A stretch of 44,839 nucleotides of DNA from Clostridia bacterium (GTDB lineage: Bacteria; Bacillota; Clostridia; Oscillospirales; CAG-272): the NCBI GenBank assembly GCA_017444735.1, contig JAFSWB010000066.1, forward strand, positions 1 through 44,839. Reading direction: 5' to 3'. The position numbers and the translations under genes were made by a program. Positions 1 to 44,839 of the stretch are shown here, in pieces (the first letter of the stretch is position 1; each line of letters opens with the position of its first letter). Under the pieces are notes generated by a model. It did not search any database. It saw only the letters and a list, made by a program, of their open reading frames with translations, and was not told the DNA's origin.

Positions 1-60
1 TCCGCGAGTTCAAATCCATCTGTCAAAAACGCAAACCCATCTTTTTCGTACCCGTTTGAA
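1..60. repeat. 60-bp direct repeat, copy 1 (cut by window edge)
   Basis: This stretch matches 269-328 base for base except one C/T difference (47 versus 315), an offset of 268 bp. It carries a tRNA T-loop-like word, GTTCAAATC, but no matching T-stem or cloverleaf. Its outer parts contain the inverted words TTCAAA and TTTGAA. The copy may extend left of the window. Each copy is followed by a different terminator-like hairpin. The two copies bracket hairpin array 1. Confidence 0.9.
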
Positions 61-85
61 AAAAACCGCCGAAAGGCGGTTTTTT
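56..85 (+). terminator. Rho-independent terminator after repeat copy 1
   Basis: Stem CCGCC (66-70), GAAA tetraloop and GGCGG (75-79) are followed by six T (80-85). The A-run before the stem can pair with the T-run, so the hairpin could work on both strands. The gene it ends would lie left of the window. Confidence 0.7.
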
Positions 86-86
86 C

Positions 87-261
87 AGTTATATTCGCCT
101 TCGGCGAGTTATATTGCGTTGCAGTTATATTCGGCTTACGCCGAGTTATATTGCGCTTCGCGCAGTTTAAAGGCGAATATAATATCACTTTGCGGCATCG
201 CCGCAAAATATCACTGTCCCGAAGGGACAATATCACTGCCGTCGCAGACGGCAATATCACT
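87..261. repeat. Hairpin array 1, two inverted halves
   Basis: The left half has four copies of AGTTATATT (87-95, 107-115, 123-131, 144-152). The right half has four copies of AATATCAC (181-188, 207-214, 229-236, 253-260). The right-half spacer is close to the reverse complement of the left. Between spacers lie self-complementary segments of unrelated sequence: CGCC-TTC-GGCG (96-106), a weak TGC-GTT-GCA (115-123), CGGC-TTAC-GCCG (132-143), TGCGC-TTC-GCGCA (152-164), TTGCGGC-ATC-GCCGCAA (190-206), TGTCCC-GAA-GGGACA (215-229) and TGCCGTC-GCA-GACGGCA (237-253). Stems differ in sequence but keep pairing, which points to selection on structure or to copying by fold-back. No gene lies inside. The closest relative in the window is the array at 24782-24964. 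I know no family name for it. Confidence 0.85.
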
Positions 262-268
262 CATAACC

Positions 269-328
269 TCCGCGAGTTCAAATCCATCTGTCAAAAACGC
301 AAACCCATCTTTTTTGTACCCGTTTGAA
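269..328. repeat. 60-bp direct repeat, copy 2
   Basis: This is the second copy of the repeat at 1-60, with 59 of 60 bases the same. It begins 8 bases after the last spacer of hairpin array 1. The pair could be a recombination scar, a long target duplication, or a sequence duplicated together with its downstream hairpin. Confidence 0.9.
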
Positions 329-356
329 GAAAAAGACCCCTCCGGGGACCTTTTCC
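329..356 (+). terminator. Weak terminator-like hairpin after repeat copy 2
   Basis: CCCC (337-340), TCC and GGGG (344-347) form a short stem, followed by ACCTTTTCC and preceded by an A-run. The stem is only 4 bp, so the call is weak. It sits at the same place relative to repeat copy 2 as the stronger terminator does to copy 1. Confidence 0.35.
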
Positions 357-386
357 TATGGAGACGAATTGAACGGGGGCTCGAAC

Positions 387-431
387 GGACGCGTGTCAGA
401 AAACAGTCCGGTGGACTGTTTTCCCGCGTCC
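387..431. repeat. Nested perfect palindrome (cruciform/hairpin)
   Basis: The inner arms AAAACAGTCC (400-409) and GGACTGTTTT (413-422) pair perfectly around a GGT loop. The outer arms GGACGCG (387-393) and CGCGTCC (425-431) pair across small internal loops. The structure lies in non-coding DNA with no T-run directly behind it, so it is not a standard terminator. Its function is unknown. Confidence 0.8.
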
Positions 432-645
432 GCGACCAAAGCGGGCAGATATTATTTTCTGCATTCGTTCGACACCGCTGCCCGCCCGAGTTTCGCTCTG
501 ACGCGCAAAACTCCCGAAGTTATCCGAAGACTCTTTTCGCGTTCAGCGAAAAGCGGGTCGGCGAGGGCGAAGAGCCCCCGCCGCCGCGGAAGCGGCGGCG
601 CAAGCGAAGGCACAAAGAGAACTCGGAACGGGCGCTTTTCCCTTC
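432..645. other. Non-coding stretch upstream of the acetyltransferase
   Basis: No convincing gene is visible; open frames here have no ribosome-binding site and overlap the downstream gene in the wrong frame. Two clean hairpins are present: CTTTTCGC/GCGAAAAG (533-540, 546-553) and CGCCGCCGC/GCGGCGGCG around a GGAA loop (579-600). Confidence 0.6.
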
Positions 646-674
646 TTGTCCGCTTCTTCTCCGTATGGTATAAT
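646..674 (+). promoter_or_regulatory. SigA-type promoter of the acetyltransferase-thpR pair
   Basis: The -35 box is TTGTCC (646-651), the spacer is 17 bp, and the -10 box is TATAAT (669-674). The start codon at 707 lies about 25 nt after the expected transcription start. This rules out the in-frame upstream start at 674, which overlaps the -10 box. Confidence 0.75.
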
Positions 675-706
675 TGTTTCAAACGACCTGTTTTTCGGAG
701 GAGCTT

Positions 707-1177
707 ATGGAATTTTTCGACACGTCCCGCCTTTTCTCGGACGAGATCACGCTTTCCCTCGAAAAGACCAAAGAGGCGGACCCCGCGAGGAAAAGAGTCC
801 CCGCGTACCTCTTTGCGATCCTCGACCGCGGCGGCGACAGGGTCGGATCCTGCGACCTGAAGATCGGTTATTCCGATCCTCTTTATTACAGCGGTCATAT
901 CGGATACGAAATCGACGAGGAGCATCGCGGCAATCATTACGCGGCCAAGGCGTGCAGGCTGCTCTTCGGTCTGGCGAAAAAGCACGGTATGAAGTATCTG
1001 TATATAACGTGCGCCCCCGAAAATCTCCCGTCGAGAAAGACGTGCGAATATCTCGGCGGCGAGCTCGTCGAGATCGCTGAGCTCCCGGAGGACCACGAGC
1101 TCCGCGTCGAGCGGGGACACACGCGCGAATGTATTTTCAGATTCGATCTTGAACGACCCGGAGGAGCCGAAAAATGA
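707..1177 (+). CDS. GNAT-family N-acetyltransferase
   Basis: The product is 156 aa, a usual size for a single-domain GNAT enzyme that moves an acetyl group from acetyl-CoA to an amine. The core is recognisable: a strand pair around GHIGYEIDEEHRGNHYAAKA (motif A, acetyl-CoA pyrophosphate loop, with R/G/N-H/A in the expected positions), then YLYITCAPENLPSRKTCEYLG (motif B, where asparagine and the arginine-lysine helix are typical of ribosomal-protein- and small-molecule-acetylating members). The start at 707 is chosen because GGAGGAG lies 6 nt upstream and the promoter ends at 674. The stop overlaps the thpR start (ATGA), so the two are translationally coupled. The substrate cannot be told from sequence. 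Confidence 0.85.
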   Translation: MEFFDTSRLFSDEITLSLEKTKEADPARKRVPAYLFAILDRGGDRVGSCDLKIGYSDPLYYSGHIGYEIDEEHRGNHYAAKACRLLFGLAKKHGMKYLYITCAPENLPSRKTCEYLGGELVEIAELPEDHELRVERGHTRECIFRFDLERPGGAEK

Positions 1178-1671
1178 GACTTTTCATCGCTCTGCCCTTT
1201 GAGGGAGCCGCCGCCGAGGCGCTCTCCCGGACGCAGGACGCCCTGCGCCGCGCCGGCGTCAAGGGCAACTATACGAAAAAAGAGAATTTTCACGTGACGC
1301 TCGCGTTCATCGGCGAATATCCCGACCCCGACCGCGTTCTCGACGTGATGAGCGGGGTCCCGTTCTCTCCCGTGACGCTCCGCCTCGACGGACTCGGCGC
1401 GTTCGACGGCGTATGGTGGGCGGGCGTCGGCGTCCCCGAGACGCTTTCGGCGTACGTGCGCCGCCTGCGCCGCGCGCTCGCCGACGCGGGGATACCGACC
1501 GACAAAAAGAAGTTCAACCCGCACGTCACCCTGATCCGACGCCCCGACCGCGCGGCGATACCGCCGGTCCCGCCGCCGTCCGCGGCGGAAGAGTTCTCCG
1601 GCGTCTCGCTGTTCCGCTCCGACCGCGGCCGCGACGGGATGATCTACACGGAGATCGGTTACGTCAAATGA
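1174..1671 (+). CDS. thpR: RNA 2',3'-cyclic phosphodiesterase (2H family, LigT/ThpR)
   Basis: The product is 165 aa. It has the two HxTx motifs that define 2H phosphoesterases: HVTL at H40/T42 and HVTL at H117/T119, spaced as in ThpR. Members open 2',3'-cyclic phosphate ends on RNA and can reverse-join 2'-5' linkages in vitro; the enzyme is cytosolic. The N-terminus MRLFIALPF matches the family start. It begins inside the stop of the acetyltransferase gene (ATGA overlap), which forms a two-gene operon; a link between the two activities is not evident. Confidence 0.88.
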   Translation: MRLFIALPFEGAAAEALSRTQDALRRAGVKGNYTKKENFHVTLAFIGEYPDPDRVLDVMSGVPFSPVTLRLDGLGAFDGVWWAGVGVPETLSAYVRRLRRALADAGIPTDKKKFNPHVTLIRRPDRAAIPPVPPPSAAEEFSGVSLFRSDRGRDGMIYTEIGYVK

Positions 1672-1740
1672 GAGGATAAGGATCCGCCCGGGGCGCATTC
1701 CGGCTTGTTTTCGCGCCGGATCGCGCCGGTTTCACAAAAA

Positions 1741-1825
1741 GCGTGATTTTAATCACGCTATTTTATAAAATTATGTGATCGCAATCACACAAATTTATAA
1801 AAATATGTGATTCCGGATTGACATA
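1741..1825. promoter_or_regulatory. Cluster of three TGTGAT-type inverted repeats (operator candidates)
   Basis: GCGTGATT/AATCACGC is a perfect 8+2+8 palindrome (1741-1758). TGTGAT-CGCA-ATCACA is a perfect 6+4+6 palindrome (1774-1789). A third, looser copy TATGT...ACATA (1804-1825) overlaps the -35 box of the next promoter. The repeats are about 33 bp apart and sit in AT-rich DNA, unlike the flanks. The half-site resembles a CRP/FNR-family site, but the regulator is unknown. The first palindrome is followed by CTATTTT and could also end the thpR transcript. Confidence 0.6.
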
Positions 1826-1846
1826 CCGCGCCGGGAAGGATATAAT
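1818..1846 (+). promoter_or_regulatory. Consensus SigA promoter of the DUF4143 ATPase gene
   Basis: TTGACA (1818-1823), a 17-bp spacer and TATAAT (1841-1846) match the vegetative consensus in all twelve positions. Its -35 box lies inside the third inverted repeat of the cluster at 1741-1825, so a repressor there would block it. Confidence 0.88.
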
Positions 1847-1877
1847 AAATCGAAAGAACGAGAAAGGCGGTGACGCT

Positions 1878-3197
1878 GTGAAACGGTACGCGATCGACGA
1901 CCTCTTTGCGTGGAAGGAGTCAAAAAGAAGAAAACCGCTCGTGCTTCTCGGGGCGAGACAGGTCGGCAAAACGTGGCTCCTCGAACAATTCGGGCAGACG
2001 TTCCCCGACGGATACGTAAAGATCGATTTCGACAGACAGCCGGAGTATAAACAGTTGTTCCGGTCGACGAAAGAGCCGAAAAGGATAATCGAAAACCTCT
2101 CTATCGCCGCCGGGCGGCCGATCACGAGAGACACGCTCCTCATTTTCGACGAGATCGGAGAATGCGGCGAGGCGCTCAATTCACTCAAATATTTTTGCGA
2201 AGACGCGCCGGAATATCATATCGCGGGCGCGGGGTCTCTGCTGGGGTTGATGCTCACGGACGGATTTCCGGTGGGGAAGGTCGATTTTCTGCGCCTCGGT
2301 CCGATGACTTTCGAGGAGTTTCTCGAGGCGAACGGAGACGCGAACCTCGTCGCGTATCTGAAAAGCGTCGACGATATCGGTCCCGTTCCCGACCTTTTCG
2401 CGTTCCCGCTGATCGAAAAGTTAAAAACGTATTTTCTCGTCGGCGGGATGCCCGAGCCTGTCCTCGTCTGGACGACGGAAAAGGATATAAAGGAAGTCAA
2501 TCGCGTTCAGGGCGCGATCCTCGAGGCGTACGAAAACGATTTTGCAAAGCACGCGCCGACCGTCGACGTGCCGAAGATCCGACTGATATGGAATTCGCTT
2601 CCCTCGCAGCTCGCGCGGGAGAACAAAAAATTCCTGTACAGCGCGGTGAAAAAGGGCGCGAGAGCGCGGGAATACGAGAACGCCCTCAACTGGCTGAAAA
2701 ACGCCGATCTATTAAAAAAAATATCCCGGATAACAAAGCCGGGAGTTCCGCTTTCCGCGTACGAGGACCTCGAGGCGTTCAAGATCTTTATGCTCGACGT
2801 CGGGCTTCTGCGCAGACACGCCCGCCTGCCCGTCGCCGCGTTCACGGAGGGGAACAGGCTGTTTGAGGAATTCAAAGGAGCGCTCGCGGAAAACTACGCC
2901 GCGCAGGCGCTTTCGGTCGATCCGGACGCGAATCTTTACTACTGGTCGAAAACGCCGTACGAGATCGACTTCGTTCTTCAGACGGAGGACGGGATCTTCC
3001 CGGTCGAGGTCAAATCGGGAGAAAACGTCAGGTCCGCGAGCGTGAAAAACTATCTCTCCTATTACGCCGAGGAAACCGATCTGTGCGTCCGTCTGTCCTT
3101 GAAAAACCTGTCTCTCGACGGCAAGATACTGAACGTCCCGCTGTACCTTGCCGACGAGGTCGGGAGACTGATTCGTATCGCGCGGGGACGGTCGTGA
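1878..3197 (+). CDS. AAA ATPase with C-terminal DUF4143 domain
   Basis: The product is 439 aa from a GTG start with AAAGGCGG 7 nt upstream; an in-frame TTG at 1818 is excluded because it lies in the -35 box. Walker A is GARQVGKT (residues 25-32) and Walker B is LLIFDEIGE (about 90-98). The C-terminal third has the DUF4143 pattern EIDFVL...FPVEVKSG, which resembles a PD-(D/E)xK nuclease core (D, then E-V-K). This family is common and often laterally moved in anaerobes; its biological role is unsettled. The gene stands alone between its own promoter and a terminator, and the operator-like repeats suggest tight control. Confidence 0.88.
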   Translation: MKRYAIDDLFAWKESKRRKPLVLLGARQVGKTWLLEQFGQTFPDGYVKIDFDRQPEYKQLFRSTKEPKRIIENLSIAAGRPITRDTLLIFDEIGECGEALNSLKYFCEDAPEYHIAGAGSLLGLMLTDGFPVGKVDFLRLGPMTFEEFLEANGDANLVAYLKSVDDIGPVPDLFAFPLIEKLKTYFLVGGMPEPVLVWTTEKDIKEVNRVQGAILEAYENDFAKHAPTVDVPKIRLIWNSLPSQLARENKKFLYSAVKKGARAREYENALNWLKNADLLKKISRITKPGVPLSAYEDLEAFKIFMLDVGLLRRHARLPVAAFTEGNRLFEEFKGALAENYAAQALSVDPDANLYYWSKTPYEIDFVLQTEDGIFPVEVKSGENVRSASVKNYLSYYAEETDLCVRLSLKNLSLDGKILNVPLYLADEVGRLIRIARGRS

Positions 3198-3225
3198 ACG
3201 CGGCGACCCCGCGCCCCGGCGAAAA

Positions 3226-3269
3226 CACCCCGGGCGGTCCTTAACGAACCGCCCGGGGTGCTGTTTTTT
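3226..3269. terminator. Bidirectional terminator between convergent genes
   Basis: A 13-bp perfect stem (3226-3238 with 3248-3260) is followed on the plus strand by CTGTTTTTT. On the minus strand the stem is followed by TTTTC. It serves the ATPase gene and the convergent SPFH gene. Confidence 0.9.
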
Positions 3270-3276
3270 AGAGTTT

Positions 3277-4206
3277 TCAGTCTTTTTTGAGGATCTCTCC
3301 GACGCCCGCGGCGAGACCCGCGATCCCCTGGATCTCCGAGGGGATGATGATCTTCGTCGCCTCGCCGTCCGCCGCCTTCGCGAACGCCTCGAGCGCCTTG
3401 ATCTTGAGAACGCCCTCGCCCGGGTCCGCCTCGTTCAGCAGCTTGATGGAGTCCGCGAGCGCGGTCTGGACCTTCATGATCGCCTCCGCCTCGCCCTCCG
3501 CCTCGCGGATCTTCGCTTCCTTCACCGCTTCCGCGTTGAGGATCGCCGCCTGCTTGTCGGCCTCCGCCTGGAGGATCTGCGACTCCTTGCGGCCCTCGGC
3601 GACGAGGATCTGACTCCTCTTTTCGCCCTCGGCGCGCAGGATCGATTCGCGGCGCTCGCGCTCCGCCTTCATCTGCTTCTCCATCGCGTCCTGGATCTCG
3701 CGCGGCGGGATGATGTTCTTCAGCTCGACGCGGTTGACCTTGATGCCCCACGGGTCGGTCGCCTCGTCGAGGATTATGCGTATCTTTGAGTTGATGACGT
3801 CGCGGGACGTCAGCGTGTTGTCGAGCTCGAGCTCGCCGATGATGTTCCTGAGGGTCGTCGCCGTCAGGTTCTCGATCGCCTGCATCGGGCGGTCGACGCC
3901 GTACGTGAAGAGCTTCGGGTCGGTTATCTGGAAGAAAACGACGGTGTCGATCTGGATCGTGACGTTATCCTTCGTGATAACGGGCTGCGGCGGAAAGTCG
4001 GCGACCTGTTCCTTGCGCGACACGATCTTTGACACGCGGTAGATGAAGGGGACCTTTACGTGAAGGCCCGTCTCCCACGTGGTGTGGTAGGCGCCGAGGC
4101 GTTCGATGACGTACGATTTCGCCTGAGGCACGATCTTGATATTGCTGATGATAATTATAATGACGAGAGCGACTATCCCCGCGATGATGTAGAATACAGG
4201 TTCCAT
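3277..4206 (-). CDS. SPFH/band-7 (stomatin/paraslipin-like) membrane protein
   Basis: The product is 309 aa. An N-terminal membrane segment (about 5-22) is followed by a band-7 domain (about 25-190, with VPQAKSYVIERLG and the ITDPKLFTYGVDRP region). A long alanine/glutamate coiled coil follows (about 175-250, with repeated AEG/AEA heptads), then a short tail. Stomatin-like proteins form ring-shaped membrane scaffolds. It lies 2 nt downstream of the nfeD-like gene with its ribosome-binding site inside that gene's end; SPFH-NfeD pairing is a well-known conserved operon. Confidence 0.93.
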   Translation of the reverse strand: MEPVFYIIAGIVALVIIIIISNIKIVPQAKSYVIERLGAYHTTWETGLHVKVPFIYRVSKIVSRKEQVADFPPQPVITKDNVTIQIDTVVFFQITDPKLFTYGVDRPMQAIENLTATTLRNIIGELELDNTLTSRDVINSKIRIILDEATDPWGIKVNRVELKNIIPPREIQDAMEKQMKAERERRESILRAEGEKRSQILVAEGRKESQILQAEADKQAAILNAEAVKEAKIREAEGEAEAIMKVQTALADSIKLLNEADPGEGVLKIKALEAFAKAADGEATKIIIPSEIQGIAGLAAGVGEILKKD

Positions 4207-4208
4207 TT

Positions 4209-4679
4209 TTATTCCTCCTTTTCGGCCATACGCCCGTCTTCGGGCGATTTTTCAGTGACGATGAGCTTGACGCCCTCGATCCGGTCGACCGTGACTTCCC
4301 GCCCCTCGGGGATCTTTGAGCCGTCCGACGAACGGGCGCTCCATATCTGTCCCCCGAGCTTGACGAGGCCGACCCCCTCGGTGTTGTCGATCGGCCGGGT
4401 AACGACGGCGGTCCCGCCTATCGCCGCGTCCGCGTTCGTCCGGATCGTCTTCGAGTTGAACCGTCGCTTGACGATCGGCCGCGTCAGTATGAGCAGAAGC
4501 GCGCTGACGGCGACGAAAACGACGATCTCGATCCAGACGTCGACGCCGAACAGAGAGACGACGAGCGCGACGAGCGCGCCTCCCGCAAACCAGATGGAGA
4601 CGAGCTGCGGCGTCACCCCCTCGATAACGGCGAAAAGAACGACCAGAGCGAGCCAGAAAAGCGATACTCTGATATCCAC
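4209..4679 (-). CDS. NfeD-like membrane protein
   Basis: The product is 156 aa from a GTG start preceded by AAAGGAGGTGG. Three hydrophobic segments (about 6-22, 27-45, 48-66) are followed by a soluble C-terminal OB-fold region (about 82-150) with the family pattern AAIGGTAVVTRPI...VKLGGQIWSAR. This is the short NfeD form without the ClpP-like protease half. NfeD proteins partner SPFH proteins, and the SPFH gene follows directly, so they likely form one complex in the membrane. A much longer open frame upstream in the same phase is an artefact of high G+C; the promoter at 4707-4735 fixes the short form. Confidence 0.9.
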   Translation of the reverse strand: MDIRVSLFWLALVVLFAVIEGVTPQLVSIWFAGGALVALVVSLFGVDVWIEIVVFVAVSALLLILTRPIVKRRFNSKTIRTNADAAIGGTAVVTRPIDNTEGVGLVKLGGQIWSARSSDGSKIPEGREVTVDRIEGVKLIVTEKSPEDGRMAEKEE

Positions 4680-4706
4680 GGGAAACCACCTCCTTTTCCG
4701 CGATAT

Positions 4707-4735
4707 ATTATAGAATATCCGGGAAGGAAAGTCAA
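4707..4735 (-). promoter_or_regulatory. SigA promoter of the nfeD-SPFH operon
   Basis: Read on the minus strand, TTGACT (4735-4730), a 17-bp spacer and TATAAT (4712-4707) lie 28 nt upstream of the GTG start. Confidence 0.85.
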
Positions 4736-4740
4736 TATAC

Positions 4741-4774
4741 GGCTTCGCGCGGGGGGCGGCTTCGCGCGGGGAGC
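4741..4774. repeat. 17-bp tandem duplication
   Basis: GGCTTCGCGCGGGGGGC (4741-4757) is followed directly by GGCTTCGCGCGGGGAGC (4758-4774), one base different. It lies between the nfeD promoter and the terminator of the upstream gene, and is probably a replication-slippage duplication. Confidence 0.8.
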
Positions 4775-4787
4775 GGGGAAATGAAAT

Positions 4788-4816
4788 CCGCCGCCTTCCG
4801 GAAGGGAAGGCGGCGG
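4788..4816 (-). terminator. Hairpin downstream of the DUF3794 gene
   Basis: CCGCCGCCTT (4788-4797) pairs with AAGGCGGCGG (4807-4816). On the minus strand the stem is followed by ATTTCATTT, a poor T-run, so termination may be moderate. Confidence 0.6.
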
Positions 4817-4825
4817 GAGCTTTTG

Positions 4826-6403
4826 TTAAACGCCGCTGATGATGACGGCGGCGCCGCGCGGGAGCGGGCCGTCTCCGTCGCCTCCGCGGACGACCGTCAC
4901 CTTCTCCGGCTCGGCGTTGACGGATCGCCGCACGTCCCAGAGGGACGACTGCCCGTCGGGGAAGAAGATCCTGACGCGGGAGGGCGAGCGCTCGACGGGC
5001 ACGTCGCGCAGGAGGCGCACCGTTCCCGCCGTTTTTATTTTCTCCGACGACGTGACCGCCGCCGAGACGGAGATCTCGGCGTTCACGTTCAGCCGGTCGC
5101 CGTCGAGGCGCGCCTCGGCGGAGATCACGTTCATTTCGTACCGGATCGCCGGCTCGCTCCCCGCGGGCGGCGCCGATCTGAGAGGCGCCTCGAACCTGAC
5201 GGGGAAGCTGACGTCGCACGGCTCCGTCTTTCCCTCCGACGCGATCGCCGCCGTCACCGTGCACTGCGCGGAGATAACGAGTCTGCCGTCGCCCGACGCC
5301 TCGGCGGAGCCCCCGCCGACCCGTCCCGAGGCGAACAGGACCCTTTTGCCGTCGCCCGACGGCGCTCTTCCCGTCCCCGTCGCCGTAAACGTGCCCGCGA
5401 CGCCGCCGAGGAAGCGGATCGGCTCCGCCTCGGAGGGGACGGTCTCGCTCCCGCAAGCGGTCGAGTACGCGTCGACGGCGGTTTTTTCCTCCGTCGTGCT
5501 CCAGAGCTCGCCGTCGATCTCGTGCTCCGCGGTGCAGACGAAAACGCCGCCTCCCGCCTCGCTCACGCTGACGGAGGCGCACGACGCGAACGCCGCGCCG
5601 TCTTCTCCGTCCGCGCCCGAGCCGAGCCGCTCCTCGAACGGCGTCTTCGCCGACAGCGTCGCGATCTCGCCGTCAGCCGTCCTCGCGAGGCAGGAGACGA
5701 CCGTCTCGCCGCGGACGACGAGCGATCCGTGCTCCGCCGAGACTCCGGTGACGTACGAGACGCCGGAGCAGTTCAGTATCTTCGGCTCCGCCGCGCCGTC
5801 GCCCGCGCCGCCGGGTACGGAGATCTCCCCCGTCGTCTCGCCGGACGCGCGAAGGAAGCGGACGGACGACGAGGAGACGGGGACCCGCCTGTACTCGACC
5901 GCCATCAGCTCCGCGGGCGTCGGATCGCCGCCGTCGCCCCCCTCGGCGGAGACGGCGGGGTCGGACGGACGTTTTCCCGTCGAGAAGACCGCCGTCGAGA
6001 GCTTTGCGGAGAACGACAGCTTTCTCGGCGCGACGGCGCGGCAGACCGGCGCCTCAACGTCCGTCCTGACGAAAAAGTCCGAGACGTTTTTGCCGTCCGT
6101 GCCGCCCGGGATCGGTATTTTTTTCGAAAAATCGCAGTTCACGGGATATGAACAGATCGTCCCGTCGTCGCCCGCGTACGTCACCGAGCAGGCGAGGAGG
6201 CCGGACGCCTCTATCGCGCCCGGCTCGAGATATCTGTCCTCGTCGAGCGCCGCCGCCGAGAACGAAACGATCCTTCCGACGGGCGGCAGATAGTCGGGAA
6301 GGGCGACCTCCCCGGTCGCGTCGTGCGGGGAACGGACGCGGACTCCCGTCACGCTGATCCCCGGCTGTCCGGCGTTTTCGTATTCTTTAGCAAGTATGTC
6401 CAT
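4826..6403 (-). CDS. DUF3794/SPOCS-type protein with C-terminal LysM-like segment
   Basis: The product is 525 aa. The N-terminus (residues 1-45, ending DYLPPVGRI) has the shape of DUF3794 proteins, and YEMNVISAEARLDGDRLNV (about 423-442) matches the repeated core of that family. The last 45 residues (about 478-525, PDGQSSLWDVRRSVNAEPEK...PLPRGAAVIIS) align by eye with a LysM module, as in known DUF3794-LysM proteins. Such proteins belong to spore-forming Firmicutes and are linked to the spore envelope; the exact role here is unknown. No signal peptide is seen, as expected for a coat-type protein made in the mother cell. The start at 6403 is chosen because GAGGT precedes it and because it gives the family's usual N-terminus; the in-frame ATG at 6466 lacks a ribosome-binding site. 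Confidence 0.78.
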   Translation of the reverse strand: MDILAKEYENAGQPGISVTGVRVRSPHDATGEVALPDYLPPVGRIVSFSAAALDEDRYLEPGAIEASGLLACSVTYAGDDGTICSYPVNCDFSKKIPIPGGTDGKNVSDFFVRTDVEAPVCRAVAPRKLSFSAKLSTAVFSTGKRPSDPAVSAEGGDGGDPTPAELMAVEYRRVPVSSSSVRFLRASGETTGEISVPGGAGDGAAEPKILNCSGVSYVTGVSAEHGSLVVRGETVVSCLARTADGEIATLSAKTPFEERLGSGADGEDGAAFASCASVSVSEAGGGVFVCTAEHEIDGELWSTTEEKTAVDAYSTACGSETVPSEAEPIRFLGGVAGTFTATGTGRAPSGDGKRVLFASGRVGGGSAEASGDGRLVISAQCTVTAAIASEGKTEPCDVSFPVRFEAPLRSAPPAGSEPAIRYEMNVISAEARLDGDRLNVNAEISVSAAVTSSEKIKTAGTVRLLRDVPVERSPSRVRIFFPDGQSSLWDVRRSVNAEPEKVTVVRGGDGDGPLPRGAAVIISGV

Positions 6404-6502
6404 TTCGTACCTCTTTTCTCCGTCGGCGTCCGCCGAAGCGGTCGTATTCAGAAGAATAATATTCAAATTGATGAAAGAGTATGCGAAAAAGGAAAACAGA
6501 AC

Positions 6503-6531
6503 TTGAAAGAGCCCCGCTTTTGTGATAGAAT
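6503..6531 (+). promoter_or_regulatory. SigA promoter of the PH-domain gene
   Basis: TTGAAA (6503-6508), a 17-bp spacer and TAGAAT (6526-6531), then a 5' leader of about 55 nt. The position between two divergent genes supports the call. Confidence 0.75.
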
Positions 6532-6592
6532 ATTATCGGAAACGAAAAAATTCGCCGCGCAGGGCCGCGGCGTGAGAAAACGGAGGCGTAAA

Positions 6593-6994
6593 ATGGGGTT
6601 CAAAGGCAATCAGTACAAGTGGAAGGATCGCAAAAGACACCTTGGAATGCCTCTCAGCTTCACCCGGTACGCTCTTTCCGAGGACAGGCTGTTCCTCGAG
6701 GTGGGCTTTTTCAATATAAAGGACGAGGAGATCGTTCTTTACCGGGTGCGCGACATAAGCCTGAAGAGGACGCTCTGGCAGAGGATCTTCGGCGTCGGGA
6801 CGGTAACGGTCGTTTCGTCTGACAAATCCGCGCCGAAGCTCGAACTGAAGAACATCAAGAAGCCGAAGGACGTCAAGGAGATGATCCATCAGTACGTCGA
6901 GGAGATGAAGATCAACCGCAGGATCAGGATCGGCGAGTATTCCAGCGTGAGCATGGACAACGACGACGATCTCGACGACGACGGAATGATCTGA
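6593..6994 (+). CDS. PH-domain protein (bacterial PH, YdbS/DUF304-like)
   Basis: The product is 133 aa, starting after CGGAGGCG. Residues about 18-105 (from LSFTRYALSEDRLFLEVGFF through LYRVRDISLKRTLWQRIFG to LKNIKKPKDVKEMIHQYVEE) carry the strand-rich pattern of bacterial PH domains: a tyrosine-serine start, a VRDI turn and a final amphipathic helix. The tail is acidic (DNDDDLDDDG). No membrane segment is present, unlike many family members. The role is unknown; it is probably a small adaptor. It precedes holA, but the hairpin between them may separate their transcripts. Confidence 0.72.
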   Translation: MGFKGNQYKWKDRKRHLGMPLSFTRYALSEDRLFLEVGFFNIKDEEIVLYRVRDISLKRTLWQRIFGVGTVTVVSSDKSAPKLELKNIKKPKDVKEMIHQYVEEMKINRRIRIGEYSSVSMDNDDDLDDDGMI

Positions 6995-7006
6995 AAACGG
7001 AGACCG

Positions 7007-7044
7007 CGCCCCCGCGTCCTCCCGGAAACGGAGGAGCGGGGGCG
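7007..7044 (+). terminator. Long hairpin between the PH gene and holA
   Basis: CGCCCCCGC (7007-7015) pairs with GCGGGGGCG (7036-7044), and TCCTCC (7017-7022) pairs with GGAGGA (7030-7035). One bulged G interrupts the stem. The following CTTTG is a poor T-run, so it may act as a partial terminator or an mRNA stabiliser. Confidence 0.5.
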
Positions 7045-7066
7045 GCTTTGAACGAGGGGGACGCCG

Positions 7067-8164
7067 ATGGCGAGGGAAAAGGGCGAAAAACGTTTCGTTG
7101 AGTATATGAGCGACGCGGAGATCCGCGCGGCGGCGAAGGAGCCGTCCGGGGGTTATTTTCTTTTCGGCGAAGAGGACTATCTGAAAAGGCACTACGCCGG
7201 ATCGATCCGCCGCGCCGCCCTCGCCGATTCGTCTCTTCCGGAGATGAACGAGGCGATCTTCGACGAGGACAGCTATACCCCCTCCGCGCTGTGGGAGGCG
7301 ATAGCGGCGCCTCCGCTCATGGGCTCGCATCGGTTCGTCGCGTTCCGGGTCGCCGATCTTTCGGTTTACAAGGACGCGCAGATCGAGGAGCTCGCCGAAA
7401 CGCTCGAAACGCTCCGGGATTATCCCGAGACCGTCTTCGTCCTTTACGCGGCGGCGGGCGGGTTCGACGCCGGCAAGCCGAACGCCCCGTCTGACGCGGC
7501 GGCCGCGCTTTCAAAGTCGCTTCGCCTCGCGTACGTGCCCCTTCAGAGCGAGGCGCGCCTCATAAGGTGGCTCGAACGGCACGTCCGCGACCACGGACTG
7601 ACGGCGGAAGGGGGCGCTCTTCCCGAACTCATCCGCCTGTGCGGGCGCGAGATGCTCCGCCTCTCGTCCGAGGTCGAAAAGGCGTGCGTTCTGACGAAGG
7701 CGGAGGGAAAAGCGGCGCTCACCGCGGACATCGTGAGAAGGTCCGCGTCGCGGACGCCGGAGGAGAACGCGTTCCAGCTCGCGAACTCCATCCTCGCCGG
7801 GAACAGAGCGGCGGCGCTCGAATGTCTCGGCAGAGCCGTGAAGCGCGCGGAGCCTCCGCTGAAGCTCCTCGCGGCGGTAACGGGCGTGATATCCGATCTC
7901 TGCGCCGCGGCGCAGCTCTCGAAGGACGGCGCGACGCCCTCCGATATCGCGCGGAAGCTCAAAATGCACGAATACAAGGCCGGCCTTTACGCGAGGACGG
8001 CGCGCGGCGTTCCGATCGAACGGCTCGCCGCGGCGCTCTCCCTCTGCGTCGGGACGGAAAAGAAGCTCAAATCGTCCCCGACGGTCGGTTACGCCGACGT
8101 CGAGCGGCTCGTCTGCGAGACGGCGGGAGCGACGAGAAAAGGAGGCGGGGGATGGAGAGGATAG
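7067..8164 (+). CDS. holA: DNA polymerase III subunit delta
   Basis: The product is 365 aa, near the family norm of about 340. HolA is the wrench subunit of the clamp loader, which opens the DnaN ring. Recognisable parts: GGYFLFGEEDYLKRHYAGSI near residues 30-47 (the family's 'lGeE.ylk' start), an AAA+-like N-terminal half without a Walker lysine, the FVLYAAAG strand, and the C-terminal helical collar with the VGY motif (SPTVGYADVERLV, about 340). Start ATG follows GAGGGGGA. Its last 13 nt overlap rnmV. Confidence 0.92.
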   Translation: MAREKGEKRFVEYMSDAEIRAAAKEPSGGYFLFGEEDYLKRHYAGSIRRAALADSSLPEMNEAIFDEDSYTPSALWEAIAAPPLMGSHRFVAFRVADLSVYKDAQIEELAETLETLRDYPETVFVLYAAAGGFDAGKPNAPSDAAAALSKSLRLAYVPLQSEARLIRWLERHVRDHGLTAEGGALPELIRLCGREMLRLSSEVEKACVLTKAEGKAALTADIVRRSASRTPEENAFQLANSILAGNRAAALECLGRAVKRAEPPLKLLAAVTGVISDLCAAAQLSKDGATPSDIARKLKMHEYKAGLYARTARGVPIERLAAALSLCVGTEKKLKSSPTVGYADVERLVCETAGATRKGGGGWRG

Positions 8165-8766
8165 CCCTTCGCGTCCCCGTGCTCGTCGAGGGCAAATACG
8201 ACAAGGCGGCGGTCTCGTCCGCCGTCGACGCCCCGATCGTCACGACGGACGGGTTCCGCGTTTTCCGCGACGCGGAGAAGCGGGCTCTTATCCGGCGGAT
8301 CTCCGGCGGCGGGATCGTCGTCCTCTGCGACAGCGACGGCGCGGGCGGAGTCATCCGGTCGTACGTCAACGGGATCGTCGGCCGCGACCTCGTCTATCCC
8401 GTCTACGTCCCGCGTATCAAAGGAAAGGAAAAGAGAAAAAAAGAGCCCTCCAAAGAGGGGGTCCTCGGCGTCGAGGGCGTCGGGACCGACGTGATACGGG
8501 AGGCGTTCCGCGCGCTCGTTTCCCGGAACCCGCAGCTTCTCCGCGGCGGCGGGGCTTCGCCGCCGCGCGACCCGGTGACCAAAGCCGATTTTTACTCCGA
8601 CGGATTGAGCGGGGCCCCCGACGCCTCGCAAAGGCGCGATCTGCTCGCGGAGCGGCTCGGTCTGCCCCCGGGGATGACGGCGGGAGCGCTCCTCGCCGCC
8701 GTCAACGTGATAACGGACAGGGACGGATATCGGGAAGCGGTGGAAAAAACGGAAAAAAATGGATAA
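8152..8766 (+). CDS. rnmV: Ribonuclease M5 (5S rRNA maturase)
   Basis: The product is 204 aa. It has a TOPRIM domain at the N-terminus: VLVEGKYDK supplies the catalytic glutamate and LCDSDGAGG the DxD metal site. A family tail follows (VGTDVIREAF, then GLPPGMTAGALLAAVN). RNase M5 cuts 5S rRNA precursor in a ribosomal-protein-assisted reaction. The start follows AAAAGGAGG and lies inside holA, so the two are coupled. No 5S gene is in the window. Confidence 0.9.
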   Translation: MERIALRVPVLVEGKYDKAAVSSAVDAPIVTTDGFRVFRDAEKRALIRRISGGGIVVLCDSDGAGGVIRSYVNGIVGRDLVYPVYVPRIKGKEKRKKEPSKEGVLGVEGVGTDVIREAFRALVSRNPQLLRGGGASPPRDPVTKADFYSDGLSGAPDASQRRDLLAERLGLPPGMTAGALLAAVNVITDRDGYREAVEKTEKNG

Positions 8767-9168
8767 AAAACGGCGTCGGAGAACGATTTGTACAAAATGT
8801 ACAGAGGTAGAAAATTCGGCCCCAAAAATATACAATATGCACAAAAACAAAAAGGGTTTTTTGTGCGGAAAAGACGAAACAGAGCGGCGCTCCGGAAATC
8901 GGTCCGGAGCGCCTTTTCGGTCGTCTTGACAACTTTCTTCCGCGGTTATCAAAAAACGCCCGAAAACGGCTTAAAATAAGGGAAAAACGGGCATCGCGGA
9001 GAACCGTGTCGGAGCGGTCCCGAGAGAGTCGGCGGACGCCGTTTTCCGCGGTCCGGCGCCGCCCGCCGCGGCCGCCGCGGATAAAAAGACGCGCGAAAAA
9101 AGGCGCGCGGAGAGCGCCCGGACGCCCCGGGACGGCTCTGCCGCAGGGGACGGCGAGGTCTTTTTGTG
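8767..9168. other. Intergenic region between rnmV and the transport operon
   Basis: No gene is supported. It holds TGTACA-AAA-TGTACA (8789-8803), a repeat of a palindromic hexamer that could be an operator, a terminator (8886-8917), and a G+C-rich stretch. TTGACA at 8926-8931 has no good -10 at 17 bp. The main promoter for the next operon begins at 9169. Confidence 0.6.
8886..8917 (+). terminator. Rho-independent terminator after rnmV
   Basis: GGCGCTCCGG (8886-8895) pairs perfectly with CCGGAGCGCC (8904-8913), followed by TTTTC. It lies 120 nt behind the rnmV stop. Confidence 0.8.
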
Positions 9169-9197
9169 TTGACTTTTTGACGGGAATATGATAATAT
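9169..9197 (+). promoter_or_regulatory. SigA promoter of the 12.5-kb transport operon
   Basis: TTGACT (9169-9174), a 17-bp spacer and TAATAT (9192-9197). The transcript should start near 9204, about 226 nt before the first gene. Confidence 0.8.
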
Positions 9198-9203
9198 GTT
9201 GAC

Positions 9204-9429
9204 ATCTTCCCGGGGCGCGCCGCGAGATCGCGGACAGCGGACCCGGGAAACGCGCCGTTACGGCCCGCTTCGCGGGGAGGAAAACAGCCGGGGATCCGGC
9301 GTTTTATTATTCTCCGCGCGCGCGTGTGCGCGTATGCGGGAGCGGCGCTCCGCTCCCTTCTCCGCGCGGCGGAGAGAGGGAGAAGCAAACACAAAAACAG
9401 CCGGCGATGCCGGCAGAACGGAGAGTGTC
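9204..9429 (+). promoter_or_regulatory. Long structured 5' leader of the transport operon
   Basis: The leader carries several stems: GCCGG-GGAT-CCGGC followed by GTTTTATTATT (about 9287-9312, terminator-like), GAGCGGCGCTCCGCTC, CCGCGCGGCGG and GCCGGCGATGCCGGC. The terminator-like stem ahead of the gene suggests attenuation or mRNA protection. No known riboswitch fold was recognised. Confidence 0.45.
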
Positions 9430-12400
9430 ATGACAAGATCAAAGGGACGCGGGATATTGTCAATCTTCCTGGCCGCGGTCACGGCGATCGGCGTTCTCAC
9501 CCTTCCCTCGCACGCCGACACGGAGAAATCCGCGGCGCAGCAGGAACAGGAGCGGGTGAGCCAGTCGATCCTTGACGTTATCAGGGCGATATCCTACGAC
9601 GACTACGACGAGCTGCACTCCGACGCGCCCCGCGCGACGAAAGAGGTCTCGGTTTACGCCGCGGACGCTTACGACGCGGAGACGACGACGTCGGAGGTCG
9701 CCGCGGAGGAACACGACGGCGTGCGCGCCCTGAAAACGGGAAGCACCGGCAAGGTCACGCTGAAGATCAACGTTCCCGAAACGGCAAGGTACGTGATGAA
9801 GATAGAGTACTGCACCGTGTCGGACAGTATCAACGCGGTGGAGAGGATCCTCTACATAAACGACAAGGTCCCCTTCTCGGAGGCTCGTCTGCTTCAGATG
9901 AAGAAGCTGTGGCGATACGAGCTCGTCGAGCAGGAGGACGGGACGATGCGCTTCCCCGTCGACGGATCGGGGAACGAACTCCGTCCGACGGTCAAGCCCG
10001 AGCACGCCTGGCAGGAATACGTCGTCTCCGACAGAGACGGCCTTCACAACGAGCCGCTCGAATTCTACTTTGAGGCGGGCGAAAACGTGCTGACTTTCCA
10101 GGCGGAGCGCGAGGAAGCGTATTTCGGAAAGATCACGCTCTGTCCCAAGGAGGACAAAAGAACGTACGAGGATCTGAAGGCGGAGTACGCGAGCCGCGGA
10201 TACGGACCCGGCTCCGACGTCATCAAATTTCAGGCGGAGACGCCGTCCGCGGTGTCCGACGGGACGTATTTCCCGAACAACAACAGGACGTCGGCGATCT
10301 CCGAGCCCCAGCATCCGACGAAGTACCTCCTGAACGGCATCGGCGACGGCTCGTCCGGTTACGCCAATGGTCAGTGGACCGAATACACGTTCAACGTCGA
10401 GACGCCCGGCCTTTACACGGTCGTGTTCAGATACAAGCAGTCGTTCTCGTCCGGCGTCTTCGTGTCGAGAAAGATACTGATCGACGGCGAGTCCCCCTGC
10501 GTCGAGTCGGAGAGGGTCAGATTCTACTCCGGCAACGACTGGAGGGTCGAGGAGACGAAATACGGCGACGAGACGCTTGAATTCTACCTCGACCGCGGCG
10601 AACACACGCTCCGCGTCGAGACGACGCTCGGCGACATGGCGGACATCATCCGCAGGGTGGCGTCCGTTCAGAAGAACGCCAACGCCGACTATCTGCAGAT
10701 CCTCCGTCTGACGGGCGCGAACCCCGACGAGTACCGCGATTACGGATTCAAGAGGGTCATGCCCGAGACGGTCAAGGACCTCCTCGCGGAGTCGAAGATC
10801 CTCAACCAGTGCATAACCGAGCTGAGAGAATTCAGCAAGAGCCGGAGCGAAATGACGGCTATGCTCGAACAAGCGGCGAACCTGCTCGAGAAGATGGGAT
10901 CGGACGAGGACGAGATCGCGAAGAACCTCGCCGACCTCAAGACGCAGCTCGGTACGGTCGGAAGCTGGGTCATCACCGCGAAGGACCAGCCCCTGCAGTT
11001 TGACTATATCGTCGTTCAGCCTGCGGGATCGTCCCTTCCCCGGGCGAACGCGAACTTCTTCCAGTCGATGGGTTACGAGTTCGGTCAGTTCTTCGGTTCC
11101 TTCTTCACCGACTACGGCGCGATGGGAGTCTCGGATCTCTCCGACGTGGCGACCTCGAGCCTTGAAGCGTGGACCGCGAGCGGCCGCGACCAGGCGCAGA
11201 TAATAAGAACGCAGATAAACAACAAATTCGCTCCTCAGACGGGAACGGCGGTCAACCTGAAGCTCGTCGCTTCCGACGCGCTCCTTCCGGCGATCCTCGC
11301 GGGGATCGGCCCCGACGTAGCCCTCGAGGGCATGGCGGGCACGACGACTACCGGCGCGTCCGGGGACATCATGGACTACGCGCTCCGCGGAGCGCTCGTC
11401 CCGATCTACGGACCGAAGGCGGAGAACGGCGGCTTCGCCGACTTCCCGGAGATCAAGAAGAGATTCAGCCCGAGCGCGTTCATCAACCTCGACCTTTACG
11501 GCACGATCTACGGACTGCCGGCGTCGCAGGAGTGGGCGATGCTCTTCTGCCGCACCGACGTCCTCGCGGCGCTCGAGCTCGAGATCCCGGAGACGTGGGA
11601 CGACCTGTTCGCCATGATCCCGGTGCTCCAGTTCAACAATATGCTCATCGGTATCGCTCCCGACCTCGACCTGCTCGCGACGTTCACGTATCAGCGCGGC
11701 TCGACGATCTGGGCTGACGACGGCATGAGAGTCAACTTCGACAGCAACGCGTGCCTCGAATCGTTCGACGAGATATCGAGTCTTTACACGCAGTACGGTC
11801 TGCCGATCGCATACAGCTTCGCGAACCGTTTCAGAACGGGCGAGATCCCGGTCGGCATCGGCGGATACGCGGCGACGTACAACTCGATCGTCATTTACGC
11901 GACGGAGCTTTCCGGTCTCTGGGACTTCGCTCCCGTTCCCGGAAGACGGCAGGCGGACGGCACGATAAACAGGACCGTCCAGTCGAGCAGCAACCCCGTC
12001 TCGATGCCGAAGGACTGCCGCGACAAGGAAAGAGCGTGGGAGTTCATGAAGTGGTACACCGACAAGGATTTCCAGTCCTCCTACGGCAACGAATTGGTAG
12101 CGTTGATGGGAGAGGCGGCGAAGTACGCGACGGCGAACCTCGAGGCGCTCAGCGAGATGTCGTGGACGCCGCACGAGTACGAACAGCTCATGATCCAGGC
12201 GCAGTCCCTCGACGGATATCAGTCCTACCCCGGGAAATACTTCCTGAAGAGATATTTCACATTCTCGATCCAGAACGTCTACAACGAGCTGACGGACCCG
12301 ATTGAGACGCTCCTCGGATACGTTCCGACGATAAACAAGGAGATCACGAGAAAGAGAAACGAATTCGGACTCGAATCGCTCGAGGTCGGGCAGACGCTCG

Positions 12401-12627
12401 GGACGAAGCGCCTCGACGAGGCGAAGGCGCTCCTTGACGAGATCTCCGACGCCGACCGCGACAAATACGCGCCGCTCTTCAGCGCCTTCGAAAAGGCGTA
12501 CGCGAAGAGAAACGCCGATATGATACGCTCGGCGGCGGAAGGCTTTGAAAAAGCCGATTCGGAGCTCTTCGCCGACGCGATCGTCAAGCTCAACGAGGCG
12601 GCGGCCGCCTTCGACACCTATGATTGA
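9430..12627 (+). CDS. Large secreted ABC-transporter solute-binding protein
   Basis: The product is 1065 aa, more than twice the 400-550 aa of ordinary family-1 sugar-binding proteins. A Sec signal peptide covers about residues 1-30 (cleavage near SHADTEK). Two beta-rich, carbohydrate-binding-like modules follow (about 70-250 and 258-410; the second begins VIKFQAETP and resembles the start of CBM6/35-like domains). Next are a helical linker (about 446-505) and a solute-binding core (about 523-900, with NLKLVASDALLPAILAGIGP and the AWEFMKWYTDKDFQ helix). No lipobox cysteine is present, so the usual lipid anchor of Gram-positive binding proteins is missing. Start chosen at 9430 because it gives the signal peptide, with GGAGAG upstream. 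It is the first gene of the operon, ahead of the permeases, and probably captures an oligosaccharide. Confidence 0.86.
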   Translation: MTRSKGRGILSIFLAAVTAIGVLTLPSHADTEKSAAQQEQERVSQSILDVIRAISYDDYDELHSDAPRATKEVSVYAADAYDAETTTSEVAAEEHDGVRALKTGSTGKVTLKINVPETARYVMKIEYCTVSDSINAVERILYINDKVPFSEARLLQMKKLWRYELVEQEDGTMRFPVDGSGNELRPTVKPEHAWQEYVVSDRDGLHNEPLEFYFEAGENVLTFQAEREEAYFGKITLCPKEDKRTYEDLKAEYASRGYGPGSDVIKFQAETPSAVSDGTYFPNNNRTSAISEPQHPTKYLLNGIGDGSSGYANGQWTEYTFNVETPGLYTVVFRYKQSFSSGVFVSRKILIDGESPCVESERVRFYSGNDWRVEETKYGDETLEFYLDRGEHTLRVETTLGDMADIIRRVASVQKNANADYLQILRLTGANPDEYRDYGFKRVMPETVKDLLAESKILNQCITELREFSKSRSEMTAMLEQAANLLEKMGSDEDEIAKNLADLKTQLGTVGSWVITAKDQPLQFDYIVVQPAGSSLPRANANFFQSMGYEFGQFFGSFFTDYGAMGVSDLSDVATSSLEAWTASGRDQAQIIRTQINNKFAPQTGTAVNLKLVASDALLPAILAGIGPDVALEGMAGTTTTGASGDIMDYALRGALVPIYGPKAENGGFADFPEIKKRFSPSAFINLDLYGTIYGLPASQEWAMLFCRTDVLAALELEIPETWDDLFAMIPVLQFNNMLIGIAPDLDLLATFTYQRGSTIWADDGMRVNFDSNACLESFDEISSLYTQYGLPIAYSFANRFRTGEIPVGIGGYAATYNSIVIYATELSGLWDFAPVPGRRQADGTINRTVQSSSNPVSMPKDCRDKERAWEFMKWYTDKDFQSSYGNELVALMGEAAKYATANLEALSEMSWTPHEYEQLMIQAQSLDGYQSYPGKYFLKRYFTFSIQNVYNELTDPIETLLGYVPTINKEITRKRNEFGLESLEVGQTLGTKRLDEAKALLDEISDADRDKYAPLFSAFEKAYAKRNADMIRSAAEGFEKADSELFADAIVKLNEAAAAFDTYD

Positions 12628-12661
12628 TCGCGCCCGGTCAATACAGGAGAGGAGATAAGAT

Positions 12662-13606
12662 ATGGCTAAAGAAACAAAAGTCGTCTCCCGTAAAAACATG
12701 ACCAAGAGAGCGTGGACGTGGCACCTGATGAAGCAGAACAAGATAGGGTACCTGATGGTCGCCCCCTATATGATCCTGTTCTTCCTCTTCACGTTCACCC
12801 CCGTCGTCCTCTCTCTCGTCATCGGTTTTACAGACTTCAATATGCTTCAGTTCCCGAATTTCGTCGGGATGTCGAACTACGTGACGATGTTCCTCGACGA
12901 CGAGCTCTTCATCACGGCGCTCAAATGGACGCTGTTCTTCGCTCTCGTCACCGGACCCGCCTCGTATCTGTTATCCTTTATAGTGGCGTGGTTCATCAAC
13001 GACCTCGACCCGCGTATCCGCGCGATCGTCACCGTCGTCTTCTACGCTCCGTCCCTCGGCGGCAACGCCTACCTGATCTGGGAGACGCTGTTCTCCGGAG
13101 ACTCTTACGGTTGGGTCAACGGCTGGCTGATAAAGCTGGGGGTCCTGAGCACCCCGATCCAGTTCTTCCAGAACAAGAGTTACATCTTACCGCTCGTTAT
13201 CATCGTCGCCCTGTGGCAGTCGCTCGGAATTTCGTTCCTCGCGTTCATCGCGGGTCTTCAGGGCATCGACAGGAGCCAGTATGAGGCGGCGGCGATCGAC
13301 GGAGTCAAGAACAGATGGCAGGAGGCGTGGTACGTCACCTTGCCCAATATGAAATCGCAGCTTATGTTCGGCGCGGTCATGGCGATCACCGGCGCGTTCG
13401 GCTTCGGCGGCATCGTCACCGCTCTCTGCGGCAACCCGCCCGTCGACTACGTCGGATATACGCTCGCCCACCATATAACCGAATACGGTACGGTCAGGTG
13501 GGAGGTCGGTTACTCCTCGGCGCTGACGTTCGTTATGTTCCTTATAATGATCGGCGCCAACCTGCTCGTCACAAAAATCATTTCGAAGGTGGGTCAGTCG
13601 GCATGA
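12662..13606 (+). CDS. CUT1-type sugar ABC permease, MalF/LplB-like (pair 1)
   Basis: The product is 314 aa with about six membrane segments; the first is near residues 31-56. The cytoplasmic EAA loop, which docks the ATPase, is clear: YEAAAIDGVKNRWQEAWYVT with the EAA...G pattern. It starts after GGAGAGGAG and overlaps the next gene by ATGA, so the two permeases form a coupled heterodimer pair. The substrate is probably a carbohydrate, judged from the family and the binding protein upstream. Confidence 0.9.
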   Translation: MAKETKVVSRKNMTKRAWTWHLMKQNKIGYLMVAPYMILFFLFTFTPVVLSLVIGFTDFNMLQFPNFVGMSNYVTMFLDDELFITALKWTLFFALVTGPASYLLSFIVAWFINDLDPRIRAIVTVVFYAPSLGGNAYLIWETLFSGDSYGWVNGWLIKLGVLSTPIQFFQNKSYILPLVIIVALWQSLGISFLAFIAGLQGIDRSQYEAAAIDGVKNRWQEAWYVTLPNMKSQLMFGAVMAITGAFGFGGIVTALCGNPPVDYVGYTLAHHITEYGTVRWEVGYSSALTFVMFLIMIGANLLVTKIISKVGQSA

Positions 13607-14487
13607 GTACGAAAGTAAAAAAGATGCGAACAAGACGGCACACCGTCGTTCTGAACCGTTCCCGCGGGGGCGACGCGGGGATCACGGTCGTCCTCTTCAT
13701 CCTCGGCTTCGTTATGGTAGTACCGCTCTTCTACGCGATACTCCAGTCGTTCAAGCCGCTTGACGAATACTTCGTCTTTCCCCCGAGATTTTTCGTCAGT
13801 CATCCCACGATCGGGAACTACAAGGATCTGTTCTATCTGATGAGCACCTCGTGGGTGCCGTTCTCAAGGTACATATTCAACACGGTGTTCATCTCCGTCG
13901 CCGGCACCTTCGGTCACCTCGTCTGCGCGTCGCTCGCGGCGTACGTAATGTCGAAGATGGAGATGCCCGGCAAGAAGGTCATGTTCCAGATGGTCCAGAA
14001 ATCCCTTATGTTCAACGCGGGCGTCATGGGAACGATGACGTTCGTCATCCTGAGATACCTCGGATGGGTCGACACCTACTGGGCGGTGATAATCCCCGCC
14101 TTCCAGCAATCCCTCGGGCTTTACCTCATGAAGCAGTTCATGGACTCCAACGTCACGACCGAGATCCTCGAGTCGGCGCGTCTTGACGGCGCGAAGGAGT
14201 TCAGGATCTTCTGGTCCATCGCGATGCCGATGGTCAAGCCCGCGTGGCTGACGCTCATCATCTACTGCTTCAAGGATCTGTGGAATCAGGGCGCTCAGGC
14301 GTCTATCTACTCCGAACAGCTCAAGTCCCTGAACACCGGTCTTTCGCAGATCGCCGCCGGCGGTATCGCCCGTACCGGCGTCTCCGCGGCGTCGACCGTC
14401 GTTATGATGATCGTCCCGATCATCGTATTCGTCATTATGCAGTCGAACGTCATCGAGACGATGGGCTCGAGCGGCATGAAGGATTAA
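13603..14487 (+). CDS. CUT1-type sugar ABC permease, MalG/YtcP-like (pair 1)
   Basis: The product is 294 aa, starting inside the stop of the previous permease. It has about six membrane segments and an EAA-type loop (ESARLDGAKEFRIFWSIAMP). The family is the second half of the MalFG-like channel. A basic N-terminus (KVKKMRTRRH) precedes the first segment at about 27. An upstream extension in the same frame overlaps the previous gene and is not used. Confidence 0.9.
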   Translation: MSTKVKKMRTRRHTVVLNRSRGGDAGITVVLFILGFVMVVPLFYAILQSFKPLDEYFVFPPRFFVSHPTIGNYKDLFYLMSTSWVPFSRYIFNTVFISVAGTFGHLVCASLAAYVMSKMEMPGKKVMFQMVQKSLMFNAGVMGTMTFVILRYLGWVDTYWAVIIPAFQQSLGLYLMKQFMDSNVTTEILESARLDGAKEFRIFWSIAMPMVKPAWLTLIIYCFKDLWNQGAQASIYSEQLKSLNTGLSQIAAGGIARTGVSAASTVVMMIVPIIVFVIMQSNVIETMGSSGMKD

Positions 14488-14498
14488 GGAGGTTCGGA

Positions 14499-16631
14499 AT
14501 GAAAATACTGTCGAGAATTCTCCTTGCGGCGCTCGTCGCCGCGATGCTCCTTCCGGTCGCCGTCGGAGCCGCTCCGTACACGACGTACACGTACACGAGC
14601 GACGGCACGATCCTGACCTCGCCCGATGCGTACGTCCCCGACAAGGTCGTCACCTCGGATTTCATCGGACTCGGCGACAAGCCGTTCGACGATCCCCGAG
14701 ACATCTTCGTCGGCCCGGACGAGAAGGTCTATCTCGTCGACGCCGGGAACGCGCGCGTCATCGTAATGGACCGCTACTACAGACTCGATTTCATCATCGA
14801 CACGTTCGTCAACGAGTACGGCGTCCCGGATACGTTCTCCGGCCCGTCCGGCGTGTTCGTGACGGACGATCGGATCTACGTCTGCGACACGGACAACAAC
14901 CGTATCGTCATGTTCGATACGGAAGGAAACTACATTAAAATAATTGATAAGCCCCAGTCGACGATCTTCGAGGAGGGTTCCATCTACAAGCCGATCGCGT
15001 GCGCGGTCGACGCGTTCGGAAGGATCTTCGTAATATCCTCGACGACGTATCAGGGCGTCATCGTGATGGATGAAAACTCGGTCTTCTCCGGCTTCATCGG
15101 AGCGCAGAAGGACACGGTCTCCCTCATTCAGGCGATCATGAGAAGATTCCAGACCGAGGAGCAGAGAGCGCAGAGCGCGGAGATCACCTCCAAGGAGCTC
15201 AACAACATCACGATCGACAGCGAGGGCTTCCTCTACGTCACCACCTCGTCCATCGACCCGGCGATGCAGCAGTCCGAGATCAAGTCGAAGTCGAAGAAGA
15301 ATGACTACGCGCCGGTCAAGAAGCTGAACTCGTCCGGCGAGGACGTCATGAGACGAAACGGCATCTATCCGCCGTCCGGCGAGGTCAGCGTCTCCGAGGC
15401 CTCAACGGCGGAGATCAAGGGCGCGTCCGTCATCGTCGACGTCGCGGTCGGACCCGAGCGAACGTGGTCGATCATCGACCAGAAGAGATCGAAGGTCTTC
15501 ACGTACGACGACAACGGCAACCTCCTGTTCGCGTTCGGCGACCTCGGGGATCAGGTCGGAAACATCTCGCAGGTCAACGGGATCGCGTATCAGGGATCGA
15601 AAATGCTCCTGCTCGACAAGACGAACGACAACATCGTCGTCTACAGAAGGACGGAGTACGGCGATCTTCTGATCCGCGCCCTCAAGAACGATAACGACAG
15701 GAAATACAACGAGGCGATCAACGACTGGACCGAGATCATAAAGCGCAACAACAACTACGAGGTCGCTTACGTCCAGATCGGTAAGGCGCTGTACAGAGAC
15801 GGCAAGTACGAGGAGTCGATGGAAAAGTACGAGTCCATCGGCGAGAAGACGAACTGGTCGAAGTCCTACGCCGAGATCAGAAAGCAGTGGGCCAACCAGT
15901 ATTTCTGGATCCTCCCGATCATCATCGTCGCCGCCGCGATCCTCATCGCGAAGTTCTTCGCGTACGCCGCGAAGGTCAACAAGAGGGCGGCGCTCAAGAT
16001 CGGCCGAAAGAGCCTGAGGGAGGAGCTGCTGTACGCCTTCCACGTTATCTTCCACCCGTTCGACGGCTTCTGGGATCTGAAGCACGAAAAACGGGGGTCG
16101 GTCAAGTCGGCGACGGTCATCCTGCTTATAACGGTGCTCGCGTTCTTCTACCGCTCGGTCGGTACGGGGTACGTCGGGAGATCGGGCGACGCGTCGACGC
16201 TCAGCGTGCTCGGAACGATAGCGGCGGTCATTATGCCGCTCGGCCTCTTCGCGGTCGCGAACTGGTGCTTCACCACGCTGTTTGAAGGCGAAGGAAGTCT
16301 CAAGGACATCTACGTGGCGAGCTGCTATTCGCTCACCCCGCTTCCGTTCTTCGTAGTGCTCGGAACGATCTTCTCGAACTTCGTCGTCGAAAACGAGCTC
16401 GGGATCGTCAACCTCTTATACACGGTCGCGCTGTTCTGGATGGGACTCCTCCTGTTCTTCGGCATGATGATAACGCACGACTACTCGATATTCAAAAACA
16501 TACTGACGACCATAGCGACGATCATCGGGATAATGTTCCTGATGTTCCTCGGGATCCTGTTCCTGACGCTTATGGCTCAGATAATCAAGTTCGTTTCCAA
16601 TATTTCGGTCGAACTTGCATTCCGAATGTAA
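14499..16631 (+). CDS. NHL-repeat/TPR protein with C-terminal Yip1-like membrane domain
   Basis: The product is 710 aa. A signal peptide (about 1-24) is followed by about six NHL-type blades. Clear ones include DDPRDIFVGPDEKVYLVD (about 64), FSGPSGVFVTDDRIYVCD (about 113) and the VDVAVGPERTWSIID region (about 311). A short TPR unit (about 403-449) and a membrane segment (about 468-490) come next. Last is a Yip1-like domain (about 505-710) with several membrane segments, starting LREELLYAFHVIFHPFDGFW. The propeller would face outward. It lies between the permease pairs and co-occurs with DUF5696. The role is unknown; sensing or holding substrate near the channel is an inference. SD AAGGAGG precedes the start. 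Confidence 0.82.
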   Translation: MKILSRILLAALVAAMLLPVAVGAAPYTTYTYTSDGTILTSPDAYVPDKVVTSDFIGLGDKPFDDPRDIFVGPDEKVYLVDAGNARVIVMDRYYRLDFIIDTFVNEYGVPDTFSGPSGVFVTDDRIYVCDTDNNRIVMFDTEGNYIKIIDKPQSTIFEEGSIYKPIACAVDAFGRIFVISSTTYQGVIVMDENSVFSGFIGAQKDTVSLIQAIMRRFQTEEQRAQSAEITSKELNNITIDSEGFLYVTTSSIDPAMQQSEIKSKSKKNDYAPVKKLNSSGEDVMRRNGIYPPSGEVSVSEASTAEIKGASVIVDVAVGPERTWSIIDQKRSKVFTYDDNGNLLFAFGDLGDQVGNISQVNGIAYQGSKMLLLDKTNDNIVVYRRTEYGDLLIRALKNDNDRKYNEAINDWTEIIKRNNNYEVAYVQIGKALYRDGKYEESMEKYESIGEKTNWSKSYAEIRKQWANQYFWILPIIIVAAAILIAKFFAYAAKVNKRAALKIGRKSLREELLYAFHVIFHPFDGFWDLKHEKRGSVKSATVILLITVLAFFYRSVGTGYVGRSGDASTLSVLGTIAAVIMPLGLFAVANWCFTTLFEGEGSLKDIYVASCYSLTPLPFFVVLGTIFSNFVVENELGIVNLLYTVALFWMGLLLFFGMMITHDYSIFKNILTTIATIIGIMFLMFLGILFLTLMAQIIKFVSNISVELAFRM

Positions 16632-16649
16632 GGAAGGAGAGTGAACGAA

Positions 16650-19640
16650 ATGAAACTTATCAGAATACTCGCCGCTCTCCTTGCCGCCCTCTTTATCGTG
16701 ACGGCGTTCCCGCTCACCGCGCTCGCGGACGGGGATGACGACGTGACCGTTAACGACCCGGACGAAGAAAACGAGGAGGAAAACGAGGAGGAAAACGAGG
16801 ACACGACGGAAGAAGGCGGAGAGATAGACTACATGAATCACGCCTACCCGTCAAGGGCGTCGAAGCTCGAGGACATGATCGCCGTCCGCGAACAGGACGG
16901 CTACCGCCTCTGGTTCGAAGAGAAGACCGGTGAGGTCGCGATCGAGCAGCTTTCGACGGGCGAGGTGCTGTTCACCAACCCCTACGACATTTCCGCAAAG
17001 GGATCGAAGGTCACCTCCGAGGTCAAAAAGCACCTTCTCTCTCAGATCAAGCTGACGTACCTCGACAATGAAAAAGAGGAGACGATGTACTCCTACGAGG
17101 AGGCGGCGCTGAGAGATCAGATCCACCTCAAGAACATCAAGAACGGTATCCGCGTCGAGTACGTGCTCGGCGAGGACGCCGTGCAGAGACTCGTTCCGCG
17201 TATGATAAACGTGGAGAGATTCGAGAAGTTCATCGCGGGACCGCTTCAGGAAGCGGTCGACGAGAACGTTCCGGGCGCCCTGTTCGCGCAGACGAAGATC
17301 ATGGGCTTCTTCTCCGAGAAGAACCTCGCGAAGGCGACCACCGACAAGGCGGTCAGAGACATGATCGCGGCGTTCCCGATCGTCAGACAGATGGCGGTCT
17401 GGGTGTGCGACACGAGCGTTCCGCCCGCCCGACTCAAGGAGCTCGAGGGTTATATCAAGCAGTTCTGCCCGAAATACACCTACGAGGAGCTTGAGTCCGA
17501 CAACGAGCAGACCGGTTACGTCAACACCGACGCGGCGCCGCCGAGATTCACGATGGCGCTCGAATACACGATCACCGAGGACGGCGTTCAGGTCCGCCTT
17601 CCCGCGAACGGTATCTCCTTCGACGAGGAAGCGTACCCGCTGAAGACGATCAGCATCCTGCCCTATATGGGAGCCGGAAGCAGCAAGTACAGCGGCTACA
17701 CCTTCATCCCCGACGGTTCCGGCGCGATCATAAGGTATGAGGACATCAAGGACACTATCTACGCCGTCAGCGGTCAGATGTACGGTCCCGACTACGCCTA
17801 CCACGAGATCGAGTCGGGCAATCAGCAGACGATGAGGATGCCCGTCTTCGGAGCGGTGACGAAGTACTCCGATCCGCAGGCGGAGCTCGACGAGAACACC
17901 CCGGCTTACGAGGACTCCGGCTTTATCGCGATAATCACCGAGGGCGACTCGATGGCGACGGTGACGAGCGAGCACGGCGGGACCCTCTACCACTACAACC
18001 ACGTTTACGCCACGTTCACGCCGCGTCCGAGCGACACGTACAACCTCGCCGATTCGATCACCGTTTCGGGAAGCTCGACGTGGACCGTCACGTCGGAACG
18101 CCGCTACACCGGAAGCTACACGATCAAGTACGTGATGCTCACGGGCGACGGGGACGGCAAGGGCTACGAGCCGTCCTACGTCGGAATGGCGAAGGCGTAC
18201 CGCGATCACCTCTATGAAAACGGCACGCTCGAGACGCTCAAGGCGGACGAAGACATCCCGCTCTTCATCGAATCGTTCGGATCGATCAAGACGACGACGA
18301 GGATCCTCTCGATCCCCGTTCAGGTCGACGCTCCTCTCACCAAGTTCGACGACGTCGAGACGATGGCGGAGGGATTCGCCGAGGCGGGCGTCGGGAACCT
18401 GAACTTCAAGCTGAGAGGATTTGCGAACGGCGGTCTCGTTTCGACGATGCCGTATAAGCTGAAGTGGGTCGGAGCTCTCGGAGGGAACAAGGGCTTCACC
18501 GACCTCGTTGGATACGCCGCGGAGAAGGGCGTCGGGCTCTATCCCGACTTCGATATCGCGTATCTCTACGTCAAGGACGCGTTCGACGGAGTCAATCTCA
18601 AGAAGAACGCCGTCAAGACGATCGACGACCGTTACACCTCGAAGAAGGAGTACGACCCGGCTTACCAGATGCTCATGACGGATTCCGAGATGAGCATGAC
18701 CGCGATCTCTCCCGCTTCATTCGACTATTTCTACAGCAAGCTATCTTCAAATTATTCGGGATACGGCAACAAGGCGATCTCCCTGTCGACGCTCGGATCG
18801 GATCTTAACTCCGACTTCAACAAGAAGGATCCGTACCACCGCGAGGACAGCAAGGAGATCACCGCCGAGCTTCTCGCGCGCGCCGGAGAGGATTACGACT
18901 CGGTGATGGTCGCGGGCGGAAACGCCTTCACCTACCCGTACGCCGACATCATCACGGACGTTGCGCTCAGCTCCTCGAACTACATCTACGCTTCCGAAGC
19001 CGTTCCGTTCATGGGAATGGTCCTTCACGGATCGAAGGTGTTCATGGGCGAGCCCCTCAACATGGAAGGCGATATCAACGAGGCGCTTCTCCGCGCTATC
19101 GAAAACGGAGCGACGATCAACTTCACGCTCTCCTTCCAGAACACCGACAAGCTCAAGGACAGCACGTACTGGAGACGCTACTACTCCGTCGCTTATGAGA
19201 TCTGGAAGGAAGACGTCGTCAAGTATTACGAGATCCTCAACGACGCGACGAAGGACGTTCAGAGCAAGCTGATTGTCGATCACGAATTCCTCGACGCGAA
19301 GAGGATCCCGGACGAGGACGAGGTCGAGGCGGACAAGAAAGCGCTCGAGAAGGCGCAGGAGGAAGCCGCCGAGGCGGCGAGGATCCTGGAAGAAAAGAAC
19401 GCCAAGATCAGAAGAAGGTACGAACGCCTCGGAAAGACCCTGCCGGTCCTGCCCAATCCCAAGGACATCCCGGTCGTGACGGATGAGGCAAAGTACGATA
19501 CGACCCGCGGGTCCGTCGTGAGAGTCGAATACGAGGGAGGCACGTCCTTCATTCTCAACTACAACTCGTTCGACATCACGGTGAACTACGACGGACAGGA
19601 AATCACGATCGGAGCCATGGGCTTCGAGAGGATAGGATAA
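16650..19640 (+). CDS. DUF5696 secreted protein of the transport operon
   Basis: The product is 996 aa. A signal peptide (about 1-26) is followed by a very acidic repeat (EENEEENEEENED, about 38-51). The conserved body begins DGYRLWFEEKTGEVAIEQLS and VLFTNPYDI, the pattern I associate with DUF5696. A central region (about 540-830) reads like a TIM-barrel core, for example VGLYPDFDIAYLYVKDAF, DLNSDF and DVALSSSNYIY, which could mean glycoside-hydrolase ancestry. A charged coiled coil (about 893-925) precedes a small C-terminal beta domain. Start 16650 is chosen over a GTG at 16641 because of spacing to AAGGAG. The function is unknown; an extracellular partner for glycan uptake is an inference. 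Confidence 0.78.
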   Translation: MKLIRILAALLAALFIVTAFPLTALADGDDDVTVNDPDEENEEENEEENEDTTEEGGEIDYMNHAYPSRASKLEDMIAVREQDGYRLWFEEKTGEVAIEQLSTGEVLFTNPYDISAKGSKVTSEVKKHLLSQIKLTYLDNEKEETMYSYEEAALRDQIHLKNIKNGIRVEYVLGEDAVQRLVPRMINVERFEKFIAGPLQEAVDENVPGALFAQTKIMGFFSEKNLAKATTDKAVRDMIAAFPIVRQMAVWVCDTSVPPARLKELEGYIKQFCPKYTYEELESDNEQTGYVNTDAAPPRFTMALEYTITEDGVQVRLPANGISFDEEAYPLKTISILPYMGAGSSKYSGYTFIPDGSGAIIRYEDIKDTIYAVSGQMYGPDYAYHEIESGNQQTMRMPVFGAVTKYSDPQAELDENTPAYEDSGFIAIITEGDSMATVTSEHGGTLYHYNHVYATFTPRPSDTYNLADSITVSGSSTWTVTSERRYTGSYTIKYVMLTGDGDGKGYEPSYVGMAKAYRDHLYENGTLETLKADEDIPLFIESFGSIKTTTRILSIPVQVDAPLTKFDDVETMAEGFAEAGVGNLNFKLRGFANGGLVSTMPYKLKWVGALGGNKGFTDLVGYAAEKGVGLYPDFDIAYLYVKDAFDGVNLKKNAVKTIDDRYTSKKEYDPAYQMLMTDSEMSMTAISPASFDYFYSKLSSNYSGYGNKAISLSTLGSDLNSDFNKKDPYHREDSKEITAELLARAGEDYDSVMVAGGNAFTYPYADIITDVALSSSNYIYASEAVPFMGMVLHGSKVFMGEPLNMEGDINEALLRAIENGATINFTLSFQNTDKLKDSTYWRRYYSVAYEIWKEDVVKYYEILNDATKDVQSKLIVDHEFLDAKRIPDEDEVEADKKALEKAQEEAAEAARILEEKNAKIRRRYERLGKTLPVLPNPKDIPVVTDEAKYDTTRGSVVRVEYEGGTSFILNYNSFDITVNYDGQEITIGAMGFERIG

Positions 19641-19653
19641 GGAGGTGCGAAGA

Positions 19654-20625
19654 ATGAATGCTGAGATCAATAAATCATTGAAAAACGCACCGGCAAAGAA
19701 GAAAAAGGTCGCCTCTCTCGACAAGAGAAAGGCGAGGAGCGGATGGCTCTTCATCCTGCCCTTCATAATCGGCTTCGTCTTTATCTATCTTCCTATTATA
19801 TTCAACTCCATCAAGTTCAGCTTCAACCACGTCATAATCCAGACGAACGGCGGCTACAAGCTCGAATTCGTCGGATTCCAGAACTACTCGGACGCGTTCC
19901 TGGTCGACACGGGATTCCGTCCCGCGCTGACCGCCGGACTGAGCCAGCTCGTTCTCGACATTCCCGCGATCGTGCTGTTCTCGCTCTTCATCGCGATCAT
20001 CCTGAACCAGAAGATCCTGGGGCGCGCCGCGTTCAGAGCGATCTTCTTCATCCCGGTCATTCTGACGACGGGCCTTATCAGCCAGATCGACACGAACAAC
20101 CTGATGCTCCAGCATATGACCGAGGACAGCATCAACACGGGCGCCGCGTCGAACACGGGACAGGGGATCATATCGGCGCAGCAGCTTGAAGGGTTGTTCA
20201 GGAACATGGTCGTCGGCGGGGGATTCGTCGACACGGTCGTCAAGATCGTCAACAACATCTTCGACATCGTCAACCGGTGCGGAGTTCAGATGCTGATATT
20301 CCTCGCCGGTCTGCAGTCGATATCTCCCGCGATCTACGAATCCTGTCAGATCGACGGCGCGTCCGGATGGGAGACGTTCTGGAAGGTCACCTTCCCGATG
20401 ATCTCACCGATCATACTCGTCAACGTGGTCTATACGATAATAGACGCATTCACGTCGGCGAGCAACAAGGTGATGCAGTATATCAGCTCGGTTTACGACA
20501 GTCCGAACAACGGCAGCGTTCTTTCCTCCGCGATGTCATGGACGTACTTCCTGATCGTCATTGTGATAATCGCGGCGGCGGCGGGCATCATAAGCTCCGT
20601 CGTGTTCTACCAGAGAAGAGACTGA
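19654..20625 (+). CDS. CUT1-type sugar ABC permease, MalF-like (pair 2)
   Basis: The product is 323 aa with a lysine-rich N-terminus (KNAPAKKKKVASLDKRKA), then about six membrane segments from residue 30. The EAA loop is a variant, YESCQIDGASGWETFWKVT, where alanine is replaced by serine-cysteine. About 50 extra residues (about 150-195) sit between segments and include a glycine-rich stretch. The start at 19654 follows AAGGAGGTG. This is the second MalF-like permease in one operon, which is unusual. Confidence 0.9.
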   Translation: MNAEINKSLKNAPAKKKKVASLDKRKARSGWLFILPFIIGFVFIYLPIIFNSIKFSFNHVIIQTNGGYKLEFVGFQNYSDAFLVDTGFRPALTAGLSQLVLDIPAIVLFSLFIAIILNQKILGRAAFRAIFFIPVILTTGLISQIDTNNLMLQHMTEDSINTGAASNTGQGIISAQQLEGLFRNMVVGGGFVDTVVKIVNNIFDIVNRCGVQMLIFLAGLQSISPAIYESCQIDGASGWETFWKVTFPMISPIILVNVVYTIIDAFTSASNKVMQYISSVYDSPNNGSVLSSAMSWTYFLIVIVIIAAAAGIISSVVFYQRRD

Positions 20626-20640
20626 GAGGAGGTGCGGTAA

Positions 20641-21681
20641 ATGAATTCAGTTGAAACCCCGAAGGTCAAAAGGGAAACGAAAAACAAGATCCGCGTCGAC
20701 TTCGAACGCACGCCTCTTCTCCAGCGTTTGAGAGCGAAATTCCTGAACTTCTACACGGTGAAAAAAGCGCTGTGGTATCTGTTCAGATTCCTGCTCCTGC
20801 TCGGCGTTTCGTACGTCATCCTGTTCCCGTTCTTCACAAAGATATCCGCGTCGTTCATGAGCTCCTCGGACTTCACCGACGTCACCGTCCTTCTGATACC
20901 CAAGCATCCGACGCTCGCCACGTATAAGGCGATCATAGCGGAAAACGGGTATTTCAAGGCGATGGGGAACACGTTCCTTCTGTCGTTCATCTGCGGAGTC
21001 CTTCAGACGTTCGTCTGCACGATGATCGGATACGGATTCGCGAAGTTCAAGTTCAAAGGGAGCAAGGCGCTCTTCCTCGCGGTCATCTTCACGATGGTCG
21101 TTCCGCACGCCACGCTCCGGTTCGCGATGTTCGTCAAGTTCAAGAGCTTCGACGTCCTGTGGATCGGCAAGCTGCTGAATACGATCGGGCTGACGCCGGA
21201 CCCGGGCATCAATATGCTGAACACCAACTGGCCTCTGTGGATCCTCTCGGCGACGGGACTCGCCTACAAGAACGGTCTGTTCATCTTCCTGATGAGACAG
21301 TTCTTCAAGGGCATCCCCGACGAGCTGGAGGAATCCGCGTACCTCGACGGCTCCGGCGTTTTCAAGACGTTCATACTGATAATCCTGCCGCTGTCCGTCA
21401 CGATGATGATAACGGTCTTCATGTTCTCCTTCTGCTGGCAGTGGACGGATACGTTCTACGCGAATCTGTTCTATACAAAGTCGGGGAACGCGCTCTTGCC
21501 CTCGATCATCAAGACGCCCGCGTCTCTCGCGGAGGAGGTCTCCAAGGCGGGCGGGACCCTGTACTCGTCCGCGATACAGAACACGTGCGGACTGCTCATT
21601 ATCTTCCCGCTCATCATACTCTACCTCTTCGGTCAGAAGTATATCGTTCAGGGTATCGAGCGGTCCGGTATCACAGGCTAA
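20641..21681 (+). CDS. CUT1-type sugar ABC permease, MalG-like (pair 2)
   Basis: The product is 346 aa, longer than its pair-1 counterpart because of a 50-residue N-terminal extension before the first membrane segment (about 51-70). EAA loop: EESAYLDGSGVFKTFILIILP. It follows the previous gene by 15 nt with GGAGGTG upstream. It closes the operon; a strong terminator follows. No ATP-binding subunit is encoded, so an MsmX-like shared ATPase elsewhere is likely. Confidence 0.9.
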   Translation: MNSVETPKVKRETKNKIRVDFERTPLLQRLRAKFLNFYTVKKALWYLFRFLLLLGVSYVILFPFFTKISASFMSSSDFTDVTVLLIPKHPTLATYKAIIAENGYFKAMGNTFLLSFICGVLQTFVCTMIGYGFAKFKFKGSKALFLAVIFTMVVPHATLRFAMFVKFKSFDVLWIGKLLNTIGLTPDPGINMLNTNWPLWILSATGLAYKNGLFIFLMRQFFKGIPDELEESAYLDGSGVFKTFILIILPLSVTMMITVFMFSFCWQWTDTFYANLFYTKSGNALLPSIIKTPASLAEEVSKAGGTLYSSAIQNTCGLLIIFPLIILYLFGQKYIVQGIERSGITG

Positions 21682-21699
21682 AAGCTATTCCCGGAATCA

Positions 21700-21727
21700 C
21701 GGCGGGCGCGAAAGCGCCCGCCGTTTT
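21700..21727 (+). terminator. Terminator of the transport operon
   Basis: CGGCGGGCGC, a GAAA loop and GCGCCCGCCG form a perfect 10-bp stem, followed by TTTT. Confidence 0.9.
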
Positions 21728-21740
21728 GGAGTAAAATATT

Positions 21741-22577
21741 ATGGAAGAAAACAGAGCCGCGAAGGCGGCGCTCGGCAAATTCAGGCGGGAGCTGTGGGGA
21801 CCGTTCATCACCGCGCTGAAGGAATATGAGCTGATCTCGGAGGGCGACCGGGTCGCCGTCTGTATGTCGGGCGGAAAGGACTCCGCCCTTCTCGCCGTCC
21901 TGATGCGGGAGGTCCGCCGGTACAGCGATTTCCCGTTCGACGTCGAATATATAACGATGGACCCCGGCTACGCCCCCGAAAACAGAAAAAAGCTCGAGGA
22001 AAACGCCGCCGCGCTCGGTATCCCGATCCGCATTTTTGAGACGAACGTGTTCCGCGTGGCGGGACGGCAGGAGCATTCGCCGTGCTATCTCTGCGCCCGG
22101 ATGAGGCGGGGACACCTCTACAGCTTCGCGCGTGAGCTCGGCTGCAACAAGATCGCGCTCGGCCATCACATGACGGACGTGATCGTGACGACGCTGATGG
22201 GGATGCTGTGGGGATCGCAGATCTCCGGTATGCTGCCGCGGCTCAGAAGCACGAACTTCGAGGGGATGGAGCTCATACGTCCCCTTTTCCGGATCAGAGA
22301 GGCGGATATCATCCGCTGGGCGGAGTATTCGGGCCTCGATTTTCTCGGGTGCGCCTGCTCGATGACGAAGGAGGATTCGAGGTATTCGTCAAAGAGAAGG
22401 GCGACCGCCGAGCTGATCGCGTCGCTGAAACGGGAGAATCCGGACGTGGAGATCAACCTGTTCAACAGTCTGCGCAACGTGGAGCTCGACACGCTCGTCG
22501 GCTATAAGAGCGGGGGAGTGGAGCACTCCTTCCTCGAACGGCTGAAAAACGGAGAAATTAGCACTCCTGACGAATGA
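21741..22577 (+). CDS. TtcA-like tRNA 2-thiolation ATPase (PP-loop family)
   Basis: The product is 278 aa. A PP-loop SGGKDS (residues 43-48) binds ATP. A CxxC pair (C115, C118) and a further cysteine pair in GCACS (about 205-207) are placed as in TtcA-type enzymes that carry an iron-sulfur cluster and thiolate tRNA. ALGHHMTDVIVTTLMGML is also typical. The target base cannot be told; C32 of tRNA is the TtcA precedent. GGAG lies about 13 nt before the ATG, further than usual. It stands between the transport operon and groESL; its end contains a CIRCE-like half-site. Confidence 0.82.
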   Translation: MEENRAAKAALGKFRRELWGPFITALKEYELISEGDRVAVCMSGGKDSALLAVLMREVRRYSDFPFDVEYITMDPGYAPENRKKLEENAAALGIPIRIFETNVFRVAGRQEHSPCYLCARMRRGHLYSFARELGCNKIALGHHMTDVIVTTLMGMLWGSQISGMLPRLRSTNFEGMELIRPLFRIREADIIRWAEYSGLDFLGCACSMTKEDSRYSSKRRATAELIASLKRENPDVEINLFNSLRNVELDTLVGYKSGGVEHSFLERLKNGEISTPDE

Positions 22578-22584
22578 ATGCGAG
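22558..22584. promoter_or_regulatory. Degenerate CIRCE-like site overlapping the TtcA-like gene's stop
   Basis: TTAGCACTC is a perfect left CIRCE half (22558-22566). After nine bases follows GAATGCGAG (22576-22584), which agrees with the right half GAGTGCTAA at 6 of 9 places. It lies 145 bp upstream of the main CIRCE. It may be a weak second HrcA site, or chance. Confidence 0.4.
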
Positions 22585-22660
22585 CGAAAACGGGAAAAAG
22601 CGAAAAATCGGTGAAATTATAGGATAATTGTTAATTAAATGTAAACCTTGATAAAACCCC

Positions 22661-22689
22661 TTGATTTTTCAGAACGTCAGGGCTAAAAT
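22661..22689 (+). promoter_or_regulatory. SigA promoter of groES-groEL
   Basis: TTGATT (22661-22666), a 17-bp spacer and TAAAAT (22684-22689). The expected start near 22696 is just ahead of the CIRCE operator. Confidence 0.82.
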
Positions 22690-22702
22690 AGTACCATACG
22701 GT

Positions 22703-22729
22703 TTGGCACTCATAACAAAAGAGTGCTAA
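22703..22729. promoter_or_regulatory. CIRCE operator (HrcA binding site)
   Basis: TTGGCACTC-N9-GAGTGCTAA matches the CIRCE consensus TTAGCACTC-N9-GAGTGCTAA with one mismatch. It lies at the expected transcription start, where bound HrcA would repress groESL; heat stress relieves this. No hrcA gene is in the window. Confidence 0.96.
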
Positions 22730-22776
22730 AAATACAAATCAAAGTGCGGATCGCACATAAAAGGGAGGTCATAATA

Positions 22777-23061
22777 ATGACTATCAAACCTTTGGCTGAC
22801 AGAGTCGTCGTGAAGGCGACCGAAGCGGAAGAAGTAACGAAGACCGGTATCGTTCTGCCGGGCAAGGCGCAGGAAAAGCCCCAGATCGCCGAAGTCGTGG
22901 CGGTCGGACCGGGCGGTACGGTAGACGGCAAAGAGGTCGTGATGACCGTTAAGGTCGGCGACCGCGTTATCACGAGCAAGTATGCCGGGACCGACGTGAA
23001 ATGCGACGGTGAGGAATACTCGATCGTCAGACAGAGCGATATACTCGCCATCGTTGAGTAA
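22777..23061 (+). CDS. groES: Co-chaperonin GroES
   Basis: The product is 94 aa, the standard length. The N-terminus MTIKPLADRVVVK, the mobile loop EEVTKTGIVLPGKAQEKPQ and the C-terminal strand DILAIVE are all typical. It forms the seven-membered lid on GroEL. ATG at 22777 follows AAGGGAGG; an upstream in-frame ATG at 22723 lies inside the CIRCE element and is rejected. Confidence 0.98.
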   Translation: MTIKPLADRVVVKATEAEEVTKTGIVLPGKAQEKPQIAEVVAVGPGGTVDGKEVVMTVKVGDRVITSKYAGTDVKCDGEEYSIVRQSDILAIVE

Positions 23062-23086
23062 GACGGCGGGAACGAAAGGAGACTGA

Positions 23087-24730
<1,644 letters not shown>

Positions 24731-24732
24731 GC

Positions 24733-24778
24733 AAATAATCAAGGGGGCTTCTCGAAAAGAGAAGCCCCTCGATTATTT
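24733..24778 (+). terminator. Long terminator behind groEL
   Basis: AAATAATC pairs with GATTATTT around an inner GGGGCTTCTC-GAAA-GAGAAGCCCC stem, giving one long hairpin. The A/T outer part makes it usable on both strands. Hairpin array 2 starts four bases later. Confidence 0.88.
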
Positions 24779-24781
24779 GAA

Positions 24782-24964
24782 TGATATCCGCCCCGATTTT
24801 GTCGGGTCGGGTGATATACCTTCGGTATGATATCGCACTTCGTGCGATGATATCCGCCTGCGGCGGATGCATGCAGCCGCGCAGCGGCTGTATATCATGC
24901 CGCGCTTTGCGCGGTATATCATACCGCAAAGCGGTATATCATACTTGCGAAGCAAGTATATCAT
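24782..24964. repeat. Hairpin array 2, upstream of the four-helix-bundle gene
   Basis: Four TGATAT spacers on the left (24782, 24812, 24828, 24848) face four ATATCA spacers on the right (24892, 24916, 24936, 24958). Stems between them differ in sequence but pair perfectly, mostly with 3-nt loops: ACC-TTC-GGT, TCGCAC-TTC-GTGCGA, TCCGCC-TGC-GGCGGA, a central CAGCCGC-GCA-GCGGCTG (24874-24890), CCGCGC-TTT-GCGCGG, ACCGC-AAA-GCGGT and ACTTGC-GAA-GCAAGT. The first left unit (24792-24806) is less regular. Loops on the left (TTC, TGC) are reverse complements of loops on the right (GAA, GCA), so the array is symmetrical about its centre. It has the same 4+4 design as 87-261. It ends 32 nt before the next gene; no promoter is seen between array and gene, so it is probably part of that gene's leader or holds its promoter. 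Confidence 0.9.
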
Positions 24965-24996
24965 TTTCCAACGTAAGAAAAGCGGAGGCAAAAAGT

Positions 24997-25347
24997 ATGC
25001 CCGATAATAAACTTGTTGATTTTTCTTTGGAATTTGCGAAACATATCGTAACAATGGTTGACGGTGTAAAAATGCCTAAAAGTTCATATATGCTCGACCA
25101 ACTCGCACGTTCGGGAACGTCGATAGGAGCAAATATTCATGAAGCGCAGTATGCGCACAGCAGAGCAGACTTCATTGCAAAATTTGAGATCGCTCTGAAA
25201 GAGGCAAACGAAACGGGATATTGGCTCCGATTACTCTATGAGACAGGCAGAATCAGCGAGGAAGAGTACAAAAAAGCTGAAAAAGAGTGCGGAAACATTC
25301 GCAGAATGCTTATTTCATCTTGTAATACTGCTAAAAACAATCAGTAA
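24997..25347 (+). CDS. Four-helix-bundle protein (S23/IVS/Avd-like)
   Basis: The product is 116 aa, normal for this family. The pattern is typical: FSLEFAKHIVTMV in helix 1, QLARSGTSIGANIHEAQYAHSR with the conserved SG-S-IGANI-EA run, FIAKFEIALKEANETGYWL, then a last helix EYKKAEKECGNIRRMLISS. Relatives are encoded in intervening sequences of bacterial 23S rRNA and resemble the Avd protein of diversity-generating retroelements; they are basic pentamers thought to bind nucleic acid. The gene is visibly richer in A+T than its neighbours, with A/T-ending codons, suggesting transfer. The start follows GGAGG. It lies right behind hairpin array 2, which suggests the protein acts on that structure; this is inference. 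No reverse transcriptase or rRNA is near. Confidence 0.88.
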   Translation: MPDNKLVDFSLEFAKHIVTMVDGVKMPKSSYMLDQLARSGTSIGANIHEAQYAHSRADFIAKFEIALKEANETGYWLRLLYETGRISEEEYKKAEKECGNIRRMLISSCNTAKNNQ

Positions 25348-25348
25348 C

Positions 25349-25383
25349 AAAAAAACGCCGCTTCCCGATTCCGGGAAGCGGCG
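25349..25383 (-). terminator. Terminator of the small EF-hand-like gene
   Basis: CGCCGCTTCCC (25356-25366) pairs with GGGAAGCGGCG (25373-25383). On the minus strand seven T follow (25355-25349). On the plus strand no T-run follows, so it may not fully stop the four-helix-bundle transcript. Confidence 0.85.
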
Positions 25384-25399
25384 CGCGCGTTATATAAGG

Positions 25400-25566
25400 T
25401 TATCTCGGGTATTCGTCCTCGTCGGGGAATCCGTCGTCGAACGGGCTTCCGTCCGGATCGTATTCGGGCGGAACGTCCGTCGGTATGCGGTCGGGGCGAT
25501 CCTCGGCGGCGTCGATCTTGCCGTCGCCGTTGAGCTCGAACGGCCCGAATCTGAAATCTTCTCCCA
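25400..25566 (-). CDS. Small acidic protein with EF-hand/dockerin-like loop
   Basis: The product is 54 aa: a short N-terminus, then LNGDGKIDAAED, which fits the calcium loop pattern ExNxDGxIxxxE, then a proline/aspartate-rich tail. No signal peptide is seen. The start at 25566 has GGAGGGTG 5-8 nt upstream; an ATG at 25581 is also open but lacks a ribosome-binding site. It has its own promoter with a Spo0A box and its own terminator, which supports it as a real gene. Its function is unknown; a single calcium site in a sporulation-time protein is an inference. Confidence 0.6.
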
Positions 25567-25628
25567 TAAGCTCACCCTCCATTCATCCGTTTCCGGAAAC
25601 TCTCTGTCGGACTTGCCTCTGTACTTTT

Positions 25629-25657
25629 ATTATATCACTATCTTTTCTTTTTTGCAA
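25629..25657 (-). promoter_or_regulatory. SigA promoter of the small EF-hand-like gene
   Basis: On the minus strand TTGCAA (25657-25652), a 17-bp spacer and TATAAT (25634-25629). The -35 box is imperfect, as at activator-dependent promoters. Confidence 0.75.
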
Positions 25658-25665
25658 ATAATTCG

Positions 25666-25672
25666 TTCGACA
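25666..25672 (-). promoter_or_regulatory. Spo0A box (0A box)
   Basis: The minus strand reads TTGTCGAA here; the core TGTCGAA (25672-25666) is the perfect 0A-box core. It sits 8 bp upstream of the -35 box, a fitting place for an activator. The spo0A gene itself lies just upstream on the same strand. Confidence 0.65.
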
Positions 25673-25696
25673 AGATACGCGACGCTCTCCGTAAAA

Positions 25697-25728
25697 GAAA
25701 AACCCACCGGCGGAAGTATTTCCGCCGG
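25697..25728 (-). terminator. Terminator of spo0A
   Basis: CCGGCGGAA (25707-25715) pairs with TTCCGCCGG (25720-25728). On the minus strand it is followed by TGGGTTTTTCTTT. Confidence 0.85.
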
Positions 25729-25753
25729 CTCTTTTATAAAGTTTTGGGGGTGT

Positions 25754-25776
25754 GGGGGACTTTTTCAAAAGTCCCC
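25754..25776. repeat. Hairpin between spo0A and its terminator
   Basis: GGGGGACTTTT pairs with AAAAGTCCCCC around a one-base loop. The flanking G-rich text (TTTTGGGGGTGTGGGGGAC) resembles hairpins I recall from intergenic DNA of other Clostridia, but I cannot verify that. Four copies of TTATC follow (25784 to about 25803), overlapping the spo0A stop. Confidence 0.55.
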
Positions 25777-25788
25777 CGCGTTCTTATC

Positions 25789-26577
25789 TTATCTTATCTT
25801 ATACTTCAGCCTCAAATTATCCGCTATCATCGCGATGAACTCGCTGTTTGTCGGCTTGCCGCGGCTGTTCTGGATCGTGTAGCCGAAATAGGAGTTGAGG
25901 GTATCGACGTCGCCGCGGTCCCAGGCGACCTCGATGGCGTGGCGGATGGCGCGCTCGACGCGGGAGGTCGTCGTGCTGTACTGCTTTGCGACGGAGGGGT
26001 AGAGGACCTTCGTCACCGAATTGATTATATTGCTGTCGGAGACGGTCATCATTATCGCCGTCCGGAGGTACTGATACCCTTTGATATGGGCGGGGACGCC
26101 GATCTGATGAATGATCTTCGTCACCTGCGTTTCGATATCGACGGGGTCGGGCGCGTCGCTCTTGCCGTCGGACGCCGCGGGGCCGCCGTCGGAGGTCAGG
26201 CCCCTGTTTTTGAGGATCGTTCCGATATGATCGGCGAGGGCGGCGTAATCGACCGGCTTCGTCATGCACACCTCCGCGCCCGCGCGGTTCGCCTCCATAA
26301 AGAGCTTCTGCGACGCCGTCGGGGAGGTGAGGATGAACGACGGGCCGCCGCCGCCCGCCTCGGTGCACCTTCGTATCAGGCTCACTCCGTCGACGCGGTC
26401 GAGCCACGCGTCGCAGACGACAACGTCGAATTTCTCGGACCGGAGCGCCGAGAGGGCCTCGTCCCCGGTCGCCGCCTCGGTCACCGACCCGATCCCGCGC
26501 GCTTTGATGACCTCCCGCACTTTCTTTCTCATTTCCGCGTTTTCGTCCGCGATCAGAATTTTGACTGCTCTCATCAT
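25789..26577 (-). CDS. spo0A: Sporulation master regulator Spo0A
   Basis: The product is 262 aa. The receiver domain (about 1-125) keeps the acidic pair D11/E12, phospho-acceptor D56, T84 and K107-P108. A linker leads to the C-terminal DNA-binding domain (about 147-262), which is almost canonical: [16 protein letters not shown], the recognition region [18 protein letters not shown] and [18 protein letters not shown]. Phosphorylated Spo0A dimerises on TGTCGAA boxes and starts sporulation. The start at 26577 follows AAGGAAGG; the longer frame to 26649 runs through the promoter. A second ATG directly follows and could also be used. spoIVB, its usual upstream neighbour, is absent; a YfcE-like gene is there instead. 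Confidence 0.97.
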
Positions 26578-26620
26578 TTTTCGATGTCCTTCCTTTCTTA
26601 CGTTCTTCACGTTCACCCAT

Positions 26621-26649
26621 ATTTTACCATATATTCCAAATAGTTGCAA
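26621..26649 (-). promoter_or_regulatory. SigA-type promoter of spo0A
   Basis: On the minus strand TTGCAA (26649-26644), a 17-bp spacer and TAAAAT (26626-26621), about 44 nt ahead of the start codon. I see no clear SigH pattern or 0A box here. Confidence 0.75.
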
Positions 26650-26750
26650 GCATCAACGCGGTTAAATAATAGACAAAAAAATCGCTCACTTATTGGTAAA
26701 AAATAACAATTTTGGAAAAATACAAGAAACAAGAGAAGAGAAAAAGGACG

Positions 26751-26779
26751 AAAAAAAGCCCGCGCCGCGCGGCGCGGGC
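26751..26779 (-). terminator. Terminator of the YfcE-like gene
   Basis: GCCCGCGCCGC (26758-26768) and GCGGCGCGGGC (26769-26779) form a perfect palindrome. On the minus strand it is followed by seven T. Such a loop-free palindrome must open a few central pairs to fold. Confidence 0.85.
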
Positions 26780-26820
26780 GGGTTCGGCGGGCGGCTTTCG
26801 TTACCCGGACCCCTGTTTTT

Positions 26821-27333
26821 TCAGTATTTGTCAAAGAATCTGTGCGAGGTAAGGACTCCGCCGTTCGCGATCTCGACGATCCCGTACGACGCGGGATATC
26901 CGAGCCCGACGGAGCCCGGGTTGAAGGCGTGGATCATCTTCCCGCCGGGACACTCCTCCCACCCGTCGTACGGGTCGTGCGTGTGACCGAAAAGCAGGAG
27001 CTCCGCGCCCGCCCGCGCCGCCGCCTCCGCCGCGTACGAGAGGCCCGATTTCACGTGATATTTGTGACCGTGACAGCAAAAGATCCTGACGCCGTCGGGG
27101 CTGATCACGAACTCGTCGGGGACGTCCCCCCACAGCATCGCGCCGAAGAACGCCTCTCCGTTCCCGCGGACCGTCGCGACGGCGACGTTTTCAAGGAGAG
27201 CCCCCGCCGTTTTAAGGTCGCCGAGTCCGTCGCCGAGATGGATGACGAGATCGACGGTCCCCCGGTGTTCGGAAAGGGCGGCTATCATATTTTTCGGGTT
27301 CTGGTGCGAGTCGGAAAAAACGAGGATCTTCAA
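26821..27333 (-). CDS. YfcE/MJ0936-type metallophosphodiesterase
   Basis: The product is 170 aa, normal for the family. Metal ligands are visible: D8 and H10 (FSDSH), D35 (LGDG), N58 (RGN), H88 (CCHGH) and H117/H119 (FGHTH). The usual GNCD is GNGE here, which keeps the metal-binding Asn but changes the next residues. Members hydrolyse phosphodiesters, often with Mn2+; the true substrate is unknown. It is divergent from the small-gene cluster starting at 27398. Confidence 0.9.
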   Translation of the reverse strand: MKILVFSDSHQNPKNMIAALSEHRGTVDLVIHLGDGLGDLKTAGALLENVAVATVRGNGEAFFGAMLWGDVPDEFVISPDGVRIFCCHGHKYHVKSGLSYAAEAAARAGAELLLFGHTHDPYDGWEECPGGKMIHAFNPGSVGLGYPASYGIVEIANGGVLTSHRFFDKY

Positions 27334-27345
27334 GGGGCGCTCCTT

Positions 27346-27374
27346 TCACTCCCGCCCCGCTTTGCGCATATAAT
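27346..27374 (+). promoter_or_regulatory. Promoter of the three-gene unknown cluster
   Basis: A perfect TATAAT (27369-27374) has TTCACT (27346-27351) 17 bp upstream, four of six matches to TTGACA. It lies next to the start of the divergent YfcE-like gene. Confidence 0.6.
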
Positions 27375-27397
27375 GAGATCGCGAGGGGGTGAGACAG

Positions 27398-27613
27398 ATG
27401 AAATTTGACAGAAAAACGGTCGATACGCTGATGGATATGCCGGACGAGAAGCTCGGACGGCTCGCGGCGCTGCTCGCCGCGGAGAAGGGGATCTCCCGCG
27501 ACGGGGGAATGAAGCCGGACGCCGCGCGTAAGCTGAAGGGCGTTATGGCGCGGCTCACCGACGGCGATATCGAAAGGATATCGGAGCTCATAGAGATATA
27601 CCGTAAAAACTGA
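27398..27613 (+). CDS. Small helical protein, unknown function
   Basis: The product is 71 aa and charged, with predicted helices (DTLMDMPDEKLGRLAALLA and LTDGDIERISELIEIYRK). I do not recognise a domain. The start ATG follows GAGGGGGTGAGACAG; a GTG nine bases earlier is possible. It leads a run of three small same-strand genes with short gaps, suggesting an operon of linked function. Confidence 0.7.
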   Translation: MKFDRKTVDTLMDMPDEKLGRLAALLAAEKGISRDGGMKPDAARKLKGVMARLTDGDIERISELIEIYRKN

Positions 27614-27629
27614 ATCGGGAGGTTTTGAT

Positions 27630-28031
27630 ATGGACGGATCGGGCAAGGACATAGGCGAGGTCCTCGGCAAACTTATGAGCGACCCGCAATTCGCGTCGCT
27701 CGTCAGGCGAATGAAGGAGGACGATAAAAAAGAAGAGGACGCCGCGCCACAAAGCGCGGAAACGCCGGCGGCGGACGGGTCGCCCGCCGAAGGCGGCGGG
27801 GACGGCGGCGCGCCGGAGGGCAGAGAAGCTCTCGAGGGAGTGATCGACTCGCTCGGACCGATCCTCCGGTCGGGCGGCGGCGAGTCGGGAAGCACGGCGA
27901 ACCGCAACAGGCTCCTCTCGGCGCTCAAACCGTACGTCAGCCGCGAGAGGAGGGACCTCATCGACAAGGTGACTTCGATCTCGAAGCTCACGTCGATCCT
28001 CGACTCCGCGCAAAAGGGCAGGGACCGGTGA
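27630..28031 (+). CDS. Small acidic protein, unknown function
   Basis: The product is 133 aa. A helical start (IGEVLGKLMSDPQFASLVRRMKED) is followed by a low-complexity Ala/Gly/Glu/Pro linker (about 36-70) and a second helical part (GREALEGVIDSLGPILR...LLSALKPYVSRERRDLIDKV). The two helical parts resemble short protein-binding modules; the family is unknown to me. It follows the previous gene by 16 nt with GGGAGG upstream. Confidence 0.72.
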   Translation: MDGSGKDIGEVLGKLMSDPQFASLVRRMKEDDKKEEDAAPQSAETPAADGSPAEGGGDGGAPEGREALEGVIDSLGPILRSGGGESGSTANRNRLLSALKPYVSRERRDLIDKVTSISKLTSILDSAQKGRDR

Positions 28032-28045
28032 AGGGAGGATGAGCC

Positions 28046-28426
28046 GTGTATAAACGAGAGATAAAGCGGGAAAGACCCGCGGGGATCTCCGACGAGGAGT
28101 GGGAGATCGCGCAGTACGGTCTTCCTCCGAAATACGACGGAAGCCGGTTCAGGCGTCCCCTGCCGGAAGACGGGCCCTCGCCGGAATATCCCGAGCCGCC
28201 CGTCCGCGGGGACGAGGAAACGGATCTTTATCCGGTCCCCGCGCCGCGCCGTCCGGACAAGGGCGGCGTCGAACGCTTGCTCGAAGGGCTCGGGGAGCGC
28301 TTCGGAACGGAGGAGATCCTTATCGTCGCGCTCATACTGATCCTTGCGGGCTCGGGAGGCGACGGATGCGACGATCCGCAGGACGTCGTCCTCCTGCTCG
28401 CGCTTCTCCTGATCGTGGGGCGCTGA
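28046..28426 (+). CDS. Small protein with hydrophobic C-terminus, unknown function
   Basis: The product is 126 aa from a GTG start behind AAGGGAGG. The N-terminal two thirds are charged and proline-rich. The end has two hydrophobic stretches (ILIVALILILAG and VVLLLALLLIVG) split by GGDGCDDPQD, so it is probably a tail-anchored hairpin in the membrane. This layout recalls small spore-associated membrane proteins, but I cannot name a family. It ends 9 nt before the convergent gene, with no clear terminator between. Confidence 0.7.
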   Translation: MYKREIKRERPAGISDEEWEIAQYGLPPKYDGSRFRRPLPEDGPSPEYPEPPVRGDEETDLYPVPAPRRPDKGGVERLLEGLGERFGTEEILIVALILILAGSGGDGCDDPQDVVLLLALLLIVGR

Positions 28427-28435
28427 CGGGAGAGA

Positions 28436-29446
28436 TCAGACGACGGACCGATCGGCGATAAACCGGTCGATCTCCGATACGACGGCGTCCGCGTCGAAAA
28501 ACGGGACGAGGTCCTTGAACTCGACGTCGGGCGAGTCGCGGTACAGCGTCAGCGAAAAGCCGGCTCCGCCGTCAGTCAGATCGACGGGGATGCCGGAGGC
28601 GGACGACAGACACGAGGCGAGCGAAAGCCGCTCGAGGCAGAACGGAAGGCGGGAGGCGAGAGAGAGGACGTCGAGAGACGATGAGAACGCGTCGGCGAGC
28701 TCCCGGTCGGCGTTTTCCGCCGTAAGACGTATTTCCGCCGCCTCGCCGCGCGGGATTATCTCGATCCCGGTCCTCCGCCCCTCGGACGACGAGTTGAGCG
28801 TCGAGACAAGCAGAGCGAGAAGAGCGGCGTAAACGCCCGCCGGGACGGACGCGCCGAGCGGGCCGTCGTCCGGCTTCCCGACGGGGGCGATCTCTCCGCA
28901 TACCGTCTCGGGGTACGCGGATATCCTCTTCACGACAGACGAAGTGAGCCGGAAGAGCGAATCGAAGGTAGCCAGTCCGATCCTCCGGGACAGCTCGAGG
29001 GAGACTTCCCCGAGAGGGTGATCGGGCGGCGTCTCCCGCCCGAACCCGACGGGAGAAAGCAGCGGGAGCAGATCGTCGGGGAAACGCCATTCGTAAAACG
29101 GCGGAACGCGCGGGGCGTCGCTCTTTGAGACGAGGTAAACGACGGTGTAGCTCCCCGAAAAGCGGCGGTCCTTCACCGCGATCCCGTACGAAAACAAGCG
29201 TGAATCGAGGCGAAAGGAGGCGGAGTTCGCGGCGGCCGCCGTCCGGTCGCGCGACGGGACGGGGCTGACGGCGCAGAAGTCCGACAGTCTCGACGCGTCC
29301 TTTTCCCTCATCATCGAGCGAAGCGCCCCGTCGGGGTCGCTCCACTTCTTTTTCAGATCCGCGGGGAAAACGTCGACCGTTTTCCCCGCTCCGTTAAGAA
29401 TGAGCCCGTATTCGGATACGGGCTTTTCCTTTTTTTCGTTTGTCAT
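28436..29446 (-). CDS. Unknown protein, possibly with a degenerate HATPase-like C-terminus
   Basis: The product is 336 aa from the ATG at 29446, which has AAGGACG upstream and starts 25 nt after the previous gene's stop; a longer frame overlaps that gene. The N-terminal half (YGLILNGAGKTVDVFPADL, then strand-rich text) might be a PAS-like fold. The last 140 residues show the strand-helix order of GHKL ATPases (VYAALLALLVSTLNSSS, then GIEIIPRGEAAEIRLTA, then FSLTLYR), but the N, G1 and G2 box residues are not clear. No signal peptide. It is the third gene of an operon with a membrane protein and a PpiC lipoprotein. Function not assigned. Confidence 0.65.
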   Translation of the reverse strand: MTNEKKEKPVSEYGLILNGAGKTVDVFPADLKKKWSDPDGALRSMMREKDASRLSDFCAVSPVPSRDRTAAAANSASFRLDSRLFSYGIAVKDRRFSGSYTVVYLVSKSDAPRVPPFYEWRFPDDLLPLLSPVGFGRETPPDHPLGEVSLELSRRIGLATFDSLFRLTSSVVKRISAYPETVCGEIAPVGKPDDGPLGASVPAGVYAALLALLVSTLNSSSEGRRTGIEIIPRGEAAEIRLTAENADRELADAFSSSLDVLSLASRLPFCLERLSLASCLSSASGIPVDLTDGGAGFSLTLYRDSPDVEFKDLVPFFDADAVVSEIDRFIADRSVV

Positions 29447-29471
29447 TTTCGTCCTTTTCCGGGAGAAGCCG

Positions 29472-30686
29472 TCAGACGCCCGGAACGCCCCACACGACGG
29501 CGGACTCGGATCCGGTCCCGTCCGAGGGGGACGTTCCCCCTTCATCCCCTGAATTTTCATATTTGTCTTTTGTCATCGCGTTTTCGTTCGTTCTGCCTTC
29601 CGTCTCGGGCTCGTCCTCCGTCCCGCCGGGCTCCGCCGGGTCGGACGACTTCCGGGACGGATCGGCGATCCACGTCGTGAACTGGACGTTTTTTGCGTCG
29701 ACGTCGAGGAGGGCGCGATACGCGCCGAGCGCGGCGTTCTTGTCCGAGCTCCGGATCACGGCGCGGAGATTGTACGCGGCGAAGTTGCCGCGGATCGAAT
29801 AGCAGTCGGAGCTGACGGCGTCGTAAGCGGACGACTCGTCCGAGCCGTCGGCGGCGATCCCGATCGCGAGCAGGTCGGCGTAGTCGGAGAGGGTCACTAT
29901 CTGCGCCGCGGCCGTCGCGTCGTGAAAGACCGAAGCGGGAAGGATGACGCCGAGCGCCGCGTCGCCCGAGCTTTCGCGCAGGGCGGCGAGGTATTTGACG
30001 GCGCGGGACAGCGTGTCGAAGTCGAGCGTGCCGTCTTCCGGGATCAGCCCGTCGATCAGGATCTCGTCGGGGCCGAGAGCGGCGAGCTCGCCGACGACGC
30101 AAGCGTCGAGGCGCGTGTAAAAGTCGGCGTCGCCGTCCTTTGCGAGGACGGAGGACGTCGTTTCATAGATCAGGCTCGTGCGGTAGTTTTGCCGGTCGGC
30201 GACGGTCACGATATCCTTCACCGTGGCGAGCGTGACGGAGTCTTTGTCTCCGCCGTCCGGGACGCGGTCGTGCGTGAGCGCCGCTATCGCGGGGGACCGG
30301 TAGAGGAGCGAGCCGCCGCTTGTGACTCTCACCGACACCGCGTTATAGACGGCGGGGAGGGTCAGGATGCGGTCTATCAGCTTTTCCTCGGAGACCGCGG
30401 CGATATCGAGATCGGCGGCGCAGACGAAAAGATCGGGGTCCTTGTACTTCGCCGGGACGCCCTCGGGAAGCGTCTTTTCCTCGCGTCCCCCGCCCCCCGG
30501 GATCACGTCCGTGAGCTCGTGGAGAACGGATTCAGCCGTTTCCGCCTTCTGCTTGAGGTGCGTTCCGAGAAGGATCGACAGCGCGGTTATCACGGCGGCG
30601 GCGACGAGGACGAAGACGATCCGGAACAGGATCTTCAGCTTTGATTTTGAGGCGACGGTCCGCTGCCGTTTTCTTGATAGCTTCAT
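29472..30686 (-). CDS. Membrane-anchored protein with putative TIM-barrel (glycosidase-like) region
   Basis: The product is 404 aa. A basic N-terminus and one membrane segment (about 20-42) anchor it, with the rest outside. The central part has alternating strands and helices (VCAADLDIAAVSEEKLIDRIL, YNAVSVRV, IVTVADRQNYRTSLIYE, PDEILIDGLI, DAALGVILP, ADLLAIGIAADG), like a TIM barrel of the putative glycoside-hydrolase type (DUF4015-like); this is a judgement from pattern only. The C-terminal 70 residues are acidic low-complexity. The start follows GGGAGG. Cell-wall or glycan work is an inference. Confidence 0.65.
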   Translation of the reverse strand: MKLSRKRQRTVASKSKLKILFRIVFVLVAAAVITALSILLGTHLKQKAETAESVLHELTDVIPGGGGREEKTLPEGVPAKYKDPDLFVCAADLDIAAVSEEKLIDRILTLPAVYNAVSVRVTSGGSLLYRSPAIAALTHDRVPDGGDKDSVTLATVKDIVTVADRQNYRTSLIYETTSSVLAKDGDADFYTRLDACVVGELAALGPDEILIDGLIPEDGTLDFDTLSRAVKYLAALRESSGDAALGVILPASVFHDATAAAQIVTLSDYADLLAIGIAADGSDESSAYDAVSSDCYSIRGNFAAYNLRAVIRSSDKNAALGAYRALLDVDAKNVQFTTWIADPSRKSSDPAEPGGTEDEPETEGRTNENAMTKDKYENSGDEGGTSPSDGTGSESAVVWGVPGV

Positions 30687-30699
30687 TTTTTCCCTCCCG

Positions 30700-31680
30700 T
30701 CAATTCAAGGACAGATCGTCCGTTCTGTCGAGGAGCGCCGAGTCGGTGATCTCCAGCGAGGCGGCGCGTTCTTCGAGCCGGAGCGCGAAAACGGACGCGA
30801 AATAGTCCTTCTTGAGAGATTCGATGTGATTATTCATATAGCTTTCGTCTTTTTCGTACCGCTTTATTACGGAATAGCCGGCGGGAGTACGCACGACGCC
30901 GCTCGCTTCGCCGACGTCGAGCGAAAAGGCCGCGTCCTCAAATTCGCGGTACATGACGCCGCGCATCAGGTAGTATCCCTGCGAGCCGCCGAACATACTC
31001 ATATCCTCGTTGTATTCGGAGATCAGCTCGTCAAAATCGGCGCCCGACGCCGCGAGCCCCGCGACCTTCTCCGCGAGCTTTTTTGCCTCCTCGTCGGACC
31101 GCTCGTCGTTTTTGACGAGGACCTGCTTCACTCTGACGCACCCGTCCCCCTCGAGGAACGCCCTGACGAAGCCTTCGTCGGAGTTGATCGCACCCTGATT
31201 TATCATCGCGTAATAGAGCTCGTCGCTTACGACGGAGGCGCGCGTGATGAAGGAATAGACCTCGTCCGTCATCCCCTCCTCGCCTATTAAGGCGAGAAAT
31301 TCTTTCTCCCCTCCCGCGGCGGCGACGTCGGACAGGCGGACGCGGTTCGCGGAGTCGACGACGGCCGGGGCGTCCTCCGTGACGCCGTATTCGGGCGCGA
31401 GTGAGAGAACGGCGTAAATATTTCGAAGAAAATCGATCGCTCCGTCGCGCAGCTCTTTCTTTATTTCGTCCGGGACCTCGCCGGAGAGGGCGTCTTTTCC
31501 GTATTTCGTCTCGAGCGTCTTCCGCTCGGTGAGCACGGCGAATTTATAGACGTCATATCTCACGTCGATACCGCCGAGCTTCATCACGGAAGCGTCTTTT
31601 TTCGTGCCGCACCCGACGGCGGCGAGCGAGAAGAGGAAGACGGCGGCGAGAAGGAGCGCGCCTTTCTTTATTATTTTCAT
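30700..31680 (-). CDS. PpiC-type peptidyl-prolyl isomerase lipoprotein (PrsA/SurA-like)
   Basis: The product is 326 aa. A lipoprotein signal peptide ends in AAVGC (Cys24). A SurA-N-like helical region follows, then a parvulin domain (about 181-275: VRVKQVLVKND, ADFDELISEYNED, GGSQGYYLMRG, FSLDVGEASGVVRTPAGYSVIKR). Such proteins help exported proteins fold outside the membrane. It is the first gene of its operon, with GGGAGG before the start and a strong promoter. It is divergent from the other parvulin gene at 31934. Confidence 0.88.
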   Translation of the reverse strand: MKIIKKGALLLAAVFLFSLAAVGCGTKKDASVMKLGGIDVRYDVYKFAVLTERKTLETKYGKDALSGEVPDEIKKELRDGAIDFLRNIYAVLSLAPEYGVTEDAPAVVDSANRVRLSDVAAAGGEKEFLALIGEEGMTDEVYSFITRASVVSDELYYAMINQGAINSDEGFVRAFLEGDGCVRVKQVLVKNDERSDEEAKKLAEKVAGLAASGADFDELISEYNEDMSMFGGSQGYYLMRGVMYREFEDAAFSLDVGEASGVVRTPAGYSVIKRYEKDESYMNNHIESLKKDYFASVFALRLEERAASLEITDSALLDRTDDLSLN

Positions 31681-31716
31681 AACGGGGACACCTCCCGGGA
31701 TCTCTTTACATAAAAA

Positions 31717-31745
31717 AGTATATATAAAACGGCGTCGGTTGTCAA
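31717..31745 (-). promoter_or_regulatory. SigA promoter of the PpiC lipoprotein operon
   Basis: On the minus strand TTGACA (31745-31740), a 17-bp spacer and TATACT (31722-31717), one mismatch to consensus. Confidence 0.88.
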
Positions 31746-31833
31746 GTGCGGCGGAGGCGCCCGCGCCGGTCTGAAACGGTCAAAAAAATAAATAAATTTT
31801 TACAAAAGACTCCAAAAACAGGCTGAAATATGG

Positions 31834-31839
31834 TATACT
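31834..31839 (+). promoter_or_regulatory. Extended -10 promoter of the membrane-anchored PpiC gene
   Basis: TGGTATACT gives a TGn extension before TATACT (31834-31839). The -35 region (TCCAAA, 31811-31816) is poor, as allowed for extended -10 promoters. The leader is about 90 nt. Confidence 0.65.
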
Positions 31840-31933
31840 GTTATATGATGTGCGTACTGTCGCACGGACAAAGCGCAAAACACGGGACAGGCTCCCGAAA
31901 AAACCATAAGACATGAAAGGCGGAAATCCTCTA

Positions 31934-33517
31934 ATGGGCAAGGGACAGAGATCAAGAAACAATCAGGCGGTGAAGGCGGCGGCCGGAACCGTTAAAAAGC
32001 CGGAGAAGAACGGCAAGCTGAAGGGCGTTATCATCGCCGTCGCGGTGGTCGTGGTCCTTCTGGCTCTTATCGCGCTCACGATCTTCAACAACGCGAAGGA
32101 CCAAGGCTGGTTCGAAGGCAACGAGGTCGTTATGAGCTCCGAGAATTTCTCCGTAACGGACGGGATGTTCTCGTTCTTCTTCCGCGAGGTCTACACGAAC
32201 ACGTACAATACGTACTACAGCTTCCTCGGCGACAACGTGACGAGCTATATCGACACGTCAAAATCGCTGAAGGAGCAGGAATATCCGGGCGGGGGAGACT
32301 ACTCGACGTGGTACGACTACATCCTCGCTCAGACGAAGCTCGCGGTCGGCGAATACCTGACCTTCTGCGAGGAGGCGCGCGCCGCCGGTATCTCTCTCGA
32401 TAAGAGCGACCGCGACGAGATCAATTCCGAAGTGAACGACATCAAGAGCGCCGCCAAGACGTACGGCTACAACAGCGCGGACGATTATATCAGAGCCAGC
32501 TTCGGCATCGGCGTCAACTCCGCGAAGATCAAGAAGGCGCTTGAGATCGAGCATCTCGCCGTCAAGTATAGAACGAAGATCACCGACGAAGTCGACGTCA
32601 GCGACGAGGCGATCGAGGCGGTCTACAACGAAGACACGAACGCTTACGACAAGGTCACCTATCTGACCTACGCCTTCAAGGCCGACGATCTACTCCCGGA
32701 CGAGGAGACGGCCGACTCCGACACGGACGCCGAGACGGAAGCCGAGACCGGCGACGAGAACGCCGAGGCGGAAGCTCAGGCGATCGAGGACGCGATCGCA
32801 AAGATCAAGACCTACGCCGAAGAGCTCGCCGCCAAGACGAGCGAGGAAGAGTTCAAAGCGTACGTTCAGAAATACGCGATCGACGTTTTGGGTCAGGACG
32901 AGCACACCGCCGAGCATACGGGTGAAAGCGCTCTGAAGACGGGTTCCTATTCCGAGTCGAGCGACGCCATGGTCTGGGCGTTCTCCGCGAAGGCGGGCGA
33001 ATCGAAGATCATCGAGAGCGAAGACGGCAAGACGGTCACCGTTTACGTCCTCGTCGGCGAAAAGGCGAGAGACGACAACGACGGTTACAGAACGACCCGT
33101 CACGTCCTGTTCGGCAAGGACGATTACGACGACGACGGAGCGAAGGCGAAGGAGGTCTACGACAAGTGGGTCTCCGAAGGCGCGACCGAGGACGGTATCG
33201 CCTCTCTCGCGGGCGAGTATTCGACCGACGCCGGATCGAAGGAAAAGGGCGGTCTTTACCAGAACGTTTACAAGGGACAGTTCGTCGAGCCGTTCAACAC
33301 GTGGCTGTTTGAGGAAGGACGCAAGGAAGGCGACCACGATCTGATCGAGACCGAGTACGGCTGGCATATCGTGTATTTCATCAGCGCCGGCGAGCCGCAG
33401 TGGAAGACGTCGATCAGGAACAAGCTCACGAGCGACGCCTACAACGCCGCGAAGGACGCCGCCGCGGAGAAATACGAGGTCGTTATAAAGGCCGACAAGA
33501 TAAACGTCAACGCATAA
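31934..33517 (+). CDS. Membrane-anchored PpiC-type peptidyl-prolyl isomerase
   Basis: The product is 527 aa. A lysine-rich N-terminus and a membrane segment (about 33-55) anchor it. A helical chaperone-like region (about 70-250) follows, then an acidic insert (ADSDTDAETEAETGDENAEA, about 258-280). The parvulin domain is at about 383-490 (RTTRHVLFGKDDYDDDG, IASLAGEYSTDAGSKEKGG, LIETEYGWHIVYF). It likely folds exported proteins at the outer face of the membrane. The start at 31934 is chosen for its spacing to AAAGGCGG; an ATG at 31913 lacks a ribosome-binding site. Confidence 0.88.
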   Translation: MGKGQRSRNNQAVKAAAGTVKKPEKNGKLKGVIIAVAVVVVLLALIALTIFNNAKDQGWFEGNEVVMSSENFSVTDGMFSFFFREVYTNTYNTYYSFLGDNVTSYIDTSKSLKEQEYPGGGDYSTWYDYILAQTKLAVGEYLTFCEEARAAGISLDKSDRDEINSEVNDIKSAAKTYGYNSADDYIRASFGIGVNSAKIKKALEIEHLAVKYRTKITDEVDVSDEAIEAVYNEDTNAYDKVTYLTYAFKADDLLPDEETADSDTDAETEAETGDENAEAEAQAIEDAIAKIKTYAEELAAKTSEEEFKAYVQKYAIDVLGQDEHTAEHTGESALKTGSYSESSDAMVWAFSAKAGESKIIESEDGKTVTVYVLVGEKARDDNDGYRTTRHVLFGKDDYDDDGAKAKEVYDKWVSEGATEDGIASLAGEYSTDAGSKEKGGLYQNVYKGQFVEPFNTWLFEEGRKEGDHDLIETEYGWHIVYFISAGEPQWKTSIRNKLTSDAYNAAKDAAAEKYEVVIKADKINVNA

Positions 33518-33570
33518 CGGTCCGACCTGAAAAACTGAATTTGCGACCCGAGGCGTTATGGGTCATCTGA

Positions 33571-33609
33571 GTGTCCGGGGAGCGAAAATATCGCCCCCCG
33601 GACACATTT
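33571..33609 (+). terminator. Terminator between the PpiC gene and addB
   Basis: GTGTCCGGGG (33571-33580) pairs perfectly with CCCCGGACAC (33596-33605), followed by ATTTTG. The T-run is short, and no promoter is obvious between it and addB, so read-through may feed addBA. Confidence 0.75.
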
Positions 33610-33631
33610 TGCGAGGAAGGAGGAGATCCGC

Positions 33632-36600
33632 GTGCTGACGCTTGTTACCGGAGGAGCGGGTTCCGGCAAGACGGAATTCGTTTTTTCCGAGATAGAAAAG
33701 ATACTGAACGGCGCCGACAGAAGGGTCGTCCTTCTCGTTCCGGAGCAGCAGACGGTCGTTTATGAGACCGAGATTGCCCGCCGTTTTCCTCCGGAGGCGG
33801 CTCTCCGCTTTGAGGCGATGAGCTTCACCCGTCTCTCGAACGCCGTCGCAAGAAAGACGGGCGGCCTTTCCGGCTCCGCCGTTTCACGCGGCGCGAAGGC
33901 GCTCATCACGTGGCGCGCCGTCAGCTCCGTGTGGGATTCTCTCGCCGTCGTTTCGACGGACGCGAGAGGGGCGAGAGGCCAGCTCGTGCCGAGGATTTCC
34001 GCGGCGCGGGAGGAGATGAAGATCAACGCGGTGACGGGCGCGGCCGCCGAGGAGGCGCTCGCGCGGGCGAAAGAGGCGGGAGAGGAGAACGATCCCGCGT
34101 TTCTGAAGCTGCGCGATCTTTTCCTCATTTCGGCGGCGTACGAGTCGATCGTGCGCGAGGAGCTCGGAGGGGAATACAGGGAAACCGTCCTCTCCGACAC
34201 GGTAAGGAGCGGCGCGGAGGCGGGATTCTTCGACAACACGGCCGTTTTCGTCGACTCCTTCGTCTCCGTCACGAAAGAGGAGTTCAGAGTCCTCTGCGAG
34301 CTGATCGCCGTCTGCGACGTCACGGTCACCGTTCCGCTGACGGACGCGAGGGCTCCGCTTCCGCACGAGAGGCCCGCGAAAAACTATTACGATCTGCTCG
34401 CTTCGTTCGGCGAACGGTTCACCGAGGTCGGGCGGATCTCGCTCGGCGGCTGCAAAAGGGCGAAGACGGCGGAGCTTTTCGCCGTGAGCAAATACCTTTT
34501 CGATTATGAAAAAAAGACAGACGACCCGCTCCGGGAGTCGGGGCTTCCGTCCGTTCACGACTCTGTCAGGGTCTTTTCCGTCGGCGACAGGTACGAGGAG
34601 GCGGAGGCCGCCGCGTCCGTCGTCGAACGGATCGTCAGAGACGGCGGGAGATATTCCGACGTCGCCGTCATATCGGGCGATCTCGGCGCTCTTCACGGCA
34701 TCGTTGAAAAATGCTTCGAGCGTCACGGGATCCCTTCGTTCAGGACGGAGCCGACGACGCTCGAATCGAGCCCGCTCGCGCGCCATTTCCTCTCTCTTCT
34801 CCGGATCCCGGGCGGGTGGCGGCGGGAAGACGTCGTCCGTCTTATAAAGACCGGTCTTACCGACCTGTCCGACGGCGAGGCGAGCGCGTTTGAGATCTAC
34901 ACGGAGGTATGGAACATACGCGGCAGGCGTATGTTCTCCACGCCGTGGAGCATGAACCCTGCGGGGTACACGGCGGATATGGGCGACGGCGACCGCGCTC
35001 TTCTTTCGGACGCCAACAGCGGGCGGGAGAAGCTGATACCCCCCGTCGAGACCTTCGTCTCCGTCTTCGGGGGAGGAGAGGCGGACGTCCGGGATATCGC
35101 CGAGGCGCTCGTCAGGTATTCCGAGGAGAGCGGCCTCTATTCCGCGCTGAAAAGGCGCTCCGAGCTGCTGCGCGCGGCGGGCGACGCCGACGGCGCGGTG
35201 AGGGATCTCGGGACGTTCCGGAAGATGATGAAGTGTCTTGACGACGCGGTCCGTTATCTCCCCGGAGTGAAGTGCGACGCGGAGGGCTTTTCTTCGATCC
35301 TGCGCTTTGCGATGACCGACGCGGGGGCGGGAGCCATCCCGACCGGCGTCGACGAGGTCGCGCTCGGCTCCGCCGCTACGATACGGACGGGGCGGGTACG
35401 CCACGTCATCCTTCTCGGATGCGTCGCGGGCGAGTTCCCCGGCGCGGCGGACGACAGCGGATTCTTCAGCGACGCCGAGCGCGAGACGCTCGCCGGGGCC
35501 GGGATCGATCTCTGGTCGGACGGGAGAGAGCGATCCGCGATGGAGCTGTTGAGGTTCCACCGCTCCGCCGCTCTGCCGTCGGATTCCCTGACGCTTTTCG
35601 TCCCTTCGTCGTCGTTCGGAAGTCAGACCGTCATATCGGCGGGGGCCGAACGCGTCCTTTCCGTCCTCGGACGGGAGGAGCCGGTCCCGTTTTCGTCGCT
35701 TCCCGTCGAGGAGCGTCTTTTCAGCCGGGCGGGGATCGACAACGCGATCCTTGCGGCGAGAAAGAAGGGCGACGGAAAGGAAGAGGCGGCGCTTCTGCGG
35801 ATGAGGTCGCGTCTTGAGGGCGACGTGAGATCGGAGAAAAGAGATCCGTCCTCCGAATCCGTCTCCGGGACCACGGCGGCGGCGATATTCGGCGGCGACG
35901 TCGTGATATCAGAGACAAAAATGAATAAATACGTCGAGTGCCCGTTCTCGTTCTATCTCGACTTCGTTCTCAAAATGGGGGAGAGAAAACGGGCTGAATT
36001 CTCGGGGCTGAACAGGGGACTGTTCGTTCACTACGTTCTCGAGCAGTTCTTTGCGCGCACCAAGGACGGGGACTACCCGCTTCCGAAGGAAGAGACCGAG
36101 GCGATCTGCGACGAGATAATCGACGGGTACGTCGGAGAGCTTTTCGGCGACGAGGCGGGGAGTGAGAGGGTAAAATACGTCGTCATCGCTCTTCGCCGCA
36201 CGGCGCTTCTGTTTGTCAATTCCGTCATGGAGGAGATGGCTCAGAGCCGTTTCAGGATCGTTTCAACGGAGACGGCGTTCGGCAAAAAGGGGTCGCCCGA
36301 GTCGCCCCGCATCCCGCTCGGAGACGGAACGACGCTCTCGTTCAACGGAAAGATCGACCGAATCGACACGTATCGGAAGGACGGAAAAACGTTCGTCCGG
36401 ATCGTCGACTACAAAACGGGGAAACAGGACTTCGATCTCGACAAAATAAAAGCCGGGATCGACGTACAGCTTCTCGTTTACCTTTTTTCGGTCTGGAGAT
36501 CGAACGGCGTCGGGATCGGAAAGATCCTCGGGGAAGGAGAGATCGTCCCGGCGGGCGCCGAATATCTTCATATCGACTTCGGACGGACGAACGAAAAGGG

Positions 36601-36958
36601 ACCCGTGACCGGCGAGGAAGCGTTCCGCGCCCGTCTTGAAAATCCCGACAGGAAAGGACTGTTCCTCTGCGAGAGCGACGTCCTTGACGCGATGGACCGC
36701 GGGATCACCGGCAAATACGTTCCCCTCGGGAAGGACGGTTCCCCGTCGGAGTTCCTCGTGTCGCTCGAGAGGTTCGGGGAGCTCTCCGACGAGCTCGAGA
36801 AGACGGTGGCGTCGGTCGCAAAATCAATGAAGAGCGGCGTCGGCGCGGCGCGCTCGGCGTCCGGCTTCAAGTCGGTCGATCCGTGCGTATACTGCGACGG
36901 AAAAGCGGTATGCCGGTTATTCAAAAAGAAAGCGAACGGGGGTGGCTCCGATGAGTAA
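33632..36958 (+). CDS. addB: ATP-dependent nuclease subunit AddB
   Basis: The product is 1108 aa, near the usual 1150. Walker A GGAGSGKT (7-14) and VLLVPEQQTVVYE are typical of AddB, whose helicase half is inactive and scans for Chi. The C-terminal RecB-type nuclease has the IVDYKTGKQDF motif (D, then Y-K-T). An iron-sulfur staple is visible: one Cys in YVECPFSFY (about 770) and three in CVYCDGKAVC near the end. With AddA it processes double-strand breaks for RecA. GTG start follows AAGGAGGAG. Its end overlaps addA by 8 bp. Confidence 0.94.
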   Translation: MLTLVTGGAGSGKTEFVFSEIEKILNGADRRVVLLVPEQQTVVYETEIARRFPPEAALRFEAMSFTRLSNAVARKTGGLSGSAVSRGAKALITWRAVSSVWDSLAVVSTDARGARGQLVPRISAAREEMKINAVTGAAAEEALARAKEAGEENDPAFLKLRDLFLISAAYESIVREELGGEYRETVLSDTVRSGAEAGFFDNTAVFVDSFVSVTKEEFRVLCELIAVCDVTVTVPLTDARAPLPHERPAKNYYDLLASFGERFTEVGRISLGGCKRAKTAELFAVSKYLFDYEKKTDDPLRESGLPSVHDSVRVFSVGDRYEEAEAAASVVERIVRDGGRYSDVAVISGDLGALHGIVEKCFERHGIPSFRTEPTTLESSPLARHFLSLLRIPGGWRREDVVRLIKTGLTDLSDGEASAFEIYTEVWNIRGRRMFSTPWSMNPAGYTADMGDGDRALLSDANSGREKLIPPVETFVSVFGGGEADVRDIAEALVRYSEESGLYSALKRRSELLRAAGDADGAVRDLGTFRKMMKCLDDAVRYLPGVKCDAEGFSSILRFAMTDAGAGAIPTGVDEVALGSAATIRTGRVRHVILLGCVAGEFPGAADDSGFFSDAERETLAGAGIDLWSDGRERSAMELLRFHRSAALPSDSLTLFVPSSSFGSQTVISAGAERVLSVLGREEPVPFSSLPVEERLFSRAGIDNAILAARKKGDGKEEAALLRMRSRLEGDVRSEKRDPSSESVSGTTAAAIFGGDVVISETKMNKYVECPFSFYLDFVLKMGERKRAEFSGLNRGLFVHYVLEQFFARTKDGDYPLPKEETEAICDEIIDGYVGELFGDEAGSERVKYVVIALRRTALLFVNSVMEEMAQSRFRIVSTETAFGKKGSPESPRIPLGDGTTLSFNGKIDRIDTYRKDGKTFVRIVDYKTGKQDFDLDKIKAGIDVQLLVYLFSVWRSNGVGIGKILGEGEIVPAGAEYLHIDFGRTNEKGPVTGEEAFRARLENPDRKGLFLCESDVLDAMDRGITGKYVPLGKDGSPSEFLVSLERFGELSDELEKTVASVAKSMKSGVGAARSASGFKSVDPCVYCDGKAVCRLFKKKANGGGSDE

Positions 36959-39900
36959 CGACGTCAGATGGACCCCCGATCAGTCGCTCGCCCTGCGAAG
37001 AAGGGGCAACACCCTCGTTTCAGCCGCGGCGGGCTCCGGTAAGACGACCGCTCTTGCCGGAAAGATCATAAGACTTCTCACGGAATCGGGCGCGCGGCTC
37101 GACCGGATGCTCGTCGTGACGTTCACAAAGGCGTCCGCGGAGGAGCTTCGCGCAAAGATCGGGAAAGCGTTGAGAGAACAGATCGCCGTCGATCCGTCAG
37201 CCGCGGACCATCTCGGAGATCTTCCGTCGGCGGAGATCGGAACGATCCACAGCTTTCTTCTGAAGGCGCTGCGGGAATATTATTCGGAGCTCGGTCTTCC
37301 TCCCGGGATCTCCGTTATCGAGACGGAGTCGGCGTCGGAGCTTAAATCCGACGCGGCGGAGGACACGATCGAGGACCTTTTCTCCGGTTCGGCGAGCGAC
37401 GTCCCGGAAAACGAGATGGGTATCGCGGAGATCTGCGACGTCTTCGGGGACGTCAAAACGGCCGCCGCGGAGCTTATAAAGACGGACGATGAGTTCGGGC
37501 AGCGCGGCGCGGGGACCGACCGCTTCCGCGAGTTCGCCGACACGCTCGACCGGTACGCCGGCAAAGACGTTTTCGAGTCCCCCTGGGGAGGGGAGATCAG
37601 AGCAGACCTCGAAGAGGGCGCCCGTTATCTGATCTCCGCGCTCGCCGTCGCGGCTCCGCATCTTCGCGACAAATTCGTTCCGTTCGCGGACCGGCTTTCC
37701 GACTGGCTTTCCCGCTTTCTTGACGCCGTCGTGAAGGGCGACAGGGAGGCGATCGTGGAAACGGCGGACTCCCTTGCCGGAGACGTCGGAGATTCGCCGC
37801 GCAATACGAGCAAAGATCTTTATGCGGCGATCTGTCAGGACGTAAAAAAAGACGCGTCCTCCCTCGCCGGAAAAGCGGCGGAGCGGCTCGGTCTTTCGGA
37901 CGGGGAGATCGCGGACGCGATGCGAAGGACCGCCCGCTTTGTCCGCGGACTCGGCAGAGCGGCCGATCTTTACACGCAAAAATACACGGAGAGAAAAAGA
38001 GAACGGGGAAAACTCGATTACAAGGATATCGAGACGTACGCCTTCCGCCTCTTCGTCGGAGAGGACGGACGGCCGACCGAGGCGGCGAAGAGGGTCGGGA
38101 AGCGGTTCGAATTCATCTTTGTCGACGAATATCAGGACACGAACGCGATCCAGGACGCGATCTTCCGCGCGGTAGGCGCGAATTCGGAGAGATTTCTCGT
38201 CGGCGATATCAAGCAGGCGATCTACCAGTTCCGCGGAGGCGATCCGGAGGTGTTCTCCCGTTACCGCGAGGAGTGGGAGACCGTCTCGGGGGGCGACTTC
38301 CCGGGAGACGGAGACGTGACGGCTCCGCGCGACGCCGGCGTGTTCATGAGCGAGAATTTCAGGTGCTCCGAGCCGGTGGTCCGGTTTGCGAACGCGGTCT
38401 CGCGGTATATGTTCCCCCACGGGGGCATACCGTTCTGTGAGAGAGACGAGCTCGTCTTCGCGTCCGGCTCGAAGACGGACGACCCCGTGTCCGTCTGCCT
38501 CATCAACAGCGAAAAGGGGAAGACGAGGGAGCCGCACTTCATCGCGCGGACGATCCTCGGGATGCTCGGCCGCGATCTTTACGGGACGGGACCGCTTCGC
38601 CCGGAGGATTTCGCGATCCTTCTGGCGACCAACGCCGAGTGCGAAAGGTTCGCCTCCGTTCTCTCGGAGTACGGCATACCGACGTCCGTTCAGTCGGGCG
38701 TTCCGCTGAAAGAGGAGGAAGAGGTCGTCCTTGCGCTCAATATACTGAAAACGATCGACAACCCGTACCGGGACGTTCCGCTCATAGGGATGATGTATTC
38801 GTCCGTCGGCGGATTTTCACTCGACGATCTCGTCCGTATCCGTCAAAAATACGGCGACGGTCTGTTTTACTCTGCCGTGAAAAGGACGGCGGAGAGCGAG
38901 CCGGTCGGCGCCGACGCCGATATCGTCGGGAAGTGCGCCGGGTTCTGCGCAGCCGTCGAGCGGTACAGAACGGCGGAGAGGTCGACTCCGGCGGACGCTT
39001 TTATCGAGTACGTCTTTAACGAAAGCGGTCTTATGCACGCGCCGGAGGTGACCGGCAAAGCGGACGGCGCACGTCGGCTCCGGTCGCTTATCGATATGGC
39101 GAGGGAGTACGAGGACGGCCCGTTCGGAGGCCTTTTCGGCTTCCTGACCCACGTCGAAAACAAGATCAGATCGGACAATTTCAAGATGTCGTTCGAGCGC
39201 GGGGGAGCGGTCCGTATCATCACGCGCCACAGATCGAAGGGACTCGAATTCCCGGTCTGCTTCCTTTCGGGCGTCAACAAATCGTATAACGAGAGGTCTC
39301 TTTCGGCGACGATGCTCGCGCACAGGGATCTCGGAGTCGGTATAATGATCCCGAGCGGCGGCGGATTGACGAATTACGACAATCCGGTCAGAGCGGCGAT
39401 CGGGGAAAGGCTTCGCGTGTCGCAGCGCGAGGAACATATGAGGACGCTCTACGTCGCCATGACGAGAGCAAAATACAAGCTGTTCGTGACCGCGGAGTGC
39501 AAACCCGAGGCGGAGATCGGAAAAGCGAAGAGATCGGCGCTCGTCACGGGCGGATACGGCGTGAGATCGGACAAACGAATGCTCGATCATATCCTGAAGG
39601 GGATCTTTTCCTCAAGCGAGTCGGTCTGCCGGCTCTCCGCCCTGTCGGGCGAGGACGTCGATAATATCGGGCCGGAGACGCCCGCCGATGAAATCGGCGG
39701 AGAAACGCCCGCCGCGGATGCCGCGGAGGACGCCGCCGTGCTTCGCGCGGAGCGGAACTTCACGTTTGAATATCCGTACTCGTTCCTCTCGAATCTCCCG
39801 TCGAAGCTCGCGGTGTCCGCGCTCTACCCGGAGGTCCTTGACGACAGGGACGGAGCCGCGGTCCTCCCGGAGGAGGAACCGGAGGACGACGGGATGCCGT

Positions 39901-40496
39901 ATCCGACCTTTATGACCGGAACGTTCGATCACGCTCCGGCGGACAGAGGAACGGCCAATCACGTTTTCCTGCAGTTCGCGGACTTCGGACGTCTTCGCGG
40001 CGGGGACGTCGGAGACGAGCTCAAAAGGCTCGTCGGGGACGGTTTTCTGACGCCGAGGATGGGCGAGCTCGTCCTTCTTCCTCTTATCGACGCGTTCCGC
40101 CGCGGCGAGCTTTTCCGCCGGATAGCGGACGCCGCCGAGGTGTGGCGTGAATTCCGGTTCAACGTCCGGCTTCCCGCGTGGAAGTTCACGTCCGACGGCG
40201 AGCTCGCCGAAAAATACGAAAAAACGGGGACCTGCGTCACGGTGCAGGGCGTTTTCGACTGCGTTTTCCGCGAAAAGAGCGGACGGCTCGTCCTCGTCGA
40301 TTACAAAACGGACGGCGCGGGCGGCGAAATAAGAGATCCCGCGTCCCTCGAGAAAAAATTGAGGGAGCGTCACCGTTTGCAGCTCAAATATTACAGAGAG
40401 GCGGCGTCGCTTCTGTTCGGGCGGGACCCGGACGAGGTGCTGATCTGGTCGCTTCCGCTCGGGAAGAGCGTCGATCTTTCCGATATCACGAAATAA
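36951..40496 (+). CDS. addA: ATP-dependent helicase/nuclease subunit AddA
   Basis: The product is 1181 aa, near the family length of about 1230. A Q-motif (WTPDQSLAL) and Walker A AAAGSGKT (25-32) start a UvrD-type helicase. Further motifs: TFTKASAEELR, FIFVDEYQDTN (Walker B), GDIKQAIYQFRGGDPEVF, SENFRCSEPV, ITRHRSKGLEFPV and LYVAMTRAKYKL. The C-terminal nuclease reads GRLVLVDYKTD with the family's D and K. AddA drives 3'-5' unwinding and cuts one strand. The ATG at 36951 is preferred over a GTG at 36942; both lie in the addB end. Confidence 0.95.
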   Translation: MSNDVRWTPDQSLALRRRGNTLVSAAAGSGKTTALAGKIIRLLTESGARLDRMLVVTFTKASAEELRAKIGKALREQIAVDPSAADHLGDLPSAEIGTIHSFLLKALREYYSELGLPPGISVIETESASELKSDAAEDTIEDLFSGSASDVPENEMGIAEICDVFGDVKTAAAELIKTDDEFGQRGAGTDRFREFADTLDRYAGKDVFESPWGGEIRADLEEGARYLISALAVAAPHLRDKFVPFADRLSDWLSRFLDAVVKGDREAIVETADSLAGDVGDSPRNTSKDLYAAICQDVKKDASSLAGKAAERLGLSDGEIADAMRRTARFVRGLGRAADLYTQKYTERKRERGKLDYKDIETYAFRLFVGEDGRPTEAAKRVGKRFEFIFVDEYQDTNAIQDAIFRAVGANSERFLVGDIKQAIYQFRGGDPEVFSRYREEWETVSGGDFPGDGDVTAPRDAGVFMSENFRCSEPVVRFANAVSRYMFPHGGIPFCERDELVFASGSKTDDPVSVCLINSEKGKTREPHFIARTILGMLGRDLYGTGPLRPEDFAILLATNAECERFASVLSEYGIPTSVQSGVPLKEEEEVVLALNILKTIDNPYRDVPLIGMMYSSVGGFSLDDLVRIRQKYGDGLFYSAVKRTAESEPVGADADIVGKCAGFCAAVERYRTAERSTPADAFIEYVFNESGLMHAPEVTGKADGARRLRSLIDMAREYEDGPFGGLFGFLTHVENKIRSDNFKMSFERGGAVRIITRHRSKGLEFPVCFLSGVNKSYNERSLSATMLAHRDLGVGIMIPSGGGLTNYDNPVRAAIGERLRVSQREEHMRTLYVAMTRAKYKLFVTAECKPEAEIGKAKRSALVTGGYGVRSDKRMLDHILKGIFSSSESVCRLSALSGEDVDNIGPETPADEIGGETPAADAAEDAAVLRAERNFTFEYPYSFLSNLPSKLAVSALYPEVLDDRDGAAVLPEEEPEDDGMPYPTFMTGTFDHAPADRGTANHVFLQFADFGRLRGGDVGDELKRLVGDGFLTPRMGELVLLPLIDAFRRGELFRRIADAAEVWREFRFNVRLPAWKFTSDGELAEKYEKTGTCVTVQGVFDCVFREKSGRLVLVDYKTDGAGGEIRDPASLEKKLRERHRLQLKYYREAASLLFGRDPDEVLIWSLPLGKSVDLSDITK

Positions 40497-40518
40497 CGAC
40501 TTGTCAGGGGGGACCCGG

Positions 40519-41232
40519 ATGAAAAACGTATTTATAACCGGCGCTTCCGGCGGGATAGGCGGCGCGGCGGCGGAGCGTTTCGCTTCCGCCGGGTACCGCG
40601 TGTACGCCGGGTACTTCTCGGGGCGCGACGCGGCGCTCCGCCTCGCGGAGAAAACGGGGTGTATCCCGGTCAGAGCCGACGTCACGGATGCGCGGGAGGT
40701 CGCCGACGCGATCGGAACGATCGAAAAAGAGGGCGGCGTCGACATTCTCGTCAACTGCGCCGGGGTTGCTGAATTCTGTCTTTTCGATAAAATAACGGAC
40801 GAGTCGTGGGACAGGATGTTCGACGTGAACGTTAAGGGCGCGTTCTTCACCTCGCGGGCGGCGGTCCCCTCGATGATAAGAAAAAAGAGAGGGCGGATCA
40901 TCAATGTGTCCTCCATGTGGGGGATAACGGGCGCGTCGTGCGAGGTCCACTACTCCGCTTCGAAGGCGGCGCTTATCGGCTTCACCAAGGCGCTCGCGAA
41001 GGAGCTCGGTCCGTCCGGCGTCACGGTCAACTGCGTTGCGCCGGGCGTCATCGACACGAGGATGAACGCGCGGCTGTCCGAGAGCGACAGAGAGGCGCTC
41101 CGCGAACAGATCCCGCTCTGCCGGATCGGGACGCCCGCCGACGCGGCGGGAGCGATCCTCTTTCTCGCGTCGGACGACGCGGACTATATTACGGGCGCGG
41201 TCATCGCCCCCGACGGAGGAATGACGATATGA
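40519..41232 (+). CDS. Short-chain dehydrogenase/reductase (FabG-like)
   Basis: The product is 237 aa. The NAD(P) site TGASGGIG (7-14), NCAGV, catalytic Ser in IINVSSMWG, and YSASK (Tyr-x3-Lys) are present, and PGVIDTRMN follows as in FabG-like enzymes. The context is unusual for fatty-acid synthesis: it lies between addA and alr and overlaps alr by ATGA. The substrate is unknown; it could be a 3-oxoacyl-ACP reductase or a wall-related reductase. The start follows AGGGGGGAC. Confidence 0.9.
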   Translation: MKNVFITGASGGIGGAAAERFASAGYRVYAGYFSGRDAALRLAEKTGCIPVRADVTDAREVADAIGTIEKEGGVDILVNCAGVAEFCLFDKITDESWDRMFDVNVKGAFFTSRAAVPSMIRKKRGRIINVSSMWGITGASCEVHYSASKAALIGFTKALAKELGPSGVTVNCVAPGVIDTRMNARLSESDREALREQIPLCRIGTPADAAGAILFLASDDADYITGAVIAPDGGMTI

Positions 41233-42437
41233 AAAAGACGGACAACAAGGCGGTATTCGATTCTCTGCGCACGTGGGCGGAGATCGACACGGACGCGCTC
41301 GTGCGTAATTTCGATAAGGTAAAGAGCGTTCTGCCGCGCGGCGTCGGCGTCTGCGCCGTCGTCAAGGCCGACGCGTACGGCCACGGGGCGACCGAGACGG
41401 CGCGCGTCCTCGGCGACCGCCCGGCGGCTTACGCCGTCGCGATGACGGACGAGGGAGAACGGCTCCGTCTCGACGGGATAACGGCCCCCGTCATCGTTCT
41501 CGGCCACACTCCGCCCGCGGAGTACGGCGACCTCGTCAGGTACGGGATCGCCACGACCGTCACATCTCTTGATGAAGCGCGCCTTATGAGCGATTACTGT
41601 GAGAAAAACGGCGGGGAGATCGACGTCCATATCGCCGTGGACACGGGAATGACGAGGATCGGCGTTCCCGCCGACCGCCGGGGAGTCGACGAGGCGCTCG
41701 GCATCCTCTCGACTCCGCGCGTCAGGGTGCGCGGGATATTCAGCCACTACGCGTCGTCGGACAGCGCCGACCTGACGGCGGCGTACCGTCAGCGCGATTT
41801 GTTCGTCTCATTCGCCGACGCGCTCCGGGATTCCGGGGCGGCTCTTCCGGCGCTCCACATCTGCAACAGCGCGGCGTCGGTCGGAATGGAAGACAAATTC
41901 GATATGGTGAGGGCGGGGATCGTCCTTTACGGTCTCTCCCCGTCGGACGAGACGGATCTTTCGGTCGTCGGAGGAGTCGACCCCGTGATGAGTCTGCGTT
42001 CCCACGTCTCGCGCGTCCGCCGCGTTCCCGCGGGGACGCCGGTCAGTTACGGCGGAACGTTCGTCACGGAGAGAGAGACGGTCATAGCGACGGTTTCCGC
42101 CGGATACGCCGACGGCGTCCCGCGCCTTCTCTCAAACCGCGGCGAGGTGCTCGTCCGCGGGAGGCGCGCCCGCATCGTCGGGCGGGTCTGCATGGATCAG
42201 ATGATGATCGACGCGACCGATATCGACGGCGTCGCGGTCGGCGACGTCGTGACGGTTTTCGGAGCCGACGGAGGGGAGCGCATATCGGCCGACGACGCGG
42301 CGGCGCTCGCCGATACGATCGGCTACGAGCTGATCTGCTCGATAACGAAGAGGGTCCCGCGCGTCTATCTCTCGGGCGGGGTGGTCCGCCGCGTCTCGAA
42401 CGGCGTCGTCGGGAGCAAAAGCTTCGGAGTTCTGTGA
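41229..42437 (+). CDS. alr: Alanine racemase
   Basis: The product is 402 aa, slightly longer than the usual 370-390. The PLP lysine is K46 in VVKADAYGHG. The second catalytic base is Y293 in VSAGYADGVPR. R143 in DTGMTRIG and VGRVCMDQMMID are also typical. It makes D-alanine for peptidoglycan. Its start overlaps the reductase stop. Two PdaA-like wall enzymes follow behind their own promoter, so this end of the window is devoted to the cell wall. Confidence 0.95.
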   Translation: MKKTDNKAVFDSLRTWAEIDTDALVRNFDKVKSVLPRGVGVCAVVKADAYGHGATETARVLGDRPAAYAVAMTDEGERLRLDGITAPVIVLGHTPPAEYGDLVRYGIATTVTSLDEARLMSDYCEKNGGEIDVHIAVDTGMTRIGVPADRRGVDEALGILSTPRVRVRGIFSHYASSDSADLTAAYRQRDLFVSFADALRDSGAALPALHICNSAASVGMEDKFDMVRAGIVLYGLSPSDETDLSVVGGVDPVMSLRSHVSRVRRVPAGTPVSYGGTFVTERETVIATVSAGYADGVPRLLSNRGEVLVRGRRARIVGRVCMDQMMIDATDIDGVAVGDVVTVFGADGGERISADDAAALADTIGYELICSITKRVPRVYLSGGVVRRVSNGVVGSKSFGVL

Positions 42438-42446
42438 TCCGTCCCC

Positions 42447-42475
42447 TTGATTTGAGGGGCGTTGTGTGATAAACT
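42447..42475 (+). promoter_or_regulatory. Promoter of the tandem deacetylase genes
   Basis: TTGATT (42447-42452), a 17-bp spacer and TAAACT (42470-42475). The -35 lies in the loop of a small hairpin CCCCT...GAGGGG behind alr. Confidence 0.6.
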
Positions 42476-42503
42476 GAAAGCGGGAAACGGAGGTTGTTGA
42501 AAA

Positions 42504-43547
42504 ATGACAAAGATACTGCGCGCCGCGTCGCTTGTCCTCGTTATCGTAATGTCTCTCGCCGTTTTTGCGGGATGCAGAGAATCGAACGAGCCGGGCGGGG
42601 TCGGCAGAAACGAAGTCACCGGAAAAGAGTCGGGGACGGCAAGGAGCGGCGAACCGACCGGAGAGACCGCCGCGACGGCGCCGGCGACCGAAACGGCGTC
42701 CGCCGACGATCCCGTCGAAAGCGAGACCGGGAGCGGCTCCTCGGGGACGATCCCGCCGGCGCCCGCCGGAAAGGTCGTGAGGCCGACGGATCTTTCCTAC
42801 GTCGACTCGCTGCCGAGAGACTTCTTTGTCGACGCCGCTTCAGACGGGCAGGGAACGTGGTATATGGGAAAGACCGTGTACGACGCCTCGACCGGGACCG
42901 TTACGACGGTTTTCGAAAGAGATCCCGACACGCTCGCGACGCTCGACAAGTACGGCGCGATCTATTTGAAAAACTCCGATCGGAAGGTCGTTTATCTTTC
43001 GTTTGACTGCGGATATGAGAACGGCGTCACGCCCCGTATCCTCGACGTTCTGAAGGAAAAGAACGCCCCGGGCATATTCTTCGTGACGGGGGCGTATATC
43101 GACACTTCGGCGGATCTTATAAAAAGGCTGCTCGACGAGGGACACCTCGTCGGAACGCATACGAACAACCACAGGAACATGGCGCTCGTCTCCTCCGAGG
43201 ATTTCATCTACGAGATCCTCTCGAACGAGGAAAAACTGAAAGCCGCGATCCCGGACGCTCCCGATATGGTCTTTTACCGTCCTCCGATGGGCGCGGCGTC
43301 AGAGTGGGCGCTCGCCATGGCGAAGGCGATGGGGCTGACGACGGTCATGTGGTCGTGGACGCAATACGATTACGACCCGGACGATCAGCCGGACGTCGGC
43401 GTCGCGCTTGAAAAAGCGAAGGAAGGACTTCGCCCGGGGTGCGTATATCTTCTTCACGCCGTTTCGACAACGAACGCCGCGATCCTCGGCGACCTGATCG
43501 ACTTCATCAGAGGTCAGGGCTACGAGATCAGACGGCTCGACCAGTGA
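42504..43547 (+). CDS. PdaA-like polysaccharide deacetylase lipoprotein (copy 1)
   Basis: The product is 347 aa. A lipoprotein signal ends at VFAGC (Cys23). A Gly/Thr/Ala/Glu-rich linker (about 25-90) spaces the enzyme from the membrane. The NodB domain (about 163-345) shows SFDCGYENG (catalytic D168), HTNNH (H219, H223), FYRPPMG and a late LLHAVS. PdaA enzymes remove acetyl from N-acetylmuramic acid, a step to the muramic lactam of spore cortex; PdaA has TFDNGYENG at motif 1, so this belongs to that subgroup, with Cys where most deacetylases have the second Asp. It follows AACGGAGG and is in tandem with a paralogue. Confidence 0.86.
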   Translation: MTKILRAASLVLVIVMSLAVFAGCRESNEPGGVGRNEVTGKESGTARSGEPTGETAATAPATETASADDPVESETGSGSSGTIPPAPAGKVVRPTDLSYVDSLPRDFFVDAASDGQGTWYMGKTVYDASTGTVTTVFERDPDTLATLDKYGAIYLKNSDRKVVYLSFDCGYENGVTPRILDVLKEKNAPGIFFVTGAYIDTSADLIKRLLDEGHLVGTHTNNHRNMALVSSEDFIYEILSNEEKLKAAIPDAPDMVFYRPPMGAASEWALAMAKAMGLTTVMWSWTQYDYDPDDQPDVGVALEKAKEGLRPGCVYLLHAVSTTNAAILGDLIDFIRGQGYEIRRLDQ

Positions 43548-43564
43548 CAGGGAGATGACCTGAC

Positions 43565-44596
43565 TTGAAAAAACTGATTTGTTTTGTCGCGGCTTGTCTG
43601 ATCCTCGCGCTCGTTTCCTGCTCGCAGACCGTGAAGAACGAGCCGGAAGGGGCGGGAAGAGTCAAAAACAGCTCCGCCGTGACCGAAACGGCGGGTCCCG
43701 ACGGGACCGATAAGGCGACGGGGACCGCTCCCTCCGCCGATCCCGCGCCGACGGGGTACGCCTCCTTCTCGGGAAGCTCCGCCGCGGGCGATCTCGTCTA
43801 CGTCCGCGCGGACGGCGAGAAGGTGAGCGATTTCTCGTTCCTTGACGGCAAGAGCCGCGAGTATGTGCCCGACTGCGGCGACCCGGACACGGGGTCGTGG
43901 TACTGCGGCAAGACCGAACGCGATCCCGAGACCGGAGAGGTCAGAAAAATTTGGGACAGATCGGATGAAACGCTCGGACTGCTCGCAAAGTACGGCGTAA
44001 TCTATCGCGGGGACGAGAGCCGGAACGTTTGCTATTTCACGTTCGACTGCGATTACGAGTACGGCGGGAACGTGGCGAAGATCCTCGACACGCTGAAGGA
44101 CAAGGGAGTCAAGGCGCTGTTCGTGCTGAACGGGACGATCATCGAATCGAGGCCCGATCTCGTGAAGAGGATGATCGACGAGGGGCACACCGTCGGGAAT
44201 CACGGGAGAAATCACAAGAACATGGCGCGTCTTTCCGTCGACGAGTTCATAAAAGAGGTCGAGGACAACAACGCGCTTCTCCGCGAGAAGATCCCCGGCG
44301 CGCCGTATATGGTCTGGTACCGTCCGCCGTACGGGACGGTGACAGAGTGGGACATGGCGCTCGCCGAGCGGATGGGTCTGAAAAACGCGCTTTATTCGTG
44401 GACGTACGACGACTATCACGACGACGCGCAGCCCGAACCCGCGAGCGCAAAAGAGGCGATCCTGAAGGGGCTTCACCCGGGATGCGTATATATGTTTCAC
44501 CCGAAGTCCACGACCGACGCCGCTGTCATGGGCGAGGTGATCGACGCGATCCGCGCGGCGGGATATGAGATCGAGTCAGTCGAGAATATCAAATAA
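43565..44596 (+). CDS. PdaA-like polysaccharide deacetylase lipoprotein (copy 2)
   Basis: The product is 343 aa from a TTG start behind GGGAG. A lipobox ALVSC (about residues 16-20) and a Pro/Ser/Thr-rich linker come first. The NodB domain (about 155-340) shows TFDCDYEYG (D161), HGRNH (H213, H217), WYRPPYG and a late MFHPKS. It shares domain order and many residues with the gene 17 nt upstream, so it arose by tandem duplication, but motif 1 differs (CDYEYG versus CGYENG). The copies may act on different wall or spore substrates. Confidence 0.84.
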   Translation: MKKLICFVAACLILALVSCSQTVKNEPEGAGRVKNSSAVTETAGPDGTDKATGTAPSADPAPTGYASFSGSSAAGDLVYVRADGEKVSDFSFLDGKSREYVPDCGDPDTGSWYCGKTERDPETGEVRKIWDRSDETLGLLAKYGVIYRGDESRNVCYFTFDCDYEYGGNVAKILDTLKDKGVKALFVLNGTIIESRPDLVKRMIDEGHTVGNHGRNHKNMARLSVDEFIKEVEDNNALLREKIPGAPYMVWYRPPYGTVTEWDMALAERMGLKNALYSWTYDDYHDDAQPEPASAKEAILKGLHPGCVYMFHPKSTTDAAVMGEVIDAIRAAGYEIESVENIK

Positions 44597-44600
44597 TAAG

Positions 44601-44631
44601 AAAAAAAGGGTTCGTTTCCGAGCCCTTTTTT
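44601..44631 (+). terminator. Terminator behind the deacetylase pair
   Basis: GGGTTCG and CGAGCCC (one T-G wobble) pair around TTTC, flanked by A- and T-runs, so the site may work in both directions. Confidence 0.85.
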
Positions 44632-44651
44632 ATTTCGTAGGAGAAATAAGG

Positions 44652-44676
44652 AAAAAAAGCCTGCGGGCTTTTTTAA
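44652..44676. terminator. Second terminator-like hairpin
   Basis: AAAAAAGCC (44653-44661) pairs perfectly with GGCTTTTTT (44666-44674) around TGCG. It is symmetrical and may serve a convergent gene to the right of the window. Confidence 0.75.
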
Positions 44677-44690
44677 TTTAATTTATCTTT

Positions 44691-44740
44691 TGCACTCTTT
44701 TTTTCTCTGGAGAAAAAAAGCCTGCACTGAAAAAAAGAGT
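44691..44740. repeat. Overlapping alternative hairpins
   Basis: TTTTTTTCTC (44698-44707) can pair with GAGAAAAAAA (44710-44719). Alternatively ACTCTTTTTTT (44694-44704) can pair with AAAAAAAGAGT (44730-44740). Both use the same T-run, so the folds exclude each other. TGCACT occurs twice (44691, 44723). Confidence 0.6.
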
Positions 44741-44746
44741 CGCCAT

Positions 44747-44807
44747 GAGGCGGGAGGGTTGAGCGGACGTCGCCTTCGCTCCGTCCTTTACAAACCCCTC
44801 CCGCCTC
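44747..44807. repeat. 12-bp perfect inverted repeat at window end
   Basis: GAGGCGGGAGGG (44747-44758) and CCCTCCCGCCTC (44796-44807) enclose 37 bases with an inner GGACG/CGTCC pairing. Pyrimidine-rich DNA follows to the window end. It could be a terminus of an element that lies outside; no gene is visible. Confidence 0.65.
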
Positions 44808-44839
44808 CTAGCAACCTCCACCCTCCCACCGCGGTGAAA

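What the first reader, a model, noticed from the sequence alone, without database searches (positions are those of the whole stretch)
24782..25347. Symmetrical hairpin array joined to a four-helix-bundle protein gene: candidate undescribed element
Seen: eight TGATAT/ATATCA spacers in two inverted groups of four, with stems between them that differ in sequence but almost all pair perfectly, mostly with 3-nt loops. Thirty-two nt later comes a gene for an S23/IVS/Avd-like four-helix-bundle protein that is A+T-rich against its neighbours. Known: relatives of this protein live in 23S rRNA intervening sequences and in diversity-generating retroelements, and are thought to bind nucleic acid. Inference: array and protein form one mobile or regulatory unit in which the protein binds the folded array. 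No reverse transcriptase or transposase is near, so it could depend on a host enzyme.
Basis: partly seen in the sequence, partly recalled or inferred. Interest (0 to 1): 0.88.

Follow-up and report, generated by a model that had tools for sequence, protein, structure and literature searches.

The report
Hairpin word-array mobile gene unit
Behind a chaperone gene of an uncultured bacterium with gut relatives sits a small stretch of DNA that reads as eight repeats of one short word with hairpins between them, followed by a gene for a small helical protein; relatives show such pairs as parts of small units that have moved between tRNA genes with swappable passenger genes, and I could match them to no described system.

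Summary
In detail: window 24782-24963 holds four TGATAT, then four ATATCA, with eight hairpins, and 33 nt on a PF05635/TIGR02436 four-helix-bundle (4HB) gene. The left half scores as Rfam Gut-1, so that 'RNA' is half an array. Relatives show one unit: terminator, inverted word array, 4HB gene, often an ATGA-coupled cargo gene and a conserved right end. A 99%-identical unit lies behind tRNA-His in one genome and tRNA-Tyr in another; one relative has the empty site. Array and 4HB stay alike while cargo changes at the 4HB stop. Each 4HB clade has its own word (11 classes, 10 changes, the minimum). Elsewhere in the phylum, and in 10 of 10 plasmid loci read (five phyla), 4HB genes are flanked by 7-nt words, also in 23S rRNA and RNase P inserts. 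Stem mismatches show no clear G.T excess, which speaks for DNA rather than RNA. Neither reverse transcriptases nor Y1 transposases go with arrays; the moving enzyme is unknown. Protein-word binding is inference.

The parts
23093..24730 (+). groEL (host gene behind which the unit sits)
   Evidence: ORF; homologues in 38 of 40 family genomes. Of 30 groEL 3' flanks read, only this one and G020 (L182) have an array there; same-genus G165 (L177) has groEL and a terminator without it in the 170 nt left before its contig ends
24732..24779 (.). terminator-like hairpin directly before the array; in relatives the hairpin at this place belongs to the unit
   Evidence: inverted repeat I2; unit boundary in L053/L065
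24779..24858 (+). left half of the array; matches Rfam Gut-1 (RF01706)
   Evidence: 51.1 bits, gathering score 50
24782..24853 (+). four left words TGATAT (24782, 24812, 24828, 24848)
24792..24806 (+). hairpin 1, loop TTTTG
24816..24828 (+). hairpin 2, loop TTC
24832..24848 (+). hairpin 3, loop TTC
24852..24868 (+). hairpin 4, loop TGC
24874..24890 (+). hairpin 5, loop GCA
24900..24914 (+). hairpin 6, loop TTT
24923..24935 (+). hairpin 7, loop AAA
24941..24959 (+). hairpin 8, loop GAA
24887..24966 (-). right half of the array; Gut-1 model on the other strand, just under its gathering score
   Evidence: 49.6 bits
24892..24963 (+). four right words ATATCA (24892, 24916, 24936, 24958)
24997..25347 (+). 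four-helix-bundle protein gene (PF05635 / TIGR02436), 116 aa; no cargo gene seen and no right-end motif found after it in this copy
   Evidence: R1 gives no match in the window or in G000
25356..25383 (+). second terminator-like hairpin after the gene; perhaps groEL's original terminator (inference)
   Evidence: I3
60..260 (+). second, solo unit: terminator hairpin 60-85 and array with words GTTATAT (88, 108, 124, 145) / ATATCAC (182, 208, 230, 254), no 4HB gene; 60-nt stretches at 1-60 and 269-328 identical in 59 of 60

Best explanation
The window holds one copy, without cargo, of a family of mobile DNA units. A full unit is: terminator hairpin; inverted array of one 7-nt word (here with a short hairpin between successive words); promoter; gene for the cognate 4HB protein; often a cargo gene whose ATG overlaps the 4HB stop codon (ATGA); and a right end of two direct repeats ending CTCTTTCGCA. 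Units lie in one orientation behind the 3' end of tRNA or tmRNA genes or behind other terminators, and can stack in tandem. Solo arrays are internally deleted, MITE-like copies. SHOWN by comparison: the unit's ends, one empty site, presence of near-identical units at different tRNA genes in different genomes, cargo exchange at the 4HB stop, word classes that follow the 4HB clade. INFERRED: the promoter (by eye); that the 4HB protein (Avd/S23-type bundle; its only solved match, 2rld, has five chains) binds the words as they stand between extruded DNA hairpins, perhaps one word per subunit, brings the two inverted halves together, and hands the folded DNA to a recombinase or replication factor of the host; that the targets are places which themselves fold into DNA hairpins. 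The recombining enzyme is not identified.
For: One unit: hairpin arrays upstream of 31 of 68 order-level 4HB sites against 8 of 534 control ORFs (Fisher 1e-25); 61 of 71 homologue loci with enough flank carry the TGATAT array. Mobility: L053/L065 99.0% over 1354 bp at different tRNAs; L045/L075 98.9% over 622 bp, ending at the 4HB stop, with other tRNA and other cargo; L078/L090 same site and flanks, cargo exchanged from the 4HB stop on; in 261 of 439 locus pairs homology ends at the 4HB stop (pairs are not independent). Empty site in G189/L225. Right end; model R1 matches 18 places in 8 of 14 genomes, 12 with a 4HB gene upstream. Word and protein: 11 classes, 10 changes, shuffled mean 52. Seven-nt rule. 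DNA rather than RNA: 18 G.T against 16 A.C among 1734 Watson-Crick pairs in 305 distinct hairpins; the commonest right-half loops (GAA, AAA, GTA, GCA) are the reverse complements of the commonest left-half ones. Genome co-occurrence 27 of 31 against 5 of 28.
Against: Linked descent of array and gene would also make words follow protein clades without any binding. Relatives of the protein sit inside transcribed RNA genes (23S rRNA, RNase P), where an RNA role is natural. The window copy has no promoter that I can see, no cargo and no right end, so it may be decayed. R1 gives no match in 6 of 14 genomes, G000 among them; 6 of the 8 genomes with matches had given sequences to the model, so only G020 and G144 are independent finds. 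Three of 18 right ends have no 4HB gene within 1.5 kb (L216, L218, and the weak L219). One empty site was read at base level. Stems were filtered (at least 4 Watson-Crick pairs, at most 2 mismatches) before counting; the right half alone has 15 G.T against 9 A.C, the left 3 against 7, and 49 other mismatches were seen. Four array genomes lack a 4HB hit (G014, G025, G027, G032; G032 holds a fragment, L263). No enzyme found.
Confidence: 0.6

Rival explanations
1. RNA-level element: the array is transcribed and folds as RNA; the 4HB protein, like Avd of diversity-generating retroelements, binds this RNA and hands it to a reverse transcriptase supplied in trans; insertion beside tRNA, tmRNA, 23S and RNase P genes reflects RNA targets.
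For: Targets are abundant stable RNA genes; inserts in 23S rRNA and RNase P RNA lie in transcribed genes; Avd resembles this family (PMC10053308, passage read); strong RNA fold; Weinberg et al. 2010 list Gut-1 as 'Y' (certainly an RNA) (PMC2864571, passages).
Against: Reverse transcriptase (PF00078) in 9 of 31 array genomes against 10 of 28 others; no clear G.T excess in stems and no purine preference in GNNA loops (16 against 15 among the listed ones); in tRNA units the array lies between a terminator and what looks like the 4HB promoter (read by eye).
Confidence: 0.22
2. Regulatory device: the 4HB protein binds its own upstream array (DNA or leader RNA) and controls the 4HB-cargo operon; movement is incidental and done by homologous recombination between tRNA regions.
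For: Array directly upstream of the 4HB gene; ATGA coupling to an ORF of 60 or more codons in 30 of 75 loci against 37 of 601 control ORFs; 4HB gene between grpE-like and dnaK-like genes and behind groEL.
Against: Most arrays are solo; near-identical units at different tRNAs with hardly alignable flanks, and a precise empty site, need more than homologous recombination.
Confidence: 0.12
3. Pure parasite of host repeat machinery (slippage or replication-born palindromes, like REP/MITE sequences); the 4HB gene is only a passenger.
For: Up to 48 Gut-1 matches per genome against at most 9 4HB matches; heptamer repeats are common in bacteria without known cause (PMC4692102, PMC4679880, passages).
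Against: Word-clade congruence at the minimum number of changes; 10 of 10 plasmid 4HB loci read have 7-nt periodicity; genome co-occurrence 27 of 31 against 5 of 28.
Confidence: 0.06

Closest known systems
23S rRNA intervening sequences (IVS) with S23/IVP protein, PF05635 (PMC4990558, passages read)
   Same: Same protein family; short element whose ends are inverted repeats; four loci from other parts of the phylum (L296, L302, L307, L308) are inserts in 23S rRNA and show 7-nt periodicity beside the gene
   Different: Window unit is not inside an rRNA gene; has hairpins between words; relatives have cargo, a right end and tRNA/terminator targets
Gut-1 RNA (Rfam RF01706; Weinberg et al. 2010, PMC2864571, passages read)
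   Same: The left half of the window array scores above its gathering threshold; its consensus is three hairpins with UGAAAU words
   Different: Gut-1 describes half an array as a noncoding RNA of human gut only; the full object is two-sided, comes in many word classes, goes with 4HB genes, and its stems and loops look like DNA hairpins
Integron gene cassettes (recalled; only search listing seen)
   Same: Exchangeable cargo (GNAT, methyltransferase, NUDIX, phosphatase), tandem stacking, a conserved site after the cargo, hairpins
   Different: Right end is two direct repeats; each full unit has its own array and 4HB gene; sits behind many tRNAs; attC and integrase not tested
Diversity-generating retroelements (Avd) (PMC10053308, passage read)
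   Same: Avd is a four-helix bundle that resembles this family
   Different: No reverse transcriptase on the window's contig; the only PF00078 match in G000 lies on C58
REPIN/RAYT and IS200/IS605 (recalled)
   Same: Paired inverted hairpin repeats, many solo copies, one protein-coding partner
   Different: No Y1 transposase match in G000 (81% complete); partner is a 4HB protein
Bacterial heptamer repeats: cyanobacterial STRR, Xanthomonas GGGAATC, Beggiatoaceae TAACTGA (PMC4692102 passages, PMC4679880 abstract and passages)
   Same: Tandem 7-nt words, intergenic, patchy across phyla; Planktothrix locus L276 has CCCCAAT words like the Nostoc GGGGATT repeats
   Different: In PMC4679880 'four helix', 'intervening' and 'S23' and in PMC4692102 'four helix bundle' and '23S rRNA' do not occur; here the words flank 4HB genes as inverted arrays

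Membership tests
Gut-1 (RF01706) | score at or above the gathering threshold | tested here: met
   51.1 bits against 50
Gut-1 (RF01706) | acts as a structured RNA | tested here: inconclusive
   18 G.T against 16 A.C mismatches, loops of DNA type: indirect, against RNA
S23/IVP protein family PF05635 | profile match over the curated cut-off | tested here: met
   87.1 bits against 33.8; PDB 2rld 1.5e-27
23S rRNA intervening sequence | lies inside a 23S rRNA gene | tested here: not met
   the only Rfam match over threshold in the window is Gut-1; host is groEL
23S rRNA intervening sequence | inverted terminal repeats around the ORF | tested here: not met
   in the window both halves lie upstream of the ORF (inverted-repeat score across the gene z -0.8, L003_1); in L095, L097, L105, L109, L129 the gene lies between the halves (by eye)
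23S rRNA intervening sequence | cut out by RNase III | not testable with these tools
   needs RNA work
Diversity-generating retroelement | reverse transcriptase beside Avd | tested here: not met
   PF00078 in G000 only on contig C58; window is C34
REPIN/RAYT, IS200/IS605 | Y1 transposase (PF01797) in the genome | tested here: not met
   0 in G000 (81% complete); 14 of 31 array genomes against 12 of 28 others
Integron cassette | attC site and integron integrase | not tested
   no attC or IntI model was run
Integron cassette | exchangeable cargo between defined sites, tandem stacking | tested here: met
   in relatives, not in the window copy
MITE | terminal inverted repeats and target-site duplication | tested here: inconclusive
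   one empty site shares only CAT(A/G) with both junctions

The most novel reading that the evidence does not exclude
A new kind of mobile gene-cassette system: four-helix-bundle proteins are sequence-specific readers of 7-nt word arrays, each clade with its own word; in gut Clostridia the words are spaced by DNA hairpins and form the folded site by which cargo cassettes are taken up, stacked and swapped behind tRNA genes. The same protein-word pairing would underlie 23S rRNA and RNase P inserts, Gut-1, and at least part of the unexplained bacterial heptamer repeats.
Probability: 0.4. Interest if true: 0.95.

Novelty: new variant of a known kind. Interest (0 to 1): 0.85.

Why it matters
It joins three loose ends: a curated 'RNA' of unknown function (Gut-1), a widespread protein family of unknown function (S23/IVP), and heptamer repeats, for which the passages I read give no settled cause. 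If the protein reads the words, a short binding assay with swapped words tests all three. It also shows, in gut bacteria, small units that carry acetyltransferases, methyltransferases and other genes, found at different tRNA sites in different genomes, with array and 4HB kept and cargo exchanged at one exact point.

Tried and rejected
Reverse-transcriptase dependence: PF00078 in 9 of 31 array genomes against 10 of 28 without. Y1/REP transposase: 14 of 31 against 12 of 28. Phage or plasmid element: 2 of 50,697 phage records match (one at 61.7%, one at 47.4% identity; both unannotated) and 25 of 72,556 plasmid records, those all under 60%. 'Gut-1 is a free noncoding RNA': not supported by mismatch types. 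An exact-word detector found arrays in only 8 of 29 order-level loci and was replaced by hairpin counting. A regex for right ends found 13, three of them false by eye, and was replaced by hand-picked ends and model R1. Linker length: 7 nt is the mode in word classes B, D, G, H (e.g. D 18 of 27), but not in E (8 nt, 6 of 23, 7 nt 5 of 23), C or J, nor in the TGATAT class, where the script pairs part of the word into the stem (mode 3, 106 of 316). The control is weak (34 ORFs in the same small loci, lag 7 best in 15, many near the arrays); the better one is (8 of 537 control ORFs reach 0.72, but only 5 of 68 4HB sites do at that strict setting). Type III toxin-antitoxin (tandem RNA repeats plus protein) was considered and dropped: other protein family, inverted not tandem (recalled). 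No promoter scan was run; promoters are by eye.

Rows dropped before counts: of 141 4HB loci given a word label, 16 stayed without label and were left out of the tree, 46 of 64 TGATAT rows were left out at random, and three D and all 18 T labels were set by hand. One of the 68 sites is a duplicate (L127 = L136; both without array). The 80 loci are the best of 533 and lean to close relatives. Ten of 25 plasmid records were read (H1-H8, H10, H15). Five of 30 loci were scanned for rRNA and other RNA families.

Full report
What is there. Window 24782-24963 holds four copies of TGATAT followed by four of ATATCA, with eight small hairpins between and beside them. The stems differ in sequence and are perfect; seven of eight loops have 3 nt. 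Any 6-mer followed by its reverse complement within 200 nt reaches 4+4 here and at most 2+2 in 20 shuffles. A terminator-like hairpin stands directly before the array (24732-24779), and 33 nt after the array begins a 116-codon gene of the four-helix-bundle family PF05635/TIGR02436, at GC 0.405 against about 0.6 around it.

The known name of half of it. Rfam's Gut-1 (RF01706) matches the left half on the + strand with 51.1 bits (threshold 50) and the right half on the other strand with 49.6. Gut-1's consensus is three hairpins separated by UGAAAU, i.e. half an array with another word. Its authors list it as certainly an RNA, probably not cis-regulatory, from human gut only (PMC2864571, passages).

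Relatives. 80 loci with close homologues of the protein were read (best of 533). Of 71 with at least 330 nt upstream, 61 have the TGATAT/ATATCA array in front of the gene; of the other ten, five have an array with another word (L098, L100, L101, L104, L106), three have a split array around the gene (L095, L097, L105), and L043 and L094 have remnants. In 44 of the 61 a tRNA gene on the same strand ends 0-75 nt before the first word; in one more, L027, tmRNA stands there. In a sample not chosen by likeness to this protein (TIGR02436 in 147 genomes of the order, 69 with the gene), 31 of 68 sites have five or more hairpins per 200 nt upstream, against 8 of 534 control ORFs in the same loci (Fisher 1e-25). 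The 68 are 29 top-scoring places returned as loci, 36 in stretches that I fetched from eight genomes, and three of G000.

The unit and its ends. L053 and L065 (two MAGs) share 1354 bp at 99.0%, behind tRNA-His in one and tRNA-Tyr in the other; of the flanks only two pieces of about 60 nt align. A relative (G189, L225) has the same tRNA-Arg/tRNA-His pair followed directly by its own terminator: the empty site. The unit of L053 lies exactly between the tRNA's CCA and that terminator, and brings its own terminator; the junctions share only CAT(A/G). After the cargo gene comes a right end: two direct repeats, best seen as TACTTTTGGTCGTTTTTACC and TACTACTTTTAGTCGCTCTTTCGCA; 19 loci were aligned, mean column identity 60%. 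A sequence model of it (R1) matches 18 places in 8 of 14 genomes; six of the eight had given sequences to the model, so the independent finds are G020 and G144. Of the 18, 12 have a 4HB gene upstream (in L214 across another right end), three are cut by contig ends, three have none within 1.5 kb (L216, L218, weak L219). After the right end stands either a host-type terminator or the next unit; in five of eight tandem cases the next array has another word (L034, L041, L043, L065, L073; same word in L033, L048, L099). In L046 (G184) a second right end 545 nt on closes a cassette with no array and no 4HB gene.

Cargo. In 30 of 75 loci the 4HB stop overlaps (ATGA) an ORF of at least 60 codons, against 37 of 601 control ORFs. 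Among 28 distinct cargo proteins are acetyltransferase, methyltransferase, NUDIX, histidine-phosphatase, LMW-phosphatase and nucleotidyltransferase families (25 of 33 matched families shown); others match nothing. L045/L075 are 98.9% identical from the unit's left end to the 4HB stop, with different tRNA and cargo; L078/L090 share the tRNA site and both flanks but differ in cargo from the 4HB stop on. Among 439 pairs of the 80 loci (at least 80% identity over 400 nt; not independent), homology ends within -5..+8 nt of the 4HB stop in 261, at -30..-6 in 140, at +9..+60 in 21, runs into shared cargo in 11, and ends inside the gene in 6.

Word follows protein. Several word classes live side by side in one genome (G000: TGATAT, TGAAAT, GCTAAAT). 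On a tree of 79 4HB proteins, 11 word classes need 10 changes, the minimum; shuffled mean 52.0, 0 of 200 as low. Neighbouring clades have neighbouring words (GTGAAG, ATGAAG, GTGATG). Linked descent alone could give this; that eight copies of the word stay alike while the stems between them drift speaks for a reader of the word (inference).

Seven. Sites without hairpin arrays mostly have tandem words of 7 nt: best autocorrelation lag 7 in 23 of 37 (lags 4-12 tested), and in 21 of 22 with score 0.75 or more; left and right flanks are inverted to each other (z above 4) at 23 of 67 sites, hairpin sites included. In 30 PF05635 loci from other parts of the phylum lag 7 is best in 24, the flanks are inverted (z above 4) in 17, and none has a hairpin array. 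In the 10 plasmid loci that I read of 25 (Bacillota, Spirochaetota, Cyanobacteriota, Bacteroidota, Chloroflexota) lag 7 is best in all, with scores 0.64 to 1.0. Of five phylum loci scanned for RNA families, four are inserts in 23S rRNA and one lies inside RNase P RNA, in a hairpin loop after model position 136. In hairpin arrays of word classes B, D, G and H the unpaired linker is most often 7 nt (D 18 of 27, H 6 of 10, B 10 of 37, G 4 of 9), but not in classes A, C, E and J.

DNA or RNA. Among 305 distinct hairpins of word classes A-E (filtered for at least 4 Watson-Crick pairs and at most 2 mismatches) there are 1734 Watson-Crick pairs, 18 G.T, 16 A.C and 49 other mismatches; left half 3 G.T and 7 A.C, right half 15 and 9. 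An RNA stem should keep G.U and lose A.C. The commonest left-half loops are TTC, TGC, TTT, TAC, TCC; the commonest right-half loops are GAA, AAA, GTA, GCA, their reverse complements for the most part, plus AAC and GNNA loops without preference for a purine at the third place. GNA triloops are known as very stable in DNA (title of Yoshizawa 1997 seen in a reference list; content recalled). The array also lies between a terminator and what looks by eye like the 4HB promoter. This favours a role as DNA; it does not prove it.

Solo arrays and genomes. Gut-1 matches occur in 31 of 59 genomes, up to 48 each. 27 of the 31 hold a TIGR02436 gene, against 5 of 28 without Gut-1 matches (Fisher 7e-8). Of 26 best loci (one a genome) only 4 show a 4HB gene within 1.5 kb, one of them a fragment; 6 of the 22 others are cut within about 320 nt downstream, which leaves 16 of 20 judgeable loci without one. 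ARAGORN puts a tRNA directly before 11 of the 26, and three more look by eye like tRNA or tmRNA ends. These look like MITE-type copies. The window has one at 60-260.

Mechanism. Best reading: mobile DNA units whose 4HB protein reads the words and brings the folded array to a recombinase of the host (0.6). Neither reverse transcriptases nor Y1 transposases go with the arrays; tyrosine and serine recombinases were not tested. The window copy, behind groEL (2 of 30 groEL 3' flanks have an array; the same-genus relative has none in its 170 nt), lacks cargo, right end and a visible promoter.

Known or new. I found no paper that joins these parts in the searches, which cover openly licensed PMC papers only. 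By protein and 7-nt words the unit is kin to 23S rRNA IVSs, but it fails their defining place, so I do not file it there. The phylum of the window is inferred from its relatives' record titles (Clostridia MAGs).

Noticed in passing
window 1-328: Solo array (words GTTATAT/ATATCAC) behind its own terminator, between two 60-nt stretches identical in 59 of 60 that look like the right end of solo units; a near copy stands at the end of contig C43.
   Followed up: partly
L305 1229-2003 (- strand): A PF05635 gene flanked by 7-nt words sits inside an RNase P RNA gene (RF00010, after model position 136, hairpin loop).
   Followed up: partly
L271 2480-2836, L275 1189-1536, L269 3001-3342: 4HB elements sit between cas2 and cas1 in two cyanobacterial plasmids and between hsdS and hsdR in a Monoglobus plasmid; the CRISPR link of '23S rRNA IVP' in PMC10910872 (one figure-legend passage read) may be such insertions.
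   Followed up: no
L095, L097, L105 around the 4HB gene: Between what look like grpE and dnaK (by eye) the 4HB gene lies inside the array, left half before and right half after it.
   Followed up: no
L046 5890-6434: Cassette with terminator, small ORF and right end but no array or 4HB gene, stacked behind a full unit.
   Followed up: no
L239, L240, L242, L248; L041 about 4700-4780: Solo units end in another conserved right end with a T-loop-like stretch (AGAGTTCGAA.TCATACGC...CCCATAGACAAA), by eye.
   Followed up: no
L253 1501-1750: Half array directly upstream of a promoter-like stretch and an ORF that resembles hicA (by eye, not searched).
   Followed up: no
window 9175-9475: A second stretch with 6 hairpins per 200 nt, G+C-rich, no word array seen.
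   Followed up: no
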